From contig NZ_JANZXB010000010.1 in the NCBI RefSeq assembly GCF_025371035.1, forward strand, positions 62,001 through 126,000: 64,000 nucleotides of DNA. The letters are read 5' to 3'. Every line of letters starts with the position of its first letter. The first letter of the stretch is position 1. The stretch is from Sphingomonas sp. LC-1. GTDB taxonomy: Bacteria; Pseudomonadota; Alphaproteobacteria; Sphingomonadales; Sphingomonadaceae. The translations under genes were made by a program, and so were the position numbers. The notes beneath the pieces are model-generated. The model searched no databases, was not told the DNA's origin, and worked only from the letters and a program-made list of their open reading frames with translations. This document shows, piece after piece, positions 1 through 64,000 of this stretch.

Positions 1-422
1 CGCTCCACGCGGCGGGCGACGACAGCCATAAGGAGCCCTGGTATGCCGATACGATCATCGGCACGACCTTTATCGGGCACCCCAATGGCGAGGATCATAT
101 CCAGTCCGCCCGCGTCATTGCCGCCCAGCCGCGTCATCCCATCCTGGCCGGGGTCCGCATGCCCTGGGTCGCGCGCGACGAATGGTACAGCTTCGACGGC
201 AATCCCGCCGCGCGTGGCATGATCGTCCTCGCACAGGTGGACGAGGCGAGCTATCGTCCGGGCGAGAAGCTGCGCATGGGCACCCATCCGGTCATGTGGA
301 TCAATTCGCGCACCACGGGCCGGGTCTTCTACTCGGCGCTGGGCCATGAGCCGCAGCTTTACGACGACCCCGCCTATCGCCGCATCCTGACCAATGCGAT
401 CCGCTGGGCCGCGCGGTCCTAG
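1..422 (+). CDS. ThuA-like domain protein, 3' part only
   Basis: The reading frame is open from the window edge (first full codon at position 3) to the TAG stop, so the N-terminus lies outside. The visible part begins LHAAGDDSHKEPWY and continues with HPILAG, EWYSFD, HPVMWINS and GRVFYSALGHE. This pattern (a WY-containing segment, then the PVMW and GRVFYSALGH strands) is typical of ThuA-like domains, which have a class I glutamine-amidotransferase-like fold. ThuA proteins are linked to sugar (trehalose and related) metabolism, but the substrate cannot be told from this fragment. The ATG at 159 is internal to the domain and is not the real start. The gene converges on sdaA with a 24-bp gap. 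Confidence 0.75.
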   Translation, partial: LHAAGDDSHKEPWYADTIIGTTFIGHPNGEDHIQSARVIAAQPRHPILAGVRMPWVARDEWYSFDGNPAARGMIVLAQVDEASYRPGEKLRMGTHPVMWINSRTTGRVFYSALGHEPQLYDDPAYRRILTNAIRWAARS

Positions 423-446
423 CCCGTCATTGCGTAGCCGTGCGCG

Positions 447-1850
447 TCAGCACTCGACCACGTTCACGGCCAGGCCCCCCAGGCTGGTTTCCTTATACTG
501 CGACTTCATATCCTCGCCGGTCTGGCGCATCGTTTCGATGACCTGATCCAAGCTGACGATATGCCGCCCATCGCCATGGAGCGCGAGATAGGCGGCGTTG
601 ATCGCCTTGATCGCCCCCATGGTATTGCGCTCGATACAGGGGATCTGGACAAGGCCGCCGATCGGATCGCAGGTCAGGCCCAGATTATGCTCCATGCCGA
701 TCTCGGCGGCATTCTCCACCTGCGAAGGGGTGCCGCCCAGCGCCGCCGCCAGCCCCGCCGCCGCCATCGAACAGGCGACGCCGACCTCGCCCTGACAGCC
801 CATCTCCGCCGCCGAAATCGAGGCGCGCTTCTTGTAGAGCATTCCCACCGCCGCCGCCGTCAGCAACAGGGTCCGCATTCCGTCACGCGTCGCACCGTGG
901 ACGAAGGTCTCATAATAGCGCAGCACCGCCGGGATGACGCCCGCCGCGCCGTTCGTGGGGGCGGTGACGACCCTGCCCCCGGCCGCATTTTCCTCGTTGA
1001 CGGCCAGCGCCCACAGGCTGACCCATTCGAACACTAGGCTCGGATCGGTGCGTGGCCCCCGATCGAGCAGCTTCTGCCGGATCGCCTGTGCGCGACGCTG
1101 TACCTTCAATCCCCCCGGCAGGACGCCCGATGCGGCACAGCCCCGTTCGATCGCGCCGCACATCGCATCGCGAACCCGGTCCAGAAACGCGTCGGTCTCG
1201 CCATCTTCACGCCATGCCGCTTCATTGGCTCGCACGATCTGCGCGATCGACAGACCGGTCTCGGCCGCCCGTTCCAGCAGTTCCGCGCCCGAGGCAAAGG
1301 GATGCGCCAAGCGACGGTTGGTCCGCATCGGCTCGGCCCCCTCCATGCGGATCGCGCCACCACCGATCGAATAGAAGCGCCGCACCACCGCACTGCCGTC
1401 CGCCAGAAAGGCCGTGAAGACCATGCCATTGGGATGCGCGGGCAGAAAGCCCGGCCGGAACAGCAAGTCAGCCTCATAGTCGAAGGGCAGATCATGCCGT
1501 CCGTCCAGGCGGATCTCACCCGTTCGGGCGATATTCGCGAGCAGCCCCTCGATCGCGTCGGGATCGACCGTCTCGGGCGTTTCCCCGGCCAGCCCCAGCA
1601 GGACCGCACGATCGCTATGATGGCCACGACCGGTCAGCGACAGCGATCCGAATAGCTCGGCCTGCACTCGTTCCGGGACCAGGCCGGTGTCGAGCATTTC
1701 CGCCGCGAACGCCTTGGCCGCGCGCATCGGGCCGACGGTGTGCGAACTCGATGGACCGATCCCGATCGTGAACAATTCCGTGACGCTGACGGCGGCGATG
1801 CTGTCTTCACTGCGTGGCAAGGTGGTCATTGGGCTGGCAGGAAGGGTCAC
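447..1850 (-). CDS. sdaA: L-serine ammonia-lyase (L-serine dehydratase), single-chain iron-sulfur type
   Basis: This 467-residue protein deaminates L-serine to pyruvate and ammonia in the cytoplasm. It has the hallmark IGIGPSSSHTVGPMRAA near the N-terminus (beta domain) and, in the alpha domain, GCQGEVGVACSMAAAG and CDPIGGLVQIPCIERN, which carry the conserved cysteines of the [4Fe-4S] enzyme family. Length and domain order match the bacterial one-chain form. The first start in frame is GTG at 1850, with GGAA seven bases upstream. An ATG at 1829 is the alternative but has no visible ribosome binding site. It appears monocistronic. Confidence 0.95.
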   Translation of the reverse strand: MTLPASPMTTLPRSEDSIAAVSVTELFTIGIGPSSSHTVGPMRAAKAFAAEMLDTGLVPERVQAELFGSLSLTGRGHHSDRAVLLGLAGETPETVDPDAIEGLLANIARTGEIRLDGRHDLPFDYEADLLFRPGFLPAHPNGMVFTAFLADGSAVVRRFYSIGGGAIRMEGAEPMRTNRRLAHPFASGAELLERAAETGLSIAQIVRANEAAWREDGETDAFLDRVRDAMCGAIERGCAASGVLPGGLKVQRRAQAIRQKLLDRGPRTDPSLVFEWVSLWALAVNEENAAGGRVVTAPTNGAAGVIPAVLRYYETFVHGATRDGMRTLLLTAAAVGMLYKKRASISAAEMGCQGEVGVACSMAAAGLAAALGGTPSQVENAAEIGMEHNLGLTCDPIGGLVQIPCIERNTMGAIKAINAAYLALHGDGRHIVSLDQVIETMRQTGEDMKSQYKETSLGGLAVNVVEC

Positions 1851-2160
1851 GATCGTTCCAGTTGTTACCGGTTTGCCGATGACTAGCCCAATCGCCCGTC
1901 ACGGGCCAGCCGCGAAAACGGCCTTTCCCAAGTCTCGCTACAGCGCCTCTCCCGTCTCGACCGGCGTGACTTGGTCGACATGGCAACCGGCGATGACGTC
2001 CATCGATCGGACGATCCGCACCCTGATCCTGATGCCATCACCTTTGGCGGAGTGGATCATACGCCGCCGCAGACCCATATCGCGCAAGGACCATGAATTC
2101 CGCTCGACCAGGCGCGAACCGGCTGATGGCGAATCCCATCCATCACGCCCCTTACGCAAC
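1851..2160. other. Intergenic stretch between sdaA and rpmE
   Basis: About 310 bases lie between the sdaA start and the rpmE terminator. It should hold the sdaA promoter on the minus strand. A 46-codon minus-strand frame beginning with ATG at 2078 and ending at 1938 exists, but it has no ribosome binding site and no recognisable family, so I do not call it a gene. No repeat or RNA gene is apparent. Confidence 0.4.
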
Positions 2161-2192
2161 AAAGCCCGGCACTTCCCTAGGAAGTACCGGGC
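2161..2192 (-). terminator. Intrinsic terminator of rpmE
   Basis: A 13-bp stem (2164-2176 with 2180-2192, one mismatch) closes a 3-base loop. On the minus strand it is followed by TTTGTTG. It sits about 30 bases downstream of the rpmE stop. Confidence 0.75.
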
Positions 2193-2224
2193 CTTGTCGA
2201 CATCCGCTCAAACGAGCGAAGCAG

Positions 2225-2455
2225 TTACTTGCGGAGCGTGAGACCGCCACCGAAGCGCTTGTTGAAGCGCGCGACCTGACCGCCGGTGTCCAGCATCTGG
2301 CCACGGCCACCGGTCCAGGCCGGGTGCGCCAGCGGATCGATGTCGAGCTGCATCGTGTCGCCTTCCTTGCCCCAGGTGGAGCGGGTTTCGAACACGGTGC
2401 CGTCGGTCATCTGCACCTTGATCATGTGATAGTCGGGATGGGTATCGGTCTTCAT
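2225..2455 (-). CDS. rpmE: 50S ribosomal protein L31
   Basis: This 76-residue basic protein begins [19 protein letters not shown] and contains THPAW-like and RFNKRFGG segments of L31. It has no CxxC zinc-ribbon cysteines, so it belongs to the zinc-free (C-minus) version of the family. It is a component of the large ribosomal subunit near the central protuberance. The ATG is preceded by GGAG at a good distance, and the gene is followed by a clear intrinsic terminator. It lies directly after fabZ, where many proteobacteria have lpxA. Confidence 0.95.
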
Positions 2456-2553
2456 GATATTGCTCCGGAAATGGCTGGTTCCGACCAGCCTTAAAGCTCA
2501 AGGCGCGGCCCATAGCGGACCGCGCCCCGATAGTCAAAAGCGACGTGGTGCCG

Positions 2554-3042
2554 TCACGCCTCGGCGGGCGGGTCGGCGATCATCGCGGTGAAATTGGCCT
2601 CCGCCACGACGGTGCCGTCGATCTTGGCGACACCCGCGAACTTACAGACGCGGGTCCGCTTCGACACGAACTCGACCTCCAGATGCAGAAGCACCCCGGG
2701 TTCGACAGGCTTGCGGAACTTCACGCCATCGATCGACATGAAGTAGACGAGCTTGCCCGAATTGGCGAGGCCCAGGCTCTCCACGCCCAGGACACCGGCG
2801 GCTTGTGCCAGCGCCTCCACGATCAGCACGCCCGGCATGATCGGACGGCCGGGATAATGGCCCTGGAAAAAGCCCTCGTTGATCGTCACCGCCTTCACCG
2901 CGCGGATCGACGTGTCGAGGACCAGTTCCTCGACACGATCGACCAGCAGCATCGGATAACGGTGGGGGATCGCCGCCATGACCCGGGTAACGTCCAGCGG
3001 GCCCATGACGGTCTTCACCGCATCATTCACGACGTCGCTCAC
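2554..3042 (-). CDS. fabZ: 3-hydroxyacyl-[acyl-carrier-protein] dehydratase FabZ
   Basis: FabZ dehydrates 3-hydroxyacyl-ACP to trans-2-enoyl-ACP in fatty acid elongation. The hot-dog fold motifs are clear: [13 protein letters not shown] with the catalytic His, and [20 protein letters not shown] with the catalytic Glu. I place the start at the GTG at 3042, which lies 7 bases after the stop of the skp-like gene and gives about 162 residues. The ATG at 3006 is a plausible alternative just before the conserved core. An open frame extends to 3123, but that stretch overlaps the coding end of the upstream gene. It is the last gene of the cluster. No lpxD precedes it and no lpxA follows. Confidence 0.95.
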
Positions 3043-3049
3043 GGACGAA

Positions 3050-3721
3050 TTACCGGCCGCTGTTCTGACGACGCGCGGGCGCCGTAGCGGGGGTCGCGGC
3101 CGGAGCGGCGGCGGGAGCAGCACCCTGCTGCTGACCCTGCTGACCCGGCTGCCAGTTGGCGGGCGGGGTGATGCTGACGGTCGGGACCAGCTTGTCGAGC
3201 TCGGCCGTCACCGCAGAGGTGATGTCGGCGGTCGGCTGCATGAACAGCACCGCCTGCGGGCTGACCAGCAGGCTGACATTCTTGGCGCGCACGGCGTTCT
3301 GCACCGCTTCGCCCAGACGCGCCTGGATCTGCTCGACCGCATAGCCCTGTGCACGGGCGGCGGGCTGGGTCAGGCGGGCGAGTTCCTGCTCACCGGCCTG
3401 CTGCTTCGCCTGGATCGACTGAGCCTGGGTGCGCAGCGCGGCTTCGTTGGCGTTGGGGGCCGAACGGGCGGTCTGGAACGCCTGGACCAGCGGCTCCAGC
3501 TCGCGGCCGATCGCGGCACGACGGGCTTCGGCCTGGTCGAGCTGAGCCTTGTAGGTCGTCTCGATCTGCTGGCGCGCGGTCGTCCAGGCACGCGAACCGG
3601 CGATCGCGCCCTGCGGATCGGCAACGGCGACGCCGTTGACCTGGGCGCTGGCGCTCGTGGCCACCGTGGCGGCCGGCGCGACGAGAGCCGCCGCGAGAAG
3701 GAGCTTGGAAATCGTCTTCAT
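3050..3721 (-). CDS. OmpH/Skp family periplasmic chaperone
   Basis: This 223-residue secreted protein begins [20 protein letters not shown] and has a signal peptide ending near SASA-Q. A helical, Gln- and Ala-rich body follows ([20 protein letters not shown]), typical of the Skp/OmpH trimeric jellyfish chaperones that escort outer-membrane proteins. The C-terminus is a low-complexity Gln, Ala and Pro tail, unlike E. coli Skp. Its ATG overlaps the bamA stop in a TGATG arrangement, so translation is probably coupled. The open frame upstream of this ATG lies inside bamA and is not coding here. Confidence 0.88.
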
Positions 3722-6459
3722 CAGAACTGCGTCCCTACGTTGAAAGTGATAAGCTTGGGGTCGTCGCCCGGCTGCGTGACCAATGCCTTGGCCAGGTCGA
3801 TGCGCAGCGGTCCAAATGGTGAATTCCAGTTCACGCCGATACCGATCGACACGCGCGGCTTCCAGGTGCCAAGATAGAATTGCTCCTGGGCATAATTGGT
3901 GTTCTGAAGCGCGATATTGGCCGTCGAACCGGAGCAAGCGCCACCCAGCGTCGCAGAGTAGCCGGTCTGGCAGGTGGTGGTGAGGCCCGCCGTCTTGTCC
4001 GCCGTGGTGCTGTCGTTGGTAGGCACCTGAAAAAGCGGGCGTCCCTGTGTGTCCGTCTGGGCGACCGGCGCCAGCGTCGGCGAGCCGTCCTTATTGAACA
4101 AGGGATTGCCGTTGGCGTCCTTCGCCTGCGGGAAGTTGAGCGAGGCCAGCGGGCGGGTGACGCCCCACAGGCTGCCCGCCTGGACATAGACGCTGGGGCG
4201 CAGGCCCATCTCACGCGCGCCCGAACCCAATGGGATTTCCAGCTCCGCACGCGCCAGATAGTAAGCGCGGCCGCCCAGTGCGTCGTCGACGAACTGCTGC
4301 CGGTCCTTGCTGAGCGACTGGCTGCCGTCGTTGCCGATGACATAGGGCACGCGCAGCACGCGCGGGCCGACGCCACGAATGTCGAAGCCGCGGAACTGCG
4401 GCTCGCCCAGATAGAAACGATCGACGATGCGGACCGGATCGATACCCGGACCACGGCTGCCTTCGAGCGAGTGGATATAACCGCCCTCGCCCAGGATCGA
4501 GAAGACGAAGCCCTTGCCCAGCCCCTTGAACTTGGCGCCTTCCGCGCGGGTGCGGATATACTTCACGTCGCCGCCCAGACCAGCAAAGTCCTGGCTGAAC
4601 GAGAAGCGATGACCCGCCGTCGGACGCAGGCGGCTGTTCAGGCTGTCATAGATCAGCGAATAGCCGATGGACGAGGTCCAGCGATTGCCGATCGAGTCGC
4701 AGAGATAGCGGCCCGCCTGCTGGAAGTTACAGCTGCCGTCCGCGTTGAAGAATGACGAGTCCAGGCCAACCTGGTCATAGGTCAGGCCATAACGACCCGA
4801 CAGCGACCAATATTCGGTCAACGGCACGCCCGCACGAACCTGGAAGCCGGTCGAGACCTGGCTGTAGGTCGTCTGGCGCGTGGTGCCCAGATAGTTGAAC
4901 GAGTTGAAGTCGCGGCGGAACACATCGACGCCGAGCGCGATATTCTTGTCGAACACATAAGGCTCGGTGAAGCCCAACTCGATCGACTTGGAATAGGCCG
5001 AGTAGTTGACGCCCGCGCGCAGTTCCTGGCCCTTGCCGCGGAAGTTGCGCTGGGTGATGTTCGCCTGGATGATGAAGCGTTCCAGCGACGAATAACCGGC
5101 CGACAGCTGCAACGAGCCGGTCGACTGTTCCTCGACATTGGTTTCCAGAACGATCCGGTCCGGCGTCGAGCCGGGGTTCTGCTTGATCTCCAGCTTTTCC
5201 TGGAAATAGCCAAGCGAGTTGATGCGGTCCTGGCTGCGACGGACCTGGAAGCTGTTGAAGGCATCCCCCTCGGCCACGCGGATTTCGCGGCGGACGACCT
5301 TATCCTGCGTCTGGGTGTTGCCGTTAATGTCGATCCGCTCGACATAGGTCCGCTTGGCTTCGGCGATGTTGAAGGTGATCGACATGGTCAGCGCTTCCTT
5401 GTCGCGCTGGAAATTCGGTTCCACGTCGGTGAAGGCATAGCCGAACAGGCCCGCCGTCTGGCTGAGGCTGTCGATCGAATCCTCGATCAGCTTGGCATTG
5501 TACCAGTCGCCCTTCTTCATCGGCAGCGACTGGGCGAGCTTGTCATTGTCGAAGTCGCGGATCTGGCTGTCGACCTTGACGTCGCCGAATTTGTAGCGCG
5601 GACCTTCCTCCACCACATAAGTGATGATGAAGTCCTTCTTGTCCGGGGTCAGCTCGGCCACCGCGCTGGTCACGCGGAAGTCGGCATAGCCGTTGGACAG
5701 ATAGAAGGCGCGCAGCTTCTGCTGGTCGGCGGCCAGGCGATCCTGATCGTAGCTGGTGGCCGAGGACAGGAAACGGAACCAGCGCGACTGCTTGGTGTAC
5801 ATCGCACCACGCAGTTCATCGTCCGAGAATTTCTCGTTGCCGATGATGTTGATCTGGCGGACCTTGGACTTGGGCCCCTCGCTGATCTCGAAAACCACGT
5901 CGACGCGGTTCTGGTCCAGATTGACCATCTTCGGCTCGACCACTGCGCCGAAACGACCCTGGCGGCGATAGAGTTCGACGATGCGCGCCACGTCCTGTCG
6001 CACGGCGGTACGGGTGAAGATCTGGCGAGGAGACAGCTTGATCTCCTTCTTGATCTTGTCTTCCTTCAGGCGCTTGTTGCCCTCCAGAATGACCCGGTTG
6101 ATGATCGGATTCTCTCGCACGCGCAGCACGATGTCACCGGACTCGACGCCCGAGATGGAGAAGTCGGCGAACAGCTCCGACGCCTGGAGATCCTTCAGCG
6201 CCTGGTCGAGCGTTTCGGGCGTATAGGGAATGCCGACCCGCAGCTTGGTATAGGACAGCACCGTCTCGGGTTCGATACGCTGCGCACCCTCGACGCGCAG
6301 CGTCTTGATCGTCCGCACCGGGGCGGGCGCGACGACCGATGTCGGGGCGGCGGCACCGCCGGGAGCGGTCGGTGCGGTCTGCGCCCAGACGGGAACGCCG
6401 GACAGCATCGTGCCCGCCAGCAATATGGCGCCCGCGCGCACAGTCTTCATACCCGTCAT
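3721..6459 (-). CDS. bamA: Outer membrane protein assembly factor BamA
   Basis: BamA is the central beta-barrel of the machine that inserts outer-membrane proteins. After a signal peptide ending at VWAQ, five POTRA repeats occupy roughly residues 50-430 (first one IKTLRVEGAQRIEPETVLSY), followed by the Omp85 barrel. The conserved loop-6 RGF is visible in EPQFRGFDIRG. The protein is about 912 residues, longer than the roughly 810 of E. coli, because about 80 extra residues with two cysteines sit near the C-terminus between the strands VYVQAGSLW and PRVSIGIGVNW. Starts possible are GTG 6477, ATG 6459 and ATG 6450. I prefer 6459, which has GGTG upstream. It lies between rseP and the skp-like gene, as in most proteobacteria. 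Confidence 0.95.
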   Translation of the reverse strand: MTGMKTVRAGAILLAGTMLSGVPVWAQTAPTAPGGAAAPTSVVAPAPVRTIKTLRVEGAQRIEPETVLSYTKLRVGIPYTPETLDQALKDLQASELFADFSISGVESGDIVLRVRENPIINRVILEGNKRLKEDKIKKEIKLSPRQIFTRTAVRQDVARIVELYRRQGRFGAVVEPKMVNLDQNRVDVVFEISEGPKSKVRQINIIGNEKFSDDELRGAMYTKQSRWFRFLSSATSYDQDRLAADQQKLRAFYLSNGYADFRVTSAVAELTPDKKDFIITYVVEEGPRYKFGDVKVDSQIRDFDNDKLAQSLPMKKGDWYNAKLIEDSIDSLSQTAGLFGYAFTDVEPNFQRDKEALTMSITFNIAEAKRTYVERIDINGNTQTQDKVVRREIRVAEGDAFNSFQVRRSQDRINSLGYFQEKLEIKQNPGSTPDRIVLETNVEEQSTGSLQLSAGYSSLERFIIQANITQRNFRGKGQELRAGVNYSAYSKSIELGFTEPYVFDKNIALGVDVFRRDFNSFNYLGTTRQTTYSQVSTGFQVRAGVPLTEYWSLSGRYGLTYDQVGLDSSFFNADGSCNFQQAGRYLCDSIGNRWTSSIGYSLIYDSLNSRLRPTAGHRFSFSQDFAGLGGDVKYIRTRAEGAKFKGLGKGFVFSILGEGGYIHSLEGSRGPGIDPVRIVDRFYLGEPQFRGFDIRGVGPRVLRVPYVIGNDGSQSLSKDRQQFVDDALGGRAYYLARAELEIPLGSGAREMGLRPSVYVQAGSLWGVTRPLASLNFPQAKDANGNPLFNKDGSPTLAPVAQTDTQGRPLFQVPTNDSTTADKTAGLTTTCQTGYSATLGGACSGSTANIALQNTNYAQEQFYLGTWKPRVSIGIGVNWNSPFGPLRIDLAKALVTQPGDDPKLITFNVGTQF

Positions 6460-6529
6460 TGCTGTCACCAAACCCACCCCAGAAAAGTCGAACCGACCCC
6501 TGTCGTAACCGCGCCCTGCCCCATCGTCG

Positions 6530-7666
6530 TCAACCGATCAAGCCGGCGATATTCCGCCATAGGCCCAAATTGCCCAGATCATTGAACGTAACGAACAGCA
6601 TCAGGGCCAGAATTGCGATCAAACCGCCGCGAAATGCCCATTCCTGGGCTGCCGGCTCCAGGGGACGCCGCCGCACCGCTTCGATCGCGTAGAAAAGAAG
6701 ATGACCGCCATCCAGCATCGGCACTGGCAACAGGTTGATGAACCCCAGATTGATGGACACCAGCGCCACGAAGAAAACAAAGGCGTCCAGGCCTAGCGAC
6801 ATCTGTTCGCCCGATACCTTGGCGATCGACACCGGCCCGCCGAGTTCCTTCACCGAGCGACGGCCGGAGATCACCTGCCCGAGCGTTTCGACCATCATGC
6901 GGACGATCTCGCCGGTCCGCTGCACCGCGACGACAGGCGCGCGGAGCAGCCCGACCGGGCGGAGATCGACCTGGCCAGAGCCGCGAAGCCCCAGGCGACC
7001 GATGCGATAGCTGTTGCCGAATCGGTCGCGCTGCTGCTCGGTGCCGACCGTCGTCTCGGTCGTGAAGCTGCGCCCGTCCCGCTCGGCGGTGATGGTCACC
7101 CGCTCGCCCGCGCGAATCTGCACATAGCGGGCGATGTCGGCGAAGTCGGTGACGGTGCGATCCCCGATCGCGGTCACCCGGTCGCCGGCGCGAAGCGTCG
7201 TCGAGGCGGCCGCGCTGCCCGGCATCACCTGGCCGACCACCGGCGGGATCACCACCTCGCCATAAGCATAGGCGAAACCGGCCAGGATCAGGATGGCGGC
7301 GACGAAGTTGATCGCCGGGCCCGCCGCGACGATGATCGCGCGCTGCCACACCGGCTTGGCCTGAAAGGTCCGGGCGCGTTCTTCAGGGGGCAAAGAGAGC
7401 CAGGCCGCATCGGGCTGGCCGGCGGGGTTCATGTCGCCCGCGAACTTGACGTAACCGCCCAGCGGCAGCCAGCCGATCTTCCACCGCGTATCGCGCTTGT
7501 CGGTAAAGCCGAAAATCTCCCGACCGAAGCCGATCGAGAATGTCTCTGCCTTCACCCCGAACCAGCGGCCGGCAAGGTAATGACCCATCTCGTGCACGAA
7601 CACGAGCGGACCGAGAGCGAGAATGAAGGCCAGAACGGTCAGCAACAGGCCGGGGGTTTCGATCAA
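6530..7666 (-). CDS. rseP: RIP metalloprotease RseP (site-2 protease)
   Basis: This inner-membrane zinc protease of the M50 family cleaves transmembrane anti-sigma factors and remnant signal peptides. The first membrane helix contains HEMGH (about residues 25-29), the zinc-binding HExxH. A PDZ domain follows (PVVGQVMPGSAAASTTLRAGDRV), then the C-terminal PVPMLDGGHLLFY with the third zinc ligand. I start it at TTG 7666, which overlaps the dxr stop as TTGA and has GAGGA eight bases upstream. The TTG at 7675 is too close to that site. Length is about 378 residues, normal for the family. Confidence 0.93.
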   Translation of the reverse strand: MIETPGLLLTVLAFILALGPLVFVHEMGHYLAGRWFGVKAETFSIGFGREIFGFTDKRDTRWKIGWLPLGGYVKFAGDMNPAGQPDAAWLSLPPEERARTFQAKPVWQRAIIVAAGPAINFVAAILILAGFAYAYGEVVIPPVVGQVMPGSAAASTTLRAGDRVTAIGDRTVTDFADIARYVQIRAGERVTITAERDGRSFTTETTVGTEQQRDRFGNSYRIGRLGLRGSGQVDLRPVGLLRAPVVAVQRTGEIVRMMVETLGQVISGRRSVKELGGPVSIAKVSGEQMSLGLDAFVFFVALVSINLGFINLLPVPMLDGGHLLFYAIEAVRRRPLEPAAQEWAFRGGLIAILALMLFVTFNDLGNLGLWRNIAGLIG

Positions 7667-8820
7667 ACGACGCAATCCTCAACGCGCTCGGCCGCCAACA
7701 CCCGCGTCTCCGCATCGATCGCGATCACCGCATCGAGCGTTTCCGGCGGGGCCGGGTCGTAGCGGTGGAGAACATGTTCGACGATTGCGGCAATTTCGAG
7801 GAAGCCGATACGCCGCGCGAGAAAAGCTGCGACCGCGACCTCATTCGCCGCATTCAAGATGGCTGGGGCAGCGCCCCCCGCCTCCAGCGCCGCACGCGCC
7901 AGCCGCAGCGCGGGAAAACGAAGCGGGTCGGGCGCGGCAAAGTCCATCCTCCCCAGCGCCACCAGATCGAGTGGCGCCATCGGAGTCGGCATCCGGTCGG
8001 GCCAGGCCAGGCAATGCGCGATCGGCACCCGCATGTCGGAGGGGCCGAGCTGCGCCAACATCGAGCCATCGACATAATCGACCGCCGAATGGATGATCGA
8101 TTGCGGATGAAGCACGATCTCGATCCGGTCGGCCGGGACGGGGAACAGCCGGGCCGCCTCGATCAGTTCCAGCCCCTTGTTCATCATCGTCGCCGAGTCG
8201 ACCGAGATTTTGGCACCCATCGACCAGTTGGGATGTGCCACCGCCTGTTCGGGGGTGACACGGCGCATCTCCTCGGTGCTCGATTCGCGGAAGGGTCCGC
8301 CGCTGGCGGTCAGCACGATCCGCCGCACCCGCTCGGGTCGGGCGAAGTCGAAGCATTGATAGATGGCGTTATGCTCGCTGTCCGCGGGCAGGAGCGTCGC
8401 CCCTGCCTTGGCCGCCGCCGCCAACACCACCTCGCCTGCGGAAACCAGGGGCTCCTTGTTGGCGAGCACCACCGTCCCGCCAAGGGCGATCGCCGCCATG
8501 GCGGGCTCCAGCCCGGCGCAGCCGACGATCGCGCCCATGGTCCAGTCCGCGCCGCTCGCCGCCGCCTCGATCACCGCCGCACGGCCGCCCGCGACACGCG
8601 TCTCCGTGCCCGCCAGCGCGTCGCGCAGATCGGGCAGGCAGCGCTCGTCCGCAACCACCGCCAGTTCGGCGCCAGTCCGCTTCGCCGCCGCCGCGAGCTT
8701 GCCGACATCGCAATTGGCGGTCAGCGCGCGAACCCGATAGCGGTCGGGCTCACGCTCGATCAAATCCAGGGTCGAGGTACCGACCGAGCCGGTCGCACCC
8801 AGAATCGTAACGCTACGCAT
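7663..8820 (-). CDS. dxr: 1-deoxy-D-xylulose-5-phosphate reductoisomerase
   Basis: Dxr catalyses the first committed step of the MEP isoprenoid pathway, converting DXP to methylerythritol phosphate with NADPH. The N-terminal Rossmann motif is GATGSVGTSTLDLI. The active-site stretches LTASGGPFRESS and SVDSATMMNKGLELIEAARLF are intact. The length of 385 residues is standard. The ATG overlaps the cdsA stop by one base (TGATG) and the stop overlaps the rseP start. Together with uppS in the same cluster it supplies the isoprenoid chain used for cell-wall lipid carriers. Confidence 0.97.
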   Translation of the reverse strand: MRSVTILGATGSVGTSTLDLIEREPDRYRVRALTANCDVGKLAAAAKRTGAELAVVADERCLPDLRDALAGTETRVAGGRAAVIEAAASGADWTMGAIVGCAGLEPAMAAIALGGTVVLANKEPLVSAGEVVLAAAAKAGATLLPADSEHNAIYQCFDFARPERVRRIVLTASGGPFRESSTEEMRRVTPEQAVAHPNWSMGAKISVDSATMMNKGLELIEAARLFPVPADRIEIVLHPQSIIHSAVDYVDGSMLAQLGPSDMRVPIAHCLAWPDRMPTPMAPLDLVALGRMDFAAPDPLRFPALRLARAALEAGGAAPAILNAANEVAVAAFLARRIGFLEIAAIVEHVLHRYDPAPPETLDAVIAIDAETRVLAAERVEDCVV

Positions 8821-9656
8821 CAGAACAGGTCCGGCAGGAAGATCAGGAAAGCCGCCACCGGCGCGACCGGCACGATGCCGTCCAGCCGGTCCATGACGCC
8901 GCCATGGCCGGGCAGGACATTGCCGCTGTCCTTCACACCGGCGCGCCGCTTCAGCCAGCTTTCGAACAGGTCGCCCATCTGCGCCAGCACCGCGAGCAGC
9001 GGCGTGGCGATGACGAGAAACATGGGCAGGCCATGATAGACATGCATCGCCGCCGCCAGCAACGTGGCCGCCGCGACGCCGCCGATCAGACCAGACCAGG
9101 TCTTGGCCGGGCTGATCGCCGGGGCAAGCTTCGGCCCGCCAAATTGCCGCCCCACGAAGAATGCACCGCTGTCGCAGGCCCAGACCAGCGCCATCGCCCA
9201 GAGCGACAGGGCCAGACCATCGTCATGCAGACGGATCGCCAGCAGCGAAAAGACCGGCAACCCGACATAGAGCGCGCCCGCGCCATAATCCGGCCGACGC
9301 GAAATGATGGTCAGGAAGAAGAAGACCCCCGCGATCAGCCCCAGCGCGAAGAAGCCCGGTCCCGCCGCCAGCCCCGGTGCCATGATGGCCAGCGGCACCG
9401 ACAAGGCGAATTGCGCCAGCTGCTTGCGCGGGCGCTCGATCTTCAGAAGATCGGACCACTCGGCCATCATGAAAAGCGCGACGACGACCGCCAGCAACCA
9501 GAACGCCAGTCCGCCCAGCGCCAGACAGACGCTCGCCACCGCGATCATGACGATACTGGCGAGCACCCTTTTGGTCAGGTTGGACATGGCTCCGACGGGC
9601 GGGGTGGCCGGGGCCGCATCGGGCGCTCCGACCGATGGGATTTCAGGATCGGTCAC
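8820..9656 (-). CDS. cdsA: Phosphatidate cytidylyltransferase
   Basis: CdsA makes CDP-diacylglycerol from phosphatidic acid and CTP at the inner membrane. It supplies pssA, which lies 5 kb away in this window. The protein is mostly hydrophobic helices and ends with the family signature: CDSGAFFVGRQFGG, SPAKTWSGLIGG and LPGHGGVMDRLDG. The start is GTG at 9656, overlapping the uppS stop as GTGA, which gives 278 residues. The open frame upstream of this GTG falls inside uppS. An internal ATG near MSNLTKRV is the other possible start. Confidence 0.93.
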   Translation of the reverse strand: MTDPEIPSVGAPDAAPATPPVGAMSNLTKRVLASIVMIAVASVCLALGGLAFWLLAVVVALFMMAEWSDLLKIERPRKQLAQFALSVPLAIMAPGLAAGPGFFALGLIAGVFFFLTIISRRPDYGAGALYVGLPVFSLLAIRLHDDGLALSLWAMALVWACDSGAFFVGRQFGGPKLAPAISPAKTWSGLIGGVAAATLLAAAMHVYHGLPMFLVIATPLLAVLAQMGDLFESWLKRRAGVKDSGNVLPGHGGVMDRLDGIVPVAPVAAFLIFLPDLF

Positions 9657-10414
9657 AGGCCGCCGAAACGCCTGTGCCGTCGGCCGAACTCCGCCACCGC
9701 ATCGGCCAGCGCCGCTTCGTCGAAATCGGGCCATAGCGTTTCGACGAAGAGCAATTCGGCATAGGCCGCCTGCCACAATAGAAAGTTGGACAGACGCTGT
9801 TCGCCCGAGGTGCGGATGACCAGATCGAGCGGCGGCAGGCCGTTCGTCTGCAACTCGCCCTCGATCGCCTGGGGCGTGATCGCGTCGGCGGTCATCTCGC
9901 CCGCCGCGACCTTCGCCGCCAGCCGCTTGGTCGCCTCGACCAGTTCGGCCTGCGCCCCGTAATTGAGCGCGATCGCCAGAATCGGTCCGGTATTGGCCGA
10001 TGTCCGCTCGATCGCATCGTCGATCATCGCGACCAGATCGGGGGCGAAGCGGCGATAGTCACCGATCACGCGCAAACGGACATTGTCCGACACCAGCTCC
10101 GCCAGATCCTTGCGCAGAAAAATGCGCAGCAGCCCCATCAGGTCGCTGATCTCGGCCTCGGGTCGCCGCCAATTCTCGGAAGAGAAGGCATAGAGCGTCA
10201 GCGCCTCGATCCCCAGCGAGCGGGCCGCGCGCGAGATGCGGCGCACCGCCTCGACCCCGGCCTTGTGGCCGGCGAAGCGGGGCAGCAGACGACGTTTGGC
10301 CCAGCGGCCATTGCCGTCCATGATGATCGCGACGTGACGCGGGACCGCACCCGTATCGGGCACGGCCACCAGCGACCCCAGAGCCGTCTGGGCCGAGGCG
10401 GCCGGAGGACTCAC
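9653..10414 (-). CDS. uppS: Undecaprenyl (isoprenyl) diphosphate synthase, cis-prenyltransferase
   Basis: UppS condenses farnesyl diphosphate with isopentenyl units to give undecaprenyl diphosphate, the lipid carrier for peptidoglycan and polysaccharide. The signature HVAIIMDGNGRWAKRR has the catalytic Asp. LYAFSSENWRRP and the C-terminal RTSGEQRLSNFLLWQAAYAEL complete the family pattern. The start is GTG at 10414, whose G is also the last base of the frr TAG stop. The 253-residue length includes a short N-terminal extension rich in Ala. Confidence 0.96.
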   Translation of the reverse strand: MSPPAASAQTALGSLVAVPDTGAVPRHVAIIMDGNGRWAKRRLLPRFAGHKAGVEAVRRISRAARSLGIEALTLYAFSSENWRRPEAEISDLMGLLRIFLRKDLAELVSDNVRLRVIGDYRRFAPDLVAMIDDAIERTSANTGPILAIALNYGAQAELVEATKRLAAKVAAGEMTADAITPQAIEGELQTNGLPPLDLVIRTSGEQRLSNFLLWQAAYAELLFVETLWPDFDEAALADAVAEFGRRHRRFGGL

Positions 10415-10968
10415 TAACCCAGGATTTCCTTTTCCTTGGCCGCCGCCGCCGCGTCGAGATCGGCGATCGTCGCATCGGTCAGCTTCTGCACCTCGGTTTC
10501 ATGGCGCTTGCGCTCATCCTCGCCGAACAGTCCCTTCTTCTCGTCGGTCTTCAGGCTGTCCATGCCGTCGCGACGCACGTTACGCACCGCGATGCGCGCG
10601 CTCTCGGCATATTTGTTGGCCAGCTTGGCCAGTTCCTTGCGGCGTTCCTCGGTCAGGTCGGGGATCGGCAGGCGCAGCGTCTGGCCGTCGTTGATCGGGT
10701 TAAGGCCGAGGCCCGCCGAGCGGATCGCCTTTTCGACCGGCGAGACGTTGGACTTGTCCCACACCTGCACCGACAACATGCGCGGCTCGGGCGCGGAGAC
10801 GGTCGCGACCTGGTTCAGCGGCATATGGCTGCCATAGACTTCGACGGTCACCGGATCGAGCAAGGCGGTCGAGGCACGGCCAGTGCGCAAGCCGTTCAGA
10901 TCGTGCTTCAGCGATTCGACAGCGCCCTGCATACGGCGCTCGAGATCGGACTTGTCATACGCTGCCAT
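10414..10968 (-). CDS. frr: Ribosome recycling factor
   Basis: RRF splits post-termination ribosomes together with EF-G. The 184-residue protein begins [20 protein letters not shown] and contains [14 protein letters not shown] and the conserved [13 protein letters not shown] helix. The ATG at 10968 has a strong AGGAG site and lies 2 bases after the pyrH stop. A longer open frame continues into pyrH but is not coding. It sits between pyrH and uppS, as is usual. Confidence 0.97.
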
Positions 10969-10970
10969 GA

Positions 10971-11696
10971 TTAAGCTCCTTGATTCTGAACGATCGTCGA
11001 CACACCCTGCCCCGCCAGCACGGCACCGAAATTGCCATGTTCGCGGATGTTGAAGACGACGATCGGGATATTGTTGTCGCGGCACAGCGCGATGGCCGAG
11101 GCGTCCATGACCTTCAGGTCGTCGGACAGAACCTTGGAAAAGGTGACGGTTTCGTACCGCGTCGCGGTCGGCACCTTCTTCGGATCGGCGTCGTAGACGC
11201 CGTCGACGCTGGTACCCTTGAACAGCGCGTCGCACTTCATCTCCGCCGCGCGCAGGGCCGCGCCGCTATCGGTGGTGAAGAAGGGCGAGCCCACGCCCGC
11301 CGCGAAGATCACCACCCGCCCCTTTTCCAGATGCCGCTCAGCGCGACGGCGGATAAAGGGCTCGCACACGCTGGACATCGGGATGGCCGACTGGACACGG
11401 GTGTCGACACCGATCTGCTCCAGCGCGTTCTGCACGGCCAGCGCGTTCATCACGGTCGCCAGCATGCCCATATAGTCGGCCGTCGCCCGCTCGATCCCCT
11501 TGGCCGCCGCAGACAGGCCGCGAAAGATGTTGCCACCGCCGACCACGATGCACAGCTCATAGCCCTGGGCCCGGACATCGGCGATCTCCTGCGCGACGCG
11601 CGCCGTGATCTCGGGAGAGATGGCCAAGCCCCCCTCGCCCATCAGGACCTCGCCCGACAGTTTCAGAAGGATACGTTTGAAGCGCGGGGTGGTCAT
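10971..11696 (-). CDS. pyrH: UMP kinase
   Basis: PyrH phosphorylates UMP to UDP in pyrimidine nucleotide synthesis. The amino-acid-kinase fold shows [16 protein letters not shown] at the N-terminus, [10 protein letters not shown] for the substrate loop, and [19 protein letters not shown] near the nucleotide site. The chosen ATG at 11696 gives 241 residues, the usual length. The additional open frame to 11759 encodes a stretch unlike the family. Upstream lie the tsf terminator and about 320 bases without another gene. Confidence 0.96.
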
Positions 11697-11943
11697 CGTT
11701 TCTCGGATCTTGGTGATGAAAGTGGCGCGGACCTTAGGCGGCGACCGGGCAGCGGGCAACCGTCGAGCGGTGGGTCACCGGGATTTTCATGGGGATGGGA
11801 ATTGATCGCCATGTCTTGCCGCCCCGTCCCACGGTCTCCGTTCCGGCTGAGCGAAGTCGAAGCCCATGGGCCTGCGCTCATCCCTTGCCCTTGAACCTCG
11901 CTCGGGGCGAACGGACGCTGGGAAAAGATGCCCCTACCCCCGA

Positions 11944-11980
11944 ACACAAAGAGAGCGGCCGCCTTTCGACGACCGCTCTC
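11944..11980 (-). terminator. Probable tsf terminator in the tsf-pyrH gap
   Basis: An 11-bp stem with one mismatch (11951-11961 with 11970-11980) and an 8-base loop is followed on the minus strand by TTTGTG. It lies 38 bases after the tsf stop. The rest of the 11697-12018 gap, which should contain the pyrH promoter, shows no gene that I can support. Confidence 0.6.
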
Positions 11981-12018
11981 CTCTACCCTCACCGTCCCAT
12001 CCCGGAACGGTGCGAGGA

Positions 12019-12954
12019 TTACGCCTTCTGCGGAACGCCCGAAGCCGCCGCCACTTCGGCCGCGAAGTCCGACGCTTCCTTCTCGATGCCCTCGCCAAGC
12101 TGGAAGCGGACATAGTCCACCAGCTTGATCTCGGCACCGGCGTCCTTGCCGGCCTTCGCCACGACGTCGCTGATCTTGGTCTTGCCGTCGATCACGAACA
12201 GCTGGCTGACCAGCGCGTGCTCCTTGCGGTACTTCGCGATCGAGCCTTCGACCATCTTGGCGATGATGTCGGCAGGCTTGCCCGATTCGGCGGCCTTTTC
12301 GGTCGCAATCGCGCGCTCACGCTCGATCTCGCTCTCGTCCAGGTCTTCCTCGTTCAGCGCCTTGGGGAAGGCCGCGGCGATGTGCATCGCGAGCTGACGG
12401 CCGAGCGCCTGCAGCGTCTCGTCGGCGGCTTCCGACTCCAGCGCGACCAGCACGCCGATCTTGCCCATGCCGGGCGCCTGCTGGTTGTGGACGTAGGACA
12501 CGACCGCGCCCTTCGACACTTCGAGGCGCTTGGCGCGACGCAGCGACTGGTTCTCACCGATGGTCGCGACGTTGTTGGTCAGCACTTCGGCAACGGTGCC
12601 GCCCTGCGGCATCGCTTCGGTCTTCAGCGCTTCGATGTCGTCGCCCGACTTCAGCGCGATCGCGGTCACGTCGCGGACGAAGGCCTGGAACTGGTCGTTC
12701 TTCGCGACGAAATCGGTTTCCGAGTTCACTTCGACGGCGGCGCCGACGGTGCCGTTGGTGGCGACGCCGACCAGGCCCTCGGCCGCGGTACGGCTCGACT
12801 TCTTCTGCGCGGCCGCCAGGCCCTTGGTGCGCAGCCAGTCCAGCGCGGCGTCCATGTCGCCATTCGCTTCGGCCAGCGCCTTCTTGCAGTCCATCATGCC
12901 CGCGCCGCTCTTTTCGCGCAGGTCCTTGACCATCGCTGCGGTGATATCGGCCAT
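12019..12954 (-). CDS. tsf: Translation elongation factor Ts
   Basis: EF-Ts exchanges GDP for GTP on EF-Tu. The N-terminal UBA-like module carries the signature [22 protein letters not shown]. The core has [16 protein letters not shown], the conserved Tu-contact region. The 311-residue length is standard. The ATG at 12954 follows an AGAGGA site. It lies 158 bases after rpsB, and that gap carries two hairpins. Confidence 0.98.
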
Positions 12955-12990
12955 TGTCTCAATCCTCTGTCTGAAAAGGGGGATGCGGGT

Positions 12991-13016
12991 AGGGCCGCCC
13001 CATCGGAGGCGGCCCT
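12991..13016 (-). promoter_or_regulatory. Hairpin between rpsB and tsf
   Basis: A perfect 9-bp stem (12991-12999 with 13008-13016) with an 8-base loop lies between the two genes, 36 bases before the tsf start. It has no T run, so it is more likely an attenuator or processing site than a full terminator. A second 7-bp stem (13082-13088 with 13094-13100) lies just after the rpsB stop. Confidence 0.45.
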
Positions 13017-13112
13017 TAGCACGGCTTGCGTGTCAAGCCGATGTCATCGACCGGAGAGTTCGCCCGTCCGGTCGACGATCATCCCGCCCGCATGGCGGGA
13101 CGGACGCGAATA

Positions 13113-13922
13113 TTACGCGTCGATCTGGCGCTCGGCCTCGACAGCCTGCTCGGCCGTCTCGGTCGGGGCGACGGTCAGCGCTTCCTCGACGGGCGGCTCG
13201 GCCATCGCACCGAAGTCGGTGCCGCTGCGGCGCTGCTGCTCGTGACCGCCACGGGTGGCGGCGATGGCAACGGCTTCGCAATACAGACGGATCGCACGGC
13301 TGGCGTCGTCATTCGCCGGAACCGGGAACGCGATGCCGTCGGGCGAGACGTTCGAATCGAGGATCGCAACGACGGGGATACCCAGCGTGTTGGCTTCCTT
13401 GATCGCCAGCTCTTCCTTGTTGGCGTCGATCACGAACATCACGTCGGGAACGCCGCCCATGTCGCGGATGCCGCCCAGCGACAGCTCGAGCTTGTCGCGC
13501 TCGCGGGTCAGGTTCAGCACTTCCTTCTTGGTCAGGCCGTGCGTGTCGCCCGAAAGCTGCTCTTCAAGCGTCTTGAGGCGCTTGATCGAGTTCGAGATCG
13601 TCTTCCAGTTGGTGAGCATGCCGCCCAGCCAGCGATGGTTGACGAAGTGCTGACCAGCGCGACGAGCGGCCTCGGCGACCGGCTCCTGCGCCTGGCGCTT
13701 GGTGCCGACGAACAGGACCTTGCCACCACCAGCGACGGTCGAGCTGATGAACTCCAGAGCGCGCGCGAAAAGCGGCACGGTCTGCGACAGGTCGAGGATG
13801 TGGACGCCGTTGCGGTCGCCAAAGATGTAAGGCTTCATCTTCGGGTTCCAGCGATGGGTCTGGTGACCGAAGTGCGCGCCGGTCTCGACCAGCTGCTGCA
13901 TGGTGACGACAGGTGCCGCCAT
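13113..13922 (-). CDS. rpsB: 30S ribosomal protein S2
   Basis: S2 is a small-subunit ribosomal protein. The sequence begins [20 protein letters not shown] and includes [19 protein letters not shown] and [17 protein letters not shown], both diagnostic. It is 269 residues, with a C-terminal acidic, Glu- and Ala-rich tail somewhat longer than in E. coli. It is the first gene of the long minus-strand cluster that runs to fabZ. The 13923-14290 stretch upstream should hold its promoter. Confidence 0.98.
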
Positions 13923-14290
13923 AAGATAATTCCTTCCGGTTAGTCCTCTGGGAAGCGGATGACGCGGCGGGCAAAGCCCATGCGCACCGAAATATGATGC
14001 TTCCCATGCGGTGTTGAGGCGCGCGCCCTTAGCCTATGCGAATCCGCGTGGCAAGCGGCACATGCCGTTCACATCTGTTCCAAAGCCGATTGACAACGGA
14101 ACAACAGCGGAACATAAAGGGTTCGCAAGGCAGAACACGGCCTGATCGAGACGAATCACATGCGAAACGTCCTGGATTTGGCACGGCTCAACCTGCTGTC
14201 ACGAGGGCAGCGACGGAACTGATCAAATTTTTCAATGGTTACGGTTTGGTTAATTGGCCGAACCGCAGCGAACGGCAGGAGGCGGACATC

Positions 14291-14530
14291 ATGATGATCG
14301 TGGTGAGTGTTCTGGTTTTCATGGGCGCGCTGGTCGCCGCTGTCGCTACCATCGCCATGATGATCGCGCCGCAATGGCGGCGCATCCTTCATCTGGCGAC
14401 CGGCCATGTCGAACCGGCCTTCACACCGCTGGCCACGCTGGTGGTGGCCGAGCGCCGGATCGCCGTCAGGCGCTGGGCGGCGAGTTCGCCGGTGCTCTCG
14501 CCGCTGGCGCGACGCCGCGTTGCCGCTTGA
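14291..14530 (+). CDS. Small single-pass membrane protein, unknown function
   Basis: I do not recognise this 79-residue protein. The start ATG at 14291 has a perfect AGGAGG eight bases upstream, which makes the gene credible. The first 25 residues (MMIVVSVLVFMGALVAAVAT) form one membrane helix. The rest is a basic, Arg-rich tail (PQWRRIL, ERRIAVRRW, LARRRVAA) that would face the cytoplasm. Its last 65 bases overlap the 3' end of pssA on the other strand. The open frame upstream of the ATG back to 14036 is not supported. Confidence 0.65.
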   Translation: MMIVVSVLVFMGALVAAVATIAMMIAPQWRRILHLATGHVEPAFTPLATLVVAERRIAVRRWAASSPVLSPLARRRVAA

Positions 14531-15293
14531 GGCGGGCATAGGCGAGCATCGTAAAGGGTATGCTGATCAAGTAAGCCAGGCATAATGCCGTCAAAGCATG
14601 CCAAGGAGCCGAGATCAGCGCGACGCCGACCAGCACGATGATCGCCAACGCCTCAAACCGAACGTGACGGCGCAGGCGGAACGATGTCCATGACAGTGTG
14701 GCCAGGCTCGAGACCATGAGCAATGCCACGAAGGCGACCCACGGTGCGACCAAATAGGGCGAGGCGAAGACAGGCTCCCCCGTCCAGAACCAGAGATAGA
14801 GTGGCAGCATCGCCAACCCGGCCCCGGCGGGCGCAGGGACGCCGGTAAAGAAGCCCGCCGTCTTTCGCGGTTGATCGATGACGTCGAGTTGCGAATTGAA
14901 CCGGGCCAGTCGCAGGGCGCAGAACACCGCCTGAAGCACCGCGCAGATCCAGCCGATTCGCGGCAGATGCTCCAGCGACCAGAGGTACAGGATCAACGCA
15001 GGTGCGACTCCGAAAGAGATCGCGTCGGAGAGCGAATCGAGTTCGGCTCCGAACCGGCTTTCGCCCCGTAATAGGCGCGCGATCCGGCCATCCAGCCCGT
15101 CGAGCAGCGCAGCGACCATGATCATCGTCACCGCCGCTTCCCATGATCCGGCAATGGCGAACTTCACGCCGGTCAACCCCGATACCAGCGCGAGCGCGGT
15201 CACCGCATTGGGGATGATCGCACGCAGCGGAAGACCACGGGGCGGCAGGCCGTCGGCCGAAGCACGACGCGCAAAGCGGGGGGAAATGGCCAT
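14466..15293 (-). CDS. pssA: CDP-diacylglycerol--serine O-phosphatidyltransferase
   Basis: PssA makes phosphatidylserine from CDP-diacylglycerol and serine in the inner membrane, the step before psd. The CDP-alcohol phosphotransferase motif is intact: LLDGLDGRIARLLRGESRFG followed by AELDSLSD, giving DG-x2-AR-x8-G-x3-D-x3-D. Several hydrophobic helices follow. The C-terminus is an Ala- and Pro-rich tail overlapping the convergent small gene. The ATG at 15293 lies 12 bases after psd, so the two form an operon. The length is 275 residues. Confidence 0.95.
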   Translation of the reverse strand: MAISPRFARRASADGLPPRGLPLRAIIPNAVTALALVSGLTGVKFAIAGSWEAAVTMIMVAALLDGLDGRIARLLRGESRFGAELDSLSDAISFGVAPALILYLWSLEHLPRIGWICAVLQAVFCALRLARFNSQLDVIDQPRKTAGFFTGVPAPAGAGLAMLPLYLWFWTGEPVFASPYLVAPWVAFVALLMVSSLATLSWTSFRLRRHVRFEALAIIVLVGVALISAPWHALTALCLAYLISIPFTMLAYARLKRQRGVAPAARAPANSPPSA

Positions 15294-15305
15294 ATCCTTG
15301 TCGAC

Positions 15306-16028
15306 TTACTGCGCGATGCCGCTCATCGGCTTGCCGCCAACGCGGCCCAGTACGGTTTCCCCCGCGACCGAACGTTGACCCAGGCACACTTGCGGGGTAA
15401 CATCATCGGGCAGATAGACATCGACACGACTGCCGAAGCGGATCAGACCCACACGCTGCCCTGCGGCAACCATGTCCCCCGGCTTCACGAAGCCGACGAT
15501 ACGACGCGCTACAAGACCTGCAATCTGGGTAAAACCGATCTTGCGGCCATCGCGCCCCTCGACCACGAAATGCTGGCGTTCATTCTCGTCCGACGCCTTG
15601 TCCAGATCGGCGTTCAGGAACTTGCCCGAGATATAGACGACCTGGCGGATGACCCCTGCGACCGGCGTGCGATTGATGTGCACGTCGAACACCGACATGA
15701 AGATCGACACCCGGACCAGCGGCGCCTCGCCTAGTTCGCCGACCAATTCGCGCGGGATCGGAACGCGCTGGATCATCGTCACCAGACCATCGGCGGGCGC
15801 GACGATCAGGTCGTCGCCCTGCGGCGTGGTCCGGATAGGATCGCGGAAAAAGGCGGCGATCCAGATGCACAGGCCGACGAACGGCCAGAACAGCACCTTC
15901 GTGATCAGCGTGGCGATGATGGTCAGGCCCGCCCCGATCAGCACATATTTGCGCCCTTCGGGATGGACGGCGGGAAAGCGCCACTTGACGGTGGTGGTCG
16001 CGATGGGAGGCTTTTCAAGCGAAGGCAT
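15306..16028 (-). CDS. psd: Phosphatidylserine decarboxylase proenzyme
   Basis: Psd decarboxylates phosphatidylserine to phosphatidylethanolamine. This is the short form (240 residues) with an N-terminal membrane hairpin around [20 protein letters not shown]. The autocleavage site that creates the pyruvoyl group is visible as [11 protein letters not shown], with Gly-Ser as the scissile pair. [16 protein letters not shown] is the conserved catalytic histidine region. It is the first gene of the psd-pssA operon and is divergent from icd. Confidence 0.96.
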
Positions 16029-16170
16029 TAGGCCTGTCTACCTGTCCACCGGCCATCGCACAATCTTTTCGGTTCGCCTCGGCCCTTTCGTCTCTTGCCA
16101 GGGGTGGTTGATCCGCCGCGCCCCCTCCCCTAGACGCATCTCAAACCTGCCCAATCTGAAGGATGTGCAT

Positions 16171-17391
16171 ATGGCGAAGATCAAGGTGAACACGCCCATC
16201 GTGGAGATCGATGGCGATGAAATGACCCGGATCATCTGGGAATGGATTCGCGAACGCCTGATCAAGCCGTATCTCGACATCGATCTCGCTTATTTCGACC
16301 TGTCGGTTCAGAATCGCGACGCCACCAGCGACCAGGTGACGATCGACAGCGCCCATGCGACCCAGAAGTATGGCGTCGCCATCAAGTGCGCGACCATCAC
16401 CCCCGACGAACAGCGCGTCGAGGAATTCGGCCTGAAGAAGATGTGGAAGTCGCCCAACGGCACGATCCGCAACATCCTGGGCGGCGTGGTGTTCCGCGAG
16501 CCGATCGTCATCAAGAACGTCCCGCGCCTGGTCCCCGGCTGGACCCACCCGATCGTCGTCGGCCGTCACGCATTCGGCGACCAGTATAAGGCCACCGACT
16601 TCAAGGTGCCCGGCAAGGGCAAGCTGACCATGAAGTGGGAAGGCGAGAATGGCGAGACGATCGAGGAGGAGGTGTTCAACTTCCCCAGCGCCGGCGTCGC
16701 CATGGGCATGTACAATCTTGACGATTCGATCCGCGATTTCGCCCGCGCCTCGATGAACTATGGCCTGGGTCGCGGCTGGCCGGTCTATCTGTCGACCAAG
16801 AACACGATCCTGAAGGCCTATGACGGCCGCTTCAAGGACATCTTCCAGGAGGTGTTCGACACCGAGTTCGCCGAACAGTTCAAGGCGGCGGGGATCGAAT
16901 ATCAGCACCGCCTGATCGACGACATGGTCGCCTCCGCGCTGAAGTGGCATGGTGAGTTCGTCTGGGCCTGCAAGAACTATGACGGCGACGTGCAGTCGGA
17001 CACCGTCGCACAGGGCTTCGGCTCGCTGGGCCTGATGACCTCCGTCCTGATGACCCCGGACGGCAAGACGATCGAAGCGGAAGCCGCGCACGGCACCGTG
17101 ACCCGTCACTATCGCCAGCACCAGCAGGGCAAGGCGACCTCGACCAACCCGATCGCCTCTATTTTCGCCTGGACCGGCGGCCTGAAGTATCGCGGCAAGT
17201 TCGACAACACCCCCGACGTCGTGCGCTTCGCCGAGACGCTGGAAAAGGTCTGCGTCAAGACCGTCGAGAACGGTCAGATGACCAAGGATCTCGCCATCCT
17301 GATCGGTCCGGACCAGCCCTGGATGACCACCGAACAGTTCTTCGAGGCGATCCGCGTCAACCTCGAAACCGAAATGGGCAACTGGCAGTAA
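16171..17391 (+). CDS. icd: Isocitrate dehydrogenase (NADP+), homodimeric type
   Basis: Icd oxidatively decarboxylates isocitrate to 2-oxoglutarate in the TCA cycle. The 406-residue protein begins [20 protein letters not shown] and has [12 protein letters not shown], which carries the substrate-binding residues, and [19 protein letters not shown] near the cofactor site. These match the eukaryote-like, NADP-dependent subfamily and not the E. coli type. The ATG at 16171 has GAAGGA upstream. The open frame before it is a long unsupported extension opposite psd. The gene is monocistronic with a strong terminator. Confidence 0.97.
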
Positions 17392-17445
17392 GGTCCGTTT
17401 CGGTCCGGTCACCGATAGGCGACCGACCGCAGCGCGCGCAATCTG

Positions 17446-17476
17446 GACCCGGGGGGCATGCCTCCCGGGTCTTTTT
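17446..17476 (+). terminator. Intrinsic terminator of icd
   Basis: An 11-bp GC-rich stem with one G-U pair (17446-17456 with 17461-17471) closes a CATG loop and is followed by TTTTT. It is a textbook rho-independent terminator. Confidence 0.92.
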
Positions 17477-17503
17477 GCGTATCGCTCGATCGGGAGACAT
17501 CGA

Positions 17504-18046
17504 ATGGATCTGGGAAATTACAGCTGGTTGACCACTATTGGCACCTTGCCGCGGATGGTGTCCGAAGCATTGAAAATTTGGGACGTCAGAGAGAAACTCG
17601 GGCCGGCAAGTAATCCCGTCATTCTGGACTGGGCTCAGGAAGTTGGTGGCGATGTCGCTAGAACCTACAAAACCGACGAGACACCGTGGTGTGGATTAAC
17701 CATGGCCTATATCGCCAAACGCGCGGCCAAAACCCCGCCCGCCAAGCCGCTATGGGCGCGCAATTGGACCAAATTCGGCACGGATAGCGCTCAGCCCGAC
17801 TTAGGTGACATCATCGTGTTCAAGCGAGGCCTGGGCGGCCATGTCGGACTGTATGTCGGCGAAGATGAAACGCATCTTCACATTTTGGGCGGTAACCAGG
17901 GCAATCGAGTTTGTATCAGTCGTTATGACGAAAGCCTGATTCTGGCCGTACGAAAGCCGCCTTACATGAATGAGCCAGCGACTGCGCGCCCCTATTTCCT
18001 ACACAACGATGGAAGGCTGAATTCCAACGCCTTCGCCGACGTCTGA
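17504..18046 (+). CDS. TIGR02594-type NlpC/P60- or CHAP-like peptidase (endolysin-like)
   Basis: This 180-residue protein has the pattern of the TIGR02594 family: SNPVILDWAQEVGGD, then TPWCGLTMAYIAKRA with the catalytic Cys, PLWARNWTKFG, GHVGLYVGED with the catalytic His, and LGGNQGNRVCISRYD. Such proteins are cysteine peptidases or amidases that cut peptidoglycan peptides and are common in phages. There is no signal peptide. The start has GGGAG about eight bases upstream. Base composition and codon use are clearly less GC-rich than in icd or the cytochrome gene on either side, which suggests transfer. No other phage genes are adjacent. Confidence 0.75.
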   Translation: MDLGNYSWLTTIGTLPRMVSEALKIWDVREKLGPASNPVILDWAQEVGGDVARTYKTDETPWCGLTMAYIAKRAAKTPPAKPLWARNWTKFGTDSAQPDLGDIIVFKRGLGGHVGLYVGEDETHLHILGGNQGNRVCISRYDESLILAVRKPPYMNEPATARPYFLHNDGRLNSNAFADV

Positions 18047-18055
18047 TATGCTCAC

Positions 18056-18508
18056 CTATCTGGCGCCGCCCTCGCGCTCCAGATAGGCGATCACGTCCGC
18101 CCGGGCGAGGGGATCGGGCAAGCCCGCGAAGGTCATCCTGGTTCCCGGTGCGAAACGTTGCGGCGAGGCGAGCCATCGGTCCATCGTGGCCCGGTCCCAA
18201 TGGCCGCCAACCCGCATCAGCGCGGCGGTATAGCCGAAGCGTTCGCTGCCGCCCGCCACCGGCTTCCCCATGATGCCATGGAGATTGGGCCCGGCGCGAT
18301 CGAGTTCGCCCTTGCCGATCGTATGACAGGCCAAGCACTGCCCAAAGGTCCGCGCCCCCGCGTCCGCATCCGCGACCCGCATCAGCGCGCCCAGAGAAGG
18401 GTTTGGCCCGGCCTTCTTCAACCGCTCCGCCCGACCATCATCGCCGCACCCCGCCAGCGCCAGTAAGGACAACAGGGGCCATGCCACGGAAAAACGACGA
18501 TCGATCAT
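18056..18508 (-). CDS. Lipoprotein c-type cytochrome, class I
   Basis: The 150-residue protein begins with a lipoprotein signal ending in LLALAGC, so it is probably anchored to a membrane facing the periplasm. The haem attachment motif is CLACH. A downstream Met in FAPGTRMTFAGLP is the likely sixth ligand, and GPNLHGIMGKPV is typical of the mitochondrial-like cytochrome c class. It is an electron carrier whose partner is not shown by the context. It is divergent from the antiporter gene and convergent with the endolysin-like gene, with only 9 bases between stops. Confidence 0.88.
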   Translation of the reverse strand: MIDRRFSVAWPLLSLLALAGCGDDGRAERLKKAGPNPSLGALMRVADADAGARTFGQCLACHTIGKGELDRAGPNLHGIMGKPVAGGSERFGYTAALMRVGGHWDRATMDRWLASPQRFAPGTRMTFAGLPDPLARADVIAYLEREGGAR

Positions 18509-18620
18509 CGCTGCCCCTTACCGACGCCGAGCCCACGCCGTCAGTGGACCGATCGTCCCATCACCGCTTCGCCCGATTATCGACCTGACAAGTGCGTCAA
18601 AGCCGGGTTAGTCTGTCCTC

Positions 18621-20399
18621 ATGGCATTACGGCTCGACAATCAGGGTTTCTCCGACGCGCTCGTCATCCTCGGTTCGGCGGGCATCGTCATCCCGGCCTT
18701 CGCCCGGTTTCGGGTCAGTCCGGTCATCGGGTTCATTCTGGTGGGGTTGCTTGTCGGCCCTGCGGGGCTCGGTTCACTGGTGCCCCATGCGCCCTGGCTC
18801 TATTATCTGACCATCTCCAACCCGGAGTCGATCGAGCCCTTTGCCGAATTCGGCATCATATTGTTGCTGTTTTCCATCGGCTTGGAGCTATCTTTTCGAC
18901 GGCTATGGGCGATGCGGCGGCTGGTGTTCGGAACCGGCGCGGCGGAACTGCTGGGCTCGGCCGTGTTGATCGGCTCCGCACTCCACCTGATGGGGCAAGG
19001 CTGGGCGGGTGCGATCGGGCTGGGGCTGGCGCTGACGCTGTCATCGACGGCGCTGGTGCTGCCGCTGGTCGGAACGACCAGTCCAGTGGGACGCGGCGCG
19101 TTCGCGATGCTGTTGTTCGAGGATCTAGCGCTCGTCCCGATCATCTTCGCGCTGGGCGCGATGGCTCCGACCGCGACCGACGAAGGCTGGGTCGGCATTG
19201 CTGGCGTCGCCCTGCGCGGCGGCTTGACCGTGGTGGCGATGTATCTGGGCGGCAAATTCGTCCTGCCCCGCCTGTTCGCCCAGGCGGCACGAACCAAGAG
19301 CCCGGAACTGTTCCTCGCGGCCTCTTTGCTGGTGGTGATCGTCGCCAGCGTCGCGACCACGGCGGCGGGCCTGTCGCCGATCGTCGGCGCGCTGCTCGCC
19401 GGGCTGTTGATCGCCGAAACCGAATATCATTCCGAGGTCGAAGTGATGACCGCCCCGTTCAAGGGGCTAGCCCTGGGCGTATTCCTGATCACCGTGGGCA
19501 TGAGCCTGGACCTGCGGCTGATCGCGAAGAATTGGGACATGCTGCTGCTTGCTGTGGTCGGCGTGGTCGCGGTGAAGGCGATCGTCACCTATCTGCTGCT
19601 GCGTGTCGCCCATGCCCGCCGCGGGGTGGCAGCGGAGACGGGACTGCTGATGGGCAGCCCCTCGGAGACCACGCTGATCGTCCTCGGCACCGCCGCGCAG
19701 GCACAGTTGATCCTGCCCTCGACCGCGGCTTTCTGGCAGACCGTCACCGCGATCGGTCTGACCATCACGCCTTTGCTCGCCAAGGCGGGCCGCGTCATCT
19801 CCCGCCGGATCGAGGCGCGCAGCGCCGATGGGCCTGGCACGCCCGAGTTGGAGGATGATGCCGGGCGGACCGTCATCATCGGCTTTGGTCGCGTCGGCAA
19901 GATGATCGCCGACATGCTGACGGTCCATGGCCAATCCTATGTCGCGGTCGAGGCCGACATCGACTCGGTCAGCGATGCCCGGCGGGCGGGCTATCCGGTG
20001 CTGTTCGGCGACGTCGCGCGGGCCGAGTTGGTCGATCGGCTGAACCTGCCCGCCGCCCGCGCGCTGATCCTGACGATGGACGATCCGGTGCTGACCGTAC
20101 GGCTGGCGCGCCGCATCCGCGAGGCGGCGCCCGACCTGCCGATCATCGCCCGTGCACGCGACATGGCGCATGCCACCGAACTCTATCGCGCGGGGGTCAG
20201 CGAGGCCGTGCCCGAAACGCTGGAAAGCTCACTGCAATTGTCGGAGGCGGTGCTGGTCGATCTGGGCGTTGCAATGGGGCCGGTGATCGCGTCGATCCAC
20301 GAAAAGCGTGACGAACTCCGCCAGGTCATCCGGCGCGAGGCGCAACTCCAGCGCGAGCCGCGTATCCGGCGGCTGCGGCGATTGGGGGAGCAGGGGTAA
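18621..20399 (+). CDS. Monovalent cation:proton antiporter-2 family protein (KefB/KefC-like) with TrkA-N domain
   Basis: The 592-residue protein has about 12 membrane helices in residues 1-390 (FIPVILVGLLVGP-like start, FGIILLLFSIGLELSF), typical of the CPA2 exchanger fold. A cytoplasmic TrkA-N Rossmann domain starts at about residue 415 (RTVIIGFGRVGKMIADML). A short helical tail follows. Such proteins exchange K+ or Na+ for protons under nucleotide control. The ATG at 18621 has no strong ribosome binding site, and no ancillary KefF/KefG gene is adjacent. Confidence 0.9.
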   Translation: MALRLDNQGFSDALVILGSAGIVIPAFARFRVSPVIGFILVGLLVGPAGLGSLVPHAPWLYYLTISNPESIEPFAEFGIILLLFSIGLELSFRRLWAMRRLVFGTGAAELLGSAVLIGSALHLMGQGWAGAIGLGLALTLSSTALVLPLVGTTSPVGRGAFAMLLFEDLALVPIIFALGAMAPTATDEGWVGIAGVALRGGLTVVAMYLGGKFVLPRLFAQAARTKSPELFLAASLLVVIVASVATTAAGLSPIVGALLAGLLIAETEYHSEVEVMTAPFKGLALGVFLITVGMSLDLRLIAKNWDMLLLAVVGVVAVKAIVTYLLLRVAHARRGVAAETGLLMGSPSETTLIVLGTAAQAQLILPSTAAFWQTVTAIGLTITPLLAKAGRVISRRIEARSADGPGTPELEDDAGRTVIIGFGRVGKMIADMLTVHGQSYVAVEADIDSVSDARRAGYPVLFGDVARAELVDRLNLPAARALILTMDDPVLTVRLARRIREAAPDLPIIARARDMAHATELYRAGVSEAVPETLESSLQLSEAVLVDLGVAMGPVIASIHEKRDELRQVIRREAQLQREPRIRRLRRLGEQG

Positions 20400-20406
20400 G
20401 TACGCT

Positions 20407-20433
20407 CTCTCCCCAAGCCACGCCTGGGGAGAG
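20407..20433. terminator. Bidirectional hairpin between the antiporter gene and valS
   Basis: A perfect 9-bp stem (20407-20415 with 20425-20433) with a 9-base loop lies between the convergent stops. It lacks a clear T run on either strand. A weaker CCCTCCC/GGGAGGG pairing follows before the valS stop. Confidence 0.5.
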
Positions 20434-20477
20434 ATTACTATCCCCTCCCCGCGCTTCGCACAGGGAGGGTCAGAGGG

Positions 20478-23150
20478 TCAGCCCAACCGGCCCAGCGCGG
20501 CGTGCAGGCGCGCTGCCTCGGCCATCTTGTCGGCGTGATCCGCACGCGCCTTTTCCACCGCTTCGGGCTTGGCCCGCTCGACAAAGCTGGCATTGCCCAA
20601 CCGACCGCCTAGCGCATCGCGTTCCTTCTCGACCGCCGCAATCGCCTTGGTCAGACGCTGGCGTTCCGCGTCGAGATCGATCACGCCCTCCAGCGGCAGG
20701 ACGAAGGTCGCCTCGTCCACCACCACCTGCGCCGCGCCACCGGTTGCTTCGCCCTCGGCCGCCTCGACGCGGGCGAGACGCGCCAGCGCACCCGCCTGTC
20801 GCACCAGCCGCTCCTTGGTATCGGCATGGACGTCGCGGACATGCATCGGCAGACGCGCGCCCGGCGGCACGTTGAGTTCGGTGCGCGCCGCACGGATTTC
20901 GCTGACCAGGCGGATCAGCCAGTCGATCTCACGCTCGGCCTCCGGGTCGAGCGCGCGGGCGTCCGCCATCGGCCAATGCGCCACGATCAGGTCGTGATCG
21001 CGCGCACCCATGGCATGCCACAATTCCTCGGTGATGAAGGGCATGAACGGGTGGAGCATCACCAATATCTGGTCGAGCACCCAGCCCGCGACCGCACGCG
21101 TTTCCTCGCCACCTGCTTCACCGCCCTGAAGCACCGGCTTGATGAGTTCGAGATACCAGTCGCAGAAGCGGCTCCAGACAAACTGGTAGATCGCGTTCGC
21201 CGCCCCGTCGAAACGGTAATCGGCCAGTGCGAGGTCGACGGCCTGAACCGTCTTCACTGTTTCGGCGATGATCCACTTGTTGACCGCCAGCGTGGCGTTC
21301 GGGGCTTCCAGCGTGGCGGATGCGCCAATGCCGTTGGCCTGGGCGAAGCGCGCCGCGTTCCACAGCTTGGTCGCGAAGTTGCGATAGCCCTCGACGCGGC
21401 GTTCATCCATCTTGATGTCGCGGCCCTGGCTCTCCATCGCCGCCATGAAGAAGCGCAGCGCGTCGGCACCGTACTGGTCAATCAGGCCCAGCGGATCGAC
21501 TGTGTTGCCCTTCGACTTCGACATTTTCGAGCCGTCGGCGGCGCGAACAAGACCGTGCAGATACAGGGTCTTGAAGGGCACATCTTCCATGAAGTGCATG
21601 CCCTGCATCATCATCCGCGCGTCCCAGAAGAACAGGATGTCGAAGCCGGAAATCAGGACGTCATTCGGGTAGCGCCCCGCCAGCGTCTTGTCGCCATTGT
21701 CCGGCCAGCCGAGCGTCGCGAACGGCCACAGCGCCGAAGAGAACCAGGTGTCGAGCACGTCCGGGTCGCGGGTCAGGGTGACGCCCTCCCCCGCTTCCGC
21801 CTGCGCCTCTTCCTCGCTCTCGGCGACGAACACGCGGCCGTCTTCGGCGAACCAGGCCGGGATCTGGTGGCCCCACCAGAGCTGGCGGCTGACGCACCAG
21901 GGCTGGATATTCTCCATCCAGTTGAAGAAGGTCTTCTCCCATGCCTGCGGCACGATCTTGATATCGCCGCCGCGCACCGCCTGGATCGCGGGCTGGGCCA
22001 GCGTCTTGGCATCGACATACCATTGGTCGGTCAGCCACGGCTCGATCACCACGCCGGAGCGGTCGCCGAACGGGGTCTGGATCGTGCGCGGCTCGGCGTC
22101 ATGCTCCTCGCCGTCCTTGTCGATATGCGGGATCAGGACGCCCTCATCCTTCAGCCGCGCGACGACGGCCTTGCGCGCCTCGGCGGTCGACAGGCCCAGG
22201 AACGCGTCGGGGATCAGGCCATCCGACGTCTGGACGATGCACGCCTTGGCATCGAGCATGTTGAGCATGTCGCGCGCTTCGATCCCGGCGCGGCGGCCGA
22301 CCTCGAAATCGTTGAAGTCATGGCCGGGCGTGATCTTGACCGCGCCCGATCCCAGTTCGGGGTCGGCATGTTCGTCGGCGACGATCGGGATCAGGCGGCC
22401 GGTGATCGGCAGACGGACCTGCTTGCCGATCAGCGCGGTGTAGCGCGCATCGTCCGGGTGCACCGCGACCGCCATATCGGCGAGCATCGTCTCCGGCCGG
22501 GTCGTCGCGACCTCGATAAAGCCCGAACCGTCGGCGAGCGGATAGCGCAGGCGCCAGAAGCTGCCCTTCACTTCGCGCGTCTCGACCTCCAGGTCGCTGA
22601 TCGCAGTGCCGAGCCCGGCGTCCCAGTTGACCAGCCGCTTGTCGCGGTAGAGCAGGCCCTGACGGTACAGGTCGACGAACACCTTCAGCACCGCCTTGCT
22701 GAAGCCCTCGTCCATGGTGAAGCGCTCATTGGCCCAGTCCATCGAGCAGCCCAGGCGGCGCAGCTGACCGGTGATCTGGCCGCCGCTCTCCGCCTTCCAG
22801 GTCCAGACCTTTTCGAGGAACTGGTCGCGGGTAAAGTCGGTCCGCTTCTGCCCCTTCGCGTTCATCTGGCGCTCGACCACCATCTGGGTCGCGATGCCCG
22901 CATGGTCGGTGCCGACCACCCACAGCGCGTCCTTGCCCTTCAGCCGGGCATGGCGGACGAGAATATCCTGCAGCGTGTTGTCGAGCGCATGGCCGATATG
23001 CAGGTTGCCGGTGACGTTGGGCGGCGGGTTGACGATCGTCCAGGGCTCGGCATTCGGGCGGTCGGGGCGGAAAAGGCCCTTTTCCTCCCAATGGCCATAC
23101 CAGCGGGCTTCGATTGCGGCGGGGTCGAACGTCTTGGGCAGCTCAGTCAT
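20478..23150 (-). CDS. valS: Valyl-tRNA synthetase
   Basis: ValS charges tRNA-Val. The 890-residue class I synthetase shows [18 protein letters not shown] (the HIGH motif) near the N-terminus and [15 protein letters not shown] (KMSKS). It also shows the editing-domain region [18 protein letters not shown] and a C-terminal coiled-coil arm ([20 protein letters not shown]). Everything is intact and the length is normal. Its placement before a PopZ-like gene, tolC and pcm is a common alphaproteobacterial order, here interrupted by a LOV kinase gene. Confidence 0.98.
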
Positions 23151-23192
23151 GCCGCTGCCTTAATCAGCCGCGCCCGCTTGCGCCAGATGCTA

Positions 23193-24821
23193 TCAGGTAC
23201 GCGCACCCGGCCGGTCGAGCACCGCGCGTATCCGCTCGTTCAATTCCGCCCGGCGATAGGGTTTGCGGATCAATTCATACGATCGCGCGCCCTCATCGAT
23301 CGCTTCGTCGGCGTAGCCCGTGGTCAGCAGGACGCTCAGCCTCGGATAATCGCGCCGAACCGCCTGCGCTAGAGCGACGCCGTTCATGCCGCCGGGCATC
23401 AATATGTCGGTGAACAACAGCGAAAAGTCGCCGTCCTTCGCCAGATGATCTAATGCCTCGCGCGCGCTGCGGGTCAGGACGACATCATAGCCGAGCTGCT
23501 CCAGCATCGCCTTGCCCAGATCACCGACATCCTCCTGATCCTCGACCATCAGGACGCGTTCGGCGCCGCCGCTGCGCGCCGGTCCGACCGGCAAAGCCCG
23601 GCGTTCGGTCACCCCGGCGGCGCGAGGGAAATAAAGCGATACCGCGCTCCCCTGACCTTCCCCGATCGGCTCGGCCGTCGCCAGGCCACCCGACTGGCGC
23701 ATGAAGCCATAGACCATGGCGAGTCCCAGCCCCGCTCCCTTCCCCATCTCCTTCGTGGTGAAGAAGGGGTCGAAGATCTTGTCGACGATCGCCGGATCGA
23801 TTCCCGGACCATCGTCGGCGATGCGCACCTGCACATATTCGCCGGGATCGAGATTGACGGGACCATCGGTTTCGTCGCCGGTGCGGATGACGTTGCGGGT
23901 GGAAATATCGATCCGCCCCTGTCCGCCGCCACGCTGGATCGCCTCGCGCGCGTTGGTCAGGATGTTGAGCAACGCCATCTCCGCCTGCACCGGGTCGATC
24001 CGGCAGTTCCAGAGATTCTCTTCCAGCCGATGGTTTACGGTGACGCCGTCACCCGCCGTCCGCTTCAGGATCGGGCGGAAATCCTCGATCAACTGGTTGA
24101 AGTTGAGCAGTCGGTCGCGCAACTCCTGTTTACGGGCGAAGGCAAGCAATTGCTGGGTCAGCGTCGCGCCACGCGCGGCCGCCGCCGCAATTGCCTCGAC
24201 CGCGCGACGCCCGCTCCGGTCGCCCTGATCGACCCGCGCCTCCAATATGTCTGAATAGCCGATGATGACTTGCAGCAGATTGTTGAAATCATGCGCGATG
24301 CCGCCGGTCAGCTTGCCGACCGCCTCCATCTTCTGTGCTTCGTGCAGCGCATCTTCCGCCTCACGGCGGCGCGAAATGTCGAGCTGGCTGCTGAAGAAAT
24401 ACACGAGCTGCCCCGCGTCGTCATAGACGGGCGACACGAACAACGCGTTCCAGAAGGTCGACCCGTTCTTGCGATAATTGAGCAGTTCGACCGCGATCTC
24501 GTCCCGCCGCTCGATCGCGGCGCGGACTTGTGCCACCACGTCACGGTCGGTCTCTGGTCCTTGCAGAAACCGGCAGTTGGTGCCGAGGATTTCATCCTCG
24601 GAATAGCCGGTCATGAAGCTGAAGGCTTCGTTGCAGAAGACGATCGGATTGTCGGGCTGACGCGGATCGGTGACGATCATCGGCATCCGCGTGGTCTTCA
24701 CCGCCGCGAAGAAGATGTCCGACTGTCCCGAATGCGGCTGGCGCGAATCGGAAATTGGCGGGGACGACACGTAAGAGCGCGTCGACTTGTCGGCATCGGG
24801 CGTCTCTGGCGTGGCGGTCAT
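23193..24821 (-). CDS. LOV-domain hybrid histidine kinase (blue-light sensor) with C-terminal receiver
   Basis: The 542-residue protein has an N-terminal PAS/LOV domain (about 35-150) with GTNCRFLQGPETDR, in which Cys83 is the flavin-adduct cysteine, and NYRKNGSTFWNALFVSPV. A HisKA helix pair follows, with GGIAHDFNNLLQVIIGYSD (His about 177). Next are the HATPase domain (NILTNAREAI, IADDGPGIDP, GAGLGLAMVYGF) and a receiver from about residue 418 (RVLMVEDQED, LLFTDILMPGG). There is no membrane segment, so it is cytosolic. I start at ATG 24821; GTG 24827 is also in frame. A GGAAC-N17-GTT motif lies only 8 bases upstream of the ATG. Confidence 0.92.
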   Translation of the reverse strand: MTATPETPDADKSTRSYVSSPPISDSRQPHSGQSDIFFAAVKTTRMPMIVTDPRQPDNPIVFCNEAFSFMTGYSEDEILGTNCRFLQGPETDRDVVAQVRAAIERRDEIAVELLNYRKNGSTFWNALFVSPVYDDAGQLVYFFSSQLDISRRREAEDALHEAQKMEAVGKLTGGIAHDFNNLLQVIIGYSDILEARVDQGDRSGRRAVEAIAAAAARGATLTQQLLAFARKQELRDRLLNFNQLIEDFRPILKRTAGDGVTVNHRLEENLWNCRIDPVQAEMALLNILTNAREAIQRGGGQGRIDISTRNVIRTGDETDGPVNLDPGEYVQVRIADDGPGIDPAIVDKIFDPFFTTKEMGKGAGLGLAMVYGFMRQSGGLATAEPIGEGQGSAVSLYFPRAAGVTERRALPVGPARSGGAERVLMVEDQEDVGDLGKAMLEQLGYDVVLTRSAREALDHLAKDGDFSLLFTDILMPGGMNGVALAQAVRRDYPRLSVLLTTGYADEAIDEGARSYELIRKPYRRAELNERIRAVLDRPGART

Positions 24822-24829
24822 GACCACCG

Positions 24830-24854
24830 AACCAAGCGGAGCGCACGCGGTTCC
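24830..24854 (-). promoter_or_regulatory. Candidate EcfG-type (general stress) promoter of the LOV kinase gene
   Basis: On the minus strand GGAAC (24854-24850) is followed by 17 bases and GTT (24832-24830). This matches the known alphaproteobacterial EcfG pattern of GGAAC, then about 16-17 bases, then (c)GTT. The implied transcription start is at or next to the ATG, so the mRNA would be leaderless or nearly so. Function is inferred from the motif only. Confidence 0.45.
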
Positions 24855-24928
24855 GCCAACATGTCGATCACGTTACCAAATTCCGCGCATTACAGGGGAC
24901 GCGTCGAGGCGCATCCCCCGAAAAAGAC

Positions 24929-25504
24929 TCAGCGCCCCTCGCGGGTGATCCGGGCGATTTCCTTGGCGACCATCGCCTCGACCATCTCGGGCAGGTTCGC
25001 ATCCAGCCAATCGCGCAGCATCGGACGCAGCATGTCGCGAACCAGCCCTTCCAGGGTGCCGTCGCTGCTCGGTTCGGGCTTGACCATCATGCGGCTGAGC
25101 GCCTCCAGGGAACCACGGCTGGCCTGAGCCGCACGAGGCGAAACGATCGCCTCTTCGCTTTCGTCGACGGACGGCGCCTCGCCCCGCGACACCGGCGGAG
25201 CCGCCGGGGCGGGCACGGGCGCCGGTGCCTGCGCGACCGGTTCGGGCGCAGGAGCCATCGCCGCCTCGACCGCCGGACGCAGCGCCGATTCGGCGGCGCG
25301 GGCGGCCGCGGCCTCGACCTTCATGCGCAGCGGCATCGGGTCGCTAAGCTCCAGAACCTCGGGCGAATCATCTTCATCGACCGGCGAAGGCACGGGGCGC
25401 GGCTGGCGACGCTGACGCGCGGGCACCTCTCCCTCTTCGGCAATGATCCGTTTGATCGAGGACAGGATTTCCTCCATCGACGGCTCGGCGCTGACTTCAC
25501 CCAT
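24929..25504 (-). CDS. PopZ-like DUF2497 protein
   Basis: The 191-residue protein begins MGEVSAEPSMEEILSSIKRI, the conserved N-terminal helix of the DUF2497/PopZ family. It ends with a helical domain LEGLVRDMLRPMLRDWLDAN followed by LPEMVEAMVAKEIARIT. Between them is a disordered stretch rich in Pro, Ala and Glu. PopZ proteins assemble at the cell pole and anchor chromosome-partition factors; that role is inferred here. The ATG at 25504 has GGGGA at a good distance. Two in-frame ATGs further upstream (25519, 25552) are less likely. It follows tolC closely. Confidence 0.85.
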   Translation of the reverse strand: MGEVSAEPSMEEILSSIKRIIAEEGEVPARQRRQPRPVPSPVDEDDSPEVLELSDPMPLRMKVEAAAARAAESALRPAVEAAMAPAPEPVAQAPAPVPAPAAPPVSRGEAPSVDESEEAIVSPRAAQASRGSLEALSRMMVKPEPSSDGTLEGLVRDMLRPMLRDWLDANLPEMVEAMVAKEIARITREGR

Positions 25505-25548
25505 GACCGCAATCCCCATTGAAGCCCCCCAAGGCCCCCTGCCCGGCA

Positions 25549-27069
25549 TCATTGCCGGTTCGGTGACGATGCACCTGTGGTTAATGCGGGGCTTCTGTCA
25601 ACAGGGGCGTTGACGTCGGCGTCGAGCGGACGCGTGATCGCCGCCGTCTGGGCCGGGGTCGCGGCGGTGCTGCTGGCGACCGGCGCGGGTTCGCCATCGC
25701 CGCCCCAATCGTTGATCTTGTTGCGAACGCGGTTGTAGTTGGCGACCGGATCATAGAGCGAACCGCCATCCAGCCCTAGGTCGCGCGCCTCGGCATTGCC
25801 CATGGCGGCGATCAGCGCGAAGCCCGCGACATAGGCGTCACGCCGCGCCGTCACCAGCGTCACCTGGCTGTTAAGCAATTCCTGCTCGGCATTCAGAATA
25901 TCGAGAACGGTGCGCGTGCCGACGCTGTTTTCGGCCCGCACGCCCTCCAGCGACAGCGAGTTGGCGCGCACTGCCGATTCGGCCGATTGGATCACCTCCT
26001 GAGAGGATTGCCAGACGGCATAGGCGGAGCGGACCTGCGCCACCACCTGCCGCTCGGTCGCGGTAGCATTCTCCAGCGCCTGTCCGCGCAAGGCCTCGGC
26101 CTGACGGACCTGCGCCGCCGGGCGACCGCCCTGGAACAGCGGCATGGTCAACTGGGCACCGACCGTCGCATTGACGCCGGAGGCGGGGACACCGGCGACG
26201 TTCAACGACCCCAGATAGTTGAAGTAGTTGCCGCTCGACACCGCCGACACGCGCGGCAGCCGGTTGGCGCGGGCGACGTTGATGTCATAGCGGGTGGCGT
26301 CCGCCGCGCGGCGGGCGGCGATCAACTGCGGATTCTGATCCAGCGCGACGCCGACCGCCGCGTTGGGCGAGGCGGGCAAGCTGGGCAGAGCGGGCGGCTG
26401 CTCCAGTCCCACCGGGGCTACGCCGACGATGTTGACGTAATTCTCGCGGCTGGAGATCAGATTGGCCTGCGCCGATTGAAGCTGCGCCCGCGCCTGTGCC
26501 AGCCGCGCCTCCGACTGCGCCACATCGGTACGGGTCAGGTCACCCACCTGGAACCGATCGCGCGAGGCGCGGAGGTTCGTCTCCAGCACATTGACGTTGC
26601 GGGTGTTGAGATTGACGATCGCCTCGTCACGGATGACGTTCATATAGGCGGCGACGACATTGGTGAAGAGGTTCGCCTCCACACCGCGAAGCTGAGCGCG
26701 CCCCGCATCGACCCGCGTCTCGGCGGCGCGCACGGCATTCTTGACCGCCCCGCCCTGATAGAGCGGCACCGACAATTGCAGCGCGCCCGTCGCCGTACGC
26801 TCGGGGTTCAGGAAGTTGTTGTTGGCGACGACGATATTGTCGGTGAACTGCCCGGTCGACTGGAGCGACGGCAGCCCGCTGGCCCGCGCGATCGGCACAT
26901 TCTCATCGGTCGCGCGCTGGGCGGCGCGCTGACCGGTGATCGTCGGGTTGGTCTGGTACGCCCGCACCATCGCCTCGCGCAACGTCTCCGCCGAAGCCGA
27001 ACCGGCAAGCAACAGGGCCGAGCCGATCAGAATACCGGAGGTGAGGCAGGAAGTCGGGTGCAGGCGCAT
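25549..27069 (-). CDS. TolC family outer membrane channel protein
   Basis: The 506-residue protein starts with a signal peptide (ALLLAGSASA-E) and has two OEP repeats, LREAMVRAYQTNPTITGQRA and later VALDQNPQLIAARR, each followed by long helices with NxxxA-type coiled-coil repeats. This is the TolC trimeric channel of type I secretion and drug efflux. The C-terminus is a Pro- and Ala-rich tail. The ATG at 27069 lies 6 bases after the pcm stop, so the two are co-transcribed. The order pcm-tolC is common in alphaproteobacteria. Confidence 0.93.
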   Translation of the reverse strand: MRLHPTSCLTSGILIGSALLLAGSASAETLREAMVRAYQTNPTITGQRAAQRATDENVPIARASGLPSLQSTGQFTDNIVVANNNFLNPERTATGALQLSVPLYQGGAVKNAVRAAETRVDAGRAQLRGVEANLFTNVVAAYMNVIRDEAIVNLNTRNVNVLETNLRASRDRFQVGDLTRTDVAQSEARLAQARAQLQSAQANLISSRENYVNIVGVAPVGLEQPPALPSLPASPNAAVGVALDQNPQLIAARRAADATRYDINVARANRLPRVSAVSSGNYFNYLGSLNVAGVPASGVNATVGAQLTMPLFQGGRPAAQVRQAEALRGQALENATATERQVVAQVRSAYAVWQSSQEVIQSAESAVRANSLSLEGVRAENSVGTRTVLDILNAEQELLNSQVTLVTARRDAYVAGFALIAAMGNAEARDLGLDGGSLYDPVANYNRVRNKINDWGGDGEPAPVASSTAATPAQTAAITRPLDADVNAPVDRSPALTTGASSPNRQ

Positions 27070-27075
27070 GGTCCC

Positions 27076-27747
27076 TCAGAATTGGAAGGCGCGAGGACGG
27101 GCAAATCCCGGCAATACGGTGCATTCGGCATCGGCAAAGGCACGGACGCCGTGGCCGCCCTCGGTCCGGCGACCACTCGCCAGCCGGGTGACACCATGTT
27201 CGACCAGACCGGTGACGATACGGCCACCGACCTTGACCTGCTCGACCAGGGCAGCGGGCAGGTCCTCGACCGCGCCGTCGATGATGAGCACGTCATAGGG
27301 CGCGCCGGCGGCATGACCGGCGTTGAGCGGCCCCTCGACCAGCGTCACCTTGCCCGCACCCGTCAGAACGGCACGGGCGGTGGCAGCGAGTTCGGTTTGC
27401 TCCTCGACCGCGACGACCTCGGCCACGATGTCCGCCAGCAGCGTCGCGGTATAGCCGGTAGCCGCCCCGATCAGCAGAACGCGGTCGCCCGCCTCCAGAT
27501 AAGCCTCGGTCAGCAGACGACCCGTCGCCATCGGCAGGTTGATCGCGCGGCCATGGCTCAGGTCCAGCGTACCGTCGCGATATGCCACGGGGCGCAGCGC
27601 CTCGGGCGTGAAGAGTTCACGCGGCACCCGCGCCATCGCGGCGACGACCCGCTGGTCGCTGACCGCGGTGGTGCGCAGCTGGCTCACCACCATGGAATGG
27701 CGCATCGCGTCGAAATTCGAGGAGTCATTGCTGGTCGTCATGATCAT
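27076..27747 (-). CDS. Protein-L-isoaspartate O-methyltransferase family protein
   Basis: The 223-residue protein shows MRHSMVVSQLRTTAVSDQRV, VPRELFTPEALRPVAYRD and the SAM-binding motif VLLIGAATGYTATLLADIV, followed by VAVEEQTELA. It matches the PCMT family, but motif I departs from the usual EIGTGSGY, so true isoaspartyl repair is not assured. The ATG at 27747 has AGGGA about nine bases upstream; 27741 is a second ATG. It heads the pcm-tolC pair. The 303-base stretch upstream (27748-28050) should carry its promoter and shows nothing else I can support. Confidence 0.85.
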   Translation of the reverse strand: MIMTTSNDSSNFDAMRHSMVVSQLRTTAVSDQRVVAAMARVPRELFTPEALRPVAYRDGTLDLSHGRAINLPMATGRLLTEAYLEAGDRVLLIGAATGYTATLLADIVAEVVAVEEQTELAATARAVLTGAGKVTLVEGPLNAGHAAGAPYDVLIIDGAVEDLPAALVEQVKVGGRIVTGLVEHGVTRLASGRRTEGGHGVRAFADAECTVLPGFARPRAFQF

Positions 27748-28050
27748 GGCCCATCCCTGTCGCACAGCCGTTTTAGTTGTGCAATACACTAAATTGGTTC
27801 CCGCCGCTTCTATCGCGCAGCTCCGCCCCCGCCAAGCGGACTGGTAACCCCAGCACAGGCTTTTGGCGAGATTGAGGCGCGCAAGGCGGCGGGGAGCATC
27901 GAGGCGGTCCTTTGCCAAGCCATGATCGAGAGCGGTGAGTGCCTGTGTGACACGATCCCGGTCCGCCTCGCTCTCCGCCCCCCCCTCCCGCAAATTGAAT
28001 TCGTCACACCGATTTGACGACAGAGGGCCTCAGTGCAGGATCACCATTCC

Positions 28051-28329
28051 TTAGATTGACGATTTTTCCCGAATGCTCTGGATCAGGGCCGCGGCGGCAA
28101 ATGGCCAAGCCGCGCTTTGAAAGGAACCGATGATGCCAGTAACGATTTGGCTTGTTGCAACGCCTGCAAATGCCGAAACCATGCCAGGCGCCATGACACC
28201 ATGGGCTTGGTTAGCCGTCAAATTTGCCACGATGACTGATCCGGCGACATTGCCAATCAGCAATCGAGCGCTCACCAAGTATAGTATGACGGGAGCGCGA
28301 CGTGTGAGGCTGGTTACCATGGCTTCCAT
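28051..28329 (-). CDS. Small hydrophobic protein, unknown function
   Basis: I do not recognise this roughly 92-residue protein. It has three hydrophobic stretches (APVILYLVSARLLIGNVAGS, APGMVSAFAGVATSQIVTGI, SAAWPFAAAALIQSI) that could be membrane segments. The ATG at 28329 has GGGAG six bases upstream. The open frame extends to 28440, but that part has no support. The region is clearly less GC-rich than its surroundings and lies about 160 bases from tRNA-Cys on the minus strand, so it may be acquired DNA. Confidence 0.5.
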   Translation of the reverse strand: MEAMVTSLTRRAPVILYLVSARLLIGNVAGSVIVANLTANQAHGVMAPGMVSAFAGVATSQIVTGIIGSFQSAAWPFAAAALIQSIREKSSI

Positions 28330-28598
28330 CATAATCTCCCGATACCGAGGCAATGGCATTGCCCCAAAGCCTGCAGTCCAACACGCGGAAACAGCACCTG
28401 CTGTCTGACAGCTATCGCTTGATATCTGATTGAACGGCAAATTGAAATTCGTCCGCTCTGATCGGCAAAGCCCCCCTGTTTGGCAGGTCGACGCCAGCAG
28501 GGCAAAACGGGAACAATGCGTACTTTTTTAAAACGACTGCGCACTGCCTGTTGACGCGGCGCAAAAAACCGCACACATGCCCGCCTCCCACGCATCGA

Positions 28599-28672
28599 GG
28601 CGCGATGGCGGAGTGGTGACGCAGAGGACTGCAAATCCTTGCACCCGGGTTCGATTCCCGGTCGCGCCTCCA
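28599..28672 (+). tRNA. tRNA-Cys (anticodon GCA)
   Basis: The 74-nt cloverleaf has acceptor arms GGCGCGA (28599-28605) and TCGCGCC (28662-28668), an anticodon loop CTGCAAA with GCA at 28631-28633, a T loop TTCGATT with stem CCGGG/CCCGG, and an encoded CCA end at 28670-28672. A TTGACG 43 bases upstream of the acceptor may be part of its promoter, but the matching -10 is weak. Confidence 0.96.
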
Positions 28673-28843
28673 GATTTTCCTGGCATATCAATCATCTGAC
28701 GGTCCGTACGCCGCTCATCGGCGCAACGGCCCCGGTGATTCGCCGATGTGTCGCCATGGGCTCGCCGCACGTCACAAAGCGGTGGACCGCGTCGCCGCTC
28801 CTCGCTTAAGTCCCCGTTCCAATCGACAAGGAAGGGTTCGCGG

Positions 28844-30742
28844 ATGCGCATAGGGGCGATGACGGCGGCATGGCTGCTGGCGGGAGCGCTGGCGAGCACA
28901 GCGCTACCCCCGGTGATGGCGCGGGAACCGGCCCCCAAGGCGTCCGCCAAGACGGCGGTCGAATATGACATCGCCTTTCCCCGCCCGGAACATCATGAGG
29001 CGCAGATCAGCGTCACCTATCGCGGGTTGGGCCGCACCCCCATCCGCTTCCAGATGGCGCGCTCCTCGCCGGGTCGCTACGCGCTGCACGAGTTCGCCAA
29101 GAACGTCTATTCGGTGTCCGCCATCGACGGGGCCGGACGTCCGCTGACCATCTCGCGCACCGATCCCTATGGCTGGACGGTGCCCGCCCATGACGGCACC
29201 GTCACCGTCCGCTACACGCTGTTCGGCGATCGGGGCGACGGCACCTATGCGCAGATCGACCCGACCCATGCACATCTGAACATCCCCGCCACCTTCATGT
29301 GGGCCGCCGGGCAGGACGACCGGCCGATCCGCGTCCGTTTCCACCCCGCCGCCGGATGGAAGATCGCGACCCAGCTAGCGCCCACCGACGATCCCGCCGT
29401 CTTCACCGCGCGCGACCTGCAATATTTCATGGACAGCCCCGTCGAGATGTCCGCCTGGGACATAAGGAGCTGGACGGTGGGTGATGGCGCCCAGCGCTAC
29501 ACTATCCGCCTGACGGCCCATCATGACGGCAGCCCCGCCGATCTCGACCGGTTCGCCGCCATGGCGCGAAAGGTCGTGGCGCAGCAGATCGCGGTCTTCG
29601 GCGAGGCACCGCCCTATGACTATGGCACGTATACCTTCCTCGCCGACTATATGCCGCAGATCAGCGGCGACGGGATGGAGCATCGCAACTCGACGGTGAT
29701 CAGCATGCCGCAGTCGCTGGCGGCCGCGAAGTTCGCGCAGATCCAGACGCTGAGCCACGAATTCTTCCATGCCTGGAATGTCGAACGCATCCGTCCTGCG
29801 GAGCTGGAGCCGTTCGACTTTACCCGCGCCAATGCGACGCCCTCGCTCTGGCTGGCCGAGGGCTTCACCCAATATTACGGGCCCCTGGCGGTCGTCCGCG
29901 CCGAGCAGATGCCGCTGGCCGACTATATCGCGCAACTGTCGGCGACGCTGAACGCACTGCTGATCACCCCGGCGCGTCGTTACGGCGGACCGCAGGAAAT
30001 GAGCCTGCGCGCGCCCTTCGTCGATGCCGCCCAGTCGATCGATCCGACCAATCCCAACATCTTCAAATCCTATTATCCCTATGGCGCGGTCCTTGCCCTG
30101 GCGCTCGATCTGCAACTACGGCAGGCCTTTCCGAAGCTGACGCTCGACGATTATATGCGCCAGCTCTGGCGCAACCATGGCAAGACCGAGCGCAGCTATC
30201 GCCCCGACGATCTGCGCATCGCCCTAGCGGAGCTTACCGGGGATCAGGGCTTTGCCGACCGCTTCTTCACCCAATATGTGATCGGCAGCGCTCTACCCGA
30301 TTTCGCGCCGCTGCTGGCGCAGGCCGGGCTGACATTGCGCCCCGTTCACCCCGATGCCGCCTGGGCGGGCGGAACCCCGGCCAAGGGGGATGACGGCATG
30401 ACGATCGTCGCCCCGACCGCGCCGGGCACGCCGCTCTATGACGCCGGGCTGGACAAGGGCGATGTGATCGTCAGCATCGACGGTCGCCCGGTGGCGGACG
30501 CCGCCGCCTGGACCGCCTTGCTGGCCGCGCACAAGCCGGGCGACCGCCTGTCCATCGTCTATCGCCAGCGGGGCGGCGAGCGGCGGGCGACGATGATCCT
30601 CGTCGCCGATCCGAACCAGGAAATCCTGCTTGACGAGAGCCTGGGCCAAAGCCCGACGCCCCGACAGATGCGGTTTCGCCAAGCCTGGCTGGGGCCACGC
30701 CCCTTGGTCGGACGCATCGGTCCGGTGACGTCCGCGCCCTGA
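28844..30742 (+). CDS. M61 family metallopeptidase with C-terminal PDZ domain
   Basis: The 632-residue secreted protein begins with a signal peptide cut near VMA-REPAP. An N-terminal beta domain is followed by the gluzincin catalytic domain with TLSHEFFHAWNVERI (His305, Glu306, His309). The third ligand should lie in WLAEGFTQYYG. A PDZ domain sits at about residues 530-600 (APGTPLYDAGLDKGDVIVSI). M61 enzymes are glycyl aminopeptidases, here probably periplasmic. The ATG at 28844 follows AAGGAAGGG. The gene stands alone between tRNA-Cys and the LOV operon. Confidence 0.93.
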   Translation: MRIGAMTAAWLLAGALASTALPPVMAREPAPKASAKTAVEYDIAFPRPEHHEAQISVTYRGLGRTPIRFQMARSSPGRYALHEFAKNVYSVSAIDGAGRPLTISRTDPYGWTVPAHDGTVTVRYTLFGDRGDGTYAQIDPTHAHLNIPATFMWAAGQDDRPIRVRFHPAAGWKIATQLAPTDDPAVFTARDLQYFMDSPVEMSAWDIRSWTVGDGAQRYTIRLTAHHDGSPADLDRFAAMARKVVAQQIAVFGEAPPYDYGTYTFLADYMPQISGDGMEHRNSTVISMPQSLAAAKFAQIQTLSHEFFHAWNVERIRPAELEPFDFTRANATPSLWLAEGFTQYYGPLAVVRAEQMPLADYIAQLSATLNALLITPARRYGGPQEMSLRAPFVDAAQSIDPTNPNIFKSYYPYGAVLALALDLQLRQAFPKLTLDDYMRQLWRNHGKTERSYRPDDLRIALAELTGDQGFADRFFTQYVIGSALPDFAPLLAQAGLTLRPVHPDAAWAGGTPAKGDDGMTIVAPTAPGTPLYDAGLDKGDVIVSIDGRPVADAAAWTALLAAHKPGDRLSIVYRQRGGERRATMILVADPNQEILLDESLGQSPTPRQMRFRQAWLGPRPLVGRIGPVTSAP

Positions 30743-30770
30743 CCAGGGCGCCCACACCGGCGCGGTTTCG

Positions 30771-30796
30771 GGAACGACCGCGGCCCGGCCCGGGTT
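30771..30796 (+). promoter_or_regulatory. Candidate EcfG-type (general stress) promoter of the LOV / CheB-CheR-HWE operon
   Basis: GGAAC (30771-30775), 18 bases, then GTT (30794-30796, within GGGTTT) lies about 90 bases upstream of the LOV gene. It resembles the EcfG promoter pattern. The spacer is one base longer than in the first LOV gene's motif if counted to GTT. A general-stress role is inferred. Confidence 0.4.
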
Positions 30797-30886
30797 TACC
30801 CAAGTGAATTTTTTCGGGGGCTATCGTCCGTCTGGGCCCTTGCGGAGGGATAGACGCCATGCGAATGCGCGTCAGGGAGCCAGTTC

Positions 30887-31447
30887 GTGCAAGAAATTGA
30901 TATTCCGGCCCATCTGGCCAGCTATTTGGACCAGTCGCCGATCGCCCTGGCTCTGGCCGATGCGCTCGACGACAATCCGCTGATCTTCATCAATCACGGT
31001 TTCCGGGAACTGACCGGCTATACCAGCGAGGATGTGATCGGCCAAAATTGCCGCATGCTTCAACGCAACGCCGACAATGTCGAAGCGCGGGAGCGGATCC
31101 GCGAATTCCTGGCCAATGATCGGCAACTGAACGTCCGCACCATGCTGGTCAATTTCCGCAAGGACGGCTCGCCCTTCATCAACCTGCTATACATGTCCAA
31201 GCTGCGACAACTGGGCGGCAAGATGCCCTATATCTTCGCCTCGCAATTCGATGTCAGCCGATCGCATCCCGATCGTCTGGCCGCCTATGACGCCGAACTG
31301 GGCAAGACGCTGGGTCGCCTGAGCCCGATCCTCGCCGAAAGCGGTATCGTGCTGGAGGGATCGCTGACCGCGATCGCCAACACCGCCGCCACCATCGCCC
31401 AGGCCAAGCTGACCCTGTCGGACCTCGATCGAGCAGCCTTTCCGTGA
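30887..31447 (+). CDS. Short LOV (blue-light) photoreceptor protein
   Basis: The 186-residue protein is essentially one LOV domain with a helical C-terminal extension. It shows FRELTGYTSEDVIGQNCRML with Cys55 as the adduct-forming cysteine, NFRKDGSPFINLLYMSKL, and a Gln in FASQFDVSRS that usually senses the flavin state. The usual FLQG is changed to MLQR. Residues 130-186 lack any effector domain. The start is GTG at 30887 with GGGAG seven bases upstream. The TGA stop overlaps the ATG of the large kinase gene, so the two are translationally coupled and probably act together. Confidence 0.9.
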   Translation: MQEIDIPAHLASYLDQSPIALALADALDDNPLIFINHGFRELTGYTSEDVIGQNCRMLQRNADNVEARERIREFLANDRQLNVRTMLVNFRKDGSPFINLLYMSKLRQLGGKMPYIFASQFDVSRSHPDRLAAYDAELGKTLGRLSPILAESGIVLEGSLTAIANTAATIAQAKLTLSDLDRAAFP

Positions 31448-34400
31448 TGAGCGACACGCCCCGCAGCGGGGACACATTGTCGGCCGAACGGGGCGGCGCG
31501 ACCGTGCCGGTGGTGGGCATCGGCGCTTCCGCCGGCGGACTTGAGGCGCTGCGCGAGATGCTGACGCCCGCCCATGCCCCGACCGGCATGGCGTTCGTGG
31601 TGGTCCAGCATCTGGATCCCAATCACGAAAGCATGTTGGCGCAACTGCTCGACCGGCACACCAATTTGGCGGTGCGCCAGTGCGAGGGATCGGAACGGAT
31701 CGAGGCCGACTATGTCTATATCATCCCGCCCGGACGGGGACTGGCTATTCGCGGCGGCGTGCTGGAACTGACCGATTTCGTCCAGCCGCGCGGGCTGCGC
31801 CGTCCGATCGACGACTTCTTCCTGTCGCTGGCGAGCGATCAACAGGCCAATGCCGCCTGCGTCATTCTGTCCGGGACGGGAGCCGACGGGACGACGGGCC
31901 TGCGCGCGATCAAGGAGAATGGCGGCGTCGGCGTCGTCCAGAAACCCGAAAGCGCCCGTTATGACGGCATGCCGCTATCGGCGGTGGGCACCGGCCTGGT
32001 CGATTTCGTCAAACCGGCGGGCGAGATCGTCGAATGTCTGCGGGCCTTCTTCGCGCGGCGCTCGGGCGATCCCAAGGAGCATGAGGCGGAGGTCGTCGCC
32101 GACCATGTCGACGATCTGTGCCGGGTATTGCGCAACGCCATCGGCCATGATTTTTCGGGCTATAAGCGCACGACGCTGGTCCGCCGGGTGGAACGGCGGA
32201 TGCATGTCCTGGGCATCGGAACGGGCTCGGCGTATCTGGCGCGCGTCAAGAGCGATGCGGACGAGTGCGAGGCGCTGTTCCGCGATCTGCTGATCAACGT
32301 CACGCGGTTCTTCCGCGATACGGAATTGTTCGAGACACTCCGGACCAAGGCGATCCTGCCGCTGCTCCGTGCACGCGATCCGGACGAGGACATTCGCGTC
32401 TGGATCCCCGGCTGCTCCAGTGGCGAGGAAGCCTATAGCATCGCCATGATGTTCGCCGAGGCCGCGCGCGAGGCGGGGCAGCCATTGGCGGTCCAGATAT
32501 TCGCCACCGACATTGACGAACAGATGCTCCAGATCGCGCGCGAGGGCAGCTACCCGGCCGCGGCGCTGGCGGACATTCCGGCGCCTCTGCGCGAGCGCTA
32601 CACCCTGCCCCATGCCGAGCGGTTCAGCATCGCCGGGTCGATCCGCGACATGATCCGCTTTTCGAACCACAGCCTGGTAAAGGACCCGCCCTTTTCGCGG
32701 ATTGACCTGGTATCGTGCCGCAACCTGCTGATCTATTTCGACGATCGCCTGCAGCAATCGGTGCTGCCGCTGCTCCATTACGCGCTGCGTCCGGGCGGTT
32801 ACCTGTTCCTGGGGCCTTCGGAGAGCGTTGGGCGGTTCGATCATCTCTTCCCGGCGATCGACAGCCATGCCCGGCTGTTCGAACGATCCGCCGCCTCCCC
32901 CTCCTACCCCATCGACCTGCCCGGCGGCATGAGCCGAAGCCCACGGCGGCGCGGCGAACGGGGTGAGCGCGAGGGAGGCAGCGTCACCAGCGACGAAGGC
33001 GTCGCGCTTCGCCGCATCGTGGATCGTTATGCACCGCCGAGCATGGTGGTCGATCAGGATGGCGGCATCCTGGCCGCGTTCGGCAAGCTCAGCCGCTATT
33101 TCACCTTCCCCGTCACCCGGGCGGGCGGATCGAGCGCGACCACGCTGGCGCGGCCGGGTCTGCGCGAGGTGATGGGCCCGATGCTGCGCCAAGCCCGCGA
33201 CGCCCGCAAGCGCATCGCCGCGCGCGACGTGTCGGTCACGACCGAATATGGCATCCAGAAGATCGAGGTGATCTGCGATCCGCTGACCGATGGATCGCTG
33301 CTCTTCCTGTTCCGCGATACCGAGCCGTTCAGCCCGGTCGAGGTCAGCGACCTGGCCGATCTGGAGCCCGGCAACGATCATATCGAGGCGCTGGAAGACG
33401 AACTGCGCCTGACCCGCCACCGGCTGCGCTCGACCGTCGAGGAGTTGGAAACGGCGAATGAGGAGCTGAAAAGCTCCAACGAAGAAATGATGTCGATGAA
33501 CGAGGAGCTTCAATCGACCAATGAGGAACTGTCGACCGTCAATGACGAGTTGAAGACCAAGGTCGATCAGCTGACCGTCGCGAATTCCGACCTGCGCAAT
33601 TTCTTCGAATCGACCGATCTGGCGGTGGTGGTGCTCGACCGGCATTTGCGGGTGCGCAGCTATACCGAGGCCGCCCGCTCGATCTTCCCGCTCCAGCCGG
33701 GGGATCGGGGCCGGCTGCTGGCCGATGTGTCGACGCGGTTGTCGGATACCGGCTATCTCGACGGGGCGGCGGCGGTGGCGGCGGGCGGCGCTCCGTCGCA
33801 GCGGCGGGTGACGACGCGCGGGGGCGAGCGGACCCTGTCGTTGCGCATCCTGCCCTATCGCACGCAGGGAGATGGCGTCGATGGCGCGACGCTGGTGCTG
33901 ACGGACATTACCGACGCGCTCAGCATGGAGCGCGAACTGGCGGCGGAGCGCGAACGGCTTGATCTGGCCGTGAAGGCGGGCGGTATCGGCGTCTGGGAAT
34001 ATCGGGACGGGACCGGCGAGATCTTCCTCGACGGCACCGGGCGCAGCCTGTTTGGCTTTGGCGAAAACGAGTCCGCCGAGCGCGTCGATCATGTACTCGA
34101 ACGCATCGTGGCGGAGGATCGCCCGGCGGTCCAGCTTGCGCTGGCCGAGGCGATGGCGAACCGCGGCGATTTCGAAATGACCTTCCGGCTGGATGCGGCG
34201 GGCAAGGATCGGTGGATCAAGGGCTTTGGCCGGGTCGTTACCGCTAGCGCGCCGCACCGCATGGTCGGCGTCTCGATCGATGTGACCGCCGAATATGTAT
34301 TCGCCGAGACGCGCGAACTGATGCTGCGCGAGATGAACCATCGGGTGAAGAACCTCTTCGCCATCATCTCGGGCATCGTTTCCGCCGCCGCGCGCTCGCA

Positions 34401-34893
34401 CGGCGATGTGACCGAGATGGCCGAGGATGTGCGCGAGCGGATTGCGACGCTGGGCCGCGCCCATTCGCTGGCGTCTCCGGCCGGGGAGCAGCAGGCCATC
34501 GACCTGGGTTCGCTGGTGGAGGCGACGATAGCCCCCTATCAGGGTCAGTCGAAGATCATGATCGACGGCCCCCGCCTGCTGATCGACCGACGCTGCCTCT
34601 CGCCATTGGCGCTGATCCTGCACGAATGGGCGACCAACTCGGTCAAATACGGGGCCCTGGCGCATCGCGAGGGCGAACTGGCGATCGGCTGGACGCTGGC
34701 GGACGGCAAGTTGACGCTGACCTGGACCGAGACGGGCGGCAAAGGCGCGTTCGATATCGGCTCCAAGGGCTTCGGCACGCTGCTCGTCCAGACATCCTCG
34801 CGGCAACTCGGTGCGCAATTGGAGCGTAATAGCTCCGATGGTCGTTTCCTGCTGACCCTCATCCTGCCGGAGACGATACTCGCACATGACTAA
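31447..34893 (+). CDS. CheB-CheR-PAS-HWE histidine kinase fusion protein
   Basis: This large cytosolic protein of 1148 residues has, in order, four parts. A CheB methylesterase (about 15-190; GIGASAGG Ser, VQHLDPNH His, SGTGADGTTG Asp) is followed by a CheR methyltransferase (about 215-480; VWIPGCSSGEEAYSIA for SAM, DLVSCRNLLIYFD). Next come a coiled coil of repeated ETANEELKSSNEEM type leading into PAS domains (about 640-950). Last is an HWE kinase with MNHRVKNLFAIISG (His about 965) and LHEWATNSVKYGAL. All catalytic residues of the CheB, CheR and kinase parts appear present. No chemotaxis genes are adjacent. It sits between a LOV protein and a response regulator. Confidence 0.93.
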   Translation: MSDTPRSGDTLSAERGGATVPVVGIGASAGGLEALREMLTPAHAPTGMAFVVVQHLDPNHESMLAQLLDRHTNLAVRQCEGSERIEADYVYIIPPGRGLAIRGGVLELTDFVQPRGLRRPIDDFFLSLASDQQANAACVILSGTGADGTTGLRAIKENGGVGVVQKPESARYDGMPLSAVGTGLVDFVKPAGEIVECLRAFFARRSGDPKEHEAEVVADHVDDLCRVLRNAIGHDFSGYKRTTLVRRVERRMHVLGIGTGSAYLARVKSDADECEALFRDLLINVTRFFRDTELFETLRTKAILPLLRARDPDEDIRVWIPGCSSGEEAYSIAMMFAEAAREAGQPLAVQIFATDIDEQMLQIAREGSYPAAALADIPAPLRERYTLPHAERFSIAGSIRDMIRFSNHSLVKDPPFSRIDLVSCRNLLIYFDDRLQQSVLPLLHYALRPGGYLFLGPSESVGRFDHLFPAIDSHARLFERSAASPSYPIDLPGGMSRSPRRRGERGEREGGSVTSDEGVALRRIVDRYAPPSMVVDQDGGILAAFGKLSRYFTFPVTRAGGSSATTLARPGLREVMGPMLRQARDARKRIAARDVSVTTEYGIQKIEVICDPLTDGSLLFLFRDTEPFSPVEVSDLADLEPGNDHIEALEDELRLTRHRLRSTVEELETANEELKSSNEEMMSMNEELQSTNEELSTVNDELKTKVDQLTVANSDLRNFFESTDLAVVVLDRHLRVRSYTEAARSIFPLQPGDRGRLLADVSTRLSDTGYLDGAAAVAAGGAPSQRRVTTRGGERTLSLRILPYRTQGDGVDGATLVLTDITDALSMERELAAERERLDLAVKAGGIGVWEYRDGTGEIFLDGTGRSLFGFGENESAERVDHVLERIVAEDRPAVQLALAEAMANRGDFEMTFRLDAAGKDRWIKGFGRVVTASAPHRMVGVSIDVTAEYVFAETRELMLREMNHRVKNLFAIISGIVSAAARSHGDVTEMAEDVRERIATLGRAHSLASPAGEQQAIDLGSLVEATIAPYQGQSKIMIDGPRLLIDRRCLSPLALILHEWATNSVKYGALAHREGELAIGWTLADGKLTLTWTETGGKGAFDIGSKGFGTLLVQTSSRQLGAQLERNSSDGRFLLTLILPETILAHD

Positions 34894-35272
34894 GACGGTA
34901 TTGCTGGTCGAAGACGAATTCTTTGTCGCGCTGGATCTTCAGTCGATCATCGAGGATGGCGGCTATGAGGTCGATGGACCTTATGTCAGCGTCGAGGATG
35001 TGCTGGCGCATCTGGACGGAGATCGTCCGGAACTGGCCTGCGCCATTCTCGACGTGCGGCTGCGCGATGGAGAAGTGTTTCCCGCGGCCGAGCGATTGAG
35101 CCAGGCGGGCGTGCCGTTGATCTTCCATTCGGGTCATGCTGACGAACAGACGCTACAATCGCGCTATCCGGGTGCGGCGGTGTGCGGGAAGCCCTGTTCC
35201 CCCTCCCTGCTCCGCCGCACCCTGTTAATGGCGGTGTCCGGCCCCAGCGAAAGCGATCGCGAAGCCGGTTGA
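34886..35272 (+). CDS. Single-domain response regulator
   Basis: This 128-residue receiver-only protein begins MTKTVLLVEDEFFVALDLQS, with the phosphoacceptor at Asp56 in CAILDVRLRDG and a conserved Lys in VCGKPCSP. No output domain follows, so it signals by protein-protein contact or acts as a phosphate sink. It overlaps the end of the kinase gene by 8 bases and is its likely partner. The HSGHA segment stands where related single-domain regulators of the stress pathway have an FATGY-like motif, so it is not a clear member of that group. Confidence 0.92.
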   Translation: MTKTVLLVEDEFFVALDLQSIIEDGGYEVDGPYVSVEDVLAHLDGDRPELACAILDVRLRDGEVFPAAERLSQAGVPLIFHSGHADEQTLQSRYPGAAVCGKPCSPSLLRRTLLMAVSGPSESDREAG

Positions 35273-35282
35273 TCGCGCCGCC

Positions 35283-36563
35283 TTAGTCGAACGCGCCCCG
35301 CCCCATTCGGCCCGTCGCCCGAAGCAATGCCGCCTGTGCGGTCAGCACATCGACCTGCGCCCGCGCCACCGCCAGCTGTGCCGAGCGATAGCTCTGGTCC
35401 GCGACCAGAATGTCGATGGTCGAGCGTAACCCGAAACCATATTCCGCCCGCACGCCCTTCAAGGCGAGGTCGGCGGCCTTCAACCCCTCGGCGCTGGCCT
35501 TGAGCCGTCCCTCGGCGGCGGTCAGCGAGGCCCAGGCGGTATCGGCGGCCCGCACCACCGCGCGTGATGCGGCATCGGCATCGAACCGCTCGGCCCGGCG
35601 CGCCGCTTCCGCCTGCCGCACGCGCGAAGCGACGAGGCCACCGGTCAGCAGGGGTATGCGCAGCCCCAGGCCCGCATTGGCGGCGCTGTCGAACCCGGTC
35701 GCCTGTCCGCCCGACCATTGCACGCCCCGGCCATAGCCGCCCGACAGATCGAGCGCGGGTGCCCGCTCCGCCCGTGCCTGATCGATACGCGCGGTGGCGG
35801 CATCGACCCGCTGCTGCTGGGCCAGCAACAGCGGATTGCCGGTTTCCGCCGCCTCGCGCGCGTCCGTCAGCGTGCGCGGCAGGGCGGAGGGCGGCGCGAT
35901 GGTGGCGTCCAGCGTCCCGGCATCGCGGCCGACGATCGCGCGATACGCCGCCTCCGCCGTGGCCACCGCCCCCTCGGCATCCACCAGATTGGATATGACG
36001 CTCGCCCGCTGCGCCTCGAGCTGTGCGACGTCGGTCTTGGTCGCCTGCCCCAGCCCATAGCGCGACCGGGCTTCGGCCACCTGGCTGTCGAGACGTTCGA
36101 TCCCGACCCGCGCCACCTCGACCGCCTGCTGCGTATAGAGCAGGTCGGCATAGGCCCCGACGACACGCTCCAGCACATCGGCCTCGACATCGCGCAGCGC
36201 CTCGCCGCCCGCCGCGACATCGCCATTGGCCGCGCGCACCGCCGAGGAGACGCGGCCGCCCGTCCAGATGGGCAGGGTCGCCGTGACACTGCCCAGCGCC
36301 GAGGTCGCACCGGTCCGCACCCCCGCCGAGTCATAACCCAGCCGGTCATAGCCCCCGCTGCCCGTCGCCCCCGCGGTCAGTCGACCGGCGGCACGCGCCT
36401 GATTGGGGGTTTCGGCCAGCGCATCCTGCCGTGCCCGGGCGGCGGCGAGTTCGGGATTGCCCTCCCACGCCGCCGCGATCGCCTCCTTCAGCGTCTCGCC
36501 CGAGGCGGGAGCAGCCGCGATCAACGCCGCCCCCATCACCAGCCACGCCCCCCGCTTAGTCAT
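35283..36563 (-). CDS. TolC family channel protein of the ABC export operon
   Basis: The 426-residue protein has a signal peptide (ALIAAAPASG-E) and TolC/OEP repeats: LKEAIAAAWEGNPELAAARA, the strand region LPIWTGGRVSSAVRAANGDV, and the second repeat IRIPLLTGGLVASRVRQAEA. It forms the outer-membrane duct. The ATG at 36563 overlaps the permease stop by 8 bases; the extra open frame to 36590 is inside the permease. It is the last gene of the adaptor-ATPase-GIN-permease-TolC operon and converges on the response regulator gene with a 10-base gap. Confidence 0.9.
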   Translation of the reverse strand: MTKRGAWLVMGAALIAAAPASGETLKEAIAAAWEGNPELAAARARQDALAETPNQARAAGRLTAGATGSGGYDRLGYDSAGVRTGATSALGSVTATLPIWTGGRVSSAVRAANGDVAAGGEALRDVEADVLERVVGAYADLLYTQQAVEVARVGIERLDSQVAEARSRYGLGQATKTDVAQLEAQRASVISNLVDAEGAVATAEAAYRAIVGRDAGTLDATIAPPSALPRTLTDAREAAETGNPLLLAQQQRVDAATARIDQARAERAPALDLSGGYGRGVQWSGGQATGFDSAANAGLGLRIPLLTGGLVASRVRQAEAARRAERFDADAASRAVVRAADTAWASLTAAEGRLKASAEGLKAADLALKGVRAEYGFGLRSTIDILVADQSYRSAQLAVARAQVDVLTAQAALLRATGRMGRGAFD

Positions 36564-38982
36564 GACGGAGCGCCCAGGCCGGAGCCGCACGGCTGGCGCG
36601 CAGCGACTGGCCCAGCACGGTCAGCACCGCGATGCTCAGCGCCAGCGCCGTCGCCGCGAGGAAGAAGAGCGGCGACAGGCTGATCCGATCCTCGAACCCC
36701 GCCAGCCAGGTCCGCATCGCGACGAAGGACAGCGGCCAGGCGACGAGATTGGCGAGGACGACCGGCCGCAGGAACTGCCCGACCAGCAGCTTGACGATGT
36801 CGGTGGCGGAGGCCCCCAGCGTCTTGCGGATGCCGATCTCCTTCACCCGCCGCTGCGTATTGAACGAGGCGAGGCCCCATAGCCCAACGCAACCAATCAG
36901 GACGGCAAGCCCGGCACCGATGCCGAACAAGCGGGTCGCCCGATCGTCGGCTTCGTAGAACTCCTCCAGCTTGGCGTCAGCGCTCTTGGCGTTGAAGGGC
37001 ACGTTGGGCACCATCTGCTGCCACAGGTTGCGCACCGCCGCCGTCATGGTACGCGGGTCGCCCTGGAAACGGACCGAAGCCACCGCGCCGCTGATCACAT
37101 TTTCCGGCTTGGCATCGTACACATAATAGGTCGCATCATTGGGCAGCCGCGGGGAGAAGAAGCGCATGTCCTCGATCACCCCGATGATCGTGCGCGGCCG
37201 GTCCCCGCCCACCGTCTTGCCGATGGCATCCTGCGGCGTGGCGAAACGCAGTGTGGACAGAGCGCGCCGGTTCAGGATGATCATCCTCGGCTGCCCCTTT
37301 TCGACCGACTGGGAGTCGTCGCCGCGATGTGCATCGTCGAAGAAGCGTCCCGCCAACAATCGCGTACCATAGACCTTGAAGAAGTCAGGCCCGACCTCGA
37401 TCCGGCGAAGCGATGGGCCATCCCCCGGCACGCCGGGCAGCGGGACATTGTCGGCATTGTTACTGCCGCCGCCGCCCACTGCGCTATCGGCGATGGCGAC
37501 CGCCGACACATTGGGAAGCCGTCGGATGGCCTCCACTACGGCGCGGCGCCGTGGTGCATCGATGAGGGTGTCGCTGATCGACGAACTGGTCAGCAACCCG
37601 TCGCGGCGAAAGCCCAGATCGGTCGCTCGAAGGTGCCGCGTCTGCGCGACCAGGATCAGCGTCCCGATCATGAACGCGATGGCAAGACCGAACTGAAACA
37701 CGACCAATGCCTCACGGATGCGGGTGCCGGCACGCCCGCCACCCGGAGCGCGCGAGGATGCCAGCACGCTTGCCGCCGGAAACCGCGACAGGAGGATCGC
37801 CGGATAGGCACCCGCCAGCATCCCGACGACCACAGTCAGCAAGGCGAGCGCGGGAACCACCACGGCATAGGGAATGGACAGGCTCAGTCCGCCCGCCGCA
37901 TTGACCAGCGGCAGGCCGATCTCCGCCAGGATCAAGCCACCCAGCGCGGCGATTGCGACGGTCAGGATCGCCTCGCCCAGGAATTGTGAGATCAAGGCCG
38001 ATCGGCTGGCCCCCAGCACCTTGCGCATCGCCACTTCGCGCGCCCGCAAGCCCGACCGGGCGGTTGCCAGATTGACGTAGTTCACAATGGCGATGATCAG
38101 CGTCAGGATCCCGACCAGGCCCAGCGTCACCATGGTCAGCTTGCGACTGGCGCTTGCCTTGCCCTGCGGCTCCAGATGCATCTTGGTGATCGGCATCACG
38201 GTGATGTTGAGGGACTTGGAGGCGTCCTTGCCCATGTCCGTCAGGGCACGGCGATCGACGAAGGAAGGCATCTTGTTGGTAAAGGCGCGCGCCGCCTGGG
38301 GCGTGTCGAACTTCAGGAAGGTCTGAAGCGACGAACTGCCCCAGTGATACCACCATTGCTTGCTATTTTCCGGCAGCGTCTTGGTTAGTGGCAGCACCAT
38401 CGAAAAGTTCAATTCGCTGTTTTCCGGCAGGTCCTTGAAGACCCCCGCAACGCGGTAATTCCGAATGTCGTCGATCGCCAGTTTGATCGGCCGCCCGACT
38501 GGGTTGGCCGACCCGAAATACTTGCGGGCGACCGTTTCGTTGATCAGGACGTTCGTCGGCGTTCGCAGCGCATCGCCACTGCCGCTGACCATGGGCAGGT
38601 CGAAAAGCTGGAAGAAGCTGGGATCGACCTGAACGAGCTCCTCACTGGTCGCGACCCGCCCCTGAATAACGCTGGCACCCGACCCGCGGATACGCGTGCC
38701 GACCGTATCCGGAAAATCCTCGCGCAACTGCTCCAGCAGCCCGCCCATCGTCCAATTGCTCGCCCCGTTGAAAGGGCTTTCCGGGATGGTCCAGACCGAC
38801 TGGGCGACATAGATTTTGTCATGATCCGGCAGCCACTTCTCATAGCTGGTCTCGAACCGGACATAGAGGCCCAGCACGAGGAAGACGGCGATGCCGACCG
38901 CCAGCCCCCCGATGTTGAGCGCGGCGTAAAGCTTGTGACGCACAAGCGAGCGATAGAGCGACAGAAGCGCGAAGCGGTTCAT
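36556..38982 (-). CDS. FtsX-like ABC transporter permease (MacB type, duplicated)
   Basis: The 808-residue inner-membrane protein has an N-terminal helix (LYAALNIGGLAVGIAVFLVL), a large periplasmic MacB_PCD-like domain and a three-helix FtsX core (about 285-410, LTMVTLGLVGILTLIIAIVN). The same arrangement then repeats (VFQFGLAIAFMIGTLILVAQ, and a C-terminal core containing RVKEIGIRKTLGASATDIVK). There is no ATPase domain of its own. The start ATG at 38982 has GGGGGAAAG upstream. It works with the ATPase at 39778 and the adaptor at 40471 as a tripartite export pump. The substrate is unknown. Confidence 0.92.
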   Translation of the reverse strand: MNRFALLSLYRSLVRHKLYAALNIGGLAVGIAVFLVLGLYVRFETSYEKWLPDHDKIYVAQSVWTIPESPFNGASNWTMGGLLEQLREDFPDTVGTRIRGSGASVIQGRVATSEELVQVDPSFFQLFDLPMVSGSGDALRTPTNVLINETVARKYFGSANPVGRPIKLAIDDIRNYRVAGVFKDLPENSELNFSMVLPLTKTLPENSKQWWYHWGSSSLQTFLKFDTPQAARAFTNKMPSFVDRRALTDMGKDASKSLNITVMPITKMHLEPQGKASASRKLTMVTLGLVGILTLIIAIVNYVNLATARSGLRAREVAMRKVLGASRSALISQFLGEAILTVAIAALGGLILAEIGLPLVNAAGGLSLSIPYAVVVPALALLTVVVGMLAGAYPAILLSRFPAASVLASSRAPGGGRAGTRIREALVVFQFGLAIAFMIGTLILVAQTRHLRATDLGFRRDGLLTSSSISDTLIDAPRRRAVVEAIRRLPNVSAVAIADSAVGGGGSNNADNVPLPGVPGDGPSLRRIEVGPDFFKVYGTRLLAGRFFDDAHRGDDSQSVEKGQPRMIILNRRALSTLRFATPQDAIGKTVGGDRPRTIIGVIEDMRFFSPRLPNDATYYVYDAKPENVISGAVASVRFQGDPRTMTAAVRNLWQQMVPNVPFNAKSADAKLEEFYEADDRATRLFGIGAGLAVLIGCVGLWGLASFNTQRRVKEIGIRKTLGASATDIVKLLVGQFLRPVVLANLVAWPLSFVAMRTWLAGFEDRISLSPLFFLAATALALSIAVLTVLGQSLRASRAAPAWALRHD

Positions 38983-39007
38983 GGTTGCTTTCCCCCGAAC
39001 GACGCGG

Positions 39008-39766
39008 TCATTGGCCGCAGGCGATGCGGGCAAGCCCGCTCTTGGAGACGGTGCAGCTCGGTCGGCCCGCGACCGTGACGTTCGCCATGCCGCTGGCGCC
39101 CACCGTCGCCTGTTCCGCCGCCCCGACGCGGACATTGGCCGTGCCACTGGCCCCGATCGTGACGCTGGGCGCAGAAAGGGCGCGTGCATTCACGTTGCTG
39201 GCCCCGCTGCCGTCGATGGCCAGCTGGTGCACCTGGCCATCCGCCCGCAGAACGCTGGCCCCCGACGTGTCGAGGCTTGCCCGCTCGGCACGCAAATTCT
39301 GAACCGTAACCTGGCTCGCCCCCGACAGGTCGAACTTCGCGGTTCCGCTACGCAGGGCCGGCAGGCGAAGCACGGCAGCGCCGCTGGTCCCGACCGCGAA
39401 GGCGGGGGTGTCGAGCGCGGGCAGGTTTATTTCCGCCGCGCCGCTGACATCGACGGCTTTCAGCACCGGCAGAGTGACGGCGATCGCGACGCGCCGGTCA
39501 TGGCCGTTGCAACTGTCGTTCCGGCGACGGATACGCAGGGTCGCTCCGTTGGTATCGATGCGCAGATTGTCGATATTGGCCCCACGCCCCCGCGCCGTCA
39601 CGGCATAGGCCGATCCCAGCGCCACGGTCACGATATTGCACCCGCTCAGTTCGATCCGGTCGAACCCGCGCACATCGAAGCTGCGCGCAGTCTGAGCGTT
39701 TTCCTGCGCCGGAGCGGCGACGGCGGCGAGCGACAACAGGGCGATGGCGGAGATCATGGTCTTCAT
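39008..39766 (-). CDS. Secreted GIN-domain (DUF2807) protein inside the ABC operon
   Basis: The 252-residue exported protein has a signal peptide (SLAAVAAPAQ-E) and then a repetitive beta-solenoid pattern: FDRIELSGCNIVTV, LPVLKAVDVSGAAEINLPAL, FDLSGASQVTVQ, LDTSGASVLRA, IDGSGASNVNA, IGASGTANVRV, VGASGMANVTV. The recurring SGAS/ASG turns are typical of the head-GIN (DUF2807) domain. Function is unknown; a binding or scaffold role on the cell surface or in the periplasm is a guess. The ATG at 39766 has AAAGGA. It lies between the ATPase and permease genes with short gaps, so it belongs to the export operon. Confidence 0.85.
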   Translation of the reverse strand: MKTMISAIALLSLAAVAAPAQENAQTARSFDVRGFDRIELSGCNIVTVALGSAYAVTARGRGANIDNLRIDTNGATLRIRRRNDSCNGHDRRVAIAVTLPVLKAVDVSGAAEINLPALDTPAFAVGTSGAAVLRLPALRSGTAKFDLSGASQVTVQNLRAERASLDTSGASVLRADGQVHQLAIDGSGASNVNARALSAPSVTIGASGTANVRVGAAEQATVGASGMANVTVAGRPSCTVSKSGLARIACGQ

Positions 39767-39777
39767 CACAAATCCTT

Positions 39778-40455
39778 TCAGATTGCGCGCGCGGCGCTGG
39801 CGACGATGCGGCCGTCGAGCATGTCGATGCGGCGCTTGGCGATGTCGGCATGGCTGGGCGAGTGGGTGACCATCACGATGGTCGCGCCCGCTTCGTTCAG
39901 GCCGGTCAGGATGTTCATCACCTGCTCGCCATTGGCGGTGTCGAGATTGCCGGTCGGTTCGTCCGCCAGGATCAGCTTCGGGTCGCCCACGATCGCGCGG
40001 GCGATGGCGGCGCGCTGCTGCTGACCGCCCGACAATTGGTGCGGGAAATGACGCGCGCGGTGGGCGATGCCGACCTTGTCCATCGCCGCCGCCACCCGGC
40101 CGCGCCGGTCACCGACGTCGTTGCGATAGGCCAGGCCCAGCGCGACATTCTCCTCGATGGTCAGCTCGTCGATCAGGTTGAAGCTCTGAAACACGAAGCC
40201 CAGCGTCTCCGCGCGGAACTTGGCGAGTTCCTTTTCGTCCATCGCCGCCAGATCGCGGTCGCCAAACATGTAACGCCCGCCCGTCGGCCGATCGACCGTG
40301 CCCAGCGTGTTGAGCAGCGTCGACTTGCCACAGCCCGACGGGCCCATGATGGCCAGGAACTCGCCTTGCGCGACGTGCAGGTCGATGTCGTGGAGCGCGG
40401 TGGTCTCCACCTCGTCGGAGACGTAGCGACGCTGAATATTTTCCAGTCGGATCAT
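39778..40455 (-). CDS. ABC transporter ATP-binding protein (LolD/MacB type)
   Basis: The 225-residue ATPase shows Walker A GPSGCGKSTLLN, Q-loop region GFVFQSFNLIDEL, signature LSGGQQQRAAIARAI, Walker B LILADEPTGNLD and the H-loop VTHSPSHA. It is the LolD/MacB subfamily that powers FtsX-type permeases by mechanotransmission. It lies between the adaptor gene and the GIN gene, with 12-15 base gaps on either side, as part of one operon. Confidence 0.96.
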   Translation of the reverse strand: MIRLENIQRRYVSDEVETTALHDIDLHVAQGEFLAIMGPSGCGKSTLLNTLGTVDRPTGGRYMFGDRDLAAMDEKELAKFRAETLGFVFQSFNLIDELTIEENVALGLAYRNDVGDRRGRVAAAMDKVGIAHRARHFPHQLSGGQQQRAAIARAIVGDPKLILADEPTGNLDTANGEQVMNILTGLNEAGATIVMVTHSPSHADIAKRRIDMLDGRIVASAARAI

Positions 40456-40470
40456 GATGTCAGTCCCCTT

Positions 40471-41775
40471 TTATCGGATGTTCAGTATGTCGCCCTTCAC
40501 GGACGAGGTGTTGCTGATGACGATGCGTTCGCCGGGATTGAGGCCGGACAGGATTTCGACCTGTTCGGGATTGCGGCGACCGACGCGGATCGTCCGGCGG
40601 CGGGCATGGGCGCCATCGGGGTCGAGGACGAAGGCCGAACTGCCCCCCGCCTCCAGCCAGCCGCCCACCGGGGCCACCACCGCGCGGCTCGCCGCGCCCA
40701 GCGTGATGCGGATGTCGATTGTCTGCCCGCGATTGAGCCCGGCGGGTGCCTTGTCGAAGGTCAGCTCGACCTGGAAGCGCCCGTCCTTCACGGCGGGCAG
40801 CACCTTCGACACGGTCAGCGCGGCCCCGTCCGAGGTCGTCGCCTTCTGCCCCACCGCGACGCGGCCGAGGTAAAATTCGTCGACCTGCGCGACGAGCTTC
40901 CACGAACCTTCACTGTCGACCTGACCCGCCGGGTCGCCGGGCTTCAGCGTCTGGCCGGGTTGGATGATGAAATTGGTCAGCCGCCCGCCCGATGGGGCCC
41001 GGATGGTCAGCCCCTCCAGCCCCGCACGCACCGCCGCCATATTGCCCGACAGCCGGCTCTGCGTGTCGGACAGGCGCGCCGACTGGGTCGCGGTGATCCG
41101 CGCCTCGGTCGCGCGGCCCGACTTCAACTGGGCGAGCCGCTTCTCCTGATAGGCCGCCTCTTCCTCGAAGCTCTTGACGCCCGCGTCCGACAGAAAGCCC
41201 TGATCGTGGAGCTGGCGGCGGATGCCCAGATCGCGACGCGCCTTGATGAGGTCATATTCGGCCTGTGCCACCTGGCCCGCGCGATCGAGCTTGTTCCGCT
41301 CGATGCCAAGCCCTTCGCTCGCCACGCCGCCGAGCTGGCTGGCGATCTGCGCCTCGCGGGTCAGCACATCCAGCTTGAGTTGCGGATTGGCCAGGGTGGC
41401 AAGCGGCTGTCCCTCGGTCACCATCTGGCCGTCCTGGGCCAGCAACTTCTCGACCTGCCCGCCCGACAACACGCCGACCAGGGTCGTGACACGCGGCGTC
41501 ACGGTGGCGCGGACCGGCAGGTAATCGTCGAATGCGGCGCGGCTGACCTCGCCCGTTTCGATATTGGCCGATGCGATGTCGGTCGAACCCGCAGCGGGCA
41601 GGAAGCGCCAGATCAGGATCGCCGCCGCGACCACCAGGATCGCGATCACCACCGGTCGGCGACGCCACCACGGTGTGGCCTTTCGTGCTATACGCCGGTC
41701 CATCGCCGCCCCCGGAGCCGCCCCGCCATCCCCGACAGCGGAAGTGTTTGCGCCTGTGCTGTGTTCGGTCATCAT
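40471..41775 (-). CDS. HlyD/MacA-like periplasmic adaptor of the ABC export operon
   Basis: The 434-residue protein has a cytoplasmic N-terminus, one membrane helix (VVIAILVVAAAILIWRFLPA) and then the adaptor architecture. That comprises a lipoyl half (LAQDGQMVTEGQPLATLANP), a long helical hairpin (about 130-240), the second lipoyl half (IRAPSGGRLTNFIIQPGQTL), and beta-barrel and membrane-proximal domains. It bridges the permease and the TolC-like channel. ATG 41775 and 41772 are both possible starts. It heads the operon and is divergent from the NtrC-like regulator with only 42 bases between. Confidence 0.9.
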   Translation of the reverse strand: MMTEHSTGANTSAVGDGGAAPGAAMDRRIARKATPWWRRRPVVIAILVVAAAILIWRFLPAAGSTDIASANIETGEVSRAAFDDYLPVRATVTPRVTTLVGVLSGGQVEKLLAQDGQMVTEGQPLATLANPQLKLDVLTREAQIASQLGGVASEGLGIERNKLDRAGQVAQAEYDLIKARRDLGIRRQLHDQGFLSDAGVKSFEEEAAYQEKRLAQLKSGRATEARITATQSARLSDTQSRLSGNMAAVRAGLEGLTIRAPSGGRLTNFIIQPGQTLKPGDPAGQVDSEGSWKLVAQVDEFYLGRVAVGQKATTSDGAALTVSKVLPAVKDGRFQVELTFDKAPAGLNRGQTIDIRITLGAASRAVVAPVGGWLEAGGSSAFVLDPDGAHARRRTIRVGRRNPEQVEILSGLNPGERIVISNTSSVKGDILNIR

Positions 41776-41817
41776 GGCGTCAATGTCACCCAGGACGGCC
41801 AAAAAACCTAAAGCCCT

Positions 41818-43137
41818 ATGAAACCTCCACTTTCCTTCCGCTCTGTCGATTCCGACCGTTCGGGACCGAACGCACCGTCCACAAATGGACGGTCGCAGGA
41901 GGGGTCAAGCCCGCTTTCGATCCTGGTCATCGACGACAATCCGCGCGTCGCCGAATCGCTCGCCATCGCGATCGAGCTTGCGGGGCACCGGCTGGACGTG
42001 GCGAACGGGCCGGAGGAAGGATTTTCCAGGCTGGCGGCGCAGCGTTACGACGCGATCCTGCTCGACCTGAATTATGCCGCCGGACGGACCGATGGCGGCG
42101 AAGGTCTGACCATGCTGGCCCGGTTGCTGGCGGACGATCCCGGTGCTTGCATCATCGTCATCACCGCGCATAGCGGCATCCGGCTGGCCGTCACCGCGAT
42201 GCAGGCGGGCGCACGCGACTTCGTGATGAAGCCATGGCGCAATGCCGATCTGCTCGCCAAGATCGAGGTCGCGGTCCAGCGGCGGGCGCCCCTGGCGGAC
42301 CGTGCCGCGCCAGCCGCCGACGACGCCGCATCCCATGCCGCCGAACCCGTCGGGCTATTGGGCGACAGCCCCGCGATCCACCATGTCCGCAATATGGTTC
42401 GCCGGATCGGCCCCACCATGGCCGGGGTGGTCGTGACCGGCCCGTCGGGCGCAGGACGAAGCCTGATCGCCGCCGCGATCCATGCGGCATCGGCTGGCGC
42501 GGACCGGCCCATGCAGCGGATCGATCTGCGCGATCCGCTGGCATGGGACCGCCTGAGCGAGGGCGGCAGCGGCATGACATGGCTGCTGCGTCATCCCGAC
42601 CAACTCGACGCGATCGGACAGGCGCGGCTGCTCGACCGTCTCGCGGCGCAAGATCGCTACATCGCCATTGCCGACGATGCCCGCGTCATCACGCCCGCGC
42701 TGGCCCGGCGGATCGCCACGGTCGAGATCGCCGCCCCCTCGCTGGCCGAACGGCGCGCGGACATACCCGTCCTGGCCCGCCATTTTGCGCGAATCGCGGC
42801 GGAACGGCATGGCCGCCCCCTGCCCCGCTTCACCCCCGCCGCAGAAGCGCTGTTCGCGACCGCCAACTGGCCCGACGAAGCGCGCGGGCTGGCGGGCGCG
42901 GTCGAACGCGCACTGCTGCTCGGCGATGACGGCGTGATCGAGGCGGCATTGCTCGCCCCCGCCGCGCCCACCATGGTCGCCAGTCCGGCCCGCCCCAGCT
43001 TCGACCTCGACGAAACCGAACGAAGCATGATCGAGGCCGCGTTGATCGAGCATCATCATAACGTTACCCAGGCGGCGCAGGCGCTGGGGCTCAGCCGGGG
43101 TGCGCTGTATCGGCGGATGGCGCGTCATGGGCTTTGA
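41818..43137 (+). CDS. NtrC-like response regulator with degenerate AAA+ domain
   Basis: The 439-residue protein has a receiver domain (about 34-155, SILVIDDNPRV, phosphoacceptor Asp83 in ILLDLNYAAG) and an AAA+-like middle. It ends in a Fis-type helix-turn-helix (HHHNVTQAAQALGLSRGALYRRM). The Walker A is altered (TGPSGAGRSLIAAAI, with Arg where Lys is expected), and no GAFTGA sigma-54 contact loop or clear Walker B is seen. It therefore probably does not activate sigma-54 promoters in the classical way. The ATG at 41818 has no ribosome binding site, and the first 33 residues are unlike a receiver. It overlaps the kinase gene. Confidence 0.85.
   Translation: MKPPLSFRSVDSDRSGPNAPSTNGRSQEGSSPLSILVIDDNPRVAESLAIAIELAGHRLDVANGPEEGFSRLAAQRYDAILLDLNYAAGRTDGGEGLTMLARLLADDPGACIIVITAHSGIRLAVTAMQAGARDFVMKPWRNADLLAKIEVAVQRRAPLADRAAPAADDAASHAAEPVGLLGDSPAIHHVRNMVRRIGPTMAGVVVTGPSGAGRSLIAAAIHAASAGADRPMQRIDLRDPLAWDRLSEGGSGMTWLLRHPDQLDAIGQARLLDRLAAQDRYIAIADDARVITPALARRIATVEIAAPSLAERRADIPVLARHFARIAAERHGRPLPRFTPAAEALFATANWPDEARGLAGAVERALLLGDDGVIEAALLAPAAPTMVASPARPSFDLDETERSMIEAALIEHHHNVTQAAQALGLSRGALYRRMARHGL
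41857..41872. promoter_or_regulatory. Perfect inverted repeat 1, candidate operator
   Basis: CGTTCGG, a 2-base spacer, and CCGAACG form a perfect 7-bp inverted repeat. It lies within the first codons of the regulator gene and about 82 bases upstream of the divergent adaptor start. A role as binding site for the adjacent Fis-type regulator is inferred. Confidence 0.4.
41874..41893. promoter_or_regulatory. Perfect inverted repeat 2, candidate operator
   Basis: ACCGTCCA, spacer CAAA, and TGGACGGT form a perfect 8-bp inverted repeat one base after the first repeat. The pair sits where an upstream activating or repressing site for the export operon would be expected. Confidence 0.45.
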
Positions 43138-44263
43138 ATGGCCCTATGCCCGCATCGTTGCGATCGGTGGGAGCGCATTGGCGCTGACCGGCAGCGGGGG
43201 ATTGCTGGTGTTGGCCTGGCAAAACGGCATGTTCGCCTCGATTCTGGGACTGGCGCTGAGTGCGGGCTGGCTGATCCTGACGGCGTGCTGGGCGGTGGCG
43301 CGGCGGTCCGCACCGTCTCCCTCAGTGGCTCCGCGCCCCGCCGCCGATGGGCCGCCACTGGGAGCCTTGTTCGACCAGATACCGCTGCCGCTGCTGCGCA
43401 TCGATCGGGGACGGGCGCGAGCCATCAACCGGGCGAGCCGTAGCCTGTTCGCCACCGACGACCGCCTGACGCCGACCCCGGCCGCGCTGCTCGACCCGCT
43501 GCAGAGCCAGTTGCGGTACGAAGGGCGAAGCTGGCGGATCGAGCGCATTGCGGCAAGCGACCGGTCGATCCTCATCCTGATCGATGTCGAGGCCGAGCGG
43601 CGCGCGGCAGCGGCGCATGCGGATAACGAGATGATCGATATCCTCGGCCATGAACTGCTCAACGGGCTGTCGCCGATCGTCTCGCTGGCGGATAGTGCGC
43701 TGGTCGCGGCCGAGCGGAGCGATGCCCGGCTGCCGGGCATATTGGCGACGCTGGCGCGGCGGGTCGAGGGGCTGGAACGCTTCACCCGCGCCTATCGCAC
43801 GCTGGCACGCCTGCCGGAGCCGGTCCGCACGCCCTTCGTCCCCGCCGATCTGGCCGACGATCTGGGCCGCCTGTTTGCCGAACGTTTCGCGGGGATGGTC
43901 ACGCTGTCGGTCGACGCCCCGGCAGAAACCATGGGGGCATGCGACCGCGATCAGATGACCCAGGCGATCTGGGCGCTGCTCCAGAATGCGGCGGAGGCGG
44001 CGCTGGCCGGATCGGTCACCCCCACCGTGACCCTAGTCTTTCACCGGGACGAGACGGGCTTGCGGATCGCCGTGGGGGATACCGGCAGCGGCGTCGCCAT
44101 GCCGGAGCGCACGCGCATCTTCCGCCCGTTCCACACCACCAAAGCCGACGGATCGGGGATCGGCCTGACCCTGGCCCGCCGGATCGCGCGGGCGCATGGC
44201 GGCGATCTGAAACTGCTCGCGATCGGCGTGACGACCTTCGAAATGACGATACCCGGCCCATAG
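43127..44263 (+). CDS. Membrane sensor histidine kinase of the NtrC-like regulator
   Basis: The 378-residue protein has two N-terminal membrane helices (IVAIGGSALALTGSGGLLVL and FASILGLALSAGWLILTACW), a PAS-like stretch and an H-box IDILGHELLNGLSPIVSLAD. The HATPase domain shows LLQNAAEAALAG, AVGDTGSGVAMPE and GSGIGLTLARRIAR. The HELLN box is an atypical variant seen in kinases paired with NtrC-like regulators near ABC exporters. The ATG at 43127 overlaps the regulator's end by 11 bases, so the pair is co-expressed and likely controls the divergent export operon. Confidence 0.9.
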   Translation: MGFEWPYARIVAIGGSALALTGSGGLLVLAWQNGMFASILGLALSAGWLILTACWAVARRSAPSPSVAPRPAADGPPLGALFDQIPLPLLRIDRGRARAINRASRSLFATDDRLTPTPAALLDPLQSQLRYEGRSWRIERIAASDRSILILIDVEAERRAAAAHADNEMIDILGHELLNGLSPIVSLADSALVAAERSDARLPGILATLARRVEGLERFTRAYRTLARLPEPVRTPFVPADLADDLGRLFAERFAGMVTLSVDAPAETMGACDRDQMTQAIWALLQNAAEAALAGSVTPTVTLVFHRDETGLRIAVGDTGSGVAMPERTRIFRPFHTTKADGSGIGLTLARRIARAHGGDLKLLAIGVTTFEMTIPGP

Positions 44264-44282
44264 CCGCCACGCGACCTCTTTA

Positions 44283-44295
44283 CTTGTAGGACAAG
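44283..44295. promoter_or_regulatory. Candidate GntR-type operator before the GH43 operon
   Basis: CTTGT-AGG-ACAAG is a perfect 5-bp inverted repeat 45 bases upstream of the first GH43 start. It fits the T.GT-N3-AC.A pattern of many GntR regulators, and a GntR/FCD gene follows the operon. It would overlap a weak -35 (TTGTAG). Inference only. Confidence 0.35.
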
Positions 44296-44339
44296 AAAAA
44301 GGATGCTCTACAAAAGAATATGAGGGTTTGGGAGCGGTT

Positions 44340-45746
44340 ATGATCGAGCTAACTCTGGGGCAATGGTGGTCGAAAAAATCCGTTTTCACCGCCACCCTAT
44401 GCGCGGCCACCGCCATGACCGCGTCCAGCGCTCAATCAAACAGTCCGACAATTGACCAGGGCCAGTCGAGCGCCGCTTCCGCTGATCCTGCCCGTACATC
44501 CGCAGCCTCTTCGGCAGCGGACATGGTCGCCTATCTGTTCGTCTACTTCACCAACGACAGCATAGAGGGTGAGAAGCTGCGCTTTGCCGTGTCGGACGGC
44601 AACAACGCCCTGCAATGGCGGGATTTGAACGACGCTAAGCCTATCCTGGAATCGACGATGGGCACACGCGGCCTGCGCGATCCGTTCATCCTGCGCTCGG
44701 CGGAGGGAGATCGTTTCTTCCTCCTCGCCACCGACCTGTCGGTCGGCCGGACCGGCTGGGGCCATGCCACAGACGACGGCAGCCAGTATCTGGAGATCTG
44801 GGAATCCACCGATCTGGTTCATTGGGGCGAACAGCGCCATGTGAAGGTCAATACGCCGATGGCGGGCATGACCTGGGCTCCCGAGGCGAGCTACGATCCC
44901 AGCATCCAGGCCTATATCGTCTATTGGACCTCGACCCTGTTCCGGGATGCCGCGCACAAACAGGGCGACGGCCATGGCCCGCAGATCCTGATGTCGACAA
45001 CGCGCGACTTTCGCCATTTCACGACACCGCAGCCCTGGTTCAAGGCCGCCGACCTGCCCTTTCTGGCGAAGGACAAGGGCATGATCGACACCACCATTCT
45101 GAAAGACGGCAAGGACTATTATCGCTTCACCAAGGTGAGCGAGCAATCGGGCTGCCCCTCCGCCGACATCATGGGACAAAAGTCCCGCTCGCTGCGGGCC
45201 AGCATGGCGTCGGGTGCCTGGACGGTGGTCGATCGCTGTATCGGCCGCAGGGCGGGCACGCCGGAGGTCGAGGGGCCAAGCGCCTTTGCCGCCAATCCCG
45301 GCGATGTCAGCGGCTTCCGCTATTTCCTGTGGGTCGATAATTATGGCGGCGTCGGATATATCCCGCTCGCGACCAACACGCTGAAGGGCAAGATACGTTG
45401 GACCTACCCTGCGTCCTTCCGCCTGCCCGCCTCGCCGCGCCACGGATCGGTGCTGTCGATCACCGCCAGCGAGCGTGACGCGCTGGTCGCCAAGTGGAAC
45501 CGGGCGCTGCTCGTCACGGCCGTAGAGCCCGTTCGGGTCGCGATGACTGCGAACGCACCCGCCCTCCCCCGGACGGTCACCGTGCGGTTCGCCGATGGGC
45601 ATCAGGAGGCGGTCGGCGTCACCTGGGATAAGGTCGATTGGGCAAGACTTCGGCGCAAGGGTGGCTCGGTCAGGGTCACCGGACGCCTGGCCAATTCCTC
45701 TGCGACCCCGACGATCGCGACCATCTCCGCGAGCAGCACCCGATGA
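44340..45746 (+). CDS. Glycoside hydrolase family 43 protein
   Basis: The 468-residue exported protein has an N-terminal hydrophobic signal region and a five-bladed propeller with the GH43 acids in context: RGLRDPFILRS (Asp base), KGMIDTTILKDG (Asp modulator) and TPEVEGPSAFA (Glu acid). A C-terminal bacterial Ig-like (Big_4 type) domain follows (TVRFADGHQEAVGVTWDKVD). GH43 enzymes remove arabinose, xylose or galactose units from plant polysaccharides; the exact substrate is not visible. The ATG at 44340 has GGGAG upstream. It overlaps the next gene by four bases (ATGA). Confidence 0.87.
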   Translation: MIELTLGQWWSKKSVFTATLCAATAMTASSAQSNSPTIDQGQSSAASADPARTSAASSAADMVAYLFVYFTNDSIEGEKLRFAVSDGNNALQWRDLNDAKPILESTMGTRGLRDPFILRSAEGDRFFLLATDLSVGRTGWGHATDDGSQYLEIWESTDLVHWGEQRHVKVNTPMAGMTWAPEASYDPSIQAYIVYWTSTLFRDAAHKQGDGHGPQILMSTTRDFRHFTTPQPWFKAADLPFLAKDKGMIDTTILKDGKDYYRFTKVSEQSGCPSADIMGQKSRSLRASMASGAWTVVDRCIGRRAGTPEVEGPSAFAANPGDVSGFRYFLWVDNYGGVGYIPLATNTLKGKIRWTYPASFRLPASPRHGSVLSITASERDALVAKWNRALLVTAVEPVRVAMTANAPALPRTVTVRFADGHQEAVGVTWDKVDWARLRRKGGSVRVTGRLANSSATPTIATISASSTR

Positions 45747-48076
45747 CGGCATTTCGGATTCGCGGCGCCGCGCTGTTGTTGGCGGGGTGTGCGCTGTCCG
45801 CCTCGGTCACAGGCCAGGGCCCCAGCGCCGCGACCCAGGGCGCTCGCGACACGTCCGCAGCCTTCTGGGCGGTGCCGCCGGTTCTGGCGTCGGGCACGCG
45901 CCTTCCCTCGCCGACTGGCGGGCAGGTCAGTTGGTCCGCCGATCGTCCTATATTGCGCGGCGATGTCGTGGTTCAGGACGGCCGCGCGCCAATTCGCGTG
46001 ACGCTGACGGGGCGATGGACCGATGCCGTGGGCCGGGTGGTGACCAAGCATTGGACGGTGACGCTGCTGGGCCGCGACGCCCCCCGCCTGCTCGCCTATA
46101 CCCGCGTGCCGACCGACGCGCATGACGCCAACCAGCCGATCATCGCGCGTTCGCTCCACCTCGCCATCGGGCAAGCCAACGACGCGCGACCGCTCAACGC
46201 CAATTACGGCATCGTCTTTCCCATCGGTGAGTATATCGGGGTCGACCGGGTCGAGCATCGCGGGCTGGCCCACGCCTCGCTGTTCCACTTCGCCGATGGC
46301 AGTCTGGGCGTGATCGCCACGCGGGTCGATCTGGCGGGCAAAGCCGATGCCTCGCAGGCAAGCAGCGCCATCGTCTTCCAGAGCGATCCCGCCAGCCCCG
46401 CCGACTTCATCGAACTGGGGTTGATCGATCTGGGCACCCGCACGGGCGTCGTCGCACCAAAGGCCGTATGGGACGGGGCCGCCAAACGCTATCTGGTCAC
46501 ATGGCGCGACGATGGGGGCGCCTCCCACCGCACCAGCGTCGTCGATCTGAAGCGGACCGAACGGGTGCCGACCGCTTTCTTCCCGGAGCGGAATGGTGAA
46601 CGCACGCGCATCGTATCGGCGGGGAATGTCGGTGTCGCGGAGAGCGGCGCCATCCCCATGCCAACCGCGGGCCCCCTGCCCTCCGTAACCGGGGCCGACG
46701 GAGTAGAGGGGATCGCGATCGATCCGCGCATGGCGCAGGCGCTGGCGAACCGATATGGCCGGATACGCAATGTCCAGACTTGGGTCGCGGCACGGACCGT
46801 CCGGCGTGCCGACATCGCCGCGCTGACCGCGACCCGTGCGCATCTCACCTATTCGGATGGATCGTCCGCCACCCGCGCGGTCGACTGGTACACGGCCGAC
46901 CTCGCCCATATCCGAACATCGGGACCGGGACGCTATTGGCTGCGGGGGCGCATACGCCAGCCCGTCTATCCGGCGATCTTTGCCTATAACCGCGCCGACC
47001 CAGTGCTCTTCCGCTATCATCAGGCCGGGCGGACACGCTATCTGTTCATCGCCACCGACGACACCAACAACGACAATGTCGGGTCGCCCCATCTGCCGAT
47101 CCGGGTCGCAGACGGCATCGCCGCGCTCGCCGACGATCATGGTGGTCGCCAACGCGAAGTCGATCTGCTCAACCGGCTGACGCGAAAGGACCGCACCGCC
47201 GAAGGACGGGTGATCGCGGGCTGTTACTGGGCACCCGAAATTCATGAGATAGGCGGACGGCTGTCGATCCTGTTCGCGCCATGCTTCAACCCGGACGACG
47301 ACCAGTCCAACCGCGACGGCGCGTGGCACCGCGTCCAATCGCACATCATGCAGTTGCGGCCCGGTGGCGATCCCGCCAACCCCGCCGACTGGTCCAAACC
47401 CGCCGCCATTCTGAAGGCCGATGGCACGCCGCTGGGTCGGTCGGACTTTCCACGCAATATCAGCCTGGACATGTCCTATTTCGAATCGGGTGGGCAGGCC
47501 TATTACACCTGGTCGCAACGCTATCTGCCCGCGAAAGGCCCGTTGGGCGATCCGCTGACCTGGATCGCGCGGGTCGATCCGTCGCACCCGACGCGCCTCG
47601 CCGGGCCGCCGCGCCCCGCCATCGCGCCGACCCGTGCGTTCGAAGAGAATTTGTCCGAAGGCGCCTTCGCCGTGCATCATGGCGGGCGCATCCACCTGAT
47701 CTATTCCAGTTCCGGGGTCAGCCCGACCTATGTCGTCGGCGGCGCCTGGGCCCGCGAAGGCAGCGACCTGACGAACATCGACAATTGGCACAAATGGACC
47801 GCACCGCTTCAGCACAGCGCGCCGATGCCCCCCGGGGTGACCGATTATCGCCGATACGAGCAAGGGGTCGGGCATGGCGCCTTCACCACCGATGAGGATG
47901 GCAATCTCCTCTATGTCTATCATAGCTGGGGCGACGGAGTGGGCGGCAATGGACGCGATACGCGGCTGCGGCGCGTCCACTGGGCGGCGGACGGGCATCC
48001 CGTACTGGACATGACGAGCGACGAAGAGGTCGACCCTGCCCATCGCGAGGTACGGATGCAGGTCACGGTCCGGTAA
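45743..48076 (+). CDS. Lipoprotein glycoside hydrolase, GH43 family
   Basis: The 777-residue protein starts with a lipoprotein signal (AALLLAGC), so it is probably membrane-anchored. An Ig-like and beta domain (about 40-380, again with a Big_4-like VRRADIAALTATRAHLTYSD segment) precedes a GH43-type propeller. Candidate acids lie in YNRADPVLFRYH, NISLDMSYFESGG and ENLSEGAFAVHHGG. It forms a tight two-gene operon with the first GH43 gene and likely attacks the same polymer. The open frame before the ATG at 45743 lies inside the upstream gene. Confidence 0.83.
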   Translation: MTAFRIRGAALLLAGCALSASVTGQGPSAATQGARDTSAAFWAVPPVLASGTRLPSPTGGQVSWSADRPILRGDVVVQDGRAPIRVTLTGRWTDAVGRVVTKHWTVTLLGRDAPRLLAYTRVPTDAHDANQPIIARSLHLAIGQANDARPLNANYGIVFPIGEYIGVDRVEHRGLAHASLFHFADGSLGVIATRVDLAGKADASQASSAIVFQSDPASPADFIELGLIDLGTRTGVVAPKAVWDGAAKRYLVTWRDDGGASHRTSVVDLKRTERVPTAFFPERNGERTRIVSAGNVGVAESGAIPMPTAGPLPSVTGADGVEGIAIDPRMAQALANRYGRIRNVQTWVAARTVRRADIAALTATRAHLTYSDGSSATRAVDWYTADLAHIRTSGPGRYWLRGRIRQPVYPAIFAYNRADPVLFRYHQAGRTRYLFIATDDTNNDNVGSPHLPIRVADGIAALADDHGGRQREVDLLNRLTRKDRTAEGRVIAGCYWAPEIHEIGGRLSILFAPCFNPDDDQSNRDGAWHRVQSHIMQLRPGGDPANPADWSKPAAILKADGTPLGRSDFPRNISLDMSYFESGGQAYYTWSQRYLPAKGPLGDPLTWIARVDPSHPTRLAGPPRPAIAPTRAFEENLSEGAFAVHHGGRIHLIYSSSGVSPTYVVGGAWAREGSDLTNIDNWHKWTAPLQHSAPMPPGVTDYRRYEQGVGHGAFTTDEDGNLLYVYHSWGDGVGGNGRDTRLRRVHWAADGHPVLDMTSDEEVDPAHREVRMQVTVR

Positions 48077-48271
48077 TGGCGGGGCGCGTTACCGGGCTGG
48101 CGATCAGGTTGGCCGGAAGGAGGCACAGCCATTCCTCGGTCGCCATCCCGCCATCGGCAAAGAACGGCCGGGCGGCTGACCAGCCACCGCGCCGCGGCAT
48201 AGAGGTTGTGCGGGCATGGTCCGACGCAAATGCTTGACCAAAACGCTTTTGCGCCCCCAATAATGGTCGTG

Positions 48272-49027
48272 ATGGACAACGCACCCACGACGCAGGACCG
48301 GCTCTACCGGGAACTGGCCCGCACCCTGATCGCCGAACTGGTCGAAGGCCGTTACCCGGTCGGCACCCGGATGCCCGCCGAACGCGAATTGGCGACGCGC
48401 TTCGACGTCAGCCGCCCGGTCATTCGGGAAGCGCTGATCGCCTTGGAAGTCCAGGGCTTCATCGAGGTTCGGATCGGTTCGGGCGCGCATGTCGTCGCCC
48501 TTCCCGGCCAGGGCGAGACCCCGGATTTCGGCGTGTCCGCGATGGAGGTGGCCGAGGCGCGCCTGTTGTTCGAACCGGAATCCGCCGCACTGGCCGCGAC
48601 CCAGATCACCGATGCCGAATTGGACGAACTGGCCGCACTGGTCGATGCGATCGAAGAAGAGAATAGGGAAGTCGGCGGGGCCTTCCGCGCCGACCGCGCC
48701 TTTCACACGCTGATCGCGCGCGTCACCCGGAACAGCGCCATCCTGGAGACGATCGACCGGCTGTGGGAACAGCGCGAACGATCGGCGGAAAGCGCGCTGC
48801 TGGATGCCAAGGTCCGCGCGATCGACGTGCGTCCGATCGTCGAGCACCACGCCGCCATATTGGAGGCGCTGCGGGCCCGGGACTCGCTCGCCGCGCGCGC
48901 CGCGATGCAACGCCATCTGACCGCGGCGCTGGAAGGCCTGCTGATCGCCAGCGAGGCGCGCGCCGTGGAGGAAGTGCGGCAGGCCCTGGCGGCGAAACGA
49001 GACCGGACCGCCCATCTGAAAATCTGA
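48272..49027 (+). CDS. GntR family transcriptional regulator, FCD (FadR) subfamily
   Basis: The roughly 251-residue protein has an N-terminal winged helix (VGTRMPAERELATRFDVSRP, VIREALIALEVQGFIEVR) and a C-terminal helical FCD domain with the metal-binding pattern (RADRAFHTLIARVTRN, EHHAAILEALRARD). FCD regulators sense sugar acids or similar small acids and usually repress uptake and degradation genes. Starts at 48263, 48269 (GTG) and 48272 are all in frame with no ribosome binding site. TTGACC (48234-48239) and AATAAT (48259-48264) upstream suggest a leaderless mRNA. It probably controls the GH43 operon or the receptors. Confidence 0.87.
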   Translation: MDNAPTTQDRLYRELARTLIAELVEGRYPVGTRMPAERELATRFDVSRPVIREALIALEVQGFIEVRIGSGAHVVALPGQGETPDFGVSAMEVAEARLLFEPESAALAATQITDAELDELAALVDAIEEENREVGGAFRADRAFHTLIARVTRNSAILETIDRLWEQRERSAESALLDAKVRAIDVRPIVEHHAAILEALRARDSLAARAAMQRHLTAALEGLLIASEARAVEEVRQALAAKRDRTAHLKI

Positions 49028-49201
49028 CGGGGAATTCGCGACAGGTCCGACCCTGCCGCACGACATATGCTCCCTGCCCTACTGACACGCGCGCTACATA
49101 TTTCTCCCCTATCGGCGCCTGTCCGCCGACGGCGTGCGGGTGTCGGGGCATGGGATGACGGGCGAAGGGCATAGGCAATCGGGTCCGCCGGGCAGGCGCG
49201 C

Positions 49202-51895
49202 ATGACGGTCCTCGTCGCGCTGGCGCTGGCCCAGGCCGCAGCACAGACCGATCCCGTCCTCGCGGTCGATCTTCCGGCCGGATCGGTCGCCACCGGACTG
49301 GACCGATTGTCGCGAGAGGTGGGTCTGGCACTAGTCGGCAGGCCCGGCGATCTGGCGGGGCGGCGCGCTCCGCACCTGCGGGGGAGGCTGCGCCTGTCCG
49401 AGGCGCTCGACCGCTGGTGCCGCCCCGCGGGATTGCGCTGCCATCTGCTCGCCGGGGGTATCGTCGTGCGGGCAGCCGGACCAATGCCCCGCCCCGTCGT
49501 CAGGCCCCGCCCGCGATCCGTCCCCATCGAACCCGTGGTCGGCCCGGACGTGATCGTCACCGGGCGGCGCGGAACCCTGGTCCAGGGGGAGTTGGAGCGC
49601 AGCTATTCCGCTTCGCACATCGACAGCACCGAGCTCAGCCGTCGCAGCTCGCAAAGTCTGGCGGAGCTGCTGACCGGCCTGCCCGGCCTATGGGTCGACA
49701 ATTCGGCCGGGGTGGCGGCCAACAGCATCCGGGTGCGCGGCATTCCACTCGACGGCTATCAGGCGATCGCGGTGCAGGAAGATGGCTTGCCGGTCCAGCA
49801 CGACACGCTGCCCTGGACCGATATTGACCAGTTCGTCCGCCCCGACCTGATGATCGCGAGCGCCGATTATGTGCGGGGTGGTCCCTCCGCAATCTTCGCC
49901 AGCAACGCGCCCGGCGGCGTCCTCAATCTGCGCACTCGTGCCGCCGGCGACCATCATGGCGGAGAGGTACGCACGACATTGACCGACTTCGGGCTGTTTC
50001 GATGGGAAGGCTATGCCACTGGCCCCATCGCGCCCGGCTGGCGTGTGATCGTCGGTGGCACCCTGACCCGCGATCCGACCGTCCGCCGGATCGCCGAGAC
50101 GCTGGGCGGCGGGCAGGTGCGCGCGCGGGTCGATCATGATTTGCGCGGGGGCGGACGGCTGACCCTGGCCCTGCATGGGATGGACGATGATACGCTCAAC
50201 ATCTCGTCCTTTCCAATGCGGTATCGGGCGGGGCGGTTCGCGATACTACCCGGCTTCGATCCCCGGCGCGGCAGCTTTTTCGGACCCGAGCTGACCCGGT
50301 TGCGCTTCGCGGCGCTGGGCGAACGACCGCTGGGGCGCAACAATCGCAATCGCTTGGTGACGCCGTCGCTGTCGCTTGTGCGCGATGTGGCGGGCGGCGT
50401 GTTGACCGCCCGCGCCCATTATCGCTGGTCGCGGACCGAACGCTACGCCTTGTCGTCCTCAGGCGCGGCGATCCCGGCCGAACGGCTTCTGGCCGATGCC
50501 CTGCCCCGTCTGACTGCCGCTTTCCCGACCATCGCCAGGGTCGCGCTCGCCCACGCCAGCGACGGCAGCGCCTTCGCCCCGATCGCGGGGAATGACCGGG
50601 CCATCGCGCTGAACCCCGTCGCCGCCGACACGCGTCTGTGCGAGGCGATGGTCGACCTGTCCTATGCGCATGGCCTGGAGGCGGGCGGGCACCATGACCT
50701 GACGCTGGGGCTGTACGCAGTCGGTTATCGCTGGGATTTTCGACGTGCGGTGGCGCGCGTGCTGTTGGAGGCGCGGGAACAGGGGCGGCGGCTCGATATG
50801 GTCGCGTTGGATGCCGACGGCCGCGTCCTGGGCCGTGCGACCGATGACGGGTTGCTCAGCACCGGCTCGACCTATGAAGCGCTTCGTGGCCATCAGCGGA
50901 TGATCGCGCTCTACGCCGCCGACGAGTGGCAGGTGGCGGAACGCTGGCGGCTCGACTGGGGATTGCGGCACGAGCGGGCCGCGCCTTCGGCCTGGGTCGA
51001 ACGTCCAGCGACTGTCGATGGCGGCGATCCGATGACGCTGGCGGACGACCGGATCGCGATCGGATCGGGGCAATGGGATAGACGACAACGGCATCTCGCG
51101 CAGACGGCGGCGACCCTCGCGCTGCATTGGCGCGCTAGCCCCGCACTGGGGCTGTTCACCCGTGCGACCCGCGCGATGCGACTGCCCGATCCGGGCGTGT
51201 TCCGCATCGGCAGCGGCGATCCCGCCCGCGCGCTGACCATCGAGCAGGGCGAGTTCGGGCTGATCTGGCAAGGGGCGGGCCTGGGATTGGAGGCGACGGC
51301 CTTTGCCAGCCGTTTCCCCGACATTGCCCTGCCCGACCTGTCGCTCGACCCCGCGACAGGCGCCGTCCGGATCGGCGAACATGCCGCCTCGGCGCGCACG
51401 CTGGGGCTGGAGATCGGCGCAAGGGCCAGCCCCCTGCCCGGCCTGTCGATACGCGGCACCGTGACATGGCAGGACCCCCGGCTGCAGTCCTATCGCGTCG
51501 CCAGCCTGATCGACGGAGTGCCGGTGACCACTGACCTGAGCGGCCGGATGCCAAGGCGGGTTCCGCGAGTGATGGCCAGCCTGTCCGCCAGCGCCGCACT
51601 GCCCCGGACCGGCATCACCCTAGACGGCGATGTGTCGGCCATGGGACGACGCTTTGCCGACGATGCCAATAGTCTCGCCCTGCCGTGCTTTGCCCTGGTC
51701 GGACTGGGCGCAAGCTGGACGGTGACGCCCGCCCTGACCCTGGGTTTGCGCGTGACCAATCTTTTCGATCAGGTCGCGATCATGCAGGGCGACGCCCTGG
51801 GCGGCGAAATCCGGGCGGGTGACGGTGACGGGGTCGCCACCGTTCGCGCGCAGCAGGGTCGCGTGGCGGCGCTCAGCGTGGCTTGGCGGCTGTAA
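49202..51895 (+). CDS. TonB-dependent receptor with N-terminal STN signalling domain
   Basis: The 897-residue outer-membrane receptor has a short signal sequence and then an STN domain (about 20-95; VDLPAGSVATGLDRLSREVG, LRLSEALDRWCRPAGLRCHL). This domain in FecA-type receptors passes the ligand signal to a FecR anti-sigma factor. A linker leads to the TonB box and plug (GPDVIVTGRRG, SLAELLTGLPGLWV, RVRGIPLDGYQ, GGPSAIFASNAPGGVLNLRT) and the 22-strand barrel ending VAALSVAWRL. The substrate is unknown. A FecI-FecR pair lies 4 kb downstream. Its 3' end overlaps the convergent phosphatase gene by 23 bases. Confidence 0.9.
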   Translation: MTVLVALALAQAAAQTDPVLAVDLPAGSVATGLDRLSREVGLALVGRPGDLAGRRAPHLRGRLRLSEALDRWCRPAGLRCHLLAGGIVVRAAGPMPRPVVRPRPRSVPIEPVVGPDVIVTGRRGTLVQGELERSYSASHIDSTELSRRSSQSLAELLTGLPGLWVDNSAGVAANSIRVRGIPLDGYQAIAVQEDGLPVQHDTLPWTDIDQFVRPDLMIASADYVRGGPSAIFASNAPGGVLNLRTRAAGDHHGGEVRTTLTDFGLFRWEGYATGPIAPGWRVIVGGTLTRDPTVRRIAETLGGGQVRARVDHDLRGGGRLTLALHGMDDDTLNISSFPMRYRAGRFAILPGFDPRRGSFFGPELTRLRFAALGERPLGRNNRNRLVTPSLSLVRDVAGGVLTARAHYRWSRTERYALSSSGAAIPAERLLADALPRLTAAFPTIARVALAHASDGSAFAPIAGNDRAIALNPVAADTRLCEAMVDLSYAHGLEAGGHHDLTLGLYAVGYRWDFRRAVARVLLEAREQGRRLDMVALDADGRVLGRATDDGLLSTGSTYEALRGHQRMIALYAADEWQVAERWRLDWGLRHERAAPSAWVERPATVDGGDPMTLADDRIAIGSGQWDRRQRHLAQTAATLALHWRASPALGLFTRATRAMRLPDPGVFRIGSGDPARALTIEQGEFGLIWQGAGLGLEATAFASRFPDIALPDLSLDPATGAVRIGEHAASARTLGLEIGARASPLPGLSIRGTVTWQDPRLQSYRVASLIDGVPVTTDLSGRMPRRVPRVMASLSASAALPRTGITLDGDVSAMGRRFADDANSLALPCFALVGLGASWTVTPALTLGLRVTNLFDQVAIMQGDALGGEIRAGDGDGVATVRAQQGRVAALSVAWRL

Positions 51896-52622
51896 GTCCC
51901 CGGCGATAGAGCGCCAGTTCCTCGGCCGCCGCCGCCATGTCGCGCCGGAAATCGGCATTGCCATGCTCACGCGCCACCAGGGCGCTCGCCGCCAGATAGC
52001 CGCCCTCGACTGCGCTTTGCGAATGCGATCCGCAAATCCAGCGGCTGTCGCCATAATCGCGCCCACGCGCCAGGATCGCGGTCGCGCGGTCCGGCATCAG
52101 CTCCGCCATCAGCAGTGCAAAGCTCCAGCCATGGGCGGTATGGCCCGAGGGATAATCGCCATTGGCGATCAGCGACGCGGTGCGCGGTTCGCAGATGGGC
52201 AAATCGGTGCCGATAAACGGACGCGGCGACTGCCAACGCGTCTTGGCCACGCGGATAGCCGCTGATCGATCCGCCCCGAAACGCGCGAGCAAGGCTTGCG
52301 TCACCGGCAGCTTGGTCCAGTCGGGTTGGAAGCCGAGAGCGTCGGCAAAGCGTGCGCCGAGGTCGCTGGATACATCGGCTGCGGCCTGTTGCCACCGCGC
52401 CATGCCCCGCAGCGCGCGGCTATCGCGAAAGGCCTTCGCATCGGCCAGCGCGCGGGGCGAGCCGGGCGTCGGTGGCCCCGGAAGGACGGTCGTCAGGTTC
52501 ACCCCCTCCCCTGCCGCCAGATAGCCCGTCACCTCCCGAGCCTGCACCGGCACCGCGACCGACACAAGCATAGCCGCGCTCATCGCCAATAAAATGGCCG
52601 ATCGCCCTGTCGTCCGCCCCAT
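51873..52622 (-). CDS. Class A (PhoN-like) acid phosphatase, PAP2 superfamily, with altered motif 3
   Basis: The 249-residue secreted protein has a signal peptide (VAVPVQA-R) and the PAP2 phosphatase motifs: KTRWQSPRPF (Lys and Arg of motif 1), YPSGHTAHG (motif 2), and SRWICGSHSQSAVEGG (motif 3). In motif 3 the usual S-R-x5-H-x3-D ends in Ala instead of Asp, while the catalytic His is kept. The DNA codon is GCA, so this is not a reading error on my part. It would release phosphate from organic phosphates in the periplasm if active. It lies between two TonB receptor genes. Confidence 0.85.
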   Translation of the reverse strand: MGRTTGRSAILLAMSAAMLVSVAVPVQAREVTGYLAAGEGVNLTTVLPGPPTPGSPRALADAKAFRDSRALRGMARWQQAAADVSSDLGARFADALGFQPDWTKLPVTQALLARFGADRSAAIRVAKTRWQSPRPFIGTDLPICEPRTASLIANGDYPSGHTAHGWSFALLMAELMPDRATAILARGRDYGDSRWICGSHSQSAVEGGYLAASALVAREHGNADFRRDMAAAAEELALYRRGLTAAKPR

Positions 52623-52757
52623 TTCCTTACCCCCACTCGCAATATTGGCCCGTCACATCCGAAGAGCTGAACCACCGCAGAGCGGGGACAGCCTTAGCTG
52701 GGCCTATTCCACAAAAGCCATGGCCTCGGCCATTGTCACAAAAACTACACAATTGTC

Positions 52758-52784
52758 TTAAAACTTTTACAAAATTCCTTGTCC
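52758..52784 (+). promoter_or_regulatory. Candidate FecI-type ECF promoter
   Basis: TTAAAAC (52758-52764), a 14-base spacer, then TTGTCC (52779-52784) resembles the FecI-class promoter layout (an AAAA-rich -35 and a TGTCC -10) as I recall it for E. coli fecA. It lies 82 bases upstream of the receptor start. The FecI-like sigma gene follows that receptor, which supports the assignment. Confidence 0.45.
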
Positions 52785-52866
52785 CCGTTTGCAGCCCGCC
52801 CCCGTCTACCCCCACGATCGTCCGCATGGCCGGGCGAGCGGATTTCTCGTGGGGGTTTACATCGTG

Positions 52867-55584
52867 ATGGTTAACAAGCGGACGCTGCTGCTGGCGTCGA
52901 GCGCATTTTTCGTGGCGCAGCCGGTGACGGCACAGGAAATGCCGTCGGATCAGGGCAGCCCGACCAGCGATGCCGGGGAGGTCGTCGTGACCGGTTACCG
53001 CACCAGCCTGGCACAGGCGCGCAATGCCAAGCGGGATGCGACGATCATCAAGGATTCGATCGCGGCCAGCGACATCGCCGCCTTTCCCGACCTGAACCTT
53101 GCCGAAGCGCTGCAGCGCCTGCCCGGCGTCGCGATCAACCGCGAGGCCGGCGAAGGTCGCCGGATTTCCTTGCGCGGCCTCGGCCCCGACTTCACCCGCG
53201 TACAGTTGAACGGCATGGAAGTGCTGGGCAATGTCGACTCGCCGCAGGACAGCCGGGGGCAGACGACGCGCGACCGCGCCTTCGACTTCAACCTGTTCGC
53301 CGCCGAACTGTTCAACCATGTCGATGTCGAGAAGTCCTACCAGGCGCAGCAGACCGAGGGCGGCCTGGCGGGCACGGTCGGTCTCTTCACTGCGCGTCCC
53401 TTCGACTATAAGGGCAGCAAGATCGCCTTGTCGGCGCAGGGCGGCACCAATTCGCTGACCCGCGATTTCCAGCCGCGCCTGACCGGCCTGATCTCCAAGA
53501 ACTGGGGCAATTTCGGCATTCTGGTCTCGGGCGCCTATAGCCGCCGCAACACGCGCGAAGAGGGCTTCGACACCTATCGCTGGCGCCGCAACAAGGCCAA
53601 TGGCAGCGACATTTCCCGCCTGACCGCCGCCGAGCAGGCCAAGATCAACTCGGGCGACCTCCTGTTCGCACGCGGCAACCGCCTGTCGGTATGGGACAGC
53701 AAGCAGGAGCGGATCGGCCTTACCTCCTCGATCCAATGGGCGCCGACCGATAAGGTCCATGTGACGCTGGACGGCCTGTACGGCCAGTTCAAGGGCGACC
53801 GGTTCGAGACCCACCTCGCCTCGCGCGGCGGCGGCAGCTCGACCTGGCTGGGCGGCGGCGAGACCTTTGCGGGCACCGTCTATCCCAATTCGCGGGTCAA
53901 CGCGATCCAGTGGAACGACCGGAACGAGGTGACCTATCTCGACGTGTCGGGCGGCAAGGCATCGACCGAAACGCGGATCCAGAACACCAAGAACGTCTTC
54001 AAGCAACTCGTCCTGTCGGGCGACGCGGAGCTGGTCGACGGGCTGACCTTCCACTGGCTGGGCGGCGTCGAACGGTCGCGCTACGACATGCCGGTCAACG
54101 ACAAGTTCACGCTTGAAGGATTCGGCGACGTCATCTCCGACTATCGCGGCGGCACCTATTCGCTGGTCAACACGTACAAGTTCAATCCGGCCGACGCCAA
54201 TTTCTGGCACGCCAAGCGGCTCTATGTGAACAACACCTTCCAGGATTCGGCGTTCGACAATGTGAAGGGGCGCTTCGAGTACAAGGTCACCCCCGACGAC
54301 ACGATCAGCGTCGGCGGCGAGTGGCGGCGTTTCGGCAATAGCGGCTATTATGCCGAACAGGACAATATCCTGACCAGCGGCTTCGTCTCGGGCAAGGTCA
54401 ATGCCAACCCCACTGCCTATGCGCAGACCTATACCGGCTATAGCGGGCAGGACTGGACGATCGTCGACTTCCCCAAGATGCTCCAGACGCTGGGTATCGA
54501 CCGGTCGCAATATCTGACCAAGCGGCTCGGCGTGTTCGCGGTCGAGGAGCGCACCGGCGCGGCGTTCGCGCAATATGACTGGAACCATATCCTGGGCGGC
54601 ATTCCGTTCCGCGGCAATATCGGCGCGCGCTATTACCGGACGACCGTCACTTCGGACGGCGTGGCCAGTGTCGGCCCGATCACCGTGCGCGGCGAATATC
54701 AGGGCGTGCTTCCCGCCGCGAACCTAATCTTCGAGCTCGATCCCGGCCTGATGCTGCGCTTCGCCGCCTCGAAGAACATCAACCGGCCCGCGCTCGGTGC
54801 GCTGGCGGTCAACGGTTCGGTCAGCAACGACAATGGCAATATCACCGTGTCGATCGGCAACCCGAATCTGCGTCCCTACAAGTCGACCGATTTCAACATT
54901 TCGTCCGAATATTATTTCGGCTCGGTCGGCTATGTCGCCGCCGCCATGTTCTACAAGACGTTGGACGGCTATATCTCGACCCAGACGGTCAACAACGTGC
55001 CCTATTCGCAGACGGGCCTGCCCGACAATCTCTATCCCGGCGTGACGGGCGCGACTTTGGTCGACAGCTATTCCCGCCCCGTGAATCTGCTCAAGACCAA
55101 CTTGTTCGGGGTCGAACTGTCGGGGCAGACCGACTTCAAATTCTTGCCCGCCCCCTTCGACCGGCTGGGGACGGCGGTGAACTTCACCTATGTCGACTCG
55201 CGGCTCGATTACTCCAAAATCTATACGGGCAGCATCGCAACGACGCTGGAGGGGTTGAGCAAGTATAACGCCAACGCCACCCTTTATTATCAGGACAAGG
55301 CGTTCGACGCGCGCATTTCCGCCAATTATCGCAGCGGCTGGATTCTCAGCGCCTCGCCGGTGCTCACGTCGCTCGGCCCCGACCAGGACGTGACCGGGTT
55401 CGAGGGGACCGTCTATGTCGATATGTCGGCGCATTACACGGTCAGCGATCACGTCCAGCTGACGCTGAACGGCATCAACCTGACCAACCAGCGTGAGCGG
55501 CAATATTCGAACAGCACCAAGCGGCTCTATGTCGTCACCCGTTCGGGCGCGACGGTGCTGGGCGGCATCCGGCTGACCTTCTGA
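52867..55584 (+). CDS. TonB-dependent receptor (no STN domain)
   Basis: The 905-residue receptor has a signal peptide (SSAFFVAQPVTA-Q) followed within 25 residues by a TonB box-like EVVVTGYRTS. The plug follows (LAEALQRLPGVAINREAGEG, RRISLRGLGPDFTRVQLNGM) and then a large barrel ending GATVLGGIRLTF. It is of the Caulobacter/Xanthomonas type that often imports sugars or other nutrients. No STN domain is present, so it cannot signal through FecR in the classical way. The ATG at 52867 is preceded by GTGGGGG. A strong terminator and then FecI-FecR genes follow. Confidence 0.9.
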   Translation: MVNKRTLLLASSAFFVAQPVTAQEMPSDQGSPTSDAGEVVVTGYRTSLAQARNAKRDATIIKDSIAASDIAAFPDLNLAEALQRLPGVAINREAGEGRRISLRGLGPDFTRVQLNGMEVLGNVDSPQDSRGQTTRDRAFDFNLFAAELFNHVDVEKSYQAQQTEGGLAGTVGLFTARPFDYKGSKIALSAQGGTNSLTRDFQPRLTGLISKNWGNFGILVSGAYSRRNTREEGFDTYRWRRNKANGSDISRLTAAEQAKINSGDLLFARGNRLSVWDSKQERIGLTSSIQWAPTDKVHVTLDGLYGQFKGDRFETHLASRGGGSSTWLGGGETFAGTVYPNSRVNAIQWNDRNEVTYLDVSGGKASTETRIQNTKNVFKQLVLSGDAELVDGLTFHWLGGVERSRYDMPVNDKFTLEGFGDVISDYRGGTYSLVNTYKFNPADANFWHAKRLYVNNTFQDSAFDNVKGRFEYKVTPDDTISVGGEWRRFGNSGYYAEQDNILTSGFVSGKVNANPTAYAQTYTGYSGQDWTIVDFPKMLQTLGIDRSQYLTKRLGVFAVEERTGAAFAQYDWNHILGGIPFRGNIGARYYRTTVTSDGVASVGPITVRGEYQGVLPAANLIFELDPGLMLRFAASKNINRPALGALAVNGSVSNDNGNITVSIGNPNLRPYKSTDFNISSEYYFGSVGYVAAAMFYKTLDGYISTQTVNNVPYSQTGLPDNLYPGVTGATLVDSYSRPVNLLKTNLFGVELSGQTDFKFLPAPFDRLGTAVNFTYVDSRLDYSKIYTGSIATTLEGLSKYNANATLYYQDKAFDARISANYRSGWILSASPVLTSLGPDQDVTGFEGTVYVDMSAHYTVSDHVQLTLNGINLTNQRERQYSNSTKRLYVVTRSGATVLGGIRLTF

Positions 55585-55640
55585 TCATGCCATGACCTTC
55601 GGCCTTGATACCCGGCATGTTCGGGGTATCAGCCGATCAC

Positions 55641-55678
55641 CCGCGCCGCTCCGTCACGGGGGCGGCGCGGTTCTTTTT
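55641..55678 (+). terminator. Intrinsic terminator of the TonB receptor at 52867
   Basis: A 12-bp GC-rich stem with one G-U pair (55641-55652 with 55659-55670) and a 6-base loop is followed by TTCTTTTT. A weaker 8-bp repeat (55606-55613 with 55624-55631) precedes it. Confidence 0.9.
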
Positions 55679-55732
55679 CGACAAGGATTGTCCCCGGATG
55701 CGGCGCCACCGGCTCTTCCTGGATAAGGCCGA

Positions 55733-56239
55733 ATGAACAGCCCCCTCGCCTGGGCGGTGGAGGGGCGCGACCGCCTGTTGACCTATGTCCGCAGGCGCAT
55801 TCGCGAGCCCGAACAGGCGGAGGATGTGGTGCAGGAATCGATCATGCGCGTGATCGAGCAGGAGCGGAAACAGGTGATCGAACAGCCGCTCGCCTATGCC
55901 TTTCGCGTCGCCGATTCGGTGATCTACAATCGCGGGCGACGCGGCGCGGCGGATCATGCGCCGGTCGATCCGGAACTGGCCTGCGCCCTGCCGCTGGCGG
56001 ACGAGGTGCTCGACTATCGCCAGCGCTTCGAACGGTTCCGCACCGCCCTGTCGCGCCTGCCCGCGCAACGCCGCGCGGTCTTTGTCGAACGCCATCTGGA
56101 GGGCAAGTCGCGCCAGCAGATCGCCGACGACATGAACATCAGCATCGAGGCGGTGAAGAAGCATCTGGTCCGCGCGATGATCGATCTGGACGGCTGCATC
56201 GACGATCTGCCGACACGCGGAGGCCGTCTGCATGACTGA
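55733..56239 (+). CDS. ECF sigma factor, FecI-like
   Basis: The 168-residue protein has sigma region 2 (LLTYVRRRIREPEQAEDVVQ, ESIMRVIEQERKQ) and region 4 (SRLPAQRRAVFVERHLEGKS, RQQIADDMNISIEAVKKHLV). It is an alternative sigma factor of the iron/nutrient-signalling ECF group. The ATG follows AAGG. It overlaps the FecR gene by 8 bases, so the sigma factor and its membrane partner are co-translated. It probably drives the receptor at 52867, which has a matching promoter candidate. Confidence 0.92.
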   Translation: MNSPLAWAVEGRDRLLTYVRRRIREPEQAEDVVQESIMRVIEQERKQVIEQPLAYAFRVADSVIYNRGRRGAADHAPVDPELACALPLADEVLDYRQRFERFRTALSRLPAQRRAVFVERHLEGKSRQQIADDMNISIEAVKKHLVRAMIDLDGCIDDLPTRGGRLHD

Positions 56240-57236
56240 TCGCGACGCGATGCTGGAAGAGGCCGCCGACTGGGCCGACCGTCTGGATGCCCTGTCGCCC
56301 GAGGCCCGAGGCGAACTTCACGCATGGCTGAACCGCTCGCCGGACCATCGCGCGGCCCTGGCGCGAATGGTCCGGCTGCTGGGCGATCCGGCGCTGTTCG
56401 ACACGGTCGAGCATTGGACGCGACAGACGGTGCCTTCCCCTGCTCCGTTCCATGTCCATCCGCGCCATCGGCCACGGCGTTGGAACGTCCTTGAGCGCCC
56501 CGGGGCCCGGCGGCGGGCCGTCGCTATTGCCGCCGCGCTGGCGGCCGTGATCGCCGCACCGCTGGTCTGGCATGTCGCAGCTTCCGACGACGCCCCGGTC
56601 GAGCGCATCTATGCCTCCGCCACCGGGCAGCAGAGGCAGGTGACGCTTCCCGATGGGTCGGACATGACGCTGGATGCATCCTCGCGCATCGCCATCGCCT
56701 TTTCGGATGGGAAACGCGACCTGACGCTGGAGCAGGGTGCGGCACGGTTCGAGGTTCGCCATGATGCCACCCGCCCCTTCTCTGTCTCGACGCCCGAGGG
56801 CCAGATGGTCGCGCTCGGCACCAGTTTCAGCGTCGATCGCGGCGCGGAGCATAGCGAATTGCGCGTGTTCCGGGGACGGGTCCGCCTGACGGTAGCGGGC
56901 CAGCCGGCGGTCGTCGTGACCGGCGGGCACTGGGCGGAGGCGGGCACTGGGCGAATCATCGTCCACGCTTTCGACACGTCCCGCTATCAGGGATGGCAGG
57001 ATCGCTGGCTGACCGGCGACCGGATCAGGCTGGGCGATGCCGTCACCCGGCTGAGCCGGTACAGCGCGCGCCCCATCATCCTGTCCGACCCGGCACTCGC
57101 GGATCAGACGTTCAACGGACGCTTCCGGCTGGACAGAACGGTCGAGAGCCTGACGCTGATCGGCGCGTTGTTCGATTTGTCGGTGAAGGATGACGGCAAA
57201 GCCCTTCACCTGACGGCGATGTCGTCTCGGCACTGA
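56232..57236 (+). CDS. FecR family anti-sigma / sigma regulator
   Basis: The 334-residue inner-membrane protein has a cytosolic N-terminal DUF4880-like domain (LEEAADWADRLDALSPEARG) that holds the sigma factor, and one membrane helix (VAIAAALAAVIAAPLVWHVA). A periplasmic FecR domain follows (ASATGQQRQVTLPDGSDMTL, GAARFEVRHDATRPFSV). It ends in an STN-like C-terminal domain (FNGRFRLDRTVESLTLIGAL) that may contact receptors. It pairs with the FecI-like sigma at 55733. No receptor with an STN domain is directly beside it; the nearest is at 49202. Confidence 0.9.
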   Translation: MTDRDAMLEEAADWADRLDALSPEARGELHAWLNRSPDHRAALARMVRLLGDPALFDTVEHWTRQTVPSPAPFHVHPRHRPRRWNVLERPGARRRAVAIAAALAAVIAAPLVWHVAASDDAPVERIYASATGQQRQVTLPDGSDMTLDASSRIAIAFSDGKRDLTLEQGAARFEVRHDATRPFSVSTPEGQMVALGTSFSVDRGAEHSELRVFRGRVRLTVAGQPAVVVTGGHWAEAGTGRIIVHAFDTSRYQGWQDRWLTGDRIRLGDAVTRLSRYSARPIILSDPALADQTFNGRFRLDRTVESLTLIGALFDLSVKDDGKALHLTAMSSRH

Positions 57237-57484
57237 CGCAACCGCCCAACATCGAACAGGCCAATTGGCCGAACCAATCTGGGTGATACCAATCGAGACT
57301 CAGCCGCTCCATTGTCCAACCGAATACAGTGCGTGGACCCAAGACACGTATAAAAACAAGCTCGTCAAACGCCTTACCGCCACCATGACAATAAATTCAC
57401 GATGATAACTAATTGTTTTATGACGGTTATTTTCGAATGCGTTTCGTCCTGACCAGTTTTCACGCGAAACGGATTGCCTTCCCG

Positions 57485-57563
57485 TTGACAGGCATGACCA
57501 TTCCATGTCACCGATAAGACCATAAGATTACAACACCGTGATGCAGAAAGAAATTTTCGGTCC
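57485..57563 (+). promoter_or_regulatory. Conserved regulatory block upstream of the TonB receptor at 57801
   Basis: This 79-base stretch aligns without gaps to 60762-60840, with 63 identical bases by my count. It starts with TTGACAGG, contains ATGTCACC and ATAAGACCATAA, and has two GACCA boxes exactly 22 bases apart (57496 and 57518). It lies about 240 bases before the receptor start. The rest of 57237-57800 shows no gene. A promoter plus operator is likely. Confidence 0.6.
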
Positions 57564-57800
57564 TTTCGGGTGATCCGTCGCACATGACTCACAGGTCGGG
57601 CGGCGGGCGCGACGATGGACTTCGGAAGGGTCTGCGCTCCGACGCAAGAGATGGGACGGTCGAGACCGGTCCGTGAACGACACCTCGTTCCGGCCGATGA
57701 CGCCCTCTGTCCTCCTGACGGTCGCCATGCCCCTTCCGGCACAGTCTCGGGGAAGCCCGGCGCGATGAGCCCGCGCCAGGATCAGAGGGAGGGAATGAGC

Positions 57801-60587
57801 ATGACTATGTCACCGCGCAAGGGCGTATCGCGTCTGGGTCGCAAGCGACTGCTTCAGACCACAGCGTTCACCGCAGCCTGGATGGCTTCGGCCATGATCA
57901 CCGCACCGGGCTGGGCGCAGACGGCCACCACCGGCACGGCAGGGGCAAGCGTCACCGCCGTCGCAGCCGATACCGGGCAGGCGACGCCGCAAGCCGATAC
58001 CGCCGGGGATGCCAGCCAGGACGAGATCACCGTCACCGGCTATCGCCAGAGCATCGCCTCCGCCCTCGCCGCCAAGCGCAACGACATCCGCATCACCGAC
58101 GGCATCTCGTCGGAGGATATCGGCAAATTCCCCGCCCAGAACGTAACCGAGGCGATCCAGCGTATCGCGGGCGTCCAGATGTCCAACATCAACGGACGCG
58201 GCTCGACGATCAGCATCCGTGGCCTGGGGCCGCAATATGCGCGCACCACGATCAACGGCCAGACCTTCGCCAGCGCCGACTTCAAGGATGGCTTCCGCTA
58301 CGACATCATCCAGACCGATCTGGCCAGCGCGATCCAGGTCATCAAGTCGCCCACTGCCGACATGGACACGGGCGGCCTGGCGGGCACGGTCAACATCGAT
58401 ACGGTCAAGCCGCTCGCCTATAAGGGCCCCAGCTTCATCGCGGGGATGAAGGGCTATTATTCCGACTTTCGCGGCGACGTCACGCCCAAGGTCAATGCCG
58501 CCTATATCAAACGGTTCGCGAATGACACGATCGGCGTCATGCTGGACGTCGGCTATCAGAAGCTGAAGGATCGCGGCGACTATCTGTTCATAAAGAACTG
58601 GTATCAGCCGGGCGCCGTGGCGGGCGCGCCGGACGTGCAGGTGCCGGGCAATCTGCGCTATCGCCGGATCGACCGCGACACCGAACAGCTAATGGGCAGC
58701 GGCGCGATCCAATGGAAGCCGCAGGACAATTTCGAGGTGCTGCTCCAGGGCGAATATTCGCGTGACCATACCCGTTACGACACCCGCCAGATGGTCTTCG
58801 GCCGCTGGGCCGCCTCGGCGGTGAAGGTCAACAGCTCGGCCAACGGCGTCGCGAACAACATCTCGATCAGCAATTTTAACGTCGACAACAACGACCAGCC
58901 CGAACTGCGCAAGCTCCAGACCCAGGCCTATACCGGCACGGTCAGCTGGAGCCCGACCGACACCACCCATATCCGCGCGATCGGCCATTATACCCAGGGC
59001 GATGCCAAGCTGTACGAATGGGCGACGATCGACGAGGTGCGCTTCGCGAATGGCGGCACGCTCGACATCTCTGATCCGTTCAACGTCAAGTGGAACACCG
59101 CCAGCCTGACCGACGGCTCGATCTACAATATGGGCAACCGCACCTGGTATGCCTTTGTCGACGGTGCGACGCATATCCAGTCAGCCCGCGACCGCGCGGT
59201 GCAGACCGACCTGACCCAGGACCTCGACTGGCACGGGATCAAGGCGCTGGTGTTAGGCGCGAAATATCATCACGAAAGCTTCGACACCAAGGCCTATCGC
59301 CACGACCGCGACGCCGATGTCAGCGATCCCGTCACCTACCCCGAATATGCCTGGATTCCCGACCTGTCGAAGACGGGCGTGCTGGTGAACAACTTCTTGA
59401 ACGGCTCGATGTCGATCCCGCACAGCTTCCTGTCGGTCAACGCGCCGCTGTGGCAGCAGATCCTGCGCGACAAGGGAATCAGCGTACCCGACACGCCCGA
59501 CTGGCCCAATACCTATAAGGTCGACCGCTATATCCCGGCGGTCTATGCAATGGCCAATATCGACGGCACGCTGTTCGACCTGCCGGTGCGCGGCAATGTC
59601 GGCGTGCGATACGAACATACGCACCAGAACGTCACCAGCAGCCTGACCAACGGCACCGGCAGCGACGCGACGCTGCTGGGGCAGCAGCATGTCGTGCAGG
59701 ATTATGGCAATGTCCTGCCCAGCGCCAGCTTCGCACTGGACCTGACGCCGCGCCTGGTCGCGCGCATCGCCGCGGCCAAGGTGCTGGTCCGCCCGCTGCT
59801 CAACAGCCAGACGCAGATGGCCGACACCATCACCCGCGTCACCACCAGCCTGCGACCCAGTGTCTCGGTGGCGCAAGGGGAAAGCCGGTTGAAGCCGCTG
59901 ACCGCCAACCAGTTGGACCTCAGCCTCGAATTCTACCACGGCAAGGGCAACTCGATCAGCGTCGCGGGCTTCTACAAGGCGGTGAAGAACGGCACCTTCA
60001 CGCAATTCTACTGCCCGTCCTCCTATGACGGCGTGGCGCTGAACGGCGTGGTCAGCGACTGCCAGTCGGCGGATTTGAAGACCGATTACAGCTTCAGCCG
60101 GGTGCTGAACGACGACCGCGTCATCCATATCAAGGGCCTGGAATTCTCCGCCTCGGAGAATTTCGACATGATCCTGCCCGTGAAGGGGTTCGGCGCGGTC
60201 GGCAACGTGACGGTGGTCGACACCGATGCGAGCGCGATCGGCACCGGCTTCAACCTGCGCGATCTGTCCAAGCTGACCTGGAACCTGACGCCATACTGGG
60301 AAAACGAGATGTTCAGCGTCCGCCTGTCGGTCAATCACCGCAGTTCCTATGTCCAGGATGCGGCGTCGAGCTTCTTCGTCAATAGCGGCCTTACCCATGT
60401 GGTGCGCCCGCGCACCCAGATGGATCTGGCGCTGGGTTTCAACCCGGCCAGCTACATCAGCTTCACGGGCGGCATCATCAACCTGAACAACACCCATGAA
60501 GACGCCTACCAGACCAACGCCGATACCTTCCAGCTCGCGAGCAGGACGGGTCGCACCTTCTATTTGTCGGCGTCGACACGCTTCTGA
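57801..60587 (+). CDS. TonB-dependent receptor, paralogue A
   Basis: The 928-residue receptor has a long signal region (MTMSPRKGVSRLGRKRLLQT to GWAQ), a TonB box-like DEITVTGYRQSIASAL, a plug with DIGKFPAQNVTEAIQRIAGV and ISIRGLGPQYARTTINGQTF, and a barrel ending in FYLSASTRF. It is the TIGR01782-like type common in sphingomonads and Caulobacter for carbohydrate uptake. The ATG at 57801 has GAGGGAGGGA six bases upstream; the ATG at 57795 is too close to it. It is closely related to the receptor at 61062 and shares its upstream block. Confidence 0.93.
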   Translation: MTMSPRKGVSRLGRKRLLQTTAFTAAWMASAMITAPGWAQTATTGTAGASVTAVAADTGQATPQADTAGDASQDEITVTGYRQSIASALAAKRNDIRITDGISSEDIGKFPAQNVTEAIQRIAGVQMSNINGRGSTISIRGLGPQYARTTINGQTFASADFKDGFRYDIIQTDLASAIQVIKSPTADMDTGGLAGTVNIDTVKPLAYKGPSFIAGMKGYYSDFRGDVTPKVNAAYIKRFANDTIGVMLDVGYQKLKDRGDYLFIKNWYQPGAVAGAPDVQVPGNLRYRRIDRDTEQLMGSGAIQWKPQDNFEVLLQGEYSRDHTRYDTRQMVFGRWAASAVKVNSSANGVANNISISNFNVDNNDQPELRKLQTQAYTGTVSWSPTDTTHIRAIGHYTQGDAKLYEWATIDEVRFANGGTLDISDPFNVKWNTASLTDGSIYNMGNRTWYAFVDGATHIQSARDRAVQTDLTQDLDWHGIKALVLGAKYHHESFDTKAYRHDRDADVSDPVTYPEYAWIPDLSKTGVLVNNFLNGSMSIPHSFLSVNAPLWQQILRDKGISVPDTPDWPNTYKVDRYIPAVYAMANIDGTLFDLPVRGNVGVRYEHTHQNVTSSLTNGTGSDATLLGQQHVVQDYGNVLPSASFALDLTPRLVARIAAAKVLVRPLLNSQTQMADTITRVTTSLRPSVSVAQGESRLKPLTANQLDLSLEFYHGKGNSISVAGFYKAVKNGTFTQFYCPSSYDGVALNGVVSDCQSADLKTDYSFSRVLNDDRVIHIKGLEFSASENFDMILPVKGFGAVGNVTVVDTDASAIGTGFNLRDLSKLTWNLTPYWENEMFSVRLSVNHRSSYVQDAASSFFVNSGLTHVVRPRTQMDLALGFNPASYISFTGGIINLNNTHEDAYQTNADTFQLASRTGRTFYLSASTRF

Positions 60588-60601
60588 CCTCCCCCACGCA
60601 A

Positions 60602-60636
60602 GGGCGGATCGCCATGTGTCGATCCGCCCACCTTTT
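60602..60636 (+). terminator. Terminator hairpin 1 after TonB receptor paralogue A
   Basis: A perfect 10-bp stem (60602-60611 with 60620-60629) with an 8-base loop is followed by ACCTTTT. The arm GGGCGGATCG is shared with the terminator after the second paralogue. Confidence 0.8.
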
Positions 60637-60643
60637 CCAATCG

Positions 60644-60667
60644 AAAGCCGCCGGAAGGCGGCGTTTT
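60644..60667 (+). terminator. Terminator hairpin 2 after TonB receptor paralogue A
   Basis: A GCCGCC-GGAA-GGCGGC stem-loop (60647-60662) is followed by GTTTTC. It lies just downstream of the first hairpin and may act as a second stop. Confidence 0.7.
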
Positions 60668-60761
60668 CGTATCAAGCCGCCCGCTAACCAAATGATTTTC
60701 AGGGCCTTTTAGGCTTGCAATTACGCGCCCACATTTTTGACCAATTGCCGCTTCGCAGCCG

Positions 60762-60840
60762 TTGACAGGTCAGACCACTTCATGTCACCAATAAGACCAT
60801 AACATGACATAATCGCGATGCAGGAAGACGTTTTCGATCC
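60762..60840 (+). promoter_or_regulatory. Conserved regulatory block upstream of the TonB receptor at 61062
   Basis: This is the second copy of the 79-base block described at 57485-57563. It has the same TTGACAGG start, the same ATGTCACC and ATAAGACCATAA core, and GACCA boxes 22 bases apart (60773 and 60795). It lies about 220 bases before the receptor ATG. Sequences between block and start are not conserved between the two genes. The rest of the 60588-61061 gap shows no gene. Confidence 0.6.
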
Positions 60841-61061
60841 ATCGGCGGCGCCGGGACGACTCCGAAAAGGAGCGCTGGCCGTGTCGATGATCGGGGAAAA
60901 GTGACGCGGTTCGACGCAGCACAGAGTCCGGTTCGGTGGGCTTGGGCACGGCTTGGCCGTCCCGGCCAACGGTGGTCGCTGGCCCGCATCGGATGCGCGT
61001 CGCTCGATCGGGGCATCGCCCGGCGCCTTATGTCGGCGCCGGGCGAATTGGGGGGAAGATC

Positions 61062-63803
61062 ATGACTATTTCGCAGCGAAACGACGAACGACGCCTGACG
61101 CGCACGGCCTTGCTTCATACGGTGGCCTGGATGGCAGCGGTGGCGGGGGCCACCCCGGCCCTGGCGCAAACAGCACCTGCCGCCGATGCGGCACAGGCGG
61201 CACCCGACGCGGCAGCCGATGCGAGCCAGGGTGAAATCACCGTCACCGGTTTCCGTCAGAGCCTGGCCTCCGCCCTTGCCGCGAAGCGCAAGGATATACG
61301 GGTCAGCGACGGCATTTCCGCCGAGGACATCGGCAAGTTTCCCGCCCAGAACATCACCGAATCCATCCAGCGCATCTCCGGCGTGCAGATGCAGAATATC
61401 AACGGTCGCGGTGCGACGATCAGCATCCGGGGCCTGGGCCCGCAATATGCCCTGACCACGATCAACGGCCAGACGTTCAAAAGCGCCGATTTCACCGACG
61501 GCTTCCGCTACGACATCATCCAGACCGAACTCGCCAATGCGGTTCAGGTCATCAAGTCGCCGACCGCTGACATGGACAGCGGCGGCCTGTCCGGCACGGT
61601 CAACATCAATACGCTCAAGCCACTCGACTATGCGACGCGCAAAGTGGTGCTGTCGGCCAAGGCGCAGAATTCGGAATATGCGGGGCGCACGATCACCCCG
61701 AAGTTCGGTGCCAGCTATGTCGACCAGTTCGCGGGCGGGACGCTCGGCGTCTATCTGAACGTCGGCTACCAGAAGCTGAAGGACCGCGCCGACTATCTGT
61801 TCCAGGATCGCTGGGCGACGCAGAGCATCAACGGTGCGACGATCGCCGTACCGCGTCGTCCCCGCTATCGCCGCATCGACCGTTCGATCGACCAGATCAT
61901 GGGTAGCGGCGGGGTCCAGTGGCGCCCCAACGACCAGTGGGAGGTGGACGCCAACGCCATCTATGCACGCGACGATACGCGTTATGACGTCAACCAGCAG
62001 GTGTTCCTGTTCAACACCGCGCGGTTGACCGCCGCCAGCATCGCCAACGGCGCGTCGATGGTCACCACCGCGACCAACTTCACCCTGGAAAATAACCGCC
62101 AGGAGGAAAGCCGCAAACTGTCGAGCCAGGGCTATACGCTGAGCGCCAAGTGGAAGGGCGAGGATGGCTGGACCGCGCGCGCCGTCGGCAATTTCACGCG
62201 GGGTCATGCCTATTCGCGTGAGGATGCCGCCATCCTGGGCGTCACCATTCCATCGGCGACGCTCGACATCACCAATCCGTTCAACGTCAAATATAGTGTG
62301 GCGGCGAACCTGAGCGATCCGTCGCTCTACAATCGCTCGACGCTGGTGCGAAACGAGTTTCCGGTGGGCGCGACGCGGAACACGACCGGCAAGGAAGTCT
62401 CCGGTCAGGGCGATGTGACGAAGGACGTAGCACTGGGCCCCATTTCGCAATTCGCGGTGGGCGCGAAATACCGGCACGAAAGCTTCGTGCGCAATGTCGG
62501 TCGTCACGATCTGGCCTCGCTCGCCAATCGGCCCGGTGCGACCGCGACCGTCTTCCCCGCGCTATCGAGCAGCGGCTACGGGGTCGGCGGCTTCCTCGAC
62601 GGCATGGGCGGCATCCCGACCGCCTGGATCGCGCCCGACATTGGCGCGTACAAACAGGCCCTGTCTGCGGCCGGGATCAGCGTCCCCGACCTGCCCGCAC
62701 CGGAGTCGAGCTATAGGGTCGATCGCTATATCCCGGCGGTCTATGCGATGGCGAATATCGAAACGACGCTGTTCAACGCGCCGTTGCGCGGCAATTTCGG
62801 CGTTCGCTACGAACACACCAAGCAGGTGGTGAAGGGCAATATCACCGCACCGCGCAGCGGGTCCTATACCAACGTCACCAACAAGATCGGCGACTACACC
62901 GCGCGCCAGGATTACCAGAACGTCCTGCCCAGCCTGAACCTAGTGCTGGAGCCCACGTCCAAGCTGCAACTGCGCTTCGCCGCCGCCAAGGTGCTGGTCC
63001 GCCCGATCCTGGACGCCAATACCTCGATGGCGCAGACGACCTCCTCGGTGGCGAACACCTTCCCCGCCGGGACCAACACCGTCACCGTCGATCTGGGCCA
63101 GGCCGGGCTGAAGCCGCTGACCGCCGATCAGATCGATCTGGGCGCCGAATGGTATTACGGCACCGCCAGCGCGATTTCGGTCAACGGCTTCTACAAATGG
63201 GTGATGAACGGCACCTTCTCCTCGCTGGTCTGTCCGGCGTCGTTCCGGGGGACCGCGCTGAACCGCGCCTCGAGCGGCGACTGCGTCGATGCCTCGGGCA
63301 ATATCTACAACGTCACCCAGACGTCGAACGACCCGCGCATCATCCGCATCCGCGGCGTCGAATTCAGCTGGAACCAGTCGCTGGACCGCATCCTGCCGGT
63401 CGATGGGTTCGGCTTCATGGCCAACTATACCCGTGTGATTCCGACCCAGGTGGCGATCGGCACGGGTTTCACGGTGCGCAACCTTTCGAAGAACACGGTC
63501 AACGTCACGCCCTATTGGGAAAACCGCCACTTCAGCCTGCGGTTGTCGGCCAATTATCGCAGTTCCTATGTCCAGAACGGGGCGGACAGCTTCTTCGCGA
63601 CCGAAGGGCATACGGTACGCGGCCGGACCCAATTCGATCTGAGCGCGGGCTATACCCCCAATGAGACGCTGAGCTTCGCGGCGGGAATCATCAACCTGAA
63701 CAACAGCCGCGAACAGGCCTATTACAACAACAATCCGGCGATCTGGCAGGAGACGAGCTTCTATGGTCGCTCCTTCTACCTGTCGGTGTCGACCCGGTTC
63801 TGA
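61062..63803 (+). CDS. TonB-dependent receptor, paralogue B
   Basis: The 913-residue receptor has a signal peptide ending at TPALAQ, a TonB box-like GEITVTGFRQSLASAL, a plug nearly matching paralogue A (DIGKFPAQNITESIQRISGV, ISIRGLGPQYALTTINGQTF) and a barrel ending in FYLSVSTRF. The ATG at 61062 follows GGGGGGAAG. The two receptors look like a tandem duplication that has since diverged, most strongly in the extracellular loop regions. The substrate is unknown. A secreted protein gene follows. Confidence 0.94.
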   Translation: MTISQRNDERRLTRTALLHTVAWMAAVAGATPALAQTAPAADAAQAAPDAAADASQGEITVTGFRQSLASALAAKRKDIRVSDGISAEDIGKFPAQNITESIQRISGVQMQNINGRGATISIRGLGPQYALTTINGQTFKSADFTDGFRYDIIQTELANAVQVIKSPTADMDSGGLSGTVNINTLKPLDYATRKVVLSAKAQNSEYAGRTITPKFGASYVDQFAGGTLGVYLNVGYQKLKDRADYLFQDRWATQSINGATIAVPRRPRYRRIDRSIDQIMGSGGVQWRPNDQWEVDANAIYARDDTRYDVNQQVFLFNTARLTAASIANGASMVTTATNFTLENNRQEESRKLSSQGYTLSAKWKGEDGWTARAVGNFTRGHAYSREDAAILGVTIPSATLDITNPFNVKYSVAANLSDPSLYNRSTLVRNEFPVGATRNTTGKEVSGQGDVTKDVALGPISQFAVGAKYRHESFVRNVGRHDLASLANRPGATATVFPALSSSGYGVGGFLDGMGGIPTAWIAPDIGAYKQALSAAGISVPDLPAPESSYRVDRYIPAVYAMANIETTLFNAPLRGNFGVRYEHTKQVVKGNITAPRSGSYTNVTNKIGDYTARQDYQNVLPSLNLVLEPTSKLQLRFAAAKVLVRPILDANTSMAQTTSSVANTFPAGTNTVTVDLGQAGLKPLTADQIDLGAEWYYGTASAISVNGFYKWVMNGTFSSLVCPASFRGTALNRASSGDCVDASGNIYNVTQTSNDPRIIRIRGVEFSWNQSLDRILPVDGFGFMANYTRVIPTQVAIGTGFTVRNLSKNTVNVTPYWENRHFSLRLSANYRSSYVQNGADSFFATEGHTVRGRTQFDLSAGYTPNETLSFAAGIINLNNSREQAYYNNNPAIWQETSFYGRSFYLSVSTRF

Positions 63804-63814
63804 TCGTTCCGGTC

Positions 63815-63856
63815 GAAGGGCGGATCGCCGTGCGGGTCGGTTCGCCCTTCCTTTTT
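63815..63856 (+). terminator. Terminator after TonB receptor paralogue B
   Basis: A stem of 13 pairs, including two G-U pairs (63815-63827 with 63838-63850), is followed by CTTTTT. It would separate the receptor from the next gene. Confidence 0.88.
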
Positions 63857-63882
63857 GGGGATTTGCCAAGGACAATGCCGTG

Positions 63883-64000
63883 ATGACCTCTCCCAAAGCG
63901 CTCGGCCTGATCGGCACCCTGTTCCTGGCCGCGCCCGTCGCCCATGCCCAGAGCGATCAGGGGCAGGCCGCGCGCGCCGCGCTTCAACGGCTGGGCGTGC
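63883..64000 (+). CDS. Secreted protein, 5' part only
   Basis: The frame opens with ATG at 63883 (a GTG at 63880 is also in frame) after AAGGA, and runs off the window edge. The 39 visible residues start MTSPKALGLIGTLFLAAPVA and give a signal peptide cut near AHA-Q, followed by SDQGQAARAALQRLGV. The product cannot be named from this. Its place after two TonB receptors suggests a periplasmic enzyme acting on the imported substrate, which is inference. Confidence 0.6.
   Translation, partial: MTSPKALGLIGTLFLAAPVAHAQSDQGQAARAALQRLGV

Follow-up and report, generated by a model that had tools for sequence, protein, structure and literature searches.

Introduction

The LOV histidine kinases LovK, Brucella LOV-HK and EL346 carry the LOV domain and the kinase in one polypeptide. 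Short LOV proteins are believed to pass their signal to another protein, according to the portions of two reports on which we draw (PMC4335406, PMC6798134), and these same portions name no partner for RsLOV of Rhodobacter sphaeroides, a short LOV protein of solved structure (PDB 4hia, 4hj4, 7obz). Methylation outside chemoreceptors has been described for the kinase RsbK of Bacillus cereus, whose signalling helix is methylated by RsbM, as far as the portion of that study considered here extends (PMC4574943).

Here we analyse a stretch of 64,000 nucleotides from Sphingomonas sp. LC-1 (contig NZ_JANZXB010000010.1, positions 62,001 to 126,000; hereafter the window) in which a stand-alone LOV protein, a fusion of CheB, CheR and an HWE histidine kinase, and a single receiver are encoded in a row. 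The locus is a conserved unit of unusual composition with the parts of a light two-component system, and gene neighbourhood leads us to propose a partner for RsLOV. In open-access literature, the titles and the beginnings of abstracts among the matches listed do not describe such a system, which is not proof of its being unreported.

Results

Layout of the locus

The three open reading frames overlap in sequence, as a sequence-only reading of this DNA had described: the stop codon of the LOV gene and the ATG of the kinase share a TGATG at 31445-31449, and the kinase, with its stop codon at 34891-34893, overlaps the receiver start at 34886 by 8 nt. The features of the locus, all on the plus strand, are these:

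30771..30796, plus strand: candidate EcfG-type promoter, GGAAC-N18-GTT, ending 90 nt before the LOV start; motif present in the 8 nearest loci
30887..31447, plus strand: predicted short LOV photoreceptor of the RsLOV type, 186 aa, GTG start; Pfam PAS_9 at 60.1 bits, cysteine motif GQNCRMLQ
31337..31420, plus strand: C-terminal tail of the LOV protein, aa 151-178, candidate partner or dimer interface, from conservation in 32 loci
31447..34893, plus strand: CheB-CheR-coil-PAS-PAS-HWE histidine kinase, 1148 aa, from Pfam (CheB, CheR_N, CheR, two PAS, HWE_HK); active-site residues kept
31513..32034, plus strand: CheB methylesterase domain, aa 23-196, without a receiver of its own; PF01339 at 176.3 bits
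32113..32865, plus strand: CheR_N and CheR methyltransferase domain, aa 223-473; PF03705 at 48.4 and PF01739 at 176.2 bits
33436..33552, plus strand: coil, aa 664-702, with E-E-x-x-[AST] heptads, proposed CheR/CheB substrate from its conservation and the adjoining CheR and CheB
33592..34272, plus strand: two PAS domains, aa 716-822 (PF13596, 60.9 bits) and 859-942 (PF08447, 33.1 bits)
34312..34869, plus strand: HWE kinase core, aa 956-1141; PF07536 at 59.3 bits against a cut-off of 22.8
34886..35272, plus strand: single-domain receiver, 128 aa; PF00072 (Response_reg) at 26.2 bits, below the gathering cut-off of 30.2, with the assignment resting also on the nearest solved chains

The neighbouring genes are ordinary: upstream lies one for an M61 peptidase, and downstream, on the opposite strand, one for an outer-membrane efflux protein. 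A sigma-70 promoter scan found none, terminator-like sites numbered two, the same as in shuffled sequence, and Rfam returned no match over 30600-31000. PHROGs matched the LOV protein once, weakly and without a known function, and did not match the receiver. At 23193-24827 on the minus strand, ~6 kb from the short LOV, lies the gene for another LOV protein, which is a LOV-HisKA-HATPase-receiver hybrid, and five close relatives (G025, G064, G107, G110, G120) likewise have two LOV matches ~6-7 kb apart on one contig.

Conservation in Sphingomonas

A full-length orthologue of the LOV protein was found in 32 of 151 congeneric genomes (at least 194 bits; next match 87 bits), and the same 32 genomes carry an orthologue of the fusion (at least 1271 bits; next match 497 bits; at most four kinase candidates per genome were scored); at those scores both are absent from the other 119. 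The LOV and kinase genes are adjacent on one strand in all 32 loci and the receiver follows in 31; the remaining locus is truncated by a contig end within the fusion, before the receiver could be reached. The pairing of LOV and kinase is more than chance. Searching named genomes with six short peptide patterns yielded 28 loci, of which 22 are in Sphingomonas at 60-93% identity, one in Rhodobacter (45%), one in Salipiger (39%), where all three genes are present, and four partial matches in other genera. The gene trio, whose absence elsewhere the sequence-only reading had named as grounds for abandoning its proposal, is therefore kept across genomes, and the accompanying suggestion that the LOV protein acts on the kinase in trans is well supported by this conserved co-occurrence and adjacency, and is most likely correct.

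A short LOV protein related to RsLOV

The LOV protein carries the residues of a LOV photoreceptor: C55, N89, N99 and Q120 are invariant in all 16 aligned LOV proteins, and we take them to be the cysteine of a GxNCRFLQ-type motif and the flavin-binding asparagines and glutamine, from which flavin binding and a photocycle are predicted. As LOV and kinase are separate open reading frames, assignment as a fused LOV histidine kinase was rejected. Among solved structures, chains of RsLOV lead the sequence matches, over residues 12-171, and RsLOV chains also take the first 13 places when the AF2 model (mean pLDDT 84) is compared by structure, albeit at TM 0.63-0.70 and rmsd 4.4-6.8, a loose match overall. 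The protein thus belongs, by sequence and by modelled fold, with RsLOV as its nearest relative, and is a short LOV of that type without a fused effector. Its tail is predicted to form helices at 160-164 and 166-182 at low confidence (pLDDT 53-75), such that the arrangement of the C-terminal helices relative to those of RsLOV is modelled only tentatively; across the 32 loci the tail has a mean conservation of 0.81, compared with 0.76 for the LOV core.

The neighbourhood of RsLOV itself proved informative. In genome G922, one encoded protein agrees with the PDB chain of RsLOV at 175 of 175 residues, and divergently beside it lies a frame of 1189 codons with CheB, CheR, two PAS domains and HWE_HK, followed by a receiver that again falls just below the Pfam cut-off. 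Of five genomes from the RsLOV genus, four have a CheB-CheR gene divergently beside the LOV gene; the other, G924, lacks it. Because a CheB-CheR-HWE kinase and a receiver stand divergently beside RsLOV itself, RsLOV gains a candidate partner. We regard this link as the most valuable result of the analysis, in that gene neighbourhood names a specific candidate for a photoreceptor whose structure has been solved.

Active-site residues of the kinase fusion

The sequence-only reading had noted that the fusion keeps the catalytic residues of CheB, CheR and the kinase, and the alignment bears this out. Among the fusions (50 aligned, 49 counted; L108, cut by a contig end, was left out), S28, H55 and D147 of CheB, R290, Y430 and G326 of CheR, and H965 of the kinase are identical in 49 of 49, and N1064 and E1095 of the kinase are kept in 46. 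We presume catalytic roles for S28, H55 and D147 in CheB and for R290, Y430 and the SAM motif in CheR; with these residues the two domains are classed as a methylesterase and a methyltransferase. The kinase core has the signatures of an HWE histidine kinase, namely NHRVKN (HRxxN), HEWATNSVKYGAL (the N-box, HExxxN) and WTE (WxE). One fusion (L084, in G137) has an internal TAG in its assembly, reflecting either error or decay.

The receiver, the upstream motif and the general stress response

The nearest solved chains of the receiver are 2msw, SdrG (5ieb) and 2lpm, with PhyR further down. The phospho-acceptor D of an LDV motif and the sequence FHSGH are present in 31 of 31 genus receivers. Assignment as a FAT GUY receiver was rejected, given PLIFHSGH in place of PFxFATG[G/Y].

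Upstream, GGAAC-N18-GTT ends at -90 to -93 in all eight nearest loci, the window locus included, although the N18 spacers of these loci share only 43% identity on average; random 200-nt windows of the same loci contain the motif in 0.13 of eight on average. The strict motif is found in none of the 24 other genus loci, and a relaxed form in two, which is the level of chance. Genome-wide, GGAAC-N15-18-GTT has 204 matches compared with 317 for the reversed pattern; as there is no enrichment, these counts are not evidence by themselves, and the upstream regions were compared across loci instead. In S. melonis, going by the portion of the report used here, EcfG sites read GGAAC-N17-20-GTT and are enriched at most 100 bp from the start (PMC6599016). 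An upstream motif of this form occurs here and at all eight nearest loci, making it a candidate EcfG site, and since the strict form is in none of the 24 others, EcfG control of operon expression is likely in the clade of the eight nearest loci only. The region at 30840-30883, just upstream of the LOV start, is also near-identical in these eight loci (CTTGCGGAGGG...ATGCGAATGCGCGTCA.GGAGCCAG) and could function as a leader, as a start region or in regulation.

These observations bear on a reading in which the unit feeds light into the general stress response, with PhyR or an SdrG-like relay phosphorylated by the kinase and EcfG controlling the operon. The HRxxN of the HWE kinase, a receiver nearest to SdrG-type and PhyR receivers, and the motif kept in the nearest clade are all consistent with it, and in S. 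melonis the Paks, which are of the HWE/HisKA_2 type, signal to SdrG, PhyT and PhyR, according to the part of that study cited here (PMC5898713). The sequence-only reading had likewise seen in the motif a hint of a stress-response link; this stands for the eight nearest loci and fails in the remainder of the genus, however, and it concerns expression, not output. Given that limit, and PLIFHSGH where PFxFATG[G/Y] would be expected, we consider a stress input possible but on balance doubtful.

The coil between CheR and the first PAS domain

Between CheR and the first PAS domain, the fusion has a coil built of E-E-x-x-[AST]-x-x heptads. Across 49 fusions, invariant columns make up 82% of it, compared with 29% of CheB, 21% of CheR and 4% of HWE, and it also contains the longest unbroken stretch of invariant residues in the fusion, 20 in all. 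In chemoreceptors, such heptads are methylation sites. Two tandem heptads, with E or Q pairs, occur in all five own-genome chemoreceptors that were compared (out of 11), and three in a row in one of the five; among window open frames of at least 60 codons, only the kinase coil has tandem heptads. At the level of the class, a coil query matched 35 of 385 genomes, and in the 30 loci examined CheR adjoins the coil in 29 and CheB in the last. Together, these patterns point to the kinase's own coil as the likeliest substrate of CheB and CheR. The methylation target, which the sequence-only reading had left unknown, may accordingly be narrowed to this segment.

The coil was also found in each of the 29 CheB-CheR fusions examined that have no LOV close by; it is therefore not specific to light, and may only dimerise the kinase. 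An alternative is that CheB and CheR are enzymatically silent in this kinase and that the coil serves dimerisation alone, as coils can be conserved for packing; the activity of both domains is predicted from residues. The active-site residues are the same in all 49 fusions, however, and the invariance of the coil lies far above that of the enzymatic domains and exceeds what packing would be expected to need, such that we view this alternative as unlikely.

Chemoreceptors

With one own-genome chemoreceptor as query, no match was found in the window, in agreement with the initial observation that no chemoreceptor is nearby. More broadly, MCP matches are present in 41 of 45 pair-bearing genomes, including 11 matches in the genome analysed here, and none were found in the other four (G648, G706, G622, G831; completeness 99-100%). 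In those four genomes CheR, if active, must have another substrate, which weakens chemoreceptors as its sole target. A link from light to taxis, in which the CheB-CheR part acts on chemoreceptors, would fit the intact CheB and CheR residues, the many genomes with MCP matches, and the finding that RsLOV affects chemotaxis genes, as given in the part of the report cited here (PMC4335406); with no match in four pair-bearing genomes, or in the window with that query, we judge it improbable.

Distribution beyond the genus and phylogeny

Across 199 Sphingomonadaceae genomes there are, besides that of the genome itself, 10 full-length LOV proteins, all outside the genus (E ≤1.1e-44), all 10 beside a CheB-CheR kinase; two of the matches (G706, G694) have one in-frame TGA each and were counted as present. 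Among 198 Rhodobacteraceae genomes, 12 short LOV proteins were found (open frames <310 aa), nine of them beside a CheB-CheR kinase and three without one nearby (G741, G783, G401). The gene arrangement varies: LOV is divergent from the kinase in six of the nine Rhodobacteraceae cases; LOV, kinase and receiver are in a row at L249 and L259-L261; and the receiver is convergent behind the kinase at seven loci (L252-L258). At L164, L250 and L251, LOV and kinase are separated by a gene for a Crp-type regulator and a search for a receiver found none, as though these loci had exchanged one output for another. The LOV-kinase link has outlasted these rearrangements, which speaks for a partnership. In one further locus (L233, in G815), a LOV match lies in an open frame of 1341 codons divergently beside a CheB-CheR kinase.

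The CheB-CheR segments of 58 loci were then placed in an unrooted tree: eight came from the 32 loci of the genus, 13 from other loci with the pair, two from L164 and L165, six from divergent-LOV loci and 29 from LOV-less loci. In this tree 29 LOV-linked kinases and one LOV-less kinase form a single group (support 99/99), and the other 28 LOV-less kinases fall outside it; three LOV-less rows are very long branches. The sole member of the LOV-linked group that has no LOV in the flanking sequence (L283, in G327) is encoded in an open frame that extends ~400 codons ahead of CheB. At class level, CheB-CheR fusions occur in 32 of 385 genomes, with at most two candidates per genome scored, and no LOV match lies within ~1.5 kb in any of the 29 loci examined. 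That the LOV protein is merely co-inherited with the kinase and acts elsewhere is very improbable: some short LOV proteins do stand without a kinase, but co-occurrence in the genus is strict and the link is kept through several gene arrangements.

Discussion

The best explanation of our results, to which we assign a probability of about 0.72, is that the locus encodes one blue-light two-component unit. In this unit the short, RsLOV-type LOV protein would sense blue light and, as it has no output of its own, would act in trans on the kinase, probably by binding through its conserved C-terminal helices to the coil or the PAS region. The kinase would autophosphorylate on H965 and pass the phosphate to the neighbouring receiver, and from there to a presumed final output. 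The built-in CheR and CheB would most likely methylate and demethylate the glutamate-rich coil of the kinase itself, thereby setting its gain in a form of adaptation.

A broader proposal follows the same lines, and we offer it tentatively, at somewhat less than even odds. The kinase may be a self-adapting light sensor, in which CheR and CheB of one polypeptide methylate and demethylate their own coil in the manner of chemoreceptor helices and a separate RsLOV-type protein provides the light signal; RsLOV would then be half of such a unit, and self-methylation would extend to CheB-CheR kinases at large. If the coil is indeed the substrate of CheR and CheB, a function would be assigned to the CheB-CheR kinases, a large family, and sensory adaptation through methylation would operate in single kinases as well as in chemoreceptor arrays, with potential use in optogenetics.

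Several described systems share parts of this composition. LovK, Brucella LOV-HK and EL346 have in common with the window unit a LOV input and HWE/HisKA_2 kinase chemistry; here, however, LOV is a protein apart from the kinase, and CheB and CheR are joined to the latter. SdrG and related FAT GUY receivers are among the nearest solved relatives of the receiver, which differs from them in having PLIFHSGH at the position of their PFxFATG[G/Y]. CheB-CheR-PAS kinase fusions at large have the same CheB-CheR-coil order as the window kinase, but those examined at class level show no LOV match nearby. In RsbK and RsbM, as described in the part of that work drawn on here (PMC4574943), a kinase with a methylated signalling helix is accompanied by a kinase-binding receiver; RsbM is a separate protein, with neither a CheB fusion nor a LOV there, whereas the window kinase has both enzymes built in and its coil is likened to methylated helices through its heptad resemblance to own-genome chemoreceptors only. 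Nearest to the window LOV protein is RsLOV, which is also a short LOV protein and also stands beside a CheB-CheR-PAS-HWE kinase and a receiver. The two LOV proteins are 37% identical over 119 aligned residues, and their loci differ in orientation, the RsLOV gene being divergent from its kinase and the window LOV lying in a row with its own.
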